Shown in pieces: positions 1 to 64,000 of a stretch of DNA of 64,000 bases. The DNA lies in the NCBI GenBank assembly GCA_021464415.1, contig CM038464.1, positions 56,347,328-56,411,327 of the forward strand. The letters are read 5' to 3'. This DNA comes from Lonicera japonica (taxonomy: Eukaryota; Streptophyta; Magnoliopsida; Dipsacales; Caprifoliaceae). Position 1 is the first letter of the stretch. Every line of letters starts with the position of its first letter. The notes under the pieces are model-generated. The model saw only the letters and a program-made list of their open reading frames with translations, did no database searches and had not been told where the DNA came from. Both the position numbers and the translations under genes were made by a program.

Positions 1-1945
1 TTGGATAATCATATCAATCACATTAATAAGGTGTACATTTAAAATATACAACTTATTAATACTAGCCTATGGAGCATACCTTACGTGTGTGCAGTGGATG
101 AAATAAAATAAATTGTATGCAAAATAATATTTTTCTATCACAAATACAAAATCAGTTATGTCCTCTTTACGGAAATTTTTAATTATAAAATTTGTTCTTA
201 GTCAATTAAAAGTCTTTGCATTTAAAATGATTCAATTTTTTTTGATGGAGTGTTTGGAGGAATTAAAAATGTTATAAGAACATATTTTGAAATTGGTGTT
301 TTTGTATACATCCACAAAGTTTTTTTTTACTGTGTTTCTCTTTTCCTAGTTTTGATAAATTCGCAACCAAATAATCCCTTATTTTTTATTTACAAAAGAA
401 AAAAGAAAAAAACAATTCTCTTATTCTTTAACACTGCACATAAATCTTCCGCACTGGTGATTCATTTCAAGTCAACAGTTTTGAAGGTTACATCATATAT
501 ATAATCAATTTTGACTTTTCAGGACTCGATTGTATGCATAAATTCATCAGACGGCTAATGAATGTTGCCCCTCTTCGCTAGTATTGACAACCTTATCTGT
601 TCAAAGGAGTTTGTTTTTTTCAAGGTTTTCGAATTGAATTATTTCTTAAAGTCATTTTGTTTATAATAGGCTTAAAGCATTAAAAAAAGCCCAAAAAAGA
701 AACAATGTAGAAGATGTATTCCTCAATGTTTAGTTGACGGTGTATATTTTATTTGTAATCTTCAATCACTCTTATATGTTATCAATAGAGTTAGTAAGAA
801 CCTTATAATTAAAATCAATTTTTTTTAAAACTCGAAGATCCAAGACAAATGAAAATCTGGTAGCATATTTCAGAGAGAGGATTTATTGAGTGTTGAGGAA
901 ATATAATAAAAAATTTCATCATAACATCATCTAGTTGTAGTGTCAAACAAATTCAACACTAATCACAGTGAGTAAAAACGGATGTGGTTTGACAAAAACA
1001 GCGATCGAAATTGCACTAGTAACTTCTTGTTTGGAAGTTGAACATAAAACAGGATGAGTTGAAAATTGTTGGTGGGGTGAAAAGATTGTTTTCGTGGATT
1101 TATTTAAAACATCCTTTTTGTGAATTCTCTATATCAAGAATTAAGTAATTTTAAGTCTTACTTCAAATGACTCAATTTTAGTTTTAATCATGAATTTTCA
1201 TATTTACAATTATTTAATTTTCTAACCAAGCCCAAATCAATATAAAAATTGTAAATTGTCTAATTCATATTTTGAGGGACAACTAAACGAATCCTTATTA
1301 TATGAAAAATTAACCCCGTAATAAATAAATATATTTATTTAAATATCCTATTTGATAAAAAATTTGTACATTACATATTATAAAAAAGTAAAGCCCGACT
1401 ATAAAACTGGTTTAAATGTTCATTAACATTATTTTGTAAATATTTGTTTACCTATTCTAAAATAGTATTTAATTTTTTTTCATTAGATATCTCTATATAT
1501 ATAGAGATTTTTAAACATAGGTTTTTTATTAACTAAAAATTATCTAATATCCGTAGATTTGATTGCCATTATTAAATTTTGATTGAAAAGAAAATTAAAT
1601 TTGAAGTCCTTTTTTAGTTTTTAGTAAAGCTGGCAATGGGTAAGTTTTGCAAGCGGGTTAGCAAGATTCGAACCCACCTCGTCAAAGAGTATGTCTGCCA
1701 TGTGTTTTTCCTGAATTGATCGATGCAAGTATTGTATTGAAAATTAGAACTCTCTCCATTTACTATGCTTAGACCTAGGATAACCATTTTAGAAAGGGCA
1801 TGATGAAACTACATGAAACAATATGAAATTGCCATAAAATTGATTGAATAATTCTAATTCGTATATATAATGTTTAACATGAAGTCGTCTTTGTGTCCAT
1901 ATTTTGAAACAAAATTGGAGATATATCGTGCTAATCGTGTTTTGG
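1..1945. other. AT-rich intergenic DNA, no gene seen
   Basis: I find no coding similarity, RNA gene or clear transposon end here. The sequence is AT-rich with many short homopolymer runs, and its short open frames are low-complexity. A tRNA-like box (cgaaccc) near 1670 could be a SINE fragment, but no boundaries are visible. Confidence 0.6.
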
Positions 1946-2392
1946 CATATAAATTAGGGTGTTTTTTTTATTATTAATCATTCATATTAAAGGTAATTAC
2001 ATGAAGTCAGATATATAATTTTTCTCTCTCTAGTTATATTATGAACTACATAATTCGCTGACCAACCAAAGAGATGAATAAGCAAGCATTACTTCGTATC
2101 ACCCTCCTAAGATTTTCCAACGAGAGAGTGGTTTTAGTTTCCTTCTGCGTCACCAACCACACAAATCACCACGAACCATTCTATATGCATTATCATCAAC
2201 TACCACAATAAGTGGTGGACATATTACCAACCACCCACAAAATGGTGGACAAACACTTTATTACCACAAGGGTGGATAAACCACTTTATTAAGTTCAAAA
2301 TCAAGTCTATGGGTTTCGAACCTGTGACATCTCTAGTACAAGATTAGAGAGAGTGCCACTAGGTTACAAGACCACTGGCCATATAAATTAGG
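1946..2392 (-). mobile_element. SINE copy 1 with 13-bp target-site duplication
   Basis: The same 13 bases, CATATAAATTAGG, flank the element at 1946-1958 and 2380-2392, so the insert is 1959-2379. Read on the minus strand it begins near 2379 with an A-box-like segment (TAACCTAGTGGCA) and a B box (GGTTCGAAACC) about 40 bases later, as in a tRNA-derived RNA polymerase III promoter. It ends in an A-rich tail (a T run on the plus strand, near 1962). A second copy lies at 10623-11029 in the same orientation. At about 420 bp it is long for a plant SINE, so a composite element is possible. Confidence 0.75.
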
Positions 2393-3785
2393 TTTTATTG
2401 TGTATAAATTAGAGAAAACCAACGTTTCTACTGGTGTTAGAACGTACGTATTTATTAGGACCTTATATTGTGTTAATCATGTTTTATCATGTTAATTGGG
2501 TATTATTGTGTCTAATTAAAGAAAATTAACATTTGTACTTGTGTTATGACATGTAGACCCAAAACCTTCAATTGTGTCCGTCGCTCATGTTATGTATTAT
2601 GTAGGTTGTGTTCATATTTTGTAAAAATAATAGAACTTCAAGTCATGTTATCTTGTGCCCAAACACGACAAAAAACATTAATTGTCACCCCTACTTAGAT
2701 TCTAATTTGTTCCGATTCTAATTAATCCGATCTAATGCATTGCAGGTATATTATGATATTTAAGAGTATATATTTAAAGAAAAAATAATTTATTGAATTA
2801 TCCTTAATAGGAAAGAAGGAAAGAGAATAGCTAGAGAGGACAATTTAATAATTGAATACAAACACAAAAAAAAAGATTTAGCCAAGTAGTAACGCTTTTA
2901 TAATAAATTATTGTATTTATTCAAGTGGTAAGAAAAATTCTTCTTTTTGTGTGAGATCATAAGTTTAAATTCCATAATAAAATTTTATTTCTTCGCTCTT
3001 TGGGCCAGTAGGCCAGTAGTGAACCATTGCCATTAAACTGTGAGGGCGATTATTTCTTCGCTCTTTGGACCAATAGGCCAATAGTGAACCATTATCGTCA
3101 AACCGTGAGAGCGAATTAATCAACACACGCGAAATTTGGTCAGGACAACACTTCCTAGACCAGAAAAAAAAAAAAAAAAAATTTGTTTGAACGAATTTTA
3201 GATGATTGATGATCATCAGTCCAGCAATGAACTCCTCGGGTATAAAAAAAACTACGGGACCATCATTAATTACTTTTTGTAGTTTTGTTTAATTGAATTG
3301 CCGTATGTCGTACACAAAATCCACGTCAACCACCCCACCCCACGTCAGTGTCACGTCTGTCTTTTTACCATAACCGTTTTCGTTTTTACTTCGTGTTTCT
3401 AGATAAATTAACCGTTTTTATTTTCTCAAGTCTTATAATTACAGTATAAATATAATTTTTTATTGATTATTATTTAGGTGAAAAATATTTCATATAAAAA
3501 TTACAAAGTTAAAATAAAATTTTAGTTCAAGAGGTGAAAGTAATTCCTAGTCAATCGTCTCAATACTATACTTGCTTTATCCTTCTAATGTTTTTCTTAA
3601 AGGAGAAAGTAGAAGATGTTTCTAGCTAGTTGATATATATTATTAGTATTTCCTCTCTCATGCTTATCAATCAATATGAAGACAATCCAATAGATCTACT
3701 CACTTGAGCAAGAAACGATCTCCACTAAGCTGTTTGTTTGTTTTTCCTTCATGTCCTCAATTCCAATCCACCATTCTCATTTATC
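2393..3785. other. Intergenic region upstream of P450 copy 1
   Basis: Mostly AT-rich sequence without a gene. It contains the 65-bp tandem duplication listed separately. From about 3,670 onward it matches the promoter regions of the other two P450 copies (around 13,540 and 25,400), including a shared stretch reading gacaatccaatag or close variants. Confidence 0.6.
2989..3118. repeat. 65-bp direct tandem duplication
   Basis: A unit starting cttcgctctttgg and containing agtgaaccatt occurs twice with a 65-bp period (starts at 2991 and 3056). The copies differ by scattered substitutions, so the duplication is not recent. No function is evident. Confidence 0.75.
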
Positions 3786-3793
3786 TATATAAA
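3786..3793 (+). promoter_or_regulatory. TATA box of CYP736A copy 1
   Basis: TATATAAA lies 58 bases before the start codon at 3852, followed by an A/C-rich leader. The same box with nearly the same surroundings precedes P450 copies 2 (13659) and 3 (25517), so the promoter was duplicated with the genes. Confidence 0.7.
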
Positions 3794-3851
3794 CAGCCTC
3801 CCCTGAAAACAAACAACAAAAACTAAACAAAGACACCACAAAATTCAGACC

Positions 3852-6066
3852 ATGTCTTTCACTTGGACAACAACACTAGCACTAGTTGCCCTAGCCTATT
3901 TTCTTCAATCATGGCTAAGAACCAAGCTCACACACCAAAAACTCCCTCCTAGCCCCAAATCCCTCCCAATTATAGGCCACCTTCACTTGCTAGGCAAAAA
4001 CCCACACCAAGATTTGCATAAATTATCCCAAAAACATGGCCCAATCATGTACATGCGATTTGGCTTTGTGCCTAACATAATCGTCTCCGCACCCAAAGCA
4101 GCCGAACAATTCTTGAAAACCCATGATCTAAATTTTGCCAGCAGACCGCCCCACGAGGCGGCCAAGTATATTTCCTGGAACCAGAGGAACTTATCTTTTG
4201 GACCCTATGGCCCATACTGGCGCAACATGCGCAAGTTATGCACACTGGAGCTACTAAGCAGTCTCAAGATCAGCTCGTTCCAAGAAATGCGAAAAGACGA
4301 AATTACCCTTTTCGTCAAATCACTCGAGGAGGCTGCCAGAAAGGGCATGGCCGTTGATCTTAGTAAACAAATAGGGTCCTTGAGTGCAGATATGAGTTGT
4401 AGGATGGTGTTTGGGAGGAAGTACGAGGACAAGGAGATCGACGAGAGGGGTTTTAAGGCTGTGATTCAAGAAGGAATGCAATTGGCCGCGACTCCGAATC
4501 TAGGGGATTATTTCCCATACATGGGCAAGCTTGATCTTCAAGGGCTTACTAAGAGGATGAAGGCCGTGGCAAAGGTGTTTGATAATTTTTTGGAAATGAT
4601 AATTGAAGAACATGTTAAGTGTCCGAAGGAAGAAGGGCAAAATAAGGACTTTGTCGATACCATGTTGGGTATCATGGAATCTGGTGAAGCTGGTTTTGAG
4701 TTTGATCGCAACCATATCAAAGCCACCTTGCTGGTAATACATTTGTTTGAATATAGTTTAGTTTCTAGCTCATCCATACCGAAAAATCATTCTATAGTAG
4801 AATTAGAAAATTTGAATCATTAATTTTTAAATTAGACATTTCAACTTTTGAGCCCTCCGTGAGAGGGATACATGGTAGGACTCTTCTAAATTCACTCTAG
4901 AATATAAATAAAAGAAAATATGGACTACTATTTTTTAAGTAGAGAATTTAGGGTTTTGAGTCCGATTTTATATAAGTAAAAACAATTTGTCATAATTTAA
5001 AATTTGGTCCATTGATTTTAAACTATGTATTCTGCATAAATGTTGACAGAAAATTTAAATGTGTCCCAGTTCCTCTTGCAAAATTTAAAATTTGATATTA
5101 AAATTTAAAATTAATGGTTGAAATTTCCAAACTCAACTTATAAGGTAAAGTTTCTTGGGGCATAAATAGTACAACTTAATTATAATAAGGCTAAATATAG
5201 AGGGTATTAAAGTCCAGCTCATAATAAGACAATATATAGAAGAGCAGGGTCCATGTGAGCTGTGAAGTACGTGGTCTAATAATATGTTTGTCCATTTTCA
5301 CCAATTTCAAGAAAAAAAATTAAATGCAGAACAACCTTACATCACATATAAGGGGTCATTTTTATTTTTATTTTAACAAATCCACAAGTATTTTTCATTT
5401 ATACATTTGAGAACTAAAGTTTTTTTTTTTTTACCTTAAATATTTTTTCAGGACATGCTGGCTGGTGCAATGGACACAACAGCCACAGCAGTAGAATGGA
5501 CCTTAGCCGAGCTGATAAAACACCCAACAATAATGAAAAAAGTACAAAATGAACTTGAAAAAATAGTGGGCAAAAGCAGAATGGTTGAAGAATCTGACTT
5601 AGAAAATCTTTCCTACCTAGAAATGGTAATCAAAGAAAGCTTTAGGCTCCACCCAGTGGCCCCACTCCTCCTTCCACATGCGTCCATTGAAGACTGCACC
5701 ATAGATGGCTACCACATCCCCAAAAATGCGCGCGTTATGGTCAACGTTTGGGCCATAGGGAGAGACCCAAATGCGTGGGCTGACCCAGAGAAATTTGACC
5801 CAGACAGATTTATTGGGAGCAATATTGACCTAAGGGGGCGCGATTTTCAACTTCTGCCATTTGGGTCTGGGAGGAGAGGATGCCCCGGGATGCAGCTAGG
5901 GCTGATCCAGGTGAAACATTTGGTGGCGCAGTTGGTGCATTGTTTTAATTGGGAGTTACCTAATGGCATGTTGCATATGGAGTTAGATATGAGCGAGGAA
6001 TTTGGGCTTGTGGTTACCAAGGCCCAACATTTAGTGGCTATTCCTACTTTTCGCCTTGAAAGCTAG
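3852..6066 (+). CDS. CYP736A: Cytochrome P450, CYP736A-type (copy 1, intact)
   Basis: This is an intact two-exon P450: exon 1 3852-4733, a phase-0 GT-AG intron 4734-5451, exon 2 5452-6066; 498 aa, normal for a plant CYP71-clan enzyme. The protein has an N-terminal membrane anchor (about residues 5-22) and a proline-rich hinge (PPSPKSLP, 32-39). It also has the C-helix WRNMRK (123-128), the I-helix oxygen-binding motif AGAMDTT (298-304), ExxR (356-359), PDRF (411-414) and the haem loop [10 protein letters not shown] (431-440, ligand Cys438). Plant P450s of this type are ER-anchored monooxygenases that receive electrons from P450 reductase. The substrate is not predictable. CYP736A is my reading of the overall sequence, and the member number needs alignment. 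The start codon follows the TATA box by 58 bases and is conserved in copies 2 and 3. Confidence 0.93.
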
Positions 6067-6850
6067 GGGTAAAAGGATAATAGCTCGTGGTTTGCATGTG
6101 TTTTATAATGCATGGTTACATTGGCGTATTTTTCTTTTTCCTTTTTGCGATGAGTGATATGAGTTGGTTAATTTTGATTTAATGTTAGTATTTTAGGTGC
6201 TTTAACCTTCATTGTGTTGTAGAGAAAAGGAAATTAATGACTAGTTCAATATCATTTTCTTTATTGTATGCATACTAATAAACTTGCTCTGCATATTTAA
6301 TATAATCTTTTAACATTTTGCATTTTGCAAAATGAGATTGTTATTGAAATTAAAGAATCAAGTCATTTTCCTATCTCTAACGAATTTCCTAGCTTGTTTA
6401 AGTTATGTGATTAGTTCATTTCACAACACTAGAGTTATTTAAGACTACAAGTTTTAACCAAAATGCAATTGAAAGAGCATTTAATTAAATAACAAAATGT
6501 AACGTTAGTAGCATTGTAACACATTGGTAGTGATGGTTAACAGGAAACAAATGGGGTCCCTTTAGACACCAGAGTAAATGAGTAATTTTCTAGAGTTATT
6601 ATTCATTTATTGTAACTAATAATACCACTTGGTGGCTTGAACATTATTTATTTGGTAAATGAAAATTGAATGATCAGCAATACGCATTTAGTAAACATTA
6701 ATTCTTATGGACATATCAAATGTTACTAAATCAATTAATGGCCTCCAAGTAAATACACAAAAATCATCCTTTACCACTCTTAATTTATATATTGTTGGTA
6801 AACACTAAACTACTCTCTCTCAACACACACAAATTATCTCTTTGCTGAAG
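6067..6850. other. Downstream flank of P450 copy 1, part of a segmental duplication
   Basis: There is no coding gene here. The sequence is homologous to 28024-29360 downstream of copy 3, in the same order. It serves as the empty site for the MITE present at 28341-28895: the junction maps near 6440, where the uninterrupted sequence reads ttatttaagactacaag. Confidence 0.7.
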
Positions 6851-7530
6851 ATGAAATCCTCTGCTGTACTTTTAATCATATGAATGGATTTTATATCATT
6901 CTATGGTACAAATATTATCTCTATGGGGTTGTTTATGCTGTCTAAATTTATAAGTATTTTTTTTTATTGTCTGGAAGTCGCATATGCTAAGAAGAATTAG
7001 TGACCGCTCATATATAATACATTTGGAGAATGTGGGATGAACACGCACGAATGAGTCTTCGGAGCTCGACAAGAGTTATTATACAGCCCTCGTAAATTTT
7101 CTCACTAGCTACCAGAAAAATCGATCATTTTATGCAACAGCTGAAACTCATAGCAAAAAGTCCAATAACAGTTGCAAAAGTTATTTTTGCAACAGCTATT
7201 CTATCCGAGTTGCGTTGCATATTGCAGTTTTTGAAATAAGAACACCTCTCAAATATTAATTTGTGTCCCAATTTTTTTGATGCCTTTGAAGTATTTACAT
7301 CATCGGTTTGGAACTAGTTATCACAGTTTCTCAAAAAACAAACGTCTTGACGGCACATTTGTTTCGGAAAGACTTTAGGGCCCCAAGAAATTGGAAAAAC
7401 TTAGAAATAAAAGAAAAAATTCAAAAGAAGTGTAATAAATTCAAAATACACGAAATATTGCTACAATGGTATAGGAACATTAATTTATATAAATTAATAT
7501 ATGATGAAGAACGAAGAACAACCGGGTAAA
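6851..7530 (+). pseudogene. Relic of a defensin-like gene (signal exon with stop, cysteine exon lost)
   Basis: The segment aligns to the defensin-like gene at 29361-30180. The signal-peptide exon starts at ATG 6851, but the codon that is TGG in the intact copy is TGA here. The shared intron follows. After about 7505 the alignment breaks: the whole cysteine-rich exon is missing and the sequence resumes at a match to the 3' end of that exon (gaagaacaac). This copy cannot make the peptide. Unlike the intact copy it keeps a TATA-like stretch (tttatatatt, about 6785). I am fairly sure of the homology because the flanks also match. Confidence 0.7.
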
Positions 7531-7697
7531 GCCCATAAAACGGAAGAAAATGGAGAGAGAAACTTACAGTGGGGATATAGACTCCGAAGATGAAGAAATT
7601 AACAGAAATTTGATGATTACAATTTACAAAAGGAAGATTTAAGTGTTTTGATGGAAAATTTTAGAAGTTTCTTTGCTGCGAAAGTATGAAGAATGAG

Positions 7698-8130
7698 AGC
7701 ATCTCCAACCATTGTGTAATTTTTTTTGTGTAATTCTTATATGTCAAGACATGAAATTTTGTATAAATTTTGAATGAACCAATACGATAATTACGCATAT
7801 ATACCTTTATGCAAAACAAAAAATTTAAAATTTTGGTATACATAATATTATAACAACAATGAATCTTGATTTGTTGGTCTTGATAAGTAGATTTTAGATA
7901 TATAATTTTTATCAAAATATATGATTTATATTAAAAGTTATTACATTTTAAAGTTTTATAAAATGATTGAAGAAAGAAAAAGCTGACGTGACAGTGTAAA
8001 GTTAAGGTGCATTTTATATACTCATTTTACACAAAAGTTAAATTTAAAAGATTGTTGAAGTTCAAAAATTTTATAAATTTTATATATTTTACACAAAATC
8101 TAAATATCTACTATTATTGTTGGAGATGCT
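7698..8130. mobile_element. MITE with AGCATCTCCAAC termini
   Basis: The ends are inverted repeats, AGCATCTCCAAC on the left and GTTGGAGATGCT on the right. ATGAG flanks both sides (7693-7697 and 8131-8135) as a probable 5-bp target duplication. The interior is AT-rich and noncoding. A partial relative of its right half lies at about 60985-61140. The superfamily is unresolved. Confidence 0.7.
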
Positions 8131-8417
8131 ATGAGAGAGTGAAGAAGATAAAGTGATATACCAAGAGTTTATATAGGAGAAGGGAAGAGAAGGGAAGTTT
8201 TGCCCTCTCTCATCTGCCTAAACGGCAGATTCTTGGGAACTGATAGGGCATGATGAAAAACATGAAATGAGACAAGACAACCGTTTTCCTGCTTGTTTCA
8301 AAGTTCCCATAATAATCAGTCACAGCTTGACATGTGTCTTGATTTTGGCTACAAGAATCGAAGCTTATCAAGGAAAGTAAAAATCTACACTTTGAAAATT
8401 CTTAATGAAATCTGTCG

Positions 8418-9968
8418 ATTGCTATTAGGGTGTTTTCGGTTCCGTCGGATTAGAGATTAGGTTACCCTAAATTCTCTCTAAATTTTATAATTCGGTTTTG
8501 GTTTCAATTTTAATTTTTATACCTATGAAACTCAAACCCTTTTCAAATTATTCGTTTTCGATGCGTTTTAGTCTCATTTAATTTTCCAGAAATTATGTAG
8601 AAAGTTTTATTACACATTGATTTTTACCAAAAAATTAATGAATAATATTTTTTTGAATGCAGGACTTATTTTTAATTGGTGATTAGTGTAAGAGGCTATT
8701 TTGTTTTATATTTTAAATGAAGGTATTTGAATAAATTTAAATATCATTTAATTAATAAAAGCATGTTATATATTACCTAAATTATCCCCTTCTTATGAAA
8801 TTTGTACAAAAAATATGTATTGCAAAGTTCATATTGCAGTGAAATATGGACTGCAATATGAACTTTGCACTAGAAATATGGACTGCAAAGTTCACATTGC
8901 AATAAAATATGGACTGCAATATAAACTTTGCACAAGAAATATGGACTGCAAAGTTCATATTGCAGTAAAATATGGACTACAAGGTTCATATTGCGGTCCA
9001 TATTTTAATGCATCTTAGTATTTTTTTTAATTTATTTTAAGAGCTGGGATGTCATTTTACAATGAAAAAAAAGACACATGTCATATTATCAATAAAATAA
9101 AAAATAGGCCCTTCATTTACAAAAAAATTATTCATTGGCTTTAGTGTGAAAATCTTTCTCTAATAAGACATTTTTTTTAATTGTCTGTTTAATTTTTTTA
9201 TATTGCTAAAACTTCAAGAAGCACAAAAATAAACTAAAAGGCCACTTTGCTCCTAGAATTCACTTCAACGTACTAATGTTTGGCCTTTCCAAACATTGGA
9301 TAATTGTCCGGAGGTATTTTGGTATCTCCTTGCTTTAAGAAAAATTCAATTTCATTGACTTCTCTCTATCTCTCACACTCACACACACACTAATGCAGAG
9401 ACATTTGTAAAAGGGTTAGCTTTTCACTTATATATTATCATAATATAAATGGGATGTAATTATCCAACTTCCTCAACTTCTTTTAGATGCTTTGTCACTT
9501 AATAAAATCATCTCTGCAAATTAAGCTCGTACAATTGTTAGAAACATCATCATTATCGTTAATCTGAGAATCGAATACTATCCTTTGTGGTTTCCTCCTT
9601 CGAAGAAACGATATAGATAAGTCGTTCCATTTTAGAAGTTTTTTGGCTGTCAATTTTTTTATGGATCAAATTACATGATTACTTATGGCTATAATTTCTT
9701 CTTTTATACATAAATATATATCAGATGAATGGAATTGTTCTTACTAATGTGTATACATAAAGTGTATTTCAAGTTAGCAAAAAAAAATTTAAGAGAATTT
9801 TGGTTCTTTCGGTCCACTTCGGAAACATGAACCCGAACCGACCCGAATCAATCAGTTTCTGTTTTGGTTTTTTATTTCAATTTCAGTTCAGAAAATTCGG
9901 ATTGCAATGGATTGGTTCAGTTCGTTCGTTCGGTTTTCAAATTTTTGATAACACCCTTAATTGCTATT
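8418..9968. mobile_element. hAT-like non-autonomous element with 9-bp flanking repeat, carrying a nested MITE
   Basis: ATTGCTATT occurs at 8418-8426 and 9960-9968, enclosing 8427-9959. The enclosed ends are inverted: AGGGTGTTTTCGG on the left, and AAGGGTGTTATC on the right when reverse-complemented. Both ends have AACCGAA-type subterminal repeats, as in many plant hAT elements. An 8-bp duplication (TTGCTATT) would fit hAT; 9 bp would fit Mutator. There is no transposase. A separate MITE (8588-9186) is inserted inside. Confidence 0.65.
8588..9186 (+). mobile_element. MITE family M, copy A (internal hairpin repeats)
   Basis: This is one of three copies of one family (others: 28341-28895 inverted, 37317-38021). 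Imperfect terminal inverted repeats of about 80 bp contain GGGC/GGTCTTATTA-like and AAGGGCCTATTTTT-like blocks. The centre is a run of alternating modules, TGCAAAGTTCATATTGCAGT and its reverse complement, which would fold into long hairpins. TTTAATTTT beside each end is a probable 9-bp target duplication. Together these suggest a Mutator-type MITE. The open frames in the centre are repeat artefacts. Confidence 0.75.
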
Positions 9969-10622
9969 CACCGATGAACCAATCATATGAACTCATCTCG
10001 ATAGTCAAGTTCATATGTTTTGGGGGCAGAGAGCCCAGGAGTTATAGAATAAGAATTGGGCCAAGTTAATTATCCAGCCTACTACAAAGGTAGGTCCAGC
10101 ATTGTAGGCCACTAGGTACCCAAATTCATAACCTAGCTACTTTGAAGTTTTGGCCAAGATGGTCATACTGAAATCACTAAGTGCTAAGATGGTTGTGATG
10201 TAGCCAAGATGATCGTCTCTACATGGATTATGAATAAGAATGGGATACTTGTAACTTGCATTATTATATGATACTTGTAAAGTGCTAGTGTAAAGGCCAA
10301 TTTTTATCCTTTTTAGTTTTTTTGCTATTTACCTTAATGAAGTATTGTAACCTTAATTCTATGACTATAAATAGAATAAGGAAATCTCATTATAAGAGTT
10401 TGAATTATAGGTAATTAATTGTAAAGAAAGAAAGCTAATAACTTACTTGTAACATTATATAAGTTTATTACTTTTGAGCTTATATACAGTCACACACACA
10501 CACACAAAATGATGACATACTACCGGAATAGTATCAGCGTTACTCTAGGAACCTAGCTACCTTAAATCCAAAATCCTTGTCTCTTTTACAAATTTTTCAT
10601 TACTTATTCTGCTTTGAATTTT
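9969..10622 (+). repeat. Possible solo LTR or LTR-like sequence
   Basis: There is no gene. The stretch around 10330-10500 resembles an LTR: ACTATAAATAGAATAAGG (a TATA box near 10370), then a T/A-rich transcribed-like part ending at a (CA)n run near 10490. I could not identify paired TG/CA ends or a target duplication, so this is tentative. It could equally be a decayed gene promoter. Confidence 0.3.
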
Positions 10623-11029
10623 TAATCATTCATATCAAAGACAATTACATGGAGTCAGACATAGAATTTTGTCGCCCTAGCTAACTATGAACTACATAAT
10701 TCGCTGACCAAAGAGATGAATAAGTAAGCTTTGCTTCGCGTCACCCTCATGAGAGTCCCTCATGAGAGTCTCCCAACCGAACCGAATCGAGAGAGCAGCT
10801 TCAGCTTCCTTCTGCGTCACCAACCACACGAACCAAACGAACCATACCATATGCATCAACAACTACCCACATAAGAGGTGGACATATCCAACCACCCACA
10901 AAGGGTGGACAAACCACTTTATTAAGTACCACTTTATTAAGTTCGAATACTACATCCATGAGTTTCGAACCTGTGACCTCTCTAATACAAGACTAGAGAG
11001 GATGCCACTAGGCTACAAGGCCATTGGCA
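10623..11029 (-). mobile_element. SINE copy 2
   Basis: It aligns with the SINE at 1959-2379 over its full length, including the block gaactacataattcgctgac and the minus-strand B box GGTTCGAAACTC near 10970. A short insertion near 10745-10790 duplicates ctcatgagagtc. I did not find a clear target-site duplication. Confidence 0.7.
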
Positions 11030-13658
11030 ACGATGGAAAGTATTTAGATAAATGTATTGTTGTTCAAAATTTTTGCAATAAATGCTAAGAAATCACAAGG
11101 AAAAATCAATCCCATGAGTTTTGAAAGGAATGATTGTATTCCATACTTTTCTTTTGTCAGGAAAGTATTTCCAAAGATTGTGCTTACCAAACAAAGGAAA
11201 GAAAATATTTTCCTTTTCTAAATCTTCAAATCTGCGAACCAAACGAGGCCTTAGTGCCAAATTTCCCCACCAAGTCGCTGTACTCATACTATCTAGACTC
11301 TCCGTAATGTCTTTTGGCCAATTCAAATGTGTGCGTATCTAAGCCCATGCGCACTCTAATATCAGACATCCACTTCGTTAAAAACACCTTGCTTGGCACT
11401 GGCACAAGAAAGAGAGACCGATTATTAACTCAAGAGACTGGTTTCTGTTTTCAGTCGAATTGGAAGAATCATCCGATCGCAATCTGTCACCAACAGAGCT
11501 TATTTTATACTGGCCAAGTTTAAAGACATGTTAAGTTCTTGTGATGGGCTGGTTTTATTGGTCCACAAGCAAAAGACATTGGCATTAACTAAAACAGTAT
11601 ACTATATTTTACAAGGAATTGCCCTCACAGATTTGAACCTGTTTTTATCATTCATGGATTTGATTATGATTCGTCCGCGGATCGATGATTACAAAGTTGC
11701 TCAAATTATTTGCTATTAAAATCCGCAGTGTGAATTTTTTTGTACTATTCATTTTACCCTCCAGAACGATAAGTATTTATTCTGCTAAATTCGGAACTTC
11801 GAGGAGTCTGCTAATTATGATCCAAAAGCAAACCACCGAAAATTAAATAATAAAAGTCTATGTGTATTATAATTTTAAAAAATAAATTATATTTGAATTA
11901 GGAATCTTAATTAAAATAGAATTTAAATTAATACAATTATAATTTAATTTTAATTGATAGATTTACTTATTAATTTTGAAAAGAGTAATATTGTAAAACT
12001 TTGTTAAAATATTTTATAATTTAAGGGTGGATTAACTGCAAGATATGGTAGATAGAAACAAAAACACATTGTTCAAATTAAGTACTATATTTTGTTATGG
12101 AGGCCATCTTAAATTAAGGGAATTCTTAAATACACCCATAAAATCCGTCTTTTTATCCCAGTGTGAGGATACTTTCTTCTCACCTCGCCAGTTTTCTAAA
12201 AGATCTTGTAATTCACCCCAGTGGTGAGGTGAGTTTACGGAAATAATGCAGGGATGATAAAGTTTCATCGCTAAAAAATAAAAATATTGAATAATATATA
12301 TATTATATACACCGTGTGATTTAATTAAAGTTAAGGATACATATTATTTATTTATTAAATTCAAATCAATCAATTGTATATATGGATCCAATTTATGGCG
12401 TGCCCACACACATGTGTGTGTGTGTGTAAAAATGTGTATATATATAGATGGAGAACCTGTGGCGTGATTTATATATATAAAGATGTGTATATATATGTAT
12501 ATATACAATCAATTGATTATGGCATACATTATATATATATATATGTATAATTCATATATATACTTATATATGTATAGAATTTGTGTGCCCCTCTCTCTCT
12601 CTCTAGAATTTCATAAAATTGAACATGTATGTGAATTGCATATATACATAGATATGCATTTATTAATTAATGTGTTCATCTGCTTTACCAATAAATATTT
12701 GATCAATATTTTAATGAAAAAACAATAGATAATTGACCGGAGGTGAAAGATTAAGAGTTGAAAATGATGAATATGAAGATAGATTAGGGCTTGTGTGGCT
12801 TAAAACGTTAGATATTTTATATTAAATTTAAAATTTTAGGTGGGGTGAAAAGAATAATTATGTGGGTGCATTTAAAATTAACCAAAAAAAAAACTCACGC
12901 ACAAAGAAGTCTATTTAGCGGCGATTTATCTAAGGATAGAAATCGGGGTGAGATGAAAGGATTTTACTCTATATTTTATGTTTAAATTGACGTAGTTTTG
13001 ACTTTTCGTGAGTTAAAAGACGAATTTTATGAGTGCATTTAAGAACATCCTAAATTAATATCCACTATTTTTTAAGTTAATTACTATATTTTTTTGTAAT
13101 ATTATGACCGTTAACATTAACTGTCGAAACTATTTAGATTTTTAAAACTCTTCAAAATGATTTGATATTGTTTGGTCAATTGGTTAGTACAGATTTCGTT
13201 CGATATTTTTGTTTCTCATCTCGATTGTTAAATTAATTTTCTCAGTTTTCCTTTAAAATGAAGGGAGGGTATTTTGTAATATCAAATGCACCATATTTAC
13301 AGAAACAACCTATTTTATACCTCTTTTATATTGAATTAAGAGTTTATTTTGTTTATTCTAAAAATAAAATAAAAAAAAAATTAATTTAGCACGGATCGAG
13401 AAAATACCTAAATTTTAGTTTTTGAACATCCATGCTATAAAAGTAGGGAAATGCATTCGACTGCTGAAATAATGTATTATTTATTTTAATGATTTTTGTT
13501 TTTATTTGAATTAATTACTATTTCCTTTTTCTGGTTTATCAATCAATATCAAAACAATCAATTTGAAGACAATCCACTAGGCAAGAAACGACCCCACCAA
13601 GTTGTTTATTTGTTTTTCTTTCATGTCCACAATTCCACACAAACCATTCTAAGTTATC
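11030..13658. other. Intergenic region with microsatellites
   Basis: No gene is supported. Near 12405-12450 and 12470-12570 there are (TG)n and (TA)n microsatellites with a CT run at 12590-12605. The part beyond 13,500 is homologous to the other two P450 promoters. Short open frames (for example 11121-11342) show no family resemblance. Confidence 0.55.
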
Positions 13659-13666
13659 TATATAAG
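13659..13666 (+). promoter_or_regulatory. TATA box of P450 copy 2
   Basis: TATATAAG lies 65 bases before the start codon at 13724, in the same context as in copies 1 and 3. The gene it served is truncated, so this promoter may now transcribe into the retrotransposon LTR. Confidence 0.65.
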
Positions 13667-13723
13667 CAACCCCCTTGAAAACAAACACCACAAACTAAAC
13701 AAATATACCACAAAATTCACACC

Positions 13724-14279
13724 ATGTCTTTCACTTGGGCAACAACAGTGGCACTAGTTGCCGTAGCCTATTTTCTTCAGTCATGGCTTAGAACCAAGCT
13801 CACACACAAAAGACTCCCCCCTAGCCCCAAATCCCTCCCAATTATAGGCCACCTCCACTTGCTAGGCAAAAACCCACACCAAGATTTGCACATATTATCC
13901 CAAAAACATGGCCCAATCATGTACATGCGATTTGGCCTTGTGTCCAACATAATCGTCTCCTCGCCTCGAGCGGCCGAACAATTCCTTAAAACCCATGACC
14001 TAAATTTTGCCAGCAGACCGCCCCACGAAGCAGTCAAGTACATGTCCTGGGGCCAGAGGAACATATCGTTTAGCCCCTATGGCCCATACTGGCGCAACAT
14101 TCGCAAGTTATGCACACTAGAGTTACTCAGTAGTCTGAAGATTAGCTCGTTCCAAGAAATGCGAAATGACGAAATTACACTTTTCGTCAAATCTCTTGAG
14201 GAGGCAGCCAGAGAGGGCACTGCTGTTGATCTTAGTAAAAAGATTTCATCCTTGAGTGCAGATATTAGTTGTAGGATGG
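13724..14279 (+). pseudogene. CYP736A-type P450 copy 2, cut by a retrotransposon
   Basis: The first 185 codons are intact and very similar to copy 1: membrane anchor, hinge, and the C-helix WRNIRK. After the codons for SCRMV the sequence switches abruptly to the LTR at 14280, which adds an in-frame TGA. The five bases before the insertion (GATGG, 14275-14279) are the expected target duplication. Its partner and the rest of the gene, including I-helix, ExxR and haem loop, are absent from the window; they may lie in the gap at 24364 or have been lost. The intact frame up to the break suggests the gene was functional when the insertion occurred. Confidence 0.9.
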
Positions 14280-15449
14280 TGTGAGAATCCGCAAATGCGA
14301 CCCCCCGGGTCTCGTCCCCGTTCGTGGTGGTCTGAAGCGTCGGAAGGGATTCCGTCGCTCCATTTGCTTGGAGTTGTTTGATGATTCATATCGGGTGTCC
14401 CTACGTCTATTCTAGATGCAAAGGGGTTCGTTCAGAGTCGCCAGTACGTTTTACGAGAAAACGGACAAAAAGGTTGTGTAAAGGGAAAGGCTATAGACAA
14501 GCCTTTCTTTACACGTTTGTCTGCGAAACCAGGTTTCTATAGGTTCGGGAACTATATTACGGTTTGGGAAGGTGTTAAGCACCCATTCCGCCCTTTCGGT
14601 CTCTAGTGGACTTATATGTTTATTCTATGTTGAAAAACTTAGATGCTTTTACTGACAGTCTACTACTTTTCAAATGAAAACCCTAATTTCTGGGGGAAGA
14701 CGGGAAAGGGATGAAAACCTTTGTGTTCCGAGATCCGATGTTTTATTTATTTGAAAAGATGTAAATACACATGACAAAACCTATTATTTTGAAAGAGTGT
14801 CCCGTATTATTTCCTCAGATAATGACGGTTTTCTCGTGTTGTGTTTACTTTTGTGAAAGTTCGGATCTAATATCGGGACTAATTTAATATGAAATCATGA
14901 CTCTTGAGAGGAGAATTATCAGACACATCGCAGTCTATAGAGAAGATAGGATATGTTGATTTTTAATTCCTAAATAAGTCTTATCAGTCCGGGTTTTGAA
15001 AACAGAATTTTATCCGGACGATAACGTACTTATTCTTCTAGTTTTGAAAATGGTTTTATCAGGGTCTTTTGTGTCGAAAACGATAGACTATTTGTAACTT
15101 GACAATAAGTTTATTCAAATAAAACGTGGACAGAAAAACAGAAGTAAAACAAGTACACAGATATCTAATTTTAAATACTAGAAGGGACTTTCTTTACCTT
15201 CCTGACGAGAATAATAATAAGAAAGAAAATATAATACGGCAGAGGGATCTCTGACGATAATAATCTTCTCCTTCTTCAGATATTTCCGAGAAATCGATTC
15301 CGGAGACGGGACACGTCGAGTGTCGAGGATAGATTCGATAATTCTTCAGAAATAAGATAATAGTAGAAAAGTGCTTGATAAAAATCAAATCTAAAGCTCC
15401 AAATTCTCAGATTCCATTTGCTGCCCCCGAACCCTTGGGGGTGTTGGCC

Positions 15450-15457
15450 TATTTATA
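15450..15457 (-). promoter_or_regulatory. TATA box of the LTR promoter
   Basis: On the minus strand this reads TATAAATA, followed by aggcc. It lies 15 bases downstream (in minus-strand terms) of the nearest TGTCGCGCGACA box. The older LTR at 36 kb keeps a TATA box at 36031-36038 with the same 15-base spacing. Confidence 0.75.
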
Positions 15458-15472
15458 CTGCTCGGGGAAGAT

Positions 15473-15730
15473 TGTCGCGCGACATTTCCCCAAAAAAGGC
15501 AAGTGTCGCGCGACATATCTGTTTGTCGCGCGACATTCCTGTATGTCGTGCGACAAACGGCTGAGGTGATGGGTCCTGACACTGTGATGTGTCAGAAAGT
15601 GGTTGGTCGGGTGCAGAGAGGGATTGTCGCGCGACATAGTGGGATTGTCGCGCGACATTCTAATGATTGTCGCGCGACAATGTGATATGTCGTGCGACAA
15701 TCCTTCATAAAATAGGTTTGTCGCGCAACA
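15473..15730. promoter_or_regulatory. Cluster of nine TGTCGCGCGACA palindromes in LTR U3
   Basis: Exact copies of the 12-bp palindrome start at 15473, 15504, 15524, 15625, 15646 and 15668. One-mismatch copies start at 15544 and 15688 (TGTCGTGCGACA) and at 15719 (TGTCGCGCAACA). Several are separated by only 8-10 bases. Each exact copy holds three CpG sites. The same box recurs before both internal antisense promoters of this element, which points to a binding site for one dimeric factor. Confidence 0.8.
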
Positions 15731-15838
15731 AACCCCCCCGGAGTAGTTTCGGGTGCTCGGGTGTGTCTCGGACTCCAAAAATAGTAGTCTCGTAGGTCGT
15801 TAGGGTTCTTGCGGGGGTCACGGATCGGGGTGTCTACA

Positions 15839-15852
15839 GACCCTCTCGACTC
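15839..15852 (-). other. Polypurine tract next to the 3' LTR
   Basis: On the minus strand the bases directly before the LTR read GAGTCGAGAGGGTC, followed by TGTAGAC. This purine-rich run is the expected plus-strand primer site of reverse transcription. It supports calling the LTR at 14280-15838 the 3' LTR of a minus-strand element. Confidence 0.65.
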
Positions 15853-15949
15853 AAGCTCCTTGCTTGCAAGGAATTGAGGCGACTGAAGAGACCATGATCC
15901 ATGGCTCCCGCATGAACTCTAAAGAAGTGTTTATGCAAAAAGTGCTTGT

Positions 15950-16660
15950 GAGTGCCTCCGGAGAGGGCTTCGTGTTTGATTTTGCCTCCGGAGAGGGCTT
16001 TTGTTACCTCATTGCCTCTCTCGAGAGCTTTGACTTGCTCCACTTGCCTCAGATGGGAGGTACCATTGCGCCTCAGGTGGGAGGACTACCGTTGTGCCTC
16101 TCTGGGAGGGCTTCGCCTCAGGTGGGAGGACTACCGTTTGTGCCTCTCTGGGAGGGCTTCGCCTCAAGTGGGAGGACTACCGTTGTGCCTCTCTGGGAGG
16201 GCTTTGCCTCAGGTGGGAGGACTACCGCTGTGCCTCTCTAGGAGGGCTTCGCCTCAGGTGGGGGAGGACTACCGTTTGTGCCTCTCTGGGAGGGCTTCGC
16301 CTCAGGTGGGAGGACTACCGTTGTGCCTCTCTGGGAGGGCTTCGCCTCAGGTGGGAGGACTACCGCTGTGCCTCTCTGGGAGGGCTTCGCCTCAGGTGGG
16401 AGGACTACCGCTGTGCCTCTCTGGGAGGGCTTCGCCTCAGGTGGGAGGACTACCGTTGTGCCTCTCTGGGAGGGCTTCACCTCAGGTGGGAGGACTACCG
16501 TTGTGCCTCTCCGGGAGGGCTTCTAGATCTGTAAGAAGAAGGAAAAAATGCCTCTGGGAGGACTTTCATGAGTAACTTTTGCCTCTGGAGAGGGCTTGTG
16601 ATTTTGCCTCTGAAGAGGGCTTGTGATTTTGCCTCTGAAGAGGGCTTGTGTTTGTGATTT
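15950..16660 (+). repeat. 45-bp GC-rich tandem array with 25-bp flanking units
   Basis: About ten units of 45 bp (core GCCTCTCTGGGAGGGCTTCG plus CCTCAGGTGGGAGGACTACC) run from about 16050 to 16526. On the left (15952-16030) and right (16555-16655) lie simpler units sharing the GCCTC..GAGAGGGCTT core; the right-hand ones have a 25-bp period (16581, 16606, 16631). The 45-bp array looks like an expansion from these. The array lies between the antisense genes and the 3' LTR. Because 45 is a multiple of 3, several frames stay open by chance; I do not read them as proteins. Confidence 0.85.
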
Positions 16661-17494
16661 TTGTTAAAATTTTAATTTGTCTCTCTTTAGATTGCTAGAG
16701 TGAGAGAGAGAAGTTTTTGTGAGGGTGAAAAAGAGCTCCTCGAGGTCTAATCTTATCCGAATGTCGCTTTCCTATATCTTTCTTGAATTTTGTTCTCATG
16801 TTTTCCTCGAGTGAGGATACTTTTCTCAGAAGGCAGTTTTCGATTTTCTTTGCTTTCCGCAGCGTGATGATTCGAGGATTTTCCAAACCATCTCTTCTGT
16901 ATCGTGCTGAAAAGAAAATTTGTCTGAAAGTCCAATCTCTGATCTCTGTTCTTTTCTCAATTTCTCTTTTTGGTGGGCCCAACATCGTTTTCTGTTTTTC
17001 GATGCCCTTATTTCTCCCTCTTTTGGGAAAGACTTTTCCTGGCCCTCTCTGTTTTTGACCAGGAGTCTTTTTATCCCTTTGTCGTGATCAGGAGCCTTAC
17101 TCACCCAAAACGAAGCCCTGAGCCGATTTGGCCTAGCTGTCACTTTTGGTGTGGCTCTCCCTGTCACTCTACATTTCTGTTTCTCTCGCTCGCTTTGGGC
17201 GTTCATACGGGTTATTTCTCTTTTCTACTTTTTTAATTTTTTCTATCCCCGTCTTATCTTGCCATTCTGTCTTTTCTTATTTGATGGTCTCGGTCCTTCT
17301 GTGAGATCAGAGACTACTTTTAATCGTGGCATTCTGTTCTCGCTTTTTTCGGAGAGATGATTTGGAAATTTTCTCTTTGAATTCTTTATGGGTGTGCGGT
17401 TTTAGCATTTTTTTCGGAAAACTGCTCCTCGGAAGTCCTCCTGTAGGAGATAAAAATGAGAAAAGAGGTCAAAAAATCAGGGGGGACAGGAGAT
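16661..17494 (+). other. Noncoding spacer between array and antisense gene 1 promoter
   Basis: CT-rich and T-rich sequence inside the retrotransposon. Open frames on both strands have no recognisable domain and no conserved start context. I see nothing beyond pyrimidine-rich tracts. Confidence 0.5.
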
Positions 17495-17579
17495 TGTCGC
17501 GCGACACTTCGGTGGGATGGCTCTTTGTCGCGCGACAATGTGGCCATTTGTCGCGCGACAAACTGCCCCACTATATAAG
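17495..17579 (+). promoter_or_regulatory. Promoter of antisense gene 1: three palindromes plus TATA box
   Basis: Exact TGTCGCGCGACA boxes lie at 17495-17506, 17526-17537 and 17549-17560. TATATAAG follows at 17572-17579, 11 bases after the last box. A CT-rich leader (17600-17670) then leads to ATG 17728. This is the same box-then-TATA layout as in the LTR on the opposite strand. Confidence 0.75.
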
Positions 17580-17727
17580 CCTCCTGCTGAGCTCATTCCA
17601 CCTCATTCTCTCTTTTCTCTTTCTCTCTCTAGCTCTCCTTCTCTCTTCTTTTCTTCTCTCCCAAGCGCGGAAGCTCCGCCGTGTTTTTGACTTTTCCGAC
17701 CTTCTTCATATATCCTACCTATACCTG

Positions 17728-20700
17728 ATGGACCCTGCTCATCCCGACAGACTGGAGGGCGACCAGGAGGAGGTTACTTTCACTGACGCTCAGGGCGTTC
17801 TCCGCTGCAGCCCTCATCATGATGACTGGGCGGATTTGAATTGGTATGATGAGGATGGGATAGACCGCGATCGAGCGGTGGTCTATCGGGATGCTATCCG
17901 AGCTGCTCCGGTCCCGGATGTCCCGTGGCTTTTGATGGAGCCTGTCTCTCACGAGATTCGTCGTCGATCTCTGGTATGTCTTCTTTCGTGCATTTATCTG
18001 TTCTGTTTCTTGTCGTTTCCTGTATTCGTTTTTAGATAATGTTAGTATGCATGTCTGCCTAGGAATAACGCCCGATTTTAGCGAACACATACTTTTACCT
18101 GTGATACCTCTTAGTTTTTAGGAAAAAAACATAATTTACCCCTTATAACCCTATATCTCTCATAATTACACCAAAGTACCCTCAGGTTTGGAAAATTACA
18201 TAATTTACCCCTATAGCCCTATAACTCTCATAATTACACCAAAGTACCCTCAGGTTTGGAAAATTACATAATTTACCCCTATAGCCCTATAACTCTCATA
18301 ATTACACCAAAGTACCCTCAGGTTTGGAAAATTACATAATTTACCCCTATAGCCCTATAAGTATCATAATTACACCAAAGTACCCTCAGGTTTTGGAAAT
18401 TTTACATAATTTACCCTTATAGCCCTAATAACTCTCATAATTACACCAAAGTACCCTCACGTTTGGAAAATTACATAATTTACCCTATAGCCTATAACTC
18501 TCATCATAATTACACCAAAGTACCCCTCACGTTTTGGGAAATACATAATACCTAATTACCCCTATAGCCCTAAAACCTCATAATTACACCAAAGTACCCT
18601 CAGGTTTGGAAAAATACATAATTTACCCCTTATAGCCCTATAACTCTCATAAACACCCAAAGTACCCTCAGGTTATTTCCAAATTAAAACCCCTATACCC
18701 CTATAACTTCATCATTACACCAAAGTACCCTCACGTTTTGGAAAATTACATAATTCCCCCCCATATAGCCCTATAACTCTCAAATTACACCAAAGTACCC
18801 TCACGTTTGGAAAATTACATAATTTACCCCTATAGCCCTATAACTCTCATAATTACACCAAAGTACCCTCACGTTTTGGAAAATTACATAATTTACCTTA
18901 TTAGCCCTATAACTCTCATAATTAAACCAAAGTACCCTCAGGTTTGGAAAATTACATAATTTACCCTTATAGCCCTATAACTATCATATTTACACCAAAG
19001 TACCCTCACGTTTTGGAAAATTACATAATTTACCCTTATAGCCCTATAACTCTCATAATTACACCAAAGTACCCTCAGGTTTGGAAAATTACATAATTTA
19101 CCCTTATAGCCCTATAACTATCATATTTACACCAAAGTACCCTCAGGTTTTGGGAAATTACATAATTTACCCCTATAGCCCTATAACTATCATATTTACA
19201 CCAAAGTACCCTCACGTTTTTACCCCTATAGCCCTATAACTATCATATTTACACCAAAGTACCCTCAGGTTTGGAAAATTACCTAATTTACCCCTATAGC
19301 CCTATAACTCTCATAATTACACCAAAGTACCCTCAGGTTTTGGAAAAATACATAATTTACCCTTATAGCCCTAATATCTCTTTCTCTTGTCTGCAGTGGG
19401 TTGGCCGGGGTTGGGGGCTCTCCCAACACTATATCTTCGAGTGGCGACGGGCACCGGCCCCTGTCCAGGAGTTGATTCTTGCGACTCTTTTGGCTCCCTC
19501 TTCGACGCCCTCCCGGAGCGGGTTTCTAGGGCGGCAGTTTTGGTGTCGGCCCTGGCTTGCCATTGGTGGGATACTACTCATACCTTCCATTGGAGCTGGG
19601 GTGAGATGACGATGACACCCCTCGATCTTTTTGCTCTGACCGGGATTCCTTCAGGGGGGGTCCCTATTCAGATCGATGTCCCTTTGCGTCTGACAGCAGA
19701 GGGTATCGTTAGTGCGCTTGGATGGTTCCCGGAGCGGCGGAGTTCCGGCGCGATCTCGATTCCTCGGGTGTCTTGGTTACGCGGCTAGCCGTAGAGAGAG
19801 CTCGGTTAGTTGCTTCAGGGGTTCTTATGACCCGTCAGGAGGCGCGCCAGTATGCCCGCGTCCTTCTTCTGTTGACACTCCATGATTTGTTCGAGGCACG
19901 TGGCGGGACACGGCTCACCTTTGGTGGTTGCCCTATCTTCGGACTTCAGCCTCATGTTTGACTATGACTGGGGAGGCTTCATTCTTGCAGTCCTCTATGA
20001 TGCCATGGACCAGGTCTCTCGCCATTTAGCCCTGAACCTCAAGGGCTTTTCTCTGCTGTGGGAGGTACATACTTAGTCCTTTTGTCCTTGCTTCAATTTT
20101 TGCATATTACCTGTTGATCATTGCTGATTTCTTTTATCTTTCCTTTTCAGAGCTGGTTTGTTGCTTATACCCGCCTGGGTCGTGCTCAGGTGGATCTCCT
20201 CGTTGAGAACGAGGACCAGTTTCCTTTTCTCCGCCGATTCATTGTGGGGAACTATCGGGCTCCCTATGTATACCGGACTCGGGAGACCGGAGCTGCTGCC
20301 GTTCACGACCTGTTGGAGGAGCAGGTAAATTTTTTAGTTCTCTTGTCTTTTATAGTTAAATAGAATATAAAATTATTGGAAATAAAAAACTTGTTTTCTT
20401 TTCAGGTTGAGTGGGCTCCTTGGGTGATCTGAGTCCCCATTATGGATATGGCCGCGCCTTGACCGCCTCGAGGACTAGGCGGCTTATCCGGGATGAGTAT
20501 GGCCTTCTCTTCTACTTGGGCGAGAGGGTCATTCGCCAGCACACGCCGTCCCAGTGGCCTCGTGTTCCATTATTCCCTCCTGTTCTGATGAGGCGGACGG
20601 GCGAGATCGATCCGGTGATGGTGCAGGCCTTGGTCGACGGACTCGGCTTCCAGACGTTCGTCGAGGAGGGAGACTACCCCGTTTTTGCTGCCGTTATCTG

Positions 20701-21961
20701 ATGAGGGAGCCGAAGGGGACTCGGGGACGGGTCTTCTATGAGAGGTACCGGGCACTGGGAGGTGATCCCAACTACATACGGGGACAGACCTATTTAGCTA
20801 GGGTGGTTCCGGGTCACTTGCCACCTGTCCCGATCAGAGGGACAACATTCCGGATTCTGAGGACGAGGATCATGAGGGATAGAGAGGATGTTCCTGCTGC
20901 GGCCGAGGGCGGTGGTCAGCCAGAGGGTGAGGGAGGTGATGCGACAGCTGTTCCGGAGCCGTCACCTCAGGCGACACCTGTGAGGGAGCAGCGTGCTGAG
21001 GGTTTCGAGTTTCCCACGGCCCTTCTGTGTCTCCGGGGGTTCTTTTTGCTGCTGCTGAGGCTGCTGAGGGGAGGGCGGGATTGTCTGAGAGGTCCTGGGA
21101 GCCTGCGGACCTTGGGGCAGACTATGAGCAGTTCGGGCGACTCCTCCAGCTGCGGTGGCTACTCCTTCTAGTGGGGTACCTCCTTTGAGGGCGACGGTCA
21201 TAGTGGATCCTCCGGGGGTCCGTACCTACGCCACGTTGACTCCTCTTCCGGCGACTGTCATGGGTCCTCCTGCCCGATCTCCAGGTTTCGGGGGTTCTTC
21301 ATCCCGGCCTCTCTTGTTCCCGATCCGCGAGGAGGGCGGGTCCACTTCTGCTGGTGTTCCGGCGGGGACGTCTATTCGTGGTAGTCTACCCCCACTCCCC
21401 AGGGACATCTCTTACGTTGGCGCTGGATTACGTCGATATCCCGTCCCGGAGTATCCCTTCCTGAGGATACTTTTGATTATCTGGGTGGTCGCCCTGATGA
21501 CGAGGTACTTTTTTCAACTTCTCTTGATACCTTTACATCCATCTATCTATTTTGACTGTGCTTCTTTCATCTTCTGTCTTTTTTACAGCGGGAGTGGGTG
21601 AGTGTACGGTGGCAGACCTACGGGCTTGGCACGCCCCAGTATCTTTACAGCTAGAACCTGCTCCAGTACGTCGGGTCGAGACCCCGGCCTACATGCGTGA
21701 TTATCAGAGGGCTATCAACGTCTCTTACGGCCGGACGATCCCCTAACCTCCTCTCATGTTTGGTCGGGAGTCTAGGCGGAGTAGCAGTCGGACTTCTAGG
21801 CGATCCGATCTTCGGTGATCCGTCCGACGGCACCGGTTCAGTCTACGGGTCCTTCCAAAGCGGCTGCTCCTCCCGCTCCCAGCGTCCCAGTCGTTGATCT
21901 TACTCCCGAGGAAGCCTCAGGTGATAGTGGGAGCGTGTCAAAACGCGCCCGAGTAGATTAG
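17728..21961 (+). pseudogene. Antisense gene 1: plant-mobile-domain-like protein, frameshifted
   Basis: The first exon 17728-17973 is acidic. A GT-AG intron (17974-19396) holds the 68-bp array. The next exon encodes a stretch ending DTTHTFHWSWGEMTMTPLDL, the hallmark of the plant mobile domain (a transposon-derived domain). More domain-like sequence follows (YDWGG..LAVLYDAMDQ near 19960; an exon 20152-20323 with clean AG/GT borders; RTRRLIRDEYGLLFYLGER near 20470), then a proline-rich tail and a basic end (SKRARVD) before TAG at 21959. At least three frame changes (near 19735, 19945 and 20695) break it, and I could not make the first intron join in phase. Function is unknown; this copy is dead. 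Confidence 0.72.
18145..19378 (+). repeat. 68-bp AT-rich tandem array inside an intron
   Basis: About 18 units of roughly 68 bp (ACCAAAGTACCCTCAGG, GGAAAATTACATAATTTACC, CCCTATAGCCCTATAAC). The first starts are exactly 68 bp apart (ctcagg at 18181, 18249, 18317). Later units carry indels and a C/G variant (ctcacg). The array fills nearly the whole intron between 17974 and 19396. It has no sequence relation to the 45-bp array. Confidence 0.85.
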
Positions 21962-22255
21962 CTTTCCCTTTTCTGCATTTAGTGTTAGTTTGGACAGATA
22001 TGTATTTATTTTAGACAGATATTAAAAACTGTTCTTTTATTGGATTTATAAAATATCTTTATTTGTGTTGATTATACTTTTATTCTCTGTGTGTGAAAGA
22101 TACATATATAAGAGTCAGTGATTTAGAAGCCATACCTTGTAGTGTAGTGGTATTTTTTCCTGTAAACAAGAGCAAAGTGAGAACAAAAAAATGATTCTTT
22201 TGGCAAAATGACTGTTATGTGTAAGAAAAACCAAATTAGGGTGACCCAAAGGGGT
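21962..22255 (+). other. Spacer between the two antisense genes
   Basis: AT-rich spacer after the stop of antisense gene 1, with T-rich stretches (22010-22080) that could hold its polyadenylation region. No coding signal. Confidence 0.45.
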
Positions 22256-22333
22256 TTTCGCGCGACAATCCCTCCTGGATATGAGTTTGTCGCGCGACAA
22301 ACAGGTACAGGTCCCTCTTTTTTGCTATAAATA
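22256..22333 (+). promoter_or_regulatory. Promoter of antisense gene 2: palindromes plus TATA box
   Basis: A one-mismatch box (TTTCGCGCGACA) at 22256-22267 and an exact TGTCGCGCGACA at 22288-22299 precede CTATAAATA at 22325-22333, 25 bases downstream of the second box. The first ATG is at 22371. This is the third promoter of the element with the same box. Confidence 0.75.
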
Positions 22334-22370
22334 CACCCATCTTCCTTCCTTCATCCCACACTTTCCAAAA

Positions 22371-23625
22371 ATGTCTTTTATCGCACAATCTCTGATTTTT
22401 CTTATGTCAATGCTAGAGATGCTTTGATATCTTCTGAAAATGGTCTGAACTTTGGTGCCTTCAGTCCTTTAGCGGGTTGATGCCATCGTTCGTCGATTTT
22501 TCCTTTCTGTTAGGTGCCTTGTATTTCTGGAGTCCTGCGGACCATCTCTTCCGTTTTGGACTAGATGAGCTCTGCCCGACCTATGAGGAGTTCTCCTGGC
22601 TGTTACGTTCTGACGTTCGTCTCCGATGGCAGTTCCCATAGAGAAATCGGTCCCCGTGACATGCTAATTGCTCTGTTAGCCATTCCCCCGGCGGCCTGTG
22701 ATGGTTTTATTGCCGATGGTTTTCTTGACCTTCATAAAATGGTGAGGTTCTTTCATCGTTATGAAGATAGGGCCTCTTACGGCGTGGGGCGTACTGCAGC
22801 AGCCCTGATTTGCCTGGTTTCTGATATGCTGCTGGTGACGGGTTCTTCCCGTGTTGATCCGACTATCCTGAGTCTGATTTACCAGGCTAGAAAAATAGGA
22901 GTCTATAGTGCCATCATTCTTGCAGAGACCCTGAATGGTCTTGATGATGTTCAACGGGGGGCCTCGCCCTTCTTCCGGGGAGTCCGCGTCTGCTATACAT
23001 GTGGCTGCTAGAGCGCTTTCGATCGGTGGGTTTCAACGGAGCTCGGCTCTCCGACAATCGATCATTTCTTCCATCGGCCTCTCTTTGGTGCTTTGACCAT
23101 GTCTTCCTCTGATTGGACGGTTATGGTTTTTCGGAGAACTTTCGGGCTATCCGGTGTGGAACATTCCTTGGTGGAAGCTGAGGGCAATGGTACTTAGCAT
23201 GGGGGTCAGAACTATGTTCGGCTCCGCGGGCTCTGGTTCACTTCCTTTTATCTCCTGGGCGTCTTTTTCGACAGTTTAACATTCCTCAGGAGGTTCCCCT
23301 TGGTCTAAACAACTTCTCTTCTGAGTCTAAATTTGTGACCCCACATGTTTCTTTATCGGTAGAGAGGATGTGGCGTGCTCGACTTACTCGTCGGTTCAAC
23401 TATGCCCGTTTTGTTTATTTACCCGGCCCCTCCGGGCTGATATCATCGCTCTTGCTGGCAATCTCTGAAGGAGAACTGATCGACGACCCCTTTCAAATGG
23501 AATGGTTCCGGTTCATGGATACGGAGGCTACTGATGATAACTTTGTCTTTGCATATCAGATCTTGGACGAAGCTCGGATCGACTTGGCTATTGAGGCACC
23601 AGTGTGGCCAACCCCTAGGGATTAG
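22371..23625 (+). pseudogene. Antisense gene 2: plant retroelement-associated protein (DUF7745-like), frameshifted
   Basis: Translations in alternating frames give one consistent protein. It shows YFWSPADHLFRFGLDELCPT then YEEFSWLL near 22530-22610, and a central part with HRYEDRASYGVGRTAAALIC (22757-22816). Later come SPRLLYMWLLERF near 22980 and a C-terminal part 23335-23625 ending in TAG. The PTxEE block and the SP.LLxxWLLE block recall proteins found with plant retrotransposons; the family name is my recollection and needs a profile search. Frameshifts near 22630, 22980, 23110 and 23190 disrupt it. It converges tail to tail with pol, whose stop is at 23851. Confidence 0.6.
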
Positions 23626-23850
23626 TTTTCTTTCGTATTTGTTATGTCTCCTTTGTAAACCTTCGGTGTTCTGAACCACCTTTTATTAATAATATATGAG
23701 GATGCTTGCGGGAAATAAATTTATTTACAAAGTTTAAACCGGGCCTGAAGTCACTTCTCAGGTTGCCTACGTTCCCCTTTTTGATTTTTACAAAGAACAA
23801 AAAGTTTGAGTTGGGGCTCAGGTTTACGTAGTTCTTATTACATGCCACAC

Positions 23851-24363
23851 CTATTGATAATACTTCTTCAGTCGATCCATGTTGACTGGTGAATGTAGTA
23901 ACTGCCCATCCAAATCAGTGAGTATAGCGGCACCTCCTGTATCGATTTCTTTGACGATGTATGGCCCTGTCCACTTCTGCCCGAACTTACCCTCGGATCT
24001 CTGGCCGGTTCTCGAATTTCTTTCAATACAATATCGTTCTCGTTGATACCTCGAGTCCTTACTTTCTGGTTAAATGCTCGAGCGATTCTCTTCTGATACC
24101 CCTGATGGTGGTATGCGGCTTTCAATCTTTTTCATCTAGTAGGGCTAGCTCGTTGTAACGTGCCTGGACCCATTCCAGTTCATTGACTTGATTTTCTAGT
24201 ATTACCCTGAGGGAGGGGACTTCTAACTCGACAGGGAGGACTGCCTCCATCCGTATGTCAGCAAGAATGGGGTTGCCCGGTGGAGGACCCTCTCGGTGGT
24301 GCGGTATCCCCACAATGCATATGGTAGTTTCTCCGGCCAGTCCCGGCAGGTGTCGGCATCTTG
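23851..24363 (-). pseudogene. Ty3/gypsy pol, integrase C-terminal region (partial)
   Basis: Minus-strand translation shows the end of a gypsy polyprotein. The blocks NPILADIRMEAVLPVELEVP, then RARYNELALLDEK-like, AFNQKVRTRGINENDIVLKE and RDPR..SSGRSGQGHTSSKK match the linker and GPY/F-like end of plant Ty3 integrases. The last residues (NMDRLKKYYQ) precede a TAG at 23851-23853. A frameshift near 23935 and another near 24123 are visible. The upstream part (catalytic integrase, RNase H, reverse transcriptase) is lost into the gap. This fixes the element's orientation. Confidence 0.85.
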
Positions 24364-24463
24364 NNNNNNNNNNNNNNNNNNNNNNNNNNNNNNNNNNNNN
24401 NNNNNNNNNNNNNNNNNNNNNNNNNNNNNNNNNNNNNNNNNNNNNNNNNNNNNNNNNNNNNNN
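24364..24463. other. Assembly gap (100 N)
   Basis: Exactly 100 undetermined bases, a conventional scaffold-gap length, so the true distance is unknown. Retrotransposon pol enters from the left, but the right side is neither retrotransposon nor P450 sequence. Several kilobases may be missing. Confidence 0.98.
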
Positions 24464-25394
24464 TTTTGAAGAGTTTTAAAAATCTAAATAATTTCCACAG
24501 TTAATAATTATAATATTAAAAGAAATATCGAGTTTGTCACAAATTCAAATTGTAATTAACTTAAATAATGGATATTAATTTCAAATGGCCTCAATAAGAA
24601 AATATATCACTTAATTTAAAAATAAAGAATCGTAATTGTATATGTATGTATATACAATTGAGGGGCGATTGCCCCCACACACTGGTCACTGCCGATACAT
24701 CCTTTATTTTTCTTTTTGTTCCTTTCTTCCTTTAGTCCTTCTCTTTTTTTTCCTTTCGCCGACATCCTTTCTCTCTCTTCGTAAGAAGCAAAATTTTCAT
24801 CCTTCCATTTCCATTCGCTACACGAGCATCACTTGGACCACTCATCCTCCGGTCATCTCTCTCACTCTACAATTTTTAAGGTATTTATTGTTTTAGATCT
24901 ACTTTCTAATTTTAGGTATAAATTAATTTTTTGATTAGTTGCATAATATGAGTTGTATTTCTTAATTAATTGTATAATATTAAGTGTATTGCTTGAAGTA
25001 TTGATTTATTGTTGAATATTTGGTGATTTAGGTTTAAACAATTAAATCCCTAATTTAAAATATTAGGTATATTAGGTATTTTGGTGTATTAAAATATCTT
25101 TTTGAAGAGATAGTAGTTGCCAAAAGTATTTTGTTTAAGACAATGTCAATGTTAGTTGATTTAATTTAGGTTTACTTTTAAAATAAATTAAATTTAACAT
25201 CATCAATTTATTGACTAATATTAGTTGATTAATTGAATAACATGAGTTGATTTTGTATTCTATTGAAAACAGTGTTGATGGATAAATTATGTTTGCGGTT
25301 AAATTTATTCTCCTTGGTAATTGATGTGCTTTAAATATATTTTTATTTGTTTTAAATTTCACCCCAGTTGGTTAAATTTCTAGGTCCGCGACTG
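24464..25394. other. AT-rich intergenic DNA right of the gap
   Basis: I see no coding similarity. The expected continuation of P450 copy 2 is absent. A pyrimidine-rich patch runs 24700-24890. Homology to the P450 upstream regions begins at about 25395. Confidence 0.55.
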
Positions 25395-25516
25395 AATTAA
25401 TATCAAGACAATCCAATATATGTACTCACTTTAGCAAGAAACGACCTCCACCAAGTTTTTTATTTGTTTTTCTTTCTTGCATGTCCTCAATTCCACTCAA
25501 AATATTCTCATTTATC

Positions 25517-25524
25517 TATATAAA
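25517..25524 (+). promoter_or_regulatory. TATA box of P450 copy 3
   Basis: TATATAAA in the same context as copies 1 and 2, 57 bases before the ATG at 25581. The promoter region is preserved although the reading frame is not. Confidence 0.6.
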
Positions 25525-25580
25525 CAACCCGCTTGAAAACAAACAACACAAACTAAACAAATATACCATAAAATTCACAC

Positions 25581-28023
25581 CATGTCTTTCACTTGGGCAA
25601 CAAACTATTTTCTTCAATCATGGCTAAGAACCAAACTCACGCACAAAAGACTCCCTCCAAACCCCCAATCCCTCCAATTATAGGCCACCTCCACTTGCTA
25701 GGCAAAAACCCACACCAAGATTTGCACAAATTATCTTAAAAACATGGCCCAGTCATGTACATGCGATTCGGCTTTGTGCCCAACATAATCGTCTTCGCGC
25801 CCAAAGCAACCGAATAATTCTTGAAAACCCATGACCTAAATTTTGCCCGCAGACCGCCCCACGAGGCAGCCAAGTATATTTCCTAAAACCAAAGGAACTT
25901 ATCTTTTGGACCCTATGGACCATACTGGCACAACATGCGCAAGTTATGCACACTAGAGCTACTAAGTTGTATCAAGATCAGCTAAATGCGAAAAGAGGAA
26001 ATTATCATTTTCGTCAAATCGCTTGAGGAGGCGGCCAGAGAGGGCGTGGCCATTGATCTTAATAAAAAGATAGGGTCCTTGAGCGCGGATATGAGTTGTA
26101 GGATGGTGTTTGGGAGGAAGTACAAGGACAAGGAGATAGACGAGAGGGGTTTTAAGGTTGTGATTCAATAAGGGATGCAATTGGCCGCGACTCCGAATCT
26201 AGGCGGTTATTTCCCATACACGGGGAAGCTTGATCTTCAATGGCTCATTAAGAGGAAGAAGGCTGTGGCAAAGGTGATATTAATTTATTTGGAAATTATA
26301 AGTGAAGAACATGTTAAGTGTCCAAAGGAAGAAGGGTAAAATAAGTACTTTGTCAATACCACCATATATGTTGGGTATTATGGAATCCAGGAAAGCTGGT
26401 TTTGAGTTTGATCGCAACCATGTCAAAGGCATCTTGCGGGTAATATATTTGTTTGGATATAGTTTAGTTTCTAGCTCGTTTCTAGGTACAAAATTCATTC
26501 TAGAGTAGAATTAGAAAATTTGAATCATTAATTTTTAAATTAGACAATTCAAATTTTGAGCCATTCGTCAAAGGGATACATAGTAGGACTCTTCTAAATT
26601 CACTCTAGAATGGAGATAAAAGAAAATATAGACTATTAATTTTAAAGTAGACACTTTAGATTTTGAGTCCGATTTATATAAGTGCAAACTATTTGTCATA
26701 ATTTAAAATTTGGACCATTAATTTAAAATTATATAATCTGCATATATTCTGACAAGTAATTTAAATGAGTCCTAGTTTCTCTCTCAAAATTCAAAATTTG
26801 ATATTCAAATTTAAAATTAGTGGTACAAATTTCCAGCTCAACTTATAAGGTCATGTTTCTTGCGGTATAAAAGTAAAACTTTTAGTAAGGCTAAATATAG
26901 AAGGGCAGGATTCGTGTGAAATACGTCGTCTACTATGCTTGTCCTTTGATCAATTTCAAGAATTAAATTTTAAATGTAGAACAGCCTTATACATTGGAAA
27001 AAGTCAAATCTCTTATAGAGATAGAGAATGGAGAGAAAGAGAGAATATAACTCTAGAGAGATGAAGAGATTATTATTATTTCTTGATAATTTCTATTACA
27101 CATATCAGAGTATATATACACTTGGAGAAAGGTAATATAAAACACAAAAGAGGAATCTTAGAGAGAATACTATGATGTTGTCTCACACAAGAGGAATTCT
27201 AGAGATAATACTATGATGTTGTCTTGGGATCCAATGCCAATGTCTAACAAATGAGGATCCAATGCCAATGTCTAATAAATGGGAATCCAATGTCTAATAG
27301 AAAATGGGTCATTTTTTTAATAAATACACGAGTATTCTTCATTTATACATTGGAGAACTAATGGGTTTTTTATCTTAAATATTTTTTTTTCAGGATGTGC
27401 TAATTGCTGCAATGGACACAACAGCTACAGCAGTAGAATGGACCTTAGCCGAGCTCATAAAACACCCAACAATAATGAAAAAAGTACAAAATGAGCTTGA
27501 AAAAGTAGTAGGCAAAAGCAGAATGGTTGAAGAATCCGACTTAGAAAATCTTCCATACCTAGAAATGGTAATCAAAGAAAGCTTTAGGCTCCACCCAGTG
27601 GCCCCACTCCTCCTTCCACATGCGTCCATTGAAGACTGCGCTATAGACGGCTACCACATCCCCAAAAATTCCCGCATCATGGTCAACGTTTGGGCCATAG
27701 GAAGAGACCCAGACGTGTGGGCCAACCCAGAGAAGTTCGACCCAGACAGGTTTATTGGGAGAAATATCGACCTAAGGGGTCGCGATTTTCAACTTCTACC
27801 GTTTGGGTCTGGGAGGAGAGGATGCCCCGGGATGGAGCTAGGGTTAATCCTGGTGAAGCATTTGGTGGCGCAGTTGGTGCATTGTTTTGATTGGGAGCTA
27901 CCTAATGGCATGTTGGCTATGGAGTTGGATATGAGTGAGGAATTTGGGCTTGTAGTTACCAAGGCCCAACATTTAGTAGCTATTCCTACTTTTTGCCTTC
28001 AAAGTGGGGTAAAAGGGTTATAA
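25581..28023 (+). pseudogene. CYP736A-type P450 copy 3, decayed exon 1 and open exon 2
   Basis: The ATG and first residues match the other copies. A 7-codon in-frame deletion removes part of the membrane anchor, a 1-base deletion near 25675 shifts the frame, and an 11-base deletion lies near 25983. Several codons that are CAA, CCC/CAA or TGG in copy 1 are stops here (for example near 25738, 25814, 25886 and 26168). Exon 1 reaches about 26440. Exon 2 (27394-28023, 209 aa) is fully open with [21 protein letters not shown] and [10 protein letters not shown]; the I-helix reads IAAMDTT instead of AGAMDTT. Intact protein cannot be made. The intron holds a roughly 300-bp insertion absent from copy 1. 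Confidence 0.9.
26996..27303. repeat. Insertion in the intron of P450 copy 3, LTR-like
   Basis: Compared with the intron of copy 1, about 300 extra bases sit here between cctta(c/t)a and gggtca. The insert has internal near-duplicates (agaggaat..tactatgatgttgtct twice; ccaatgccaatgtctaa twice). TGTTAGACATTGG on the minus strand resembles a copia LTR start. No coding capacity. Confidence 0.45.
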
Positions 28024-28340
28024 GTTGTGTTTTGTGTTTTATAATGCATGGTTAAACTGGTAAAAGGGTTATAAGTTGTGTACGTGCGGTAGAGATAAGG
28101 AAATTAATTACTAGTTCAAGATTATTTTCTTTTATGTATTTATACTAATAAGCTTTCACTGCATTTAATATCATCTTCTAACATTTTGCATTTCGCAAAA
28201 CGATATTGCTATTGAAATTAAAGAATCGAGTCATTTTTCCATCTCTAAAGAATTTCATAGTTTGTTTAAGTTACGTGATTAGTTCGTCAAGCGAATGTTA
28301 AAACTGCAACACTAAAGTTATTTAAGACAAAAATTTTTAG

Positions 28341-28895
28341 GGACAATTAAAAAAAAGGTCTTATTAGAGAAAGATTTTCACACTAAAGCCAATGAATATT
28401 TTTTTTTGTAAATAAAGGGCCTATTTTTTTATTTTATTGATAATATGACATGTGTTTTTTTTTTCATTGTAAAATGACATCACAACCCTTAAAATAAACT
28501 AAAAAATACCAATATGCATTAAAATATGAATTGCAATATGAACTTTACAGTCTATATTTCACTGCAATATGAACTTTGCAGTTCATATTTTACTGCAATA
28601 TGAACTTTGCAGTCCATATTTTTGGTGCAAAGTTCATATTGCAGTCCATATTTTACTGCAATATCCATATTTTTTGTGCAAATTTCATAAAAAGGGGTAA
28701 TTTAGGTAATATATAACATGTTTTTATTAATTAAATGATATTTAAATTTATTCAAATACCTTCATTTAAAATATAAAACAAAATAGGACTCTTACACTAA
28801 TTACCAATTAAAAATAGGCCCTTCATTCAAAAAAATATTATTCATTAGAGTTTTGGTAAAAATCAATGTGTAGTAAGACCTTCTACTTAATTTCT
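28341..28895 (-). mobile_element. MITE family M, copy B, with empty site at copy 1
   Basis: Inverted orientation relative to copy A. Terminal inverted repeats of about 85 bp end in AATTAA..AAGGTCTTA. The flanks aaaaattttta (left) and aaaactttttaa (right) are a probable 9-11 bp target duplication. The homologous site downstream of P450 copy 1 (about 6440) is uninterrupted, proving a mobile insertion after the block duplication. The centre carries the hairpin-forming TGCAAAGTTCATATTGCAGT modules. Confidence 0.82.
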
Positions 28896-29360
28896 AAAAC
28901 TTTTTAACCAAAACGCAATTAAAAGAACATATAAATAACAAATTGTAACGTTAATAGTTTTGTGGCACAGTGGGAGTGCCGGTTGACAGGAAAAAAGAAA
29001 TCTGGTCAAGTAAATGAGTTATTTGCTAGAGTTATTATTCATTTATTGTAACTAACAGTACCTCTTGACAGCCTGAAAGAAAATTCAAGAGCATTACTAG
29101 AGTTATTATTCATTTATTGTAACTAACAGTACCTCTTGGTGGCCTGAACATTATTTATTTGGTAAATGAAAATTGAATGAGCATTACGTATTTAGTAAAA
29201 CATTGATTCTTGTGGACATATATATCAAATGTTACTAAATCAATTAATGGCCTCCAAGTAAATACGTAAAAATCATCCTTTACCACTCTTAATTTAATGT
29301 TGGTAACCACTAAACAATTTTCTCTCTCTCAACACACACAAATTACCCTCTCTGCAGAAG

Positions 29361-30180
29361 ATGAAATTCTCTGCTGTACTTTTAATCATATGGATGGATT
29401 TTATATCTTTCTTTGGTACAAATATTATCCCTATGAGCTTGTTAATGTTGTCTAAATTCTTGGGCTATTATTTTTTTATTTAAAGTTTCATATACTATGA
29501 AAAATTAGTGACCGTGCATATATAATACGTGTGGAGAATGTGAGATGAACACACACATGACTGGCAATGAGTCTTTAGGGCCCGAAAAGAGTTATTATAC
29601 AGCCCTTACAAAATAAAAGCTCCCTCCCAAACATTAATTTTGTGTCCCGATTTTTATGATGCTTTTGAAGTATTTATGTATTCGGTTTGAACTAGTTATC
29701 ACAGTTTCTCAAAAAACAAATGTCTTGACAACACATTTGTTTCGGAAAGACTTCCAGGCCCCAAGAAATTGAAAAACTTAGAAGTTAAAGAAGAAATTCA
29801 AAGGAAGTGTGTCCAAAAATTTCAAAATACACGAAATATTGCTACAATTGTATATGAACATTCCATTTATATAAATTAATATATGATGAATATAGCATGA
29901 TGGAACAGGTGGGAGTGGTGAAGTGGCATTGATATGCAAGGAAGAACAAGTGTCTCAGCCACCTTTTGCGTGCAAGCAGCCGGACTGTGACAGATTTTGT
30001 ACAAACTTGAAACCCAATCATGGATGGGGAAAGTGCAAAGACGACGATCACTATATTTGCCAGTGTTTTCATATTTGTTATAAACACGTTCGCCTTTCAA
30101 AATCAATCAACGTAAATCAAACAAATGAAGAACAACTTGTAGAGGGCATGGCAAACCCGCGCATAAACATTTCTGGGTGA
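29361..30180 (+). CDS. Defensin-like cysteine-rich secreted peptide (two exons)
   Basis: Exon 1 29361-29415 encodes a hydrophobic signal peptide (residues 1-18). A GT-AG intron 29416-29908 follows in phase 1, and exon 2 29909-30180 joins in frame, giving 108 aa. The mature part has eight cysteines spaced as in plant defensin-like peptides: C-x3-C (CDRFC), GKC, and C-x-C (CQC) followed by C three residues later. Such peptides are secreted and stabilised by four disulphides; roles range from antimicrobial defence to cell signalling, and the sequence does not decide which. A 33-residue cysteine-free tail follows the last Cys, longer than usual. A short signal exon plus one intron is typical of the family. 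A broken paralogue lies at 6851. Transcription is unproven. Confidence 0.75.
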
Positions 30181-31202
30181 ATTCACCTTTTGTTTCATGT
30201 TTTGGCATCACATATATAGTTGCAAATTAAAATGCAGGAATGATCAATTTTCTGTGGTTAGAACTTAGAAGTGTATTTGAGAATCAACGAGGAAATAACT
30301 AAGGTCAGTGCAGCCTAGCATTATCATGAAGTGGCATGATAAACAAAAGAATTTGAAACTTGTTTAGATGCATCTTTTTAAATTTATTAGAGGCTGTTGG
30401 ATTGGAATAGTTTTCCATTCCAAGATTTTGTTTTTCTTCATTTTAGTCTCTTTCGTATTATTTGGAATTTAGTAAAGCATTTTTTTCTAGTAAAACAGTG
30501 GAACGTTACGTTGTGTTTTGTTCATTAATGTAAAGAGTTTTTCATACAAATGAAATAATGGACTTGCTAAATTTTATTTTGATTTGTTGTTGGTTTGCAT
30601 CAAAATATCAAAAACATTATACAAGTAAATCTCAGACTTTTCATTTTCAATGTCAATCAAAAACACTATCTCACATTTTCTCTGCAAATCAAAACCTTCT
30701 GCCGCATCGAAAGATAATCAACACATCCATGGTTTAATTCTGATCTGCAAGGGTGTTGAAATGGGGACGAATCAGTTCAAATGACGGAATTTCGGTTCTC
30801 AAATATGCACAAAATTCATATATGGATTGAAGTAATTAACTTATACACACAAAAGCAAATTTCTGAGAAATGCACTATTCCTAACAGTTTTATTTTTGTA
30901 CCAAGTGTTTGATAAAATGACTGAAAGAAACTTGGGAGAACATGGAGCCAAGAATCTACTCGAGAACAGCCTGAAAGTGATCCGGCCAACACACAAACGG
31001 CATCTTGATCTGTATGTTACTGAACTTCTTTATCATTACAGTGTTTTATCCTACCTTCTCAACCCACTAGAAAACCATATAAGATCGATCTATCCTACTT
31101 ATTCAATCATATCTACCCATTGTACATGCATGCTCTAACGAAACATGATTTCTTAAGCCAAGTAGCATAATGTTCAACTATTTGAAGAATTCAAGAACAG
31201 CC
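30181..31202. other. Intergenic region between defensin-like gene and subtilase
   Basis: I recognise no gene. An open frame at 30896-31138 has no family resemblance. This stretch is the 3' flank of both neighbouring genes, which converge. Confidence 0.5.
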
Positions 31203-33494
31203 CTAGCTTGGTTCCCACATGACCGCAAACGGGCTCCTAACAACATGTCTGTCACTTTCCCAAGAAACGGACCCGAAAACAATTTCTTGAAAGTTAAGAA
31301 CAACAGAGTTGCTCTCAAAGATAACTGTGTAGCTTTGCTTATCAAAGTATTTGTTGAAGATCATTTTCGTTGGTTTTACACTCACTTTCACTTTCTCACC
31401 TTCATAATTCACAATTCTAGCTTCGTAAACTTCACCCATAAATTCCCCAACATTAGTAACCGTTCTTTTCAACTCTCGAATCTCCCCTTTCAATCTGAAC
31501 ACCACGGAGAATGATGGGTAGTTGAGCTCACTTGATGAACTCTTAGTACCCGGGCAACTTACTGGAGCAAAAAGTTTAATCTGATTTTCGGTGTAGTTCA
31601 AGCTGCACAAGAATCTTATATAATCTGATTCATTTGCATCGTATATTAGCCCAGGATCCCCAGCTTGTTGTGGATTAACGTGCCCGGCTCCAATTGCGAG
31701 TGCATTTGTGGGACCCATATCCTCGTACCTAGCAATCAGACGGTCCTGGTTGTCAGTCGTAGACGCAGTGGTCATGAGTGCTGATCTAATGGCTGCAGCA
31801 GTCCAATCGGGGTGATTAGCACGAATCAGAGCAGCCAAACCGGCCACGTGGGGGCAAGCCATTGAGGTACCCGAGTCCGTGTTGAACTTCACTCTCCTTG
31901 GATCATTTAAGGAACGCGTTGGAGATATATTAGAAGGCCAGGCTGCTAAAATGTTGAGGCCCGGGGCTATAAGATCGGGCTTTAGGACCTCTTTAACAAT
32001 TGGGTTTGGACCCCTTGCAGAAAAGCTCGAGGTGATTGGGGCTCTCTCCTTGCCTATAACTGTATTAGTATTATGACTTTCGAAGCTTGCAGTTGGATTT
32101 TGGGTCGAGTTGATATAAGATAGAAGGGCTAGTGTTTCTTTGTAACCTATTGTAGCAGCAGGCAATGTGTAGGCAATAGCAAGAAGTTCTTCTCCTTCTA
32201 TCAAATGATTCAATTGAATCAGCCCAGCTCCACCTCCTGCTTGAATTATAACTCCATTTTCAACTGCACGCGCTTTCGTGGTGTTGCATATGACTATCTT
32301 CCGTGTGACATTCGGTGGAATCATTCTGCAGCTTCCAAGGAAAACAAGGGGAAAACTAGCACTAGTACTATTTCAGTCAGCATAAAGTGAAGAACCGATA
32401 AAAGTTACATTGTTTCCAAGCCGAATTCGAACCGGGAATACACGGTCCATCGAACCGGCCCCGACTGTGGTTATCCATGGTGCAGTGTTGTGAACCGAGT
32501 ATGGGTAAGGCCCAGAGTTTCCCCCCGAGCAAGCGACGAAAATATTCCTTTTCATTGCCGCAAAAGCCCCTTTTGCTATGGCATTTTCGTGGTAAGGTTG
32601 GTCTTTTGACCCGAGCGAGATCGACAGCACATCTACTCCATCCGCTATTGCGCTTGCAATTGCAGCAATGATGTCCGAATCCACACAAAAGAACCCACAC
32701 ACCTTATACATTGCCACCCTGGCCTTTGTCGCGATTCCACGAGCGTGTCCTTCAGCAAAACCGAACAAACTAACTCGTGTAACCTCAGCACCAGCAGCGG
32801 TTGAGGCCGTGTGTGTACCGTGCCCTACCTCATCTCGCGGGGACTGGTAAATACTGAAGGATTCGACCGATCCCCCCGAAATGTGCCTCTCCATTCCCTT
32901 GAGAAAGAACCTTGCTCCAATAAGTTTCTTGTTGCAATGGCTAGAACTAAATGCGGTCCCGTTTTCACACGTGCCTTTCCACCTAGAAGGGACCGGACCT
33001 AGTCCACCGTCGTTGAAGCTCTCGCTCTCGGGCCAAATCCCAGAGTCAACAATGCCTATTATGACTCTTTCACCAAAATTCGTATCGTTCCAAAGGCCGT
33101 AGTTTGCGTTTAGGCCAAGAAAGTCTGGTGACCGGGTGGTGTCAAGTCAAACTGTGGCCATATCCTCAGTCACGGCTAAGACTCCGGGCACATTTGCTAA
33201 TCTGTCGGCTTCTTGATCAGTTAATCTTGCTGCAAATCCTTGCAAGACTATATCATAGGTGTAAAATATTCAGGCGCTAGTGATCGAATCTATTTCGGGG
33301 TCGGTGAGTGAATGGATAATAGAACTATACCACTCGTCTTGAGTCGAGAACAAAGATGGCCTTGAATGAATATCGGTATGTATAATGTAACTAGATATTG
33401 TTAGCTCGGCTGCCTTTAAGAGATTGAAAGAGGAGAAGAGTGTGCACATTACGACAAGAGGAGTGAAGAAATTGCAGCGGAATTTGTGAGCCAT
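31203..33494 (-). pseudogene. Subtilisin-like serine protease (SBT1-type) with three in-frame TGA codons
   Basis: Minus-strand translation from ATG 33494 to TAG 31203 gives 763 codons, the usual length of an intronless plant subtilase, in one uninterrupted frame without indels. It has a signal peptide, an I9 propeptide, catalytic Asp150 (GIVDSG), His225 (GHGTHT), oxyanion Asn326 (SGGNSGP), Ser544 (SGTSMACPHVAG) and a C-terminal fibronectin-III-like domain. Only three codons stop it: 75 (33270-33272), 116 (33147-33149) and 374 (32373-32375), all TGA. Family members secrete these proteases to the apoplast. I call it a young pseudogene. Sequencing error or a null allele are alternatives; programmed readthrough is unlikely at three sites. 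Confidence 0.88.
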
Positions 33495-34920
33495 TGGGTA
33501 AATCTAACTCAAGATGAGAGTGGGGCGAATTGCTAAGCCGGATTACGGTCCCTTTATCGATAACTAGCATTCGACGAGACACGATTGTCGTGCCTAATTG
33601 TTTAGGAGTGTAATGAGGTGTTCTTGCTTTATGTATTAGAGATCAGCAGTTTTTCATGAACTAGTTGCTTGTGTTCTTACTTTTTTTTGGTTTAACTTTT
33701 AAAGCAGACCTATCATTCACATTTGGCTTCTTACCAACGTATTGCAGTTGTATTGATTAGTTTGGATCACATTGAAACTCATAGGAACCTACTTTTGTGT
33801 CTTTTGTAGCTTTCTAAAGATTCTCCTCATCTCATGTTCTTCATTTTGCTTCAACCTGATCCATTAAAACAGAACACATCTACTAATTCTTTTGACAAAA
33901 TTCACTCGACCACCATGTAATGAGATACGACAGAATAACACGAAACAAAATTGACATGAAACTGAAAGAACTGATGCTCGTGTCAACAAGTTTTAACGCG
34001 GCCTAAAATGTTTTCTGCTTGTGCTATTATATTAACACAAAATAGAAATAATATTGTGTTAATTGTGTCGTGTGTAAATCACACTTAAATGTAATCAAAG
34101 TAGATGTTTTTTTATAGTTTTTTTTAGAATGCAAATGATATAATCATGTATATTATGTTATATCATGTTCATACTAGATAAAAATAACACAAACACGTTT
34201 CATGCAGTGTCCGTGTCTTTATAATACTAGTTTTTGACATGTTATTTATTTCATTTTATGTCATGCAAAAACACGAGACATAAATTCAAATTGTCACCCT
34301 TAATCCCTCGGCTTCTGCTGGCGAACATTGTTTGGTACTTTAATTAGAGGCCTTTTGATACTCCTTTAATCTTATATTAAGAAAATCCATTTAATATTTA
34401 ATGTTTGCACTTTCTATGAAAAATTATGAAAGTTGATGTAAAATTGAAGATTCTCTTACCATGGCCCACCAAAAAATGTGACACCTTGATAACAAAGGAA
34501 TGCTCCACGTAGTAAGACACCTGTCAAGTCTCTAAAATAAAATACTCGTCTCAGCATGATGATTGAACACGTGTCTCATAAATTACCACCGTGAGATTCT
34601 AGTCGGTAATATTTTATTTAATTTAAAAAAAAACCTTCAAATCTCATTCTTTTATTACATTAATAATATTATTTTATTTTATTTCTCTTATTACAACAAT
34701 AATAGAATTTAGTTTTACTTTCCTTCTATAAATTTAGTTCTCTCATAATGGTAACTTATTTTAATTTTAAAATATTATGGCTCGTGAAAATTTATAATAC
34801 GACCTCTGAACCTTAACATTTAGTTTGGAGGTTTAAAATATTGGTAGAAGTTCTTATTATTCATTTACTTCTATACGATAATAATTTATGTCGTGTGTCT
34901 CTTTATTTTATACTAAATAT
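33495..34920. other. Intergenic region upstream of the subtilase
   Basis: AT-rich, no gene recognised. It would contain the subtilase promoter near 33500-33700; no clear minus-strand TATA box was found. Nothing else stands out. Confidence 0.5.
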
Positions 34921-36200
34921 AGAAGGGTTCGTTTCAAAGTTGTCAGTACATTTTACGAGAAAATGGATAAATAGTAATGTAAGAAAAAAGGCTTCAAAAT
35001 AGCCTTTTTCTTACACGTTTGTTTACGAAATTAGGATTCTATAAGATTCAAGAATTATATTATGGATTGGAAAGGCGTTAAGCACACGTTCCGCCCTTTC
35101 GGTCTTTAGTGGTCTTATATATTTATTCTATATTGAAAAACTTAGATGTTTTTACTGATATTTTACTACTTTTTAGAATTATCTTATGAAAACTTAATTT
35201 TGGAAAAAACGGAGAAAGGCATAAAAACCTTGTATTCCTTGATCTGATATTTAGTTTTGTCAAAGTCTATTTACTAATGACAAAAGTTTATTTTATCTAT
35301 TTAGAAAATTTGATATTGATTCGGTATTATTTTCTCATATAACAATATCAATTATCTCATTGGTTAATTCATAAAAGATCGAATCTTATCGGAATTGATT
35401 TGATGTGGAATTGAACTCTTGAGAGAGCATATCAGATATATTGTAGTCTACGTTGAAGACAAAATATATCCGAGTGTAATTCCTAAGTAAGTTTATCAGT
35501 CCGGATTTTGAAAGCTTAGTTTTATCCTGATAATAATGGCTTACCTCTTCCGGTTTTACAAATAATTTTCATCAGGGTTTTGAAAAAATAGGTTTCATTT
35601 GAAAACGATAGAATATCAGTAACTTGACAATAAATTTATTCAACTAAAAAGTGGATAGAAGAACAGGTATAATAAGTCTACATCTATGAATATTAAACAA
35701 TTACAGTAAAACAAGTATACAAATATATAGTTAAATACTATAAGAGACTTTAATTACCTTTTTTACGATATATATAAAAGAATGAAAAAGAGAAAATATA
35801 ATGCGGTAGAGAAAATCTCAAGTGAATATCGCTTACCTTCTCTAGATATTTTCAAAAATTCGATTCTAGAATATAATACTTCGAGTGTCGAAAATGGACT
35901 CGAGAATTCCTCAGAAGTTAGACAAATATACAAAGTGAACTTGAATTCACTTGAAAATTAGAAAGTCAAATAGAATAATAGGAATTTCTAAGGTCAAAAT
36001 TCTAGAATATAACCTATGGGGATGTATGCCTATTTATAGTATTAGAAATGATTTGTTGCGCGACAATCAGCAACAAATTACCATTTGTCGTGCGATAGAT
36101 GGCCACATGTCACTTTTCACTTGAATGCTTAAATCTAAAATGTAATAAATATAACTAATAAATATAAGACTTTTATGATTGAATGATTGTTGCGCGACAA
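34921..36200 (-). repeat. Old LTR of the same Tat-like family (fragment or solo LTR)
   Basis: It aligns colinearly with 14420-15730 of the young LTR, for example cgccctttcggtct (35093) and ttattctat(a/g)ttgaaaaactta (35123). A minus-strand TATA box (36031-36038) sits 15 bases from TGTTGCGCGACA (36054-36065). Two further degenerate boxes follow at 36086 (TGTCGTGCGATA) and 36188. Many CpG sites of the young LTR are TG or CA here. The outer 140 bases of the left end are missing and the right end is unclear. No internal retroelement region adjoins, so a solo LTR or truncated copy is likely. Confidence 0.78.
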
Positions 36201-37316
36201 TCAGCAACAAATTACCACATGTAATAAATATAACGTTGAAATTTATGATTGAATGCTTAAATCTAATAGATTTTAAGCTCAAGTTTCACTTGAATGTAGG
36301 GTGTCCGGTAAAGAAGTAAAATTTTTATGTAATGAAAAAGTAGAATATATAAATATATTGACAATTTATATATGGTTCTTTGCTTCTTTTATTTAATGTA
36401 CATGAGTCCAAGCCAAACAAAGCAAGGAAGCTAATAGAGATCCAAAACAGATCGAGAAGAATTGCTAGGGGTCCAAAGAAAGACAATTCATCGAGATCAA
36501 AGGGAATAGTGGACGAATAAGGGCAATCAAAATTGTATTCCCCAGATTATTCAATCAAACTAACAAACAACCAAGAACAGCAGCAGCAACAACAGGAACA
36601 AGGGAATTTGTATTCCCCCGATTACGCAATTCAAGTAAGGCAAAACAACAAACAGAGAAGAAGAATCCAAGGAAGTAGTAGTGTATCTATGATAATATAT
36701 CAGAATCGGTAGCGTACGTGACACATATGCAATATAATATTAAATCATTTCTTAGATTATGTATAAAAATTTAAAATAAAATAAGCACATAGCAACGCGT
36801 GTCTTCCGTGTGTTTATGGGTTTGAGTTTTTATTTGAGTATTATTTTGATCGTAACTTACAAAGCCCGAAGGGTAATTTTGTAATTTCAAACTTCTCAAA
36901 AGTTCTTTTCTCAATTCACATATAGCATAGTTAGTATGGAAGATAAGGGACAAAACCAAGATATAAGACCGTGGGCCACATATTTAGTAGGCAAAAAAAT
37001 TGTTGAATAATTTTTATTCACTAATTATTCTTGTCATTACTTATGTTGCTTTTATGATGATCAAATTTATTATATTTATAAAGTGTGATAAATTTATAAA
37101 TTTTTTAAAAAAATATTTTTATTAAGTTTATTTGAGCGGAATATCTTGATTTTACTTTTATTGTTAATAATTTATTTGACTTAATCAACTAATAAATATA
37201 AGACTTTTGATAAAGTATTAAATTATTTTTATTTGGTCAACTAAAGGTCTGAGAGTAAATTTTGGAGGACATTGTATACAAGTAAGTTAAATGAAAATAA
37301 ATGTAATATATATACT
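36201..37316. other. Intergenic AT-rich DNA
   Basis: No gene recognised. A CAG/CAA-rich patch occurs at 36575-36605. Remaining sequence is AT-rich without clear transposon ends. Confidence 0.5.
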
Positions 37317-38021
37317 AGAAATTAGGTAGAAGGGCTTATTATACATTGATTTTTACCAAAAATCCAATGAATAATATTTTTTTGAATGAAGGGCCTATTT
37401 TTAATTGGTAATTTGAATGAAGGGCCTATTTTTAATTGGTAATTAGTGTAAGAGGCCTATTTTGTTTTATATTTTAAATGAATGTATTTGAATAAATTTA
37501 AATATCATTTAATTAATAAAAACATGTTATGTATTACCTAAATTACCCCTTTTTATGAAATTTTCACAAAAAATATGGACTGCAAAGTTCATATTGCAAT
37601 AAAATATGAACTGCAATATGAACTGCAAAGTTCATATTGCAGTGAAATATGTACTGCAATATGAACTTTGCACTAAAAATATGGACTGCAAAGTTCACAT
37701 TGCAGTAAAATATGGACTGCAATATGAACTTTGCACTAAAAATATGGACTGCAAAGTTCACATTGCAGTGAAATATGGACTGCAAAGTTTACATTGCAGT
37801 GAAATATAGACTGCAAAGTTCATATTGCAATCCATATTTTAATGCATATTGATATTTTTTTAGTTTATTTTAAGGGTTGGGATGTCATTTTATAATGAAA
37901 AAAAAAGACACATGTCATATTATCAATAAAATAAAAAATAGGCCCTTTATTTTAAAAAAAATTATTCCTTGGCCTTAGTGTGAAAATCTTTCTCTAATAA
38001 GCCCTTTTTTTTAATTGCCCC
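37317..38021 (+). mobile_element. MITE family M, copy C
   Basis: Same orientation as copy A, and the largest of the three. The ends are imperfect inverted repeats (AAGGGCTTATTA at left, TAATAAGCCCTT at right), with AAGGGCCTATTTTT blocks inside. The left block is duplicated at 37390-37440. The centre (37570-37845) has the longest run of the alternating TGCAAAGTTCATATTGCAGT modules. ATATATA on both sides may be the target duplication. Confidence 0.78.
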
Positions 38022-38859
38022 ATATATATAAAAGTGAGTTGCAAAATCTGAGGGGGTGCAATGCCCCTCCAATCACAGACTAGTTTCCCCGGAAATATAG
38101 ATATATATTTAACTCACCAAATGCATTTTCAAGCATAAATGCATAATAACCATTAATGCTAGAGCGTGGGGAATAGTCTAGTCGAAAAACACTCTCCTAA
38201 GTCCGGTTTCACCTAAGTTCAAATCTCACCTACAGTATTAAGATTTAAGTTGCCTACAGCATTAAGATTTAAGTTGCTTAACCCTTCTTTTATTAGTTGT
38301 TGGTGCATTGTAAAAAGAAGAAATTTAAATTATTATTATTTAAACAAAAACAAACCGGGTAGCAATTAATACTTAGTTGGAGAAATGGGATTCTCACCTT
38401 TTCTTTTTTTTGTTTGATTAGTTGTGTATAAGCATGTAATCGCTGTAATGGTTGTATTCAAATTTTCGTGCATTGTCAATAATTTTGTGAATTTTGTAGT
38501 AGATTGGTAAGTGTTAGACGGCATCTAAAAAAGTGGAAGGGATTGAAGTTCGAATTCATCCATGTAATTCAAAAAATAATTTGTACATATCAGAGAGCCT
38601 TAGAACATGAGGTGGAGCTAGCAATTTTAAGAGACAAATTAAATAGTAATAATATATTTTTATGAAACTAGAGGGATAAAATAGTACCAATAGGATTTTC
38701 TCGAGAAAATTTAAAGGGACAATAATATTACACTAATCTCGAGTCAGACGCACAATGTCTAAGAATGTTATGAATCAGAGATCCTCTTGCTTTGTGCTCT
38801 TGGACTGAGATCGTTTGGAGGTCTAGCCCTTTTAACTTTATTATTGATAAGTAATTTTT
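38022..38859. other. Intergenic; possible SINE fragment near 38161-38260
   Basis: Near 38165-38235 a plus-strand segment with an A-box-like (TAGTCTAGTCG) and B-box-like (GTTCAAATCTC) pair resembles a tRNA-derived SINE head. It is followed by a 22-bp direct repeat (ttaagatttaagttgc(c/t)). No target duplication was found. The remainder shows nothing recognisable. Confidence 0.35.
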
Positions 38860-39563
38860 TTCTAGAATCGAGTGTTGGATGGCATTATATTTTGATTATT
38901 TTGATGATCCATAGATAGCTCCAGTTAACGCTATTACTCTTTTTGATTGTATTTGTTGGTATATTTGGAAGGCTCGCAGCGTCGGGGTGTTTGATGATAT
39001 TTGGCCAAATCTAGATTATGTTGTTTCAAAAGTAGTAGCTCTTTCAGTTGAAGTTTTTTCGGCTTCGTCTAATTTTTCTCTGCCCAGGTGGTACGCGCGT
39101 TGTCCTGGTCCCAGTCTCCCGTCTAGGAAGGCTCCTTGTCCAGAATTTGTGAAGTTAAATTATGACGATGCTTTAATGGTCAATTAAATTTCGGTGGTGC
39201 TGCTGCTTTTGTTGCTAGGGATTTGTGTGGCAATTTTATCGATGGCAGATCGGAGTCTTTTGCTTGTTCTTCTTCTTTTATGGCAGAAGCAAACGCCATT
39301 AAGATGGCTATTGAATTTGGATCGTTACTACCTTTTTCTCAGGTGATTACCTAGTCTGACTTTAAAGTGGTGATTGATGCTATTCGAGGATCATCCTCTT
39401 TTGTTCAGTGGGACTCAATTGGAATTTTAGATGATATCGCTCTTGTTGCATGTGTTTTTGAAGTAACTGAATTTGCATTTGCCCCTCGTTCTATTAATAG
39501 AGTTGCACATTGGTTTGCTTTTTATGAGAAGAATGCCAATCCTCTCGAAAGATTGGTTCTCTA
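38860..39563 (+). pseudogene. LINE-type remnant: zf-RVT and RNase H-like C-terminus
   Basis: Conceptual reading gives a CICWYIWKARSVGVFDDIWPN zinc-knuckle-region motif (zf-RVT type), then PEFVKLNYD..FGGAAAFVARD and MAEANAIKMAIEFG, as in the RNase H-like domain (RVT_3) of plant LINEs. It continues SDFKVVIDAIRG and ends AHWFAFYEKNANPLERLVL before TAA at 39563. A frameshift near 39170 and a TAG near 39354 break it, along with an earlier stop near 38920. There is no upstream reverse transcriptase, so the copy is 5'-truncated or the domain stands alone. Confidence 0.72.
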
Positions 39564-39943
39564 ATATTCCTTTGCAGATGTCTAATATTTTGGTTTCTAT
39601 ACATATGTTTGTACCTATTTCAGTATCAATAGATATTTATTCTTACTTTTTAGTAATTTTAGTTATTCATTCATCTTATTATAGTGAAAAAAATAATAGA
39701 AAATTCGGGTGAGGAACCAGAGCAATTTTTTTTAACAACTATAATTTATTATCTCTTCAATATTATCCCATTCAAATTTGGGCGAGAAAATATTATCTTA
39801 TTTGTTGGAAATATATTTCATGTGAAGAAACAAACCACAATTTCACCTGTTAGTTTTGTACTCAAAATAGCATGAATTTATCATTCATATAAATCTTACC
39901 TACATTCTCTTCTCAAACTAGTCTAGCTAGTCCAGTAAATGGC

Positions 39944-40065
39944 AATTTGAGAAGGGTTGTCGCTCTGTTAGCACTCCATTACTTGCTTTCGGTCACATAT
40001 ACATTTGTGACTGATACGTGGCAAAAAAAATTGGAGTGCTAACATAGCGACAACCCTTCTAAATT
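39944..40065. mobile_element. Short near-perfect inverted repeat (122 bp hairpin, MITE-like)
   Basis: The arms AGAAGGGTTGTCGCTCTGTTA..GCACTCCA (from 39950) and TGGAGTGC..TAACATAGCGACAACCCTTCT (to 40060) pair over about 34 bp with one or two mismatches. The loop contains a second small inverted repeat, GTCACA..TGTGAC. It could be a small MITE or a miRNA-like foldback. No clear target duplication is visible. Confidence 0.7.
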
Positions 40066-40752
40066 AAGCGCACCCGGGAATTTGTATGCATGTAATTTGT
40101 GAAGTAACAAATTATGTTGTTAACTGCTATCTTATATCTCTTTCTTCACTCATCTTTCTAACCAATGTTTGTATATATATAGGATAAATTTCAATCAAGG
40201 TCTTAATTTAAGAATCTTTAGTCACGGATTGGGCATTAACTGAACATATATATTTCAATATTATTTAGTCTAACCCACTTACCGATTGAATTCTTTTATG
40301 AAATTGATAGAGATGATCTACTAATTGTATAGAACATTTTCACCAAGTTTCGTAAAAAAATCCATCCATTTGACCCCTGAAAATGCCCAATCCATAACTT
40401 AAGACAATCTGCATTTGAAGTTTATCCTATACATATATATATATATATATATATAGATGCATAGAATGCGAACATGCAGAAATGAGAACAAAAAATAGCA
40501 AGCCTTTTCCCATTCAAGATCAAACATAAATACTGTCAATCAATTCAAATGGACATTCGTCCCTTTACACAAAAATTGAAGAGTAGAAAGAAAGAAAAAA
40601 AAAATACTGTGACAATTAGCCCCAGATTAGAAGGCTCCGAAACCAATTAATGCCAGAGAAGAAACAATGGAAAATCAACAGTGGAGTCATAAGAACAAAA
40701 AAATATTAATTCCAACACATGTACAAAAAAGGACAAAAAAAAAAAATTCCCT
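40066..40752. other. 3' flank of the receptor kinase gene
   Basis: Noncoding. It holds a (TA)n run at about 40433-40457. Because the kinase gene runs leftward, its 3' UTR and polyadenylation site should lie roughly 40500-40752; A-rich stretches near 40590 and 40735 read as T-rich on the sense strand. Confidence 0.5.
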
Positions 40753-43700
40753 TCAAACTGATATAGAACAAATATCTTCAAACACCTGTCTGATATTAGG
40801 CCTTTCATTTACCGGCAGAATACATTTGATCGATATTGCAAGTAATTCGTCCATTGCTTTCGAATTCTCCTCTCCCCCACCTATATCTCGGTCAATACAG
40901 TCCATTCCTCTCCCTTCTTGATCGCAGAGCCGGACCCAATCAGTCAAATCGACGGCTCCTGATTGACCAGAGATGATGTCACCGGCACTTCTCCGGGTCA
41001 ACAACTCCATAAGAATTACTCCAAATGCGTACACGTCGGCCTTGAAAGACGGGATTGGTTTGGAGGTGGTGGTGAGTTCTGGGGCCCGGTAACCGAGGGC
41101 CCCTAGGTTTAGTATCTGCTCGGCAATGCCGGTCGGGGTCATTAACCGGTGGAGACCAAAGTCGGTCAAACGAGCATCGTAATTCGGGCCGACCAATATT
41201 ATGTTCGTGGGTTTTAGGTTACCATGAGGAAGGCCTCGGTCGTGAAGGTACAAAAGACACCGAGCTACATCAACGGCGACTTTTAGCCTTTGGGTCAATG
41301 ATAAAAGGGAGTATCTCCGAGGTGTCGTCTCTGTGTAAGATATTTGTCAATGAAATGCCCAAAAGTAGAAGGAAAGTTGAGTAATTTATGAAATAATCTT
41401 GCGTATACAATTTGCATCAAGAAACTAGAGCTGTTAAAGAGAACCCGTCATTATATCCATTTATTCTGACACTAGTAAAAATCTAGAGCGTTAGTTTAAA
41501 TGTAGATCGCTCAGATCTTGACAAATAGTTTGTCTGAACGAGTCCTCACCAAAGGCAGAAACTGTCTACCAAAATTTGAGCCATCTAATTTTAAACTAAT
41601 GGTCCTGATTTACTAATTTACTCCAGAGTGAGTGAATATGTACAGCCCACGTGCCTCAGTCGAAGATCTGTGGGATTATATTATATTTCTTTCAGGATTG
41701 TGGGCTAGGGCATCTAGAATTTTTGATAGCTCTGAATGTTTTATGTTTAGTATTGATTGTGCTAGTTTTTTAGTTAAGTGAGCCCTGAGTGAGCAGTGGG
41801 TGTGATTGTTTGTTAGTCTGGTGGAATTCTCTTCCCCTAGTTTTGTTTTCTTGTTGCTTTTTTGGTGTTCGATTTTTCAAGTGGCTATAATATTTTGGTT
41901 TCTTATCAAAAAAAAATGTACAGCCCACGTGCAAGACCACCTGTGTGCTCAACTTGGATCACTTAAATGGCATCATTGTTTGTGAGGCAAAAGGTCCGGA
42001 GGAATTGAGTAGGCACAAACCCAAAACGGGTAATAACACAAACCCGTAAAAAAAGGGGTTGAGCTTTATAATGGCAAGCACAATGCTGATTTCAGAAAAG
42101 CTATCTCGAGTTCAGTAATATGTATTCTGTGTGATCCAAAAATGAACTTTATAATGGCAAGCAAGATGTGCCTGGTCAGATTAGCTACCTCGCGTTAAGT
42201 AACATGTATTTGAGTTTGAAAGAAGAGAAATAGAGAAGAATAAGAAGGAAGGAGGAAAAACCGGGAAACGTTTGTTCAACAAAAGCCCAAGTGTAAGACA
42301 CTGATATCATATGACACAATTATGTACTTTGAGCATCACTTAATTTGAATAACCCTAATATAGAAAAATTGATGAGGCATAATTTCTCTACATAAGATAA
42401 ATTTCACACAAAGGTCTGTTTATTAGAGCAAAAAGACAGCAAATCATTTTATGAAGCAGAGTATGAGAACCATAGAAGCAATTTGAATATGCACTTACCA
42501 TAAAGATGAAGAGCCAAGCTATCTCCCTGGATGTAGTCGGCTAAAACAAGCCTCTCTTGTTCTCTTGGGCCCCAATAATAAGCTCGCAAAGCTACAACAT
42601 TTGGATGCCTAATTGATCCAACCTTTTTAACTTCCTTCGCAAATTCTTTCTTATGTTTGACCAATCCCACGCGCAACCACTTCACAGTCAACATGTGCCC
42701 ACTATCTAGTGTAGCTTTGTATAGAGTGCCGTGGCTGCTTCTACCAAGAACTTCTGCCGGAGCTCGAGATAACTCCGCAGCTGTAAATGCAATAGAAGCA
42801 TCCAACAAGAACAATTCTCCGGCCAAACGGTCTGGCGAATACACATCCAACATTACGGGTTGTTCAATTGCCTCAATGAAACGGGGTGAGGAAGTTATAG
42901 GGGAACCTGGGGAGGATTTCCTTCCAGAGGGTACAGAGTCCATATCGATCAAATTAGGGTTTGTCGAGGCTGAACCTGCAGGCACAACGTGCTCGACAAT
43001 TTCTGTGCCAAACTCTGCTTGACCCGACAGTGTCCTCGAGTTTGAAGTTAGCAAGTGGTCATTAGAAAAACTTAAGGAAGTCGGAGGGTGGTCTACATTT
43101 GTGCTGAAATTGAAAAGTGAAGGCCGATTGAAAATTCCCGGTTTAATGTCTCTTCCAGTAGTTTCGCCAGTAAATCCACTTCCACGAAAATCTTGATGTT
43201 TTACTCGATAATAAATTATTAGAACGGAAGCAATCATAAGAGCAGCTCCAACAGAGGCAACTATGATGGCGATCCTTACACTAGACTTTGAGCTGTGATT
43301 ATTCCCTTTTCTATTATTAATAATTGGAGAAGGAACACCAATCTGAGATGGCCCACTAGGGACAATCAGCAATTCATTTCCAGGATGAAATGAAGAATCA
43401 GGAAAACTTCTCAAGTTTTCTGGGATTTTTCCAGATAAATCATTTTGGGACACATTAAATACCTTTAGACTGGAGGGGAGCTTATCTGGGATCTTACCAT
43501 TGAAACCATTGCTAGATAAATCAAGGTACTCCAAGGCACTAAGTTTATTCAATTCATCTGGTAGCTCCCCAGACAACTGATTCTTAGCAAGATTCAACAA
43601 TTTAAGCCTACCCAAGTTACCTATTTCCGAAGGTAGGGCACTTGTCAAAGCATTTTCTGAAAGGTCAAGGGACTCAATTGGTGGGTCCGATGATAGAAAT

Positions 43701-46700
43701 AACAATTCACTTGCATGAGAGCCCTGAAGAGGAATGGAACCCGTAAACTGATTTCTTGAAAGATTCAGGCTTGTTAAAGTCATCGAAGTGAAAAACCCGC
43801 GTGGAATTGTGCCAACAAGTCCATTGGAACTGAGGTCAACTGAAGAAAGCTTTGGGTAGGTTCCCAAAATAGAAGGCAAATTACCTTCTAAGGAATTATT
43901 TCTAATATTAAGCACAGTCAACTGTGTGAATTGAGAAGTTAAGTTAGGAAAATTTCCAGTTAACTGATTCGAGCTCAAATCAAGGACTTCCAAATTCGGT
44001 TCCCAACTTTGCATAACGGATATATCATCAGATAGCCTATTTCTGCTCAAATCAACAATGACACAATTTCCCAAGGAAGTTGGCAGTGAACCCAACAGCT
44101 CATTTGATGAAAGATTCAAAGTCCTCAAAGTTGTAGAGTTAATTACTTGCAGTGAGCCTGTACACAACCAAATTTTGCAAATTATAAAATACGTCAAACA
44201 GACATAAACAAGCAGTAAGATTATATGCTCAATCAAATCGAATACTACAAATACACTTAGCCCACAGAATGATACAAGTTGCCCAAGTTTGCAAAACATT
44301 TATAGAACTATACATTAGAAACCAAAATATTAAAGAAATTGCAGCAAAAATATAGGCTTTCATTTTCCTTTTAAATCAAATCGTAGTGACCAAGAATTTA
44401 CCTTTCATACCTTACGCTATATCTGTGCGAGATTCAAGTTCAAGTCTATAGATCTTGCTTACTCTACGGTTTTAGAGATTAAACTCAGGTATGAAGTTTT
44501 CAGATTAGCACTTAATCTCTAACTCTAAAACACCAGCGTAAGCAGTTTAATTTTGGCTTTGACAACTACAAAGGTAAATGACAAGTGCCATAATTCCATA
44601 TTATAGCAAAACTGGTCAACTTGTGAATTTATATTGCAAAGCAATAATTTAAAATCTAAGGCCTTGTTCACTTACCACTTAATTTGCCACTTAAATCTGA
44701 AAACTTAAAATTTTCAGATTTAAGTGGCTGTGAAAGTTGTTCACTAACTAAAAAAATTAAGTGGCCACTTAATTTTTACCACTTAAAACTTAAAATTTTC
44801 ATCCAAAATTTTAAGTGGTAAAGTTGCCACTTAAATCTGAAACTTAATTTTAAAGTGTAGAAAAAGTCTACTTTGCCCTCCATCTTTTCTCAAAATTACA
44901 CAACAACCATCCCTCACCCTTTTATCAAAGTAATCCAGCCCTAGGTCGTAACTTCTCACGCCACTCCAGCCCTAGGTCGTAACACTCGCCGTTCTCCATC
45001 TCACGCCGCTCGTCGCCCACGCCTCTCGTCGCCGACGCCTCTCATCACTTCCGTTCAACTAATTTCACCGTCGCCTATCTCCATCTCCGGTAAGATCTCT
45101 CTCTTTCTCTTTAACACACACGCACATCACGTTCGTTCAACAGATCGTTCTCTCTCTCGTTCACACACACACGGATTGCTCTTTCTCTCTCTCGTCCACA
45201 CGCACACATACACCACAAACGCACGCACAGACAGGCGCACGGACACACACAAATGAGCCATTATTGTTGGGTTTTGATTTTGGAGAAAACCATTTCCCTT
45301 GTTGTTGTTTATATATATATATGACGAAATTGTTGGGTTTTAAGCAAAATTTCGAGATTAATTGCTTTTGTTAGATGAGTATGCTATATGGTTGTTGGTC
45401 TTGTTGAATGCATCTTGAATGTTGCTATGGTCTTGTTCAATTCATGCTGTGAATATGGTTGTTGGTCTTTTTTATTTTCATTTACAATCATGTGTTCAAA
45501 ATACAATAATAAGGGCAAAATGGTCATAATAAAAAAAATTCAGATTTCAGATGTGTTATATTAAAACAAACAACATTTTTTCAGATACATTTTTCAGACG
45601 TAAACAAACAGCTTTTTCAGTTTTCAGTTTTCAGTTTCAGTTTTCAGTTTTCAGTTTTCAGTTTTCAGTTTTCAGATTTCAGTTTTCAGTGTTTTTACTA
45701 AATGGCACCTAAGACCCTGTTTGGTTAGGCTTTTTAAATTACTTTTTTAAATTTTTTTTTTAAAAAAATCTTGTTTGATACATGTTTTTTAAAATCTTAT
45801 TTCACACCTTCTAAAACCAAATTCACTTTACTTTCTCTCTCATAAAACTTTAAAAAAATTTAAAATACCGTAACTTTAAATCCAAAAATCGAAATTAAAT
45901 AAAATATATATATTTGAATACTCATCGAGATCTATAAAATAAAATCCATTGTAACTATTTTATGAGTTTTTTCATAAGTTTTTTTTAATGTATTTTACTT
46001 TCTCTCGTGAATTTTAGTTTTTCGTACCAAACACAAATCAAAATTAAAAATCTTTTTTTTCAAAACTCAACTTCAAAATAAATTTTAAATTTTAACTTAA
46101 AACGCCAACCAAACAAGCCGGCGTGCAATTGCGATCCCCATAAATGTCGAATCAAGAGATTCAATTTTCCAGGTTTCATATAGAAAGTGTTAAATCCATT
46201 TAGCAACCAACAAGAAAACGTAGCAAAATGTGGCATCATTGATAAAAGAAATGAGCTAAAAGAGATCTACGAATCAAATAATCTTGCAGATGAATTTAAA
46301 ATTCTCACCCGAGAATCCATTGCCACTAAGATCTAGTTCTTCCAAAGGAATAGAGATCCCCAAGAGCTCTTCCGGTATCAACCCATACAATTGATTATTT
46401 CCAAGAAGCAAAACGCGAAGATTTGGCAACCACCCGAATGAAGGGAGCTCCCCTGTCAACTGATTATTACCCAAATCCAACACTTTCAAGTTCCTAAACA
46501 ACGAAATCGAATCCTCGCCAAAGAATCCCCCATGCAACCTATTGTGGCTCAAATTCACATGCTGCACCGTGTTCACCAGCCCCGAAATCCTCCCCGCATC
46601 CATAGAAAGCGACCCGAAAAACATGTTAAAACTTAAATCCACATGCTCCACATTTCTCAGTTCCGATAACAACTCCTCTATATCACCATAGAGAGCATTA

Positions 46701-47251
46701 GAATGCAAATCTAGTACTCTCAATTGCTGCAAATTACTCATTCCACTTGGGAACCCATTGGTAAAATTATTCCTAGACAAATTCAGATAATTCAACCCCC
46801 AAAGATCAGATATTCGACCCGGAATGGGGCCGTAAAATTGATTATTGGATAGATCCAAATGCTGTAGAGAACTCATAAACCCTAATGATGGAACAAGGCG
46901 ACCGGTGAGTAAATTACCTGAGAGGCTCAAATTCCTCAGCATTTTCAACCCAATCAATGTGGAGAACTTCAAGTCCCCCACTAACCCCAGACTATCGAGG
47001 GCAATGACGGTAATTTTACCGGATTCATCACAAGAAACTCCGTAAAAGGAGTTAGGACAAGAATCCGGATCTGATGAAGTGATTTGGTTCCATGAATGGT
47101 GTACTTTGCCAAGGGGATCTTCTCGGATCCCCTTTTTGAATTCGAGAAGGGATCGAACTTCTTCTTGAGAGGAAGAGATGGAGTGGAAGAGCAGAGAGAA
47201 GAGAAGTAGAGAGAGAAAGTGGTCAACACTGAGAAGAGAAGTGAGATTCAT
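40753..47251 (-). CDS. SIRK1: LRR receptor-like kinase, At5g10020/SIRK1 orthologue
   Basis: Three exons join in phase: 47251-46309, 44157-42499 and 41330-40753, with GT-AG introns of 2,151 and 1,168 bp, giving 1,059 aa. Order: signal peptide (about 10-27), LRR N-terminal cap, about 20 leucine-rich repeats, one transmembrane helix (about 608-630), a serine-rich juxtamembrane part, and a kinase domain (about 772-1055). Invariant Lys807 (TVKW), DFG (924-926) and APE are present, but the catalytic-loop HRD is HGN (903-905), so phosphotransfer may be weak or absent. Length and exon-joint sequences agree with Arabidopsis At5g10020, a plasma-membrane kinase linked to sucrose-induced aquaporin regulation. 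Function here is inferred by orthology. Both introns carry transposon insertions. Confidence 0.92.
41638..41932 (+). mobile_element. 5'-truncated LINE end in kinase intron 2, 17-bp target duplication
   Basis: ATGTACAGCCCACGTGC occurs at 41638-41654 and 41916-41932. Between them lie 261 bases ending in a short A tail. The tail and long duplication mark target-primed reverse transcription. The insert is on the plus strand, opposite to the host gene. It resembles a LINE 3' end, but a truncated mRNA retrocopy is possible. Confidence 0.78.
44662..45712 (+). mobile_element. Probable hAT-like non-autonomous element in kinase intron 1
   Basis: It is bounded by ctaaggc on the left and ctaagac on the right (possible 8-bp duplication with mismatches). 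It starts GCCTTGTTCACTTACC. Inside are a 17-bp perfect inverted repeat (CCACTTAAATCTGAAAA and its complement, about 44690-44730) and a GC-rich leader-like stretch with a GGTAAG splice donor (44930-45100). CA/CT microsatellites and a TTTTCAG heptamer array (45612-45690) follow. There is no transposase, and the ends do not match well, so boundaries are tentative. Confidence 0.5.
45713..46121. mobile_element. MITE with (C/G)TGTTTGGTT termini in kinase intron 1
   Basis: The left end CCTGTTTGGTTAGGCTTTT and the right end, which reads CTTGTTTGGTTGGCGTTTT when reverse-complemented, form terminal inverted repeats around an AT-rich noncoding core of about 400 bp. It abuts the previous element. Confidence 0.6.
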
Positions 47252-47570
47252 TGAAGTGAAAGTTTGAAATGATATTGAAAAACAAAAACCCTAGCTAGGA
47301 ATTGCTCATTTGAGGGGTAGGGAGGGAAGGATTCTGTGATTTTGCTCAATTTCTTCAAGCCCTAGAAGAGGTTAGAGAGAGAAATTGTTGGAGAGAGAAA
47401 GTGTTGGAGCGAGAGAGGGAAGTTCATTAAAAGGGAATAAAAGGGGGAAATTAGGGTTTTTATATATGGAAATGAGGGGAGAGAGGGGGGAAGTGTGTGT
47501 GAGAGAGAGTGTGGGGAGGAAGAAGGAGAAAGGGAGTTAAAAAACAGGGGTTAGGGTTTTTATTGTGAGT
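47252..47570 (-). promoter_or_regulatory. Promoter and leader of the receptor kinase gene
   Basis: A minus-strand TATA-like box (CATATATAAAAACCC) lies at about 47457-47470, roughly 210 bases before the start codon at 47251. Between them the sense strand is CT-rich (CTCTCTCC repeats), a usual feature of plant leaders. The box position is an inference from sequence only. Confidence 0.55.
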
Positions 47571-48888
47571 CATTTGACCCATGTATTCCATAAAGTATTT
47601 AATATAATAGTTATAATATTATATATTACTCTGTGTTATAATTTAATTAAATTATAAAATGGTGCATATTTTTTTTTTAATTATATAAGTGATTGATTTT
47701 GGCTAGTGTTATTTATACTCTTAAATATGTCACAAATACATCTTCAAAAATTTAATTAAAAACACATTTTAATACTTTTTATTTATCACAAACATCTTCC
47801 TCCATTACCTAATTTTAAGTAAGTGCTTAGTAACACATTTTTTTTATGTGAGACAAGTTTATGTAAGTGCACTTACTTCTCATTAAGTGAATCTTATTTA
47901 AAAAGCACTCAATTAATCAATTGCATTAAGTTCTTACAAACACTCTCTCTCCAAGTAAGGTAAGTGTGTGTGACTTCAATTACCTCTCATTAGACAAATC
48001 TTGGAAGGTGTTAGTGATTATAAATTTAACTTATGGGAGTGTATGTGATAAATATGGGAGTGTCAATAACAGCGCCCTTATTTTTCTGTAATCTGATTGG
48101 ATATATAATAATATATAGTATTATAATCCTTGTATTAAATATTTTATCCATAGACTCACCGAAATGAATAAAATTAATAGGTTAAATAATATACTAAAAT
48201 AAGGTTTGTGCTAATTACACGCATTAAAATATTTTTTAATATTTTAACGTCTGCTAACATTGAATATGTACATATTTACTTAGGTAAAATAGCACCGAGT
48301 ATGTATACATTTACTTAATGCCATGCCACCGAGTCAATTTACTTTTTTTGCTTACAACAATAACTCAGCCATATTGCACCGAAGTAATGTGCATATAATC
48401 AATAATATTACACAGAATAAATGAAATAAAGTGTTACCAAGTGTGTAATTAGTGTCACTCTAAAATAAACATTAGTCGAGATTTAAAAGAAAAAAGGGGC
48501 GTAAAGGTTTTTGAATTTATTTTCACGAAGTATTCAGATCAACTTTCTCGCACCTTACCAAAAGCAGATTTATCGTTATCGGGTTTCAATCTAAATCTCA
48601 CTCAAGCCCATCATGAACCAAGAATGAATAAACCACTAATAATACGTTAAGGTTTGTTTGAAACTTTTATCAATGCAGTTTTTAATATATCATTTAATAT
48701 CATTAAAGAGTAATATTATACTTATTAAATTTATTTATTGGAATTGATCATTAATCAGCTTGTGCTTGGTACAATTATTCAGTATATAAAGCTAATAAAA
48801 TTACCATTTTCCTCTATTAAAATTAGTAATATTTATCACTTTTTATTTTTTAAATATTAGAGTGAAGATTAAAATCGGGTAAAAATGG
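47571..48888. other. AT-rich intergenic DNA
   Basis: Upstream of the kinase gene. No gene or bounded repeat recognised; low-complexity AT sequence dominates. Confidence 0.5.
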
Positions 48889-49018
48889 CGGGGTTCGGTT
48901 GGGCCCGGGGGGGGGCCCGGGGGGGGGGGTGGGGTTTAGGTGGAGAACGTTGGTTGGTGGGGGTAACTACAGTCTGTAAAGAACAATACACACACTCTCT
49001 CTCCATATTTATATTTAT

Positions 49019-49065
<47 letters not shown>
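48889..49065 (+). repeat. G-run island followed by (TC)n microsatellite
   Basis: 48889-48941 contains several G runs of 4-11 bases with CCC interruptions (gggcccgggg pattern), enough for G-quadruplex formation. About 80 bases later a (TC)n tract runs 49020-49065. The local G richness is unlike the surrounding AT-rich DNA. Confidence 0.8.
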
Positions 49066-49070
<5 letters not shown>

Positions 49071-49444
49071 ACAAGACTCTTACTCAGCAGTCACATGCTT
49101 TTTAACGGAATTTCTTTTAACGGCGTCAACCGGTTTTTGACTTCTTTTGCGCGGGAGAATTGTTAAGGCGCTGACGGGAGCACGGTAGTTACAGTGTGCC
49201 TGCACCGGTTGATGCAACTCAGCATCTGTGAAATGTTACGCCCATGTTTAATTTGTACCGGCTAGAAGCACATTTTTGTAATAAAATATTTAATAATTTT
49301 TTTTATTAAAAATATTTATTCTAGTTGTAATTAATGGCTTTTTCTTCGTTAAGGTTTAATAAACTCATTTTTTATAATATTTTATGATAATTTGTGGTAT
49401 AAGGGTCAAATACACCTTAATTTAATCTCTCATGTTTTACATGA

Positions 49445-49939
49445 TGGGCTCGTTTGGTTCGAACTTTTGAGGATTCTTGAAATCCTAAATTCCATTACTT
49501 GAGAATTATTTTATTTGGTTGGAGTTTTAGGTAAAAATTTAGGATTCTTAGGAATTCTAAATTCCCCCATTTTGCCAAAATCTATTCCCTTATAAATTGG
49601 GAGGAATCTTGGATTCCCAATTTGAGGAATCCTTTTTTTTTTGTCCAAAAATTATTTTTTTTTCAGAAAATGAAAAAAAAAAATTCCCAGAAAGTGAAAA
49701 AAATTATTTTTTTCCAGAAAATGAAAAAAAAAAAAAATTCCCAAAAAATGAAAAAATTTATTTTTCCCCAGAAAATGAAAACAAAATCTAGAAAATTTTA
49801 AAAAAAAATTTGCCGAGTTCATTCCTAAAACTCCAACCAAACGAGCATTAATGGAATCCAATAAAGGATGCCAGGAATAAAGGATTCCTGGCATCTAGAA
49901 TGCTAATTCCATTCTTAAAGCTCGAACCAAATGAGCCCA
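49445..49939. mobile_element. MITE with TGGGCTCGTTTGGTTCGA termini
   Basis: The ends are inverted repeats: TGGGCTCGTTTGGTTCGAAC at left; the right end, reverse-complemented, reads TGGGCTCATTTGGTTCGAGC. The interior is noncoding with repeated ttcccagaaa(a/g)tgaaaaaa modules (49660-49790). No certain target duplication seen. Confidence 0.72.
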
Positions 49940-51180
49940 AAAAGTTATATTAAACCATTGTGAGGATAAATAGTATGATGTCATAGTCATTAAGTTACAA
50001 GGGGCACTTTATCCCATATATAAAGTCGAATTCATCGAAATAAAAATTATAGAGTCCATTTGATAATAACATTAAAAAAAAATTACTTGATTTATGTAAG
50101 AGGTTAAAAAATAAGTTGAGTTATGTAGTAAGATATCTTCTTCTTTTTTTACTTTTTCCATGAAAATAATTTCTTTGGAGAGTTGGGAGAGATTGGAAAA
50201 TCAAATGTTTTTATTTTTACTTTTTATGTTATTATCAAATAAAACTATAGAGTATATTTATAATTGACTAATGTACGAACAAAAAACTTTTATATTTTAT
50301 AAATAAATGTGTCTTCAACGTGTGTCATAAACATACTACTTTAAAAAAAATTGAAGTTAGAAGAAGAGGAGTTTCTAAATTCGGATATAGGCAACGAGTG
50401 GGAGGGCAAAAGAGAATGTAAAATCTTGATTTGGACGGCCCTAATCGAAGATCAGTGATATGGATAAAAAGTCAAAGAAGAATGTCATTAAGGTTGGCAA
50501 TATATTGATTCCATCTAAAGATGTTTATGGCCTACAAGTATGTTTTCATATGGGTTATTCTCCATATAATACACAACTACTTTTACAACACATTGGATAA
50601 TATACCTTATATTTGACAATTTTAGTAAATATTACAAGAATAATTTACAAATTTAAAAAAGACTGATAAGGGCACTTCTTGCTTTTGAATCTTAATTAAT
50701 TCTACAATTATAATTTAGTACCATATATTTTATTGATTTATTTATGTAAATCATGAGTTACCTAAAGTATTGTTGATTGTTTTGTGTTTTTTTAATGATA
50801 TATTGTTGATTTAGTTTATCAGTATCAATTACTTGTGACCGAGATACACACATTCTTAACATGTCACCGCAAAAGAGATACTGATCACAATCAACGGTCC
50901 ACTTGATTACGAATTGCCGAAATGTACTTATATACTAGGGCGACAAGTTCCTCAATGATCTAACTACCGGATATGTCTATTTTACTTATATATGTACTTA
51001 TATAGCCTCCTATATATATATATATATATAGCTAGAAAAATTAGGCCCTGCTTTAACAGGGCTCTAGTTAGGCGACTGTCTAGGCCGCGTATACTTAAGG
51101 TCGGTCCTACTTTTTCTTAGGATCACTTTATTGTTTTGTGACTTTTTATTTAGGAGACCATTTTTTTTTATTAACAATTA
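49940..51180. other. Intergenic AT-rich DNA
   Basis: No gene recognised. Contains a (TA)n run at about 51009-51031. Nothing else with clear boundaries. Confidence 0.5.
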
Positions 51181-51540
51181 CCCTATGTTTGGATAGAGTA
51201 ATTTTAATTTTCATAAAAATTATAAATAATAGAATTTGAAATTCCATCATTTAAAATTTTCTTTAATTGTAATTTCTCATGTTTTGATGTATTGAATGTA
51301 GAATTTTAAAAATGAAATAAATTACAATATCACTTGTTTTAAGTTGAAATTTGGAGAATGACGCCTAAAACCATAGAATTTTAAGTTGGAATTTTTAAAA
51401 AGCAAAATATAACAAATTTACCACGTGTCAAATTTTAAATTCCCTACTGATTTTACCAAACGATGGACTTCCGATTTTTTGCACTCCAAATTTCGATTTT
51501 TGCTCAAATCTCAAGTTTTTTTTCTCTATCCAACACATGA
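51181..51540. mobile_element. Possible MITE with TGTTTGGATAGAG termini
   Basis: The left end CCTATGTTTGGATAGAG and the right end, reverse-complemented CATGTGTTGGATAGAG, are inverted over about 16 bp around an AT-rich core. No target duplication was established. Confidence 0.45.
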
Positions 51541-53965
51541 TTAGTCTTTTTCAACTGTCCAAAACACGCTCTATTTATAGAGCCCAAAAACCTGTGTCGG
51601 ATAACCTCGAACCAATCACAATTATAGTCCAGTCCAAAAAAAAAAAAATTGTGATGTAAAATTTAAAGTTTTCAATTATAGCCTATAATCCATTCTAATT
51701 ATGTATCTATTTTAGCCAACTTCTCCAAAAAAAAAAATCGAATCCGCCCTTTGCATATGTTAGTTAATATCAAATGTGACAAATTAAAATGTACAAAAAT
51801 ACTGTCATAACCTTATTATGGTCTTTCACAATCAAATATAGCCATAGTTTTTCATGTAAACAAGTTGAATTCGAATCCTGCATCGATGTATTAAAAAAAA
51901 GAAAGTTATACATTATTTTACAAGTTTAATTATATCCACATCGAACTTTTTTTTCTCACTTATAAGTGACTGCCCGACTTTATCAACCTATAGCGCTGCT
52001 CCACTAACCATTCAACCAACCCTAAACTTCTAACTATCACTCTCTTCAACTTCATTAATTTTAGTTGTATACATATATATACAAAAAAAAAAAAAATGTG
52101 TTTGCATATAATCCAGAACCAATCCGGGTAATAAAAATTTGTCCATAGTTGATTATTAAGAGTAAATGAATTATTTGATAATTTCACCGAATATTCTAAC
52201 CAATATACATTATATAAATTGTAGTTCTTAAGGTACATCCAATGTAAATACCCGATATATATATAAAATTATCCCAGATATTGTCACTGTCAATAACAGT
52301 AACAATTTAACACACACAAATATATGAATATATATATGTCTATTTTACTTTTGTGACGGCTAATCCGTAACAAACATAATGAGACTAATAGTCACACTTC
52401 CTCCTTTTTGGTGTAGTGATTATGAAGAACCAATTCTGCATTCGTTATTGTACGTCATTGTCAGAATATCACAAAGATTTTAATGATCCATAAGGGAATT
52501 TCAAATACATTTTGGCGAATCCTTATATAACAAACTATGTTTCTAGACAACCACTTGTACGTCCAAAATAAAAGGAAACAATTCAAATTATTCTTAGAAT
52601 CTCCACCTAAGTCTTCAACCACCAATTGTGACAATCTGCAACAATTTTGTATTCTGAACTTTGAGAATTATTTACATTTTATTTTCATGAAGTTTGACCA
52701 AGTCGTCTTCACTTTTATCTATGAATTTTATTTGCTACCACGCCCATCCATTAAGTTTGATTATATTGTCACTAGCTTTAATTCAAAATATAACGTGAAG
52801 TCTATTACTTCGATGGAAAATGTCACGTGCGGCTGATTTTACCTGAATATCAAAATGATGTATACATGTTATTTTTTATCCAAGAATAAACTGCGTGTTG
52901 AATTTATGACTTGCGTAGTACATAATAATAGGATCAAATTTTACGGCTGAAAATGATAAAAAATAAATTTCATAAATGAAAATGAAACAACAGTCAAATT
53001 AACTTTATAAAAGTAAAATGTAAATAAATAACTAAAACTTCTATTATGAAGTGGAGTATGTATTTTGTCTGCATCACATAATAGTGCCTTGACATATGTA
53101 AAAACTGTGTGTCACGTAAATGTTCATTTCCCAACTATATATATATATATGAAAAACTCTGATACGCAATACCATTTCTACAGAGGATAAAAGTAACCAA
53201 GGTTAAGCGTCACAACATTTATTCTTATCCTCATAGCAAGGAGCTCTTAGGTTTAATCTGTATAAATTTGGTATTGAATTTTTTATTTTTTTCACCCCCA
53301 TTCTTCTGATAGTTGTAGTTCCAATATTATTTATATACAAAAAGTTGTATTGTGAAATCATTATTTGTATAAAGAAAAACATTTTTATATACAAAAAGTT
53401 GTATTGTGAAATCATTATTTGTATAAAGAAAAACACATTAAAAGTTTTTGGTTTCCCTATTAATTAAATTACCCTTCACATGCTAGAAAATTAATAAACT
53501 AGTAGTTTTTTATATATAGTTTGCATAATCAAAACAATGTTTGTCAGCCGTTAGCATCATATCCTCCTCATCTCCATAACGAGAATATCCATCGACACAT
53601 GAATGTGATTATTGAATATTTTATTGTATCCACCATTCATGGTGGTGATTGTGGCTTTATGGCATATATAAAAATAGTTTATCGTAACGTCATCACTCTG
53701 TAAAAAAAAAATGCCAGTTGAGGACTTTGTTAAAGTAAGAAACTCTTGTAATATTGAAGGCTTTTTTTGATTGGATTGAATCTATTAACTTGCATAGTGT
53801 TTGCTATTTTAAACCACCAAAGATTGATAAACTAGCAACTTTTAATAATCAATATCCGAAGTTTAAAACTTTAGCAATTTACCTAAAGCATTGACAATAT
53901 GGGTTATTCCTTTTATTTTTTGGGAACAAGTTATCCAATACAATTACTGTAAAATGTTATTATAC
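51541..53965. other. Intergenic DNA with one 54-bp duplication
   Basis: No gene is recognised, including the open frame at 52537-52836, which lacks family resemblance. At 53333-53434 a 54-bp unit (aagttgtattgtgaaatcat) is tandemly duplicated almost perfectly, so it is recent. Confidence 0.5.
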
Positions 53966-54205
53966 TAAAGGTGTGTTTGACTTGCCGGATTAAAGAATCA
54001 GATTGGATTGTTTAATCCCATCTAGACAAGATAAAGCAATCCCACCTCTTAGGTGGGATTCATTAATCCCTCTCTTAGCGGGATTAGGAAGCTTTAGTAT
54101 GATAAATAATCCGTCCCGATATCCAATCCTGATAAGCTCTAAACAAGGGATAGGATAAAATTATCCTATCCCACCCTCTTATCATACGAGTCAAACACAG
54201 CCTAA
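53966..54205. mobile_element. Tourist-like (PIF/Harbinger) MITE with TAA duplication
   Basis: TAA flanks both ends (53966-53968 and 54203-54205). The terminal inverted repeats are AGGTGTGTTTGACTTG at left and, reverse-complemented, GGCTGTGTTTGACTCG at right. Length is 234 bp. Internal inverted blocks around CCCACCTC..GGTGGGATT predict a foldback. The TAA duplication fits the PIF/Harbinger superfamily. Confidence 0.75.
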
Positions 54206-54210
54206 TAGTT

Positions 54211-56236
54211 TTATTTCAACATATATTACAGTGAAAAGGCCTTTATATAAGTATTATATATAAGATATAAGATATAAATAAGATAAAAACTATCTAATAA
54301 GTAAAGTACGTAGAGAAATAAGGAAAGTAGAGAGAATACATAAGACGCAAAGAATAAGATATCCATTATATATGTTAACATCTATATATAAGGAAGGTAG
54401 AGAGAATAAAGAAGATGCAGAAGAATTAGATACCCATTATATATGTTAACATCTATAAATTTATATTCTAACATACCCCTCAAACTCAAAGTGGTTAATG
54501 GAGGTCAACTTGAGTTTGGAAATCGTTTTGAAAGTGGTTGAGTGGACACTTCTTTAACAACGCACCTCGCCAACTCGAGCCAATCTTCAAATCGTGTTCA
54601 TGTTGTCGGGCTTCATGCCAGACTTCAAATTGTGTTTTTTGTAACCGGTCTTCACGTCATGTTCATTATGTCGAGCCGCATGCCGGACTTCAATTTTCAT
54701 TTTGATTTATATTCATTCATCAAACCCAAAAAATCGCATGCCGGCTTAGATATGCTCGTATTTATCCAGATATACTCGTGCTTTCTTGATTGTTGGAATT
54801 TGTTTGCTTCGCATTCGTGGTAGAAGAATTTTGTGGTGCAAGGATTTTGTAATGGAAGGTTAGGGTTTTGTGGTGCAGGATTTTGCGATAGGATGGCTAG
54901 GATTTTACGATGGATGGCTAGGGTTTCATGGTGAAAGGCTAGGTTTTTGTGTTCCCTATAACGAAGTCAAATGTTGAGAACTTCGTTAATTCATGTTTCG
55001 TGTTCTCTTTGACAGAGTCGGATCGGAAAACTTCATATTCGACGATAAAATCTAGCAAGTGTATAAACAATATTCAAGATGGCAGCGATAATGGGGTGGT
55101 GACGATAGAAAGGACTGTCCGGCAGTAGATGACTGGTCTGAATTTATGAATTTTAAGTTGAGATGCCAACGATGGCGAGGTGATGATAAAGTGGATGGTC
55201 CGGCTTTTGATGGTCGGTCTGAATTTATGGTCCAACTCTGAATTACCGATTGGAGGTCCGGCAAGAAGGCTAGTTTGTGGTCCAAGCACGAAGGCCGATT
55301 TGAATTTGTGGGAAGCCCAGTTAAGGGTCCGGCACGAAGGCCAGTTAGAATTTGTTGCACTTCTTTCTTGCTTTTCTTTTTTCATATCTGTCTTTTTAAA
55401 CCGGTCAAAGGAAACAGGCTAGACTAGTTTGTCTGAATCGGCGAGGTAAGACGGGTAAGGAAAGCAAGTGCGTAGGCGTATTTAGAATAAGCGGGCGTGT
55501 AGGTCCAAGAAGACTCGTAACTGCGTGTTTTCGCTTGGGCACGTAAGAGAGTGGATGAGAGATTGAAAAACCCTTTGAATTAGTGTGAATCAATCCGGCA
55601 AGATTTTGGAAAAACATTGGCGGGACTTTGGTGTGGCGATATTTTGAAAAAATTTTGGTGTGGAGATATTTTTGACGATATTTTGGTGTGTTGATATTTT
55701 GACGTTATTTTGATATGCCGGGATTTTGGTGAGATTTTGTTGTTTTGAAATTCTATGTTCAATACAAAGAGGATGGTGGCAGTCATTTGGGAAAAGGATA
55801 ATGTTGTGGTTGATTTGCTCGGATCAGATGGAGTCATGTTAGATTTTGAAGTGGGTTAGTAAAGTCTTTATTTGAGTTTGATGATTTGAAAGTGGGCAAT
55901 GAGCACGAGGTGGGGGTGGTATGGTGTTTTAGAGTGAAAGTGGGCAATGAGCACGAGGTGGGGCTTTGATATGAGATGTTTTATTTCTCGGCAAACGACG
56001 ATAGAAATCACACGCCGGAAGGTTAAGAGAATCTTATCTCTTTGATATTATGCAAAATTTCATAATATATATTAGTATTATTTCAATATTACAATGAGAA
56101 TATTTTTATATAGGCATTACATAATAAAGAAATAATAAGGTAAAATAGAAAATTCAAGAAGCTAGATAGAATAAAGAAGATGCTGAGAATAAGATATCCA
56201 ATATATACATTGACATCTGTAGTTCTATATTCTAAC
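54211..56236 (-). mobile_element. Non-autonomous LTR element (about 2 kb, minus strand)
   Basis: Two related AT-rich segments (about 54211-54474 and 55975-56236) each end on the plus strand in tatattctaaca, so on the minus strand both begin TGTTAGAATATA. Left of the internal region the minus strand reads GAGTTTGAGGGG, a polypurine tract next to the 3' LTR. The roughly 1.5-kb interior has no gag or pol motif. It holds repeated phrases (gtccggc..; aaagtgggcaatgagcacga twice, at about 55889 and 55939). LTR outer ends are blurred by divergence. Confidence 0.65.
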
Positions 56237-57001
56237 AAAATTAATTATACAATAACCTGAGAGTTTCAATTAATTACTACCTATTGTCAAAAAATACATT
56301 AATTAATTACTAGCCTCTTTTTTTTTTTTTAATTAACTTAAGCATTGGTTCAAATATTTGATATGTATAAACATGAACGAATCAGAGTTACTATTAAAAT
56401 GTCCTGTTAAATACTTATTGAATTGATTAATGAATTTAACCCATTTTGACTGACGAATTTGTTCATTTGGAACTCCAAAATCAAAATAAATAAATAACGG
56501 AGATCAAATTCAATTTTGCGAAAGCGATGGATGGACCCAATGCAAAATTATCTGTGGTGAAGTAAAAAAAAAAATTAGAGAAGAAGACACATTCATAGAA
56601 GCATGAAATTTAGGTGGAAAAGACCTTAGATTGGTCCCACCCATGTGGTGCATTGTTTGGGCATATTTAGAGAGACCACGCACTGTCATCAAACAGTATC
56701 AAAATTGTCGTCCCTTTCTTCCATCTCGTTCCCAAATTTCTCACTGCTTGACTTTTTTTAAATTTCCAAATTTAAACAAGATGCCATAATTTAAAATTTA
56801 ATAGACATTAAATTTGTTCACCCGCGTTTAAAAAGGTCACCGTGATTTTATTGTATGATTAATTAATATTATCAAGTCATTAAATATTTTAAATATTTGT
56901 CAGAGGAAGTATTTTTATTTTTCTATCGAAATTTTTTCTAAACATATCAACCGAGGATAAATCATTTAGAGTCGATTTAATACTGCACAAAACAATACAT
57001 A
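56237..57001. other. Intergenic AT-rich DNA
   Basis: No gene or bounded repeat recognised. Confidence 0.5.
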
Positions 57002-57450
57002 TAAGAGCATCCACAGTGGAGATGGATAAATTTAGGCTAAATTTACCATAAATTTATTTAAATTTTAGAGCAGAACGAAGCGGATGGGATAAAAAAAATA
57101 ACAAAATGGTGCATACGAGTGAAGCCCGCTCGTATGAGTTAAAAAAAAAAAGAGGAAAACAAGGCCTTACGGACCACTTCTCCTCGTATGGGGGGTTTTT
57201 TAAAAAAAATCTCTCTCTGAAGGCCATACAAACCACTCCTCCCCGTATGATTGATTTTTTATTAAAAAAAAAGAATTTCTAATGGTTATTTGTGGTTTTT
57301 TTTTAATACAAGTAAGCTGCACTCGTATGACTAAAAATTAGTGATATAGTAAATTTATTCATTCTCTATCCTACCTGCTAAATTTCTACCCTCTAATTTC
57401 TTCTGCTAAGTAAATTTATCAATTTATCTTACCCGCTGGAAATGCTCTAA
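57002..57450. mobile_element. Tourist-like MITE, GAGCATCC termini, TAA duplication
   Basis: TAA lies at 57002-57004 and 57448-57450. The ends GAGCATCCACAGTGG and, reverse-complemented, GAGCATTTCCAGCGG are inverted repeats. Noncoding interior with several cgtatg-containing modules. The TAA duplication fits PIF/Harbinger. Confidence 0.65.
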
Positions 57451-59410
57451 GAAGGTCACTGTAAACAGTTTTTGAACTTAATATATGTGTCCAGCAGCCA
57501 TGTGACCTACGACACAAATTTTCCACATTGATTGTGTAATTAGTTGCTGCTATAAGTAAGGTCGGTCCTCTAGAGAATTAAATAAAACTACATTCGATTG
57601 ATTTTTATTTAAATTATGGAGTATGCTTTCTATTTTTTTATTATTATATATACATATAAGTAATATATAAATATATCCAGAGTTCGAATTACGAGAAAAA
57701 GAAGAAATGATGATAATGCCATGATTCGAACTTAATACTTTGCCCTTATATATAAAGATCTTTTAACACTTTTACATTAGAACAAAAGTTTAATGAAGTA
57801 TTAAATAGAATATTTCGCAATAGCTAGCCAATTCAGAGCTACTATTCAAATAATGCTTGAGGACAGCAGAGATCCAAGTCTCGTCAAAAACAATTTCAAA
57901 TTTCTCCAAGAGAAAGGTGAAAGGAAGAAGTTACTATTTCGTAAAAGATTCCTGTTTTTGTAACATAATATTACTATTTAATAAAATTTCAGGTCAGTCT
58001 TTAAAAGAGTTTGACAAAATGAAGAAAAAAATAAATACGAAACCCAATATGACCATTTTTAGTGGGCACTCTGAATTGCGTACGTACTCTCTCGAATTCA
58101 AACAGTTGCGGCGAGATTTTGGTGGCATATATTGTTGTTTTAGAGTTAGATCGATAACGAGATGTAAAATAATAATAACAATAATTAATTTTTGTGATAA
58201 ATTAAAAATTTAATTGAGTAATGTGGTAACTTATTTTCCTCCTTTTTCACTTTTTCTATGAAACAATTCTTTAGGTGGTGATCAGGAATAAAAATTACGA
58301 AAAATAATAGAGGATGGAGAGATATCTAATTATAAATATAAGTATGAGATGGAAATGATCTCACTATATCAGTCAATTAATTTTCTACTTATCACAAAAT
58401 TAATCAATTTTAATATATTTTTTTATCGTATTATCAAACAAATTTTCCGCAATCAAACTAGCGGAGGGGGCTCAATTTATTCCGTATGCTTTAAATTATC
58501 ATTGTTGGCTGATACCATCTCTACTTATTTTGTTTAATGATAAATTTCATCGGGAATTGATTCCGTGAAGAATTATGAATCAAATACCTCAAAAAGTGAA
58601 ATTTTAAATTTTGTGCATTTCCTGTTAAAAGAAAATTCAATCGAATATTAGCTAAAAACTTGCGAATCCTAAAATTTTTAGTTAATTACAATATTTCAAA
58701 AATACGTGCAAAAAATTAATTTAATCAAAAATATAAAAATCCCACATAGATTCAAGTCACAAATGCTATGAATGAAAAAGGAAGTTTTTAAGCAACCCAC
58801 TAAAACTTTTATCCTAACATGCTTTGATCTCACCAATCTAATCATGTTAACTCAACGAATCTTATTTTAAAAGCCAAAAAATACTTAAGAAAATAGAACC
58901 CCACCTATCTCAAGGGTTGAGAGACCCACTAACCAAAAAAAGGCCAGAGCTCCGGCAAAGAAGAAATAGGGAAAAACACATCACATCACATCAAAATCAA
59001 AACCAATCAGAATCGAAATCCCTAATCCTCCAATAAGCTCATCAATCTCAAAATCTAACCTTGTTAGGAGTTCAGTTGAAGATAAAATCGAATTTCCAGA
59101 TCAGGGCTAGTAATGGTCATATTGGGAATTTTATATTTTATCTTCTTTTATTTTACTTTTTAAAACCAACTACAGAAGTGGAAGCTCTTAGAGCCCCTCA
59201 CTTAGTGGCAATGTTGAGATCTATGTTGACATATTTGTGGTCGATAAACCCTGTGTTTGGATATATGGTGAAAAAAGTTTAGGATTTGATTATAAGTCGA
59301 GATTTGGAACTCAGAAAAATGGAAGTCTATCGTTTAGTAATATTAGCAAAAAATTTAAAATTTTACACATGGTAAATTTTATTTTTACTTTTAAAAATAA
59401 TGTAAATAAG
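57451..59410. other. Intergenic DNA; fragment repeated near 60541
   Basis: No complete gene. At 59164-59250 a stretch of about 85 bases matches 60529-60615 (agaagtggaagctcttagagc versus aaaagtagaaactcgtagagc). On the minus strand both could encode a similar peptide. Other open frames (57857-58213) show no family resemblance. Confidence 0.45.
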
Positions 59411-59632
59411 TTACACCATATGATATTTTTTTTTTTTGGTTCCCCACGGGGTGTCCGGGCCAGCTTTCGCGCACCTCGACTAATCCCCGCTCGCGGTTCG
59501 TGGCTGCCGCTGGCCAAGCATTATTTTGACAACGCCGGGGTTCGACCTTGGGAGCTCCAAGTCGACCCAATGTTGTCCTAGTGGCAGCCTTATACCACTG
59601 GGCCAAGAGGCTTAGTTTACACCATATGATAT
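59411..59632 (-). mobile_element. SINE with perfect 16-bp target-site duplication
   Basis: TTACACCATATGATAT occurs at 59411-59426 and 59617-59632. The insert 59427-59616 reads, on the minus strand, an A-box region (CCCAGTGGTATAAGG), a B box (GGTCGAACCCC), a GC-rich body with GGGGATTAGTCGAGGTGCGC and GCTGGCCCGGACACC, and a tail of about 11 A. This body is typical of Au-type plant SINEs. The perfect duplication and GC-rich body in an AT-rich region indicate a young insertion. Confidence 0.9.
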
Positions 59633-61193
59633 GAAGAAATATCTTTATCTGTGTCACGATATTGATGTGAGATAAATTACATCTTTAAAAAGCGTACATA
59701 GACATTCACATAATAATGTTTTACAACTGTATCTCAAAATCCTAGTTGTCATCTAGATACGGCTTGACCAAGCTTTCTTGCGGTGAATATTTGGAAAGGG
59801 CTAGGATGACTTTTAGACTTATTTGGAGTTTTTTTTGACTACTAAAGAGATTTGTTTTGTTATTTGACTTTTAGACTAGAAATTTTGAGCTATGTTTGTT
59901 TGGTATGAGTGATGGATGAGAATTGAGATGTATTAGATGATTATATTTTAAATAATTAATTATTGATTTAAACTTTTTGGGTAATTTTTTTTTTGTTAAT
60001 TACATACAATTAATAAAGGTCACTATGCAAATTGTTAATTCTAAATTATTAATTATGAAAAATACAGGCTTATAATTATCGCAATGGTTGATATTTGGTA
60101 ACTAACAAAAATATCCGCTTGTTTGACGATTGATTTAGTTTGTCGCTAAAAGACTACACATTTGTCCGACGACTATGTTTTCATCACCACAAGCAATATA
60201 AACTTTGTATTTTATTTAATACAACAATTGGCAACGAAATAGTTGTATTTGTGAAAAAAGTTACCGTTTGGTGATGAAATCGTCATGAACAGTATCAATT
60301 TCTCAATGAAATGTTGTTTCATCGCATAATCTGCTTGGATTTCACAACAAATACAAGAGAAATAAATTTTTTTTGCAAATTTATTTAGCTACAAAAAACC
60401 ATATTATTTGCAACCAATTGTTTCAGAGCTAAATGTTAAGTTTGTTATAATGATAATGGCATACTGCTTAAATAAACACTTGTTTAGATAATGAGGTAGT
60501 CGTGGATAATATGTACTTACTCGAGAAACAAGACCGACAACAAAAGTAGAAACTCGTAGAGCCGCTCTCTTAGTTGTAATGACGAGATCCATGTTGACGT
60601 ATTTGTAGTCGATAAAGTTTTCATCCATGGTGGCATTACAATGTTCTTTCACGTGCAGCTGCTCATATTGAACATCATCAAAATTGTAAAGAAAAAGATA
60701 TATTATAACTAATCTTGAAAATTACAAAATATAAGTGCGACCATATTTACCCTGTCGAAGTACAACTTCGTCCCGGCGCGGCCCCGTTTCTATGGGCTCT
60801 CTTTTCGGTTCTTTGTATGCCTTAATGAAAGTACTTTTGTATCAAGATCTTATTAAGTTGATTGATCACTTTGCCCCTGCTCAATCAGACCACAATTATT
60901 ATTTCACTATGCAAATTTTTATTATTTTTCTCTTGTTCTTGATTCATATTTTCATGAGTAAATTTCAAATAAATAATTTTTGTTAAAATCTATATTCAAT
61001 TTTTATTAAAAGTTATTATGTTTTAAAAATTTATTAAAAAAATTGAAGAAAGAGAAGGCCAACATGGCAATATAAAGTGGGTGTCTATTTTATACATCCA
61101 TTATACACAAAATTCGATTTTAAAATATTGTTGGAGATGAAAACATTTACAACTTTTATAAATTTACACAAAATAAAAGTATAGAATGCAATT
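59633..61193. other. Intergenic; exon-like open segment on the minus strand
   Basis: On the minus strand 60652-60525 encodes ENFIDYKYVNMDLVITTKRA.. followed by a consensus GTAAGT splice donor (near 60515). It shares an 85-base match with 59164-59250. I do not recognise the family. A piece of the MITE seen at 7698-8130 lies at about 60985-61140. Otherwise AT-rich. Confidence 0.4.
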
Positions 61194-61701
61194 GTGTTGT
61201 GCTAAGATACCGCTAGAACAAGCCTTAGCACAAGCGTAGGACCGACCGGACAATTATGCGTACAATAATTAAAGAAATAAGTACCACTGATATTCAAGCA
61301 ATACGAAAAACAAGAGACTAAAGAAGAAAGCAACTAACCAAGCATGCAAGCAATTAGGTGGTGTCGGCAAAACTGCCACTAATAGCTATTATTGATGAGA
61401 CCAATTCTGAATAAAATGCACAAAACAAACCCTAGCCACCAATTAGAGCTCTCAATATTATCTCTAAAATATACTCTCTAATTTAGCTAGTAAATAATAT
61501 AACACAACTCATGAATAAACCCTATAACAAGGGGTCTATTTATAAAGTATAAATCATATGGTCTAGGATTGTACAAAGCCAAATCCTACTACAAATTGGA
61601 TAATACAAATTCAATTAGGATTTGGACAATACAAAACCAATTAAGAATTGGACAATATAAAACCTAATAGAATTTGATTCCTATACAGAGCCAATTCTTC
61701 A
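61194..61701 (-). repeat. 3' LTR of a copia element
   Basis: On the minus strand it starts TGAAGAATTGGCTCTG at 61701, directly after a purine-rich AAGGTGGATAAT, and runs to about 61194. A minus-strand TATA box (TTTATAAATAGACC) lies near 61538-61551. It follows the copia RNase H stop by about 115 bases, as expected for a 3' LTR. The left end is chosen from TG/CA rules and is approximate. Confidence 0.7.
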
Positions 61702-61816
61702 ATTATCCACCTTGGCGATGTTCCACAAGACCTCAATGCACTCCACCATGATCAAATCATCAAATAAGACACTATCACCTCCGCCGGTCCCTTAGGAACA
61801 CCGCCCCCGACAGGCA

Positions 61817-64000
61817 TCAACACCGAAAGATATTGACCAACATCGAGCAATGCTCAAACTTGGCCAATGGGATAACCTTTGTCAACATATCTGCCGGATT
61901 ATCTTGGGTGCCTATCTTAACCAGATTTACAACACCGTTTTCAATAATTTCCCGAATAAAGTGATATCGGACATCAATATGCTTGGTTCTTTCATGATGA
62001 ACTTAATTCTTCGCCAAGTGAATTGCACTCTGACTGTCACAATGCACCACCACTTTTTTCGGCTTCAAACCAAGATCACTAACTAAACCACGGAACCATA
62101 TGGCCTCATTGAACGCCCCGTTACCACAATATATTATGCCTCCGTGGTATATAACGCTACCACACTTTGAATCATCGACCTCCAACTCAACGGACCGCTA
62201 CCCAATGTAAATACATAACCCGTAGTCGATCTCCGCTTGTCTAGGTCACCGGCGTAGTCTGAATCCACAAAACCCTCAATAGTTGACATTCCAGATTTTT
62301 CAAATACCAACCCTTTGTCCATCGTACCCCAAAGATATCGTAGAACCCACGTAACGGCTTGCCAATGCAATTTTCCAGGGTTCACCATATACCTACTAAC
62401 AATGCTCATGGCTTGAGCAATTTCTGGTCGAGTGCATACAATGGCATACATCAAACTCCCAACCGCACTTGCATAAGGAACTTGAGCCATGTACTCCACC
62501 TCTTCCTTGGAGTTAGGAGCCATCGTTACCGATAGTTTGAAGTGCGGTGCTAACGGGACACTCATCGGCTTTGAGTTTTTCATTCCGAATCGAGCAACAC
62601 TTTCTCAAGATATTGACTTTGTGTAAGACACAATCGTCCCCTCTTCCTATCTCGTACGATCTCCATCCCCAAAAATTTTTGCGCTCCACCCAAATCTTTT
62701 ATCTCAAACTCCTTGCTTAACTAAGCTTTTAATACGTCGATTTCCACCAAGCTCCGGGAAGCAATAAGTATATCGTCAACATATATGAGTAAATAGATGA
62801 AATTGCCAAATTCGAGCATTTTGAAGTAAACACAATGATCAAATTCACTCCGATAAACTTCTGCGCGATCATGAACATGTCAAACTTCACTACGACTTCC
62901 AAAGTTTGCACATACTATTTTCTTTACCAATAACTTTGAATCCCTCCGACTGAGAGATATAAATCTCTTCCTCTAGATCCCCGTGCAAGAACGCAATTTT
63001 GACATTAAGTTGTTCAAGTTCGAGATGAAATTGCGCCACCATAGCCAACAATGCTTGGATTGAGGTGTGCTTCACAATTGGAGAAAACACTTCATTATAA
63101 TCCACCCCTTCCTTTTGCGCATAACCCTTGGCTACCAACCTTACCTTGAAACGAACACCGGACCCCAGAGCCCCGTCTTTCTTAGTGAAAATCCACTTGC
63201 ACCTAATAGGTTTCTTCCCTTTCGATAAATCGCATAGTTTCCAAGTTCAATTTTTTCGGAGAGACTCCATCTCATCTTTCAAAGCCGCTTTTCACTTCGC
63301 ATTCTCGCTAGAATTCATAGCTTCCCGATACGAAATCGGCTCATCCTCGTAACCTACTAAAGCGTATGCCACCATGTCTTTATACCCATATCGAGCCGGT
63401 GCACGTCGAGCCCTAGGCTCCCTTCCACTAGTAAAAGACGATATTGTTTGTTGTTAACCCGATTCCACTACTGGAATCTCCAAATCCTCATCGAGAGTTG
63501 TCTTTTCCTCGTTAGATTCTTTCACCGAATCTATAACCGGAGTATTAACTGGAGTAGTCACTTTCGTTTTCACCACTATCTCGCTCGCCTTATTCTCCTT
63601 TTCAAACGGAATTGGAGAACCACCGTTTGTCGACGAGGTCGTCTTGAGCATAGATGCCTCGTCAAACGTCACATCCCTACTAATCACAATTTTCTTGCTT
63701 TGAAGACACCACAATTTGTAACATTTAACCCCATCATAAGAGCCTAAGAATATTTTCTTACGAGCCCTAAGGTCAATTTTCTCATCACGAATATGATAAT
63801 AAGTCGGACAGTAAAAAATGTGAATGTTGTCGCAACTAGCATAAGATCCAATCCATACCTCCATAGGTGTTTTGTATTCCACTCCCGAGCATGACAAACG
63901 ATTAATCAAGAACGTAGCATAGGATAAGGCTTCAGCCCAAAACCGTTTATCCAATTTGCGTTAGAAAGCATACACCGCACCTTTTCAAGGAGTATACGAT
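61817..64000 (-). pseudogene. Ty1/copia polyprotein remnant (integrase end, reverse transcriptase, RNase H)
   Basis: Minus-strand order from the right edge: the integrase C-terminal part (DKRFWAEALSYATFLINRL near 63945; RKKIFLGSYDGVKCYKLW), then reverse transcriptase start (WIFTKK; VAKGYAQKEGVDYNEVFSP near 63110; LDQ-like NVKIAFLHGDLEEEIYI). RNase H follows (DSDYAGDLDKRRSTTGYVF near 62245; HCDSQSAIHLAKN) and ends FEHCSMLVNIFRC before TGA at 61817. Stops near 63453 and 63245 and several frame changes break it, and the segment with the reverse-transcriptase catalytic motif (62600-62890) is badly eroded. The 5' part lies beyond the window. Confidence 0.88.

Follow-up and report, generated by a model that had tools for sequence, protein, structure and literature searches.

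A palindromic box before the LTR and two antisense promoters of a Lonicera japonica retrotransposon family as a probable shared operator

The palindrome WWTGTCGCGCGACAWW is very probably a DNA operator shared among the promoters of one family of LTR retrotransposons in Lonicera japonica. We analyzed a 64-kb stretch of the genome (the window), in which one copy of the element carries the palindrome ahead of its LTR promoter and of the promoters of two antisense genes (Table 1). The same palindrome lies at a near-fixed distance before the three promoters in copy after copy; therefore, one DNA-binding protein could control the whole element. The operator reading is supported by the common site, its near-fixed spacing, its conservation, its confinement to the family in our sample, and the apparent selection on both antisense proteins. 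The palindrome is most likely an operator common to the three promoters and recognized by one dimeric factor.

Table 1. Features of the element copy and of the old related LTR in the window.
Feature	Position	Strand	Remarks
3' LTR	14283..15838	-	left end (approximate) at the break of the P450 paralogue alignment; right end at TGTAGACACC
LTR TATA box (TATAAATA)	15450..15457	-	15 bp from nearest box
Nine U3 boxes	15473, 15504, 15524, 15544, 15625, 15646, 15668, 15688, 15719 (span 15473..15730)	.	six exact, three with one mismatch
Gene-1 promoter boxes	17495, 17526, 17549 (span 17495..17560)	.	three exact; palindrome search
Gene-1 TATA box (TATATAA)	17572..17578	+	11 bp past last box
Antisense gene 1, PMD protein	17729..21961	+	four or more putative GT-AG introns; not intact in the window copy; extent read from sequence
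Gene-2 promoter boxes	22256, 22288 (span 22256..22299)	.	one mismatch and exact, respectively; palindrome search
Gene-2 TATA box (TATAAATA)	22326..22333	+	26 bp past last box
Antisense gene 2, protein without named family	22371..23625	+	broken in the window copy; extent read from sequence
End of pol	23851..24363	-	integrase-like by reading of the sequence; no Pfam match; cut by N gap 24364-24463
Old related LTR	34750..36300 (ends approximate)	-	identity about 67%; has a TATA box and three decayed boxes
Old-LTR boxes	36054, 36086, 36188		1, 2 and 1 mismatches, respectively

A search of the whole window for the 12-bp box with up to two mismatches gave 17 matches, against 0.44 expected and a maximum of 3 in any of 100 shuffles. 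Fourteen are in the element and three, decayed, in the old related LTR. The first-pass annotation had reported nine boxes in U3 (six exact) with the nearest 15 bp from the minus-strand TATA box, and three exact boxes ending 11 bp before the plus-strand TATA box at 17572; the same counts, positions, and gaps were found here. Its two gene-2 boxes were also recovered, while the TATA box placed at 22325 starts at 22326. It had seen the box elsewhere in the window only in a related old LTR, where all three matches outside the element indeed lie. Local composition does not account for the density of boxes, since the counts observed in each of the three promoters were equaled in none of 2000 local dinucleotide shuffles. 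All of the 12-mers common to the three promoters are pieces or shifts of the box. The two bases flanking it are mostly A/T, which extends the site to WWTGTCGCGCGACAWW. In the old related LTR, the 15-bp gap to the TATA box is preserved, and the identity is 21/24 in the boxes versus 12/34 in the spacers (P 1.1e-4).

The ten short centre distances between neighboring boxes in the window are 20-23 or 31-32 bp and fit two or three helical turns (P 3.5e-5 for a fixed period of 10.5 bp and 6e-4 over periods of 8-14), the single long distance of 81 bp being excluded from the test. Long distances of 80-81 bp are out of the 10.5-bp phase. No neighboring boxes 24-29 bp apart were found in 39 other copies or 18 further loci. 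A dimeric protein would bind WWTGTCGCGCGACAWW symmetrically, and several dimers would align on the same side of the U3 helix.

The host genome contains 29,561 exact boxes and a single match to the reversed control. The 39 other copies were picked by gene sequence and not by the box (1,822 first-look candidates, of which 40 were scored, one being the window copy). Boxes and TATATAA are present at the gene-1 promoter in 39 of 39 copies. The gene-2 promoter was within reach in 36 copies and U3 likewise in 36; boxes are present in all 36 of the former and in 35 of the latter. Thus, the sharing of the box by the LTR and both antisense promoters, proposed from the window copy, holds throughout the family, with distances that hardly vary, and no copy within reach lacks it at an internal promoter. 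All 484 boxes with up to two mismatches in the stretches of these copies fall inside the three promoters, and none was found outside them. Genome-wide, box-plus-TATA sites number 3,842 for the LTR, 580 for gene 1, and 1,076 for gene 2, and the controls gave 0. The gaps are mostly 15, 11, and 26 bp, respectively. Among 100 listed sites, the LTR gap is 15 bp in 94 and 16 bp in 6 (13-16 allowed), and the gene-1 gap is 11 bp in 99 and 10 bp in one (10-12 allowed). No relatives were found in viral contigs by protein, paired box, or LTR anchor; ten viral-contig box-plus-TATA matches have one box each and were taken as chance. Paired boxes are present in five prokaryote contigs.

Host factors are used by many plant LTRs. 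A host transcription factor may likewise bind the box, the element having gathered its site at three promoters to follow one host signal; we regard this as possible but rather doubtful. The nearest named candidates by half-site are the auxin response factors (ARFs), because the half-site TTGTCGC contains the TGTC core of their sites, and Arabidopsis roots express reporters that carry TGTCGC elements, according to the available text of an ARF review (PMC10690724). However, the same text gives TGTCGG and inverted repeats spaced 7-8 as the preferences of ARFs (PMC10690724), whereas the box has TGTCGC half-sites whose arms touch (spacing 0). Moreover, constraint extends beyond TGTC to every one of the 12 positions and to the A/T flanks. 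The first 50 listed boxes lie in 18 loci, all assigned to the same family by their flanks alone; none of the 18 lies outside the family, in a sample that would overlook a minority of sites as small as a few per cent of the boxes. CAMTA factors follow the pattern VCGCGB and E2F factors TTTSSCGC, and neither matches the standard box. Of the partial overlaps noted in the first-pass annotation, the TGTC one stands for the core only; the E2F-like TTTCGCGC occurs just in the variant box at 22256, where both aligned relatives read TGTCGCGC.

Compared with their flanking bases, the boxes are more conserved in diverged copies. For gene 1, differences amount to 3/144 in boxes versus 143/740 outside (P 2.9e-9); for the LTR, the values are 9/288 versus 166/797 (P 3.3e-15). 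These loci were retrieved through an exact box, so that the sample favors intact boxes. For gene 2 alone, the values of 4/48 and 55/368 are not significantly different (P 0.15). Overall, boxes differ by 2-3% and flanks by 19-21% in the LTR and gene 1, which is about seven- to ninefold less change. Among near-identical copies, the boxes do not clearly stand out, and many other 12-bp windows are equally uniform. The fraction of non-box windows that equal or exceed the box in uniformity is 0.43, 0.40, and 0.15 for gene 1, 0.07 and 0.00 for gene 2, and 0.02-0.61 for U3, and a shifted box mask performed equally well in 50/420 (gene 1), 10/350 (gene 2), and 6/398 (U3) cases. As evidence, conservation among near-identical copies is weak.

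Boxes without function, either passed down from a recent master copy or multiplied by duplication, would agree with these close copies, which are 94-98% identical. However, the inter-box spacers are unrelated (26/82 mirrored spacer columns identical, P 0.085), the three promoters have only the box in common, and the contrast between boxes and flanks in the diverged copies strains this already very improbable explanation. A large inverted duplication of the U3 array is also unsupported (box symmetry P 0.15; spacer identity as above).

Another possibility is that the boxes do not act as operators but, being dense in CpG, mark sites to be methylated or kept free of methylation. They hold three CpGs per 12 bp, and U3 outside them has a CpG observed/expected ratio of 0.49, with 4 CpGs in 182 bp. 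In addition, of the 146 changes seen in the 484 boxes, 130 are C-to-T or G-to-A changes. As evidence of selection, CpG decay points both ways. The CpG columns of six diverged U3s are slightly more variable inside boxes than outside (0.155 versus 0.124). A separate comparison found CpG columns less variable in the boxes than outside for gene 1 (P 0.0076), whereas for gene 2, with only 2 outside columns, P is 1.0. A methylation mark leaves the fixed TGT/ACA ends, the A/T flanks, and the TATA distance unexplained, and is very unlikely as the sole account, but it may be compatible with an operator.

Neighboring palindromes might instead pair into hairpins of the genomic RNA, with a role in packaging, 3' end formation, or dsRNA. 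The U3 RNA fold of −147 kcal/mol is far below that of shuffles (−79.8, sd 5.2; z −13), an excess that any palindrome set would give. However, the gene-1 and gene-2 boxes are upstream of their own TATA boxes at a near-constant distance, and the variant box TGTCGTGCGACA (61 of 296 U3 boxes) creates an A-C mismatch against the standard box, for which no compensating partner was seen. A role in RNA is extremely unlikely.

If the palindrome is an operator, its protein partner may come from the element itself. Genes 1 and 2 are on the plus strand, antisense to the LTR and pol remnant on the minus strand, and occupy the region from pol to the 3' LTR, which spans about 8.0 kb (15838 to 23851) and contains tandem arrays. 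The RT of the window copy lies beyond the N gap. Gene 1 matches the plant mobile domain (PMD; Pfam PF10536, curated cut-off 34.9) with 41 bits in the window and 65.1 bits in copy L051. Gene 2 scores 16.3 bits (E 0.0057), below the curated cut-off; a profile comparison of gene 2 with gene 1 found nothing, and no solved structure resembling gene 2 by sequence was found. With pN/pS values of 0.236 (11 copies) and 0.226 (7 copies), respectively, both antisense genes look to be under selection (about 0.23). In the parts of the two antisense genes covered by Pfam scans (for gene 1, its earlier exons), neither a DNA-binding domain nor the TRP28 domain (PF04195) was found. To our knowledge, PMD is not an established DNA-binding domain. 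Other PMD genes are numerous in the host genome: of 4,838 candidates, 117 were scored and gave 162 matches.

The putative operator lies 11-27 bp before the TATA boxes of three transcription units, namely the genomic RNA and the two antisense accessory genes; therefore, one factor would set all three together. That this factor is element-encoded has, in our judgment, an even chance, and an antisense product (the gene-1 PMD protein, the gene-2 protein, or both) would be the most likely one. Such a product would presumably act on the site as DNA and as a dimer; by activating its own promoters and the LTRs, or by protecting them from silencing, it would form a self-reinforcing regulon specific to the family. 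We consider this combination of a shared operator, a dimeric binder from the antisense genes, and self-reinforcing activation of three promoters evenly balanced between true and false. More tentatively, the PMD protein might recognize a private palindrome at its own promoter, the second antisense gene, and the LTR, and counter host silencing family-wide. If so, PMD would be a DNA-binding or DNA-guided family, which bears on the action of the host proteins MAIN and MAIL1.

Antisense genes in plant gypsy elements are of an already known kind. Short sites repeated before the element's promoter are known from the TnpA sites of En/Spm, and U3 repeats together with an antisense accessory gene, HBZ, from HTLV-1; by general description, both resemble the repeated promoter sites and antisense genes found here. 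HBZ is also named in the available text of PMC11963269. The plant Ty3-gypsy elements Grande (gene23), RIRE2, and Retand carry antisense ORFs in the interval from pol to the 3' LTR, where tandem repeats also occur; gene23 is served by a promoter of its own and its product is nuclear, as described in available parts of two reports (PMC7264820, PMC11963269). The Lonicera element has antisense accessory genes in the same place and tandem repeats in the region. However, its proteins are a PMD protein and an unnamed one with no TRP28 in the scanned pieces, while in the Retand lineage TRP28 (PF04195) is in the antisense ORF of 97% of clusters, by the portion of the report at hand (PMC11963269). That portion gives 2.9-6.6 kb, often with tandem repeats, for the region from pol to the 3' LTR, a range exceeded here. 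A palindrome common to the LTR and antisense promoters is not mentioned in the available text on these elements (PMC7264820, PMC11963269). PMD (PF10536) is the commonest non-canonical domain in gypsy consensuses, for which the accessible text describes no promoter motif (PMC9289625).

In the anti-silencing system of the Arabidopsis VANDAL transposons, VANC proteins act via a short motif that recurs in non-coding regions of their own family, according to the text available (PMC5735166). A family-specific short motif is likewise repeated in non-coding parts here, but in an LTR element, as a perfect palindrome at a fixed place before TATA, and with a candidate binder only. The host PMD proteins MAIN and MAIL1 are linked to a 'DOWN' promoter motif and to transposon silencing, and in the available text their authors leave motif recognition by the complex undecided (PMC7156037). 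A PMD family and a promoter motif are combined as in the Lonicera element, a likeness of description, motif sequences aside, but the genes are those of the host.

A literature search found no description of an operator shared by LTR and antisense promoters, and the role of the plant gypsy antisense genes is called unknown in the available parts of PMC7264820 and PMC11963269. For the antisense proteins, one operator serving the genomic promoter and the two antisense promoters would be a concrete, testable target. Should a PMD protein bind it, a protein family linked to the silencing of transposons would gain a mechanism. With a host factor as the binder, a single host signal could reach thousands of LTRs in L. 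japonica.

A minus-strand LTR retrotransposon is represented in the window by its 3' part, arranged as 3' LTR, a tandem repeat of 45 bp, antisense genes 1 and 2, and the pol end, beyond which is an assembly gap. The pol remnant is short and had no match in Pfam; in our reading it is probably of the gypsy/Tat type. The 12-bp palindrome TGTCGCGCGACA (the box) and its near matches were found where the first-pass annotation had placed them: U3 has nine, the promoters of genes 1 and 2 have three and two, respectively, and a related old LTR has three decayed ones. Chance would give 0.44 exact and near matches per window. The box density is above that of the local composition, with local shuffles equalling the observed counts in none of 2,000 cases for each promoter. 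Every 12-mer common to the three promoters is a piece or a shift of the box. The site is wider than the box: in 18 further loci, the next two outward positions are A/T in 151 and 166 of 168 arms, respectively, and the same preference is found in the window.

Features of the element and its surroundings in the window
Feature	Position	Strand	Remark
3' LTR	14283-15838	minus (element)	sits within a P450 gene copy
P450 gene copies	13672-14282; 3800-4584; 25508-26283		three similar copies in a row, one interrupted by the element
Inverted repeat CTGACAC...GTGTCAG	15577-15597		small; between two box groups of U3
Ninth box	15719-15730		in U3
Tandem repeat of ~68 bp	18095-19409		occupies the first intron of antisense gene 1

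The host genome (886 Mb, 967 contigs) contains 29,561 exact boxes, against 1 match to the reversed pattern. Combinations of box and TATA number 3,842 for the LTR type, 580 for the gene-1 type, and 1,076 for the gene-2 type, and the reversed control gave 0 for each. Copies of the element were picked without regard to the box, using the gene-1 leader and first exon as the query; 40 of 1,822 first-look candidates were scored, one being the window itself, and the other 39 were taken with 7.4 kb around each. The boxes had been expected to recur in other family members, and they are retained at all three promoters. The gene-1 promoter has boxes and TATATAA in 39 of 39 copies (three boxes in 35, two in 3, and one in 1, with up to two mismatches). 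At least two boxes precede gene 2 in all 36 copies that reach this promoter, which lies beyond the fetched stretch in L021, L030, and L041; four of the 36 (L028, L032, L038, and L044) have three boxes instead of two, in steps of 31-32 bp. U3 boxes are present in 35 of the 36 copies within reach. The LTR end of L033 is truncated and its U3 is absent; the L046 stretch starts between the LTR end and U3, and those of L045 and L047 include no LTR sequence. All 484 boxes in the 39 stretches fall in the three promoters. The first 50 boxes listed, all from host contig C1, fall in 18 loci; compared with the boxes masked, these comprise 12 LTR, 4 gene-1, and 2 gene-2 promoters and no other kind. A sample of this size would miss host sites that amount to a few percent of all boxes. 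At 4.19-4.21 Mb of C1, boxes at both LTRs, gene 1, and gene 2 belong to one element. Five bacterial contigs (L001-L005) have two exact boxes 21-39 bp apart, either by chance or as an unrelated bacterial operator.

The distance from the box to TATA is nearly fixed at each promoter. Among 100 LTR sites listed, the gap is 15 bp in 94 and 16 bp in 6 (13-16 allowed); among 100 gene-1 sites listed, it is 11 bp in 99 and 10 bp in one (10-12 allowed), and their spacer sequences are many and different. The gene-2 gap is mostly 26 bp and sometimes 25-29 bp. The 18 loci gave 15 bp (11 loci) or 16 bp (one) for the LTR, 11 bp in 4 of 4 for gene 1, and 26 and 27 bp for gene 2. Boxes lie 20-23 or 30-34 bp from each other, with some longer distances (42, 61, 72, and 79-81 bp); neighbors 24-29 bp apart occur in none of the 39 copies or the 18 further loci. 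The distances in the window, with that of 81 bp excluded, fit a 10.5-bp period (P = 3.5e-5; with the period free between 8 and 14, P = 6e-4). The 12 LTR loci have 4 to 9 boxes; thus, single sites are gained or lost while the array itself stays.

In close copies, the mean pairwise differences inside and outside the boxes are 0.017 and 0.060 for gene 1, 0.011 and 0.083 for gene 2, and 0.024 and 0.054 for U3. A shifted box mask was equally good in 50 of 420, 10 of 350, and 6 of 398 cases, respectively, and many non-box 12-bp windows are equally uniform; taken alone, this set is weak evidence. Diverged loci, which were located via an exact box, provide stronger evidence when compared with the window, with P values that are approximate given the dependence among sites of the same locus and among loci of the same family: boxes differ at 3 of 144 positions against 143 of 740 outside for gene 1 (four loci, P = 2.9e-9), 9 of 288 against 166 of 797 for the LTR from -60 to +40 (twelve loci, P = 3.3e-15), and 4 of 48 against 55 of 368 for gene 2 (two loci, P = 0.15). 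Among six aligned diverged U3s, overall variation is lower in the boxes than outside (0.139 vs 0.192), but CpG columns are not less variable there (0.155 vs 0.124). A gene-1 core-promoter anchor, selected independently of the exact box, has an exact box directly upstream in 47 of the 53 places listed, which cover C1 and contig C2 as far as 76.15 Mb and were compared visually. The old LTR has diverged by ~33%, and the 15-bp gap between TATA and its nearest box is still there; that box matches at 11 of 12 bases and the spacer at 4 of 15. For two boxes taken together, 21 of 24 bases are unchanged, against 12 of 34 for the spacers (P = 1.1e-4).

Gene 1 has a match to the plant mobile domain (PMD; PF10536, E = 1.8e-10) and four putative GT-AG introns, which, being antisense in the genomic RNA, would survive retrotransposition unspliced. 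The best PF10536 matches in the host genome are other PMD genes, some open over 600-985 codons, of families beyond that of this element. Gene 2 has no Pfam family match above the cut-off; its L051 copy has a weak PMD match below it (E = 0.0057), to which a profile comparison of gene 2 with gene 1 gave no backing. Both genes are broken in the window and have open frames in other copies. Raw pairwise pN/pS among related copies was 0.226 in gene 2 (the 7 of 36 copies open over 300 or more codons) and 0.236 in the PMD exon of gene 1 (the 11 of 39 open over 230 or more), the latter in a frame that extends slightly into the following intron.

U3 has other sites as well. Several relatives (L055-L057, L059, and L060) have, in the distal U3 at the place of the ninth box, a palindrome-like site resembling TTGTTGGCCAACAA, which shares the outer ends of the box and has GGCC at its center. 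The same five largely retain the small inverted repeat, perhaps a candidate site for a second factor. In L055 and L069, TATAAATA lies on the opposite strand, 8 bp off the far end of the box array, and some U3s may be two-way promoters.

Antisense genes under their own promoter in gypsy elements (Grande gene23) and PMD within gypsy elements are already known from parts of PMC7264820 and PMC9289625, respectively. No description of a shared operator was found in the open-access papers searched, a set outside which the primary Grande and Retand papers lie; within that set, one unrelated paper contains the 12-mer as a text string.

One palindrome that lies at a nearly constant distance from each of three TATA boxes across both strands, keeps helical phase, and is more conserved than its flanks matches what is expected of a DNA operator bound by a dimeric factor. 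Such a factor would bind the box at all three promoters. Our preferred candidate for the binder is an element-encoded protein: in our sample the site is confined to this family, its length and strictness are high for a host factor, it has two selected accessory genes under its presumed control, and VANC works in this way according to part of PMC5735166. Because up to nine boxes precede the LTR TATA, the factor would probably act by activation or anti-silencing; it may instead repress, as a means of controlling copy number.
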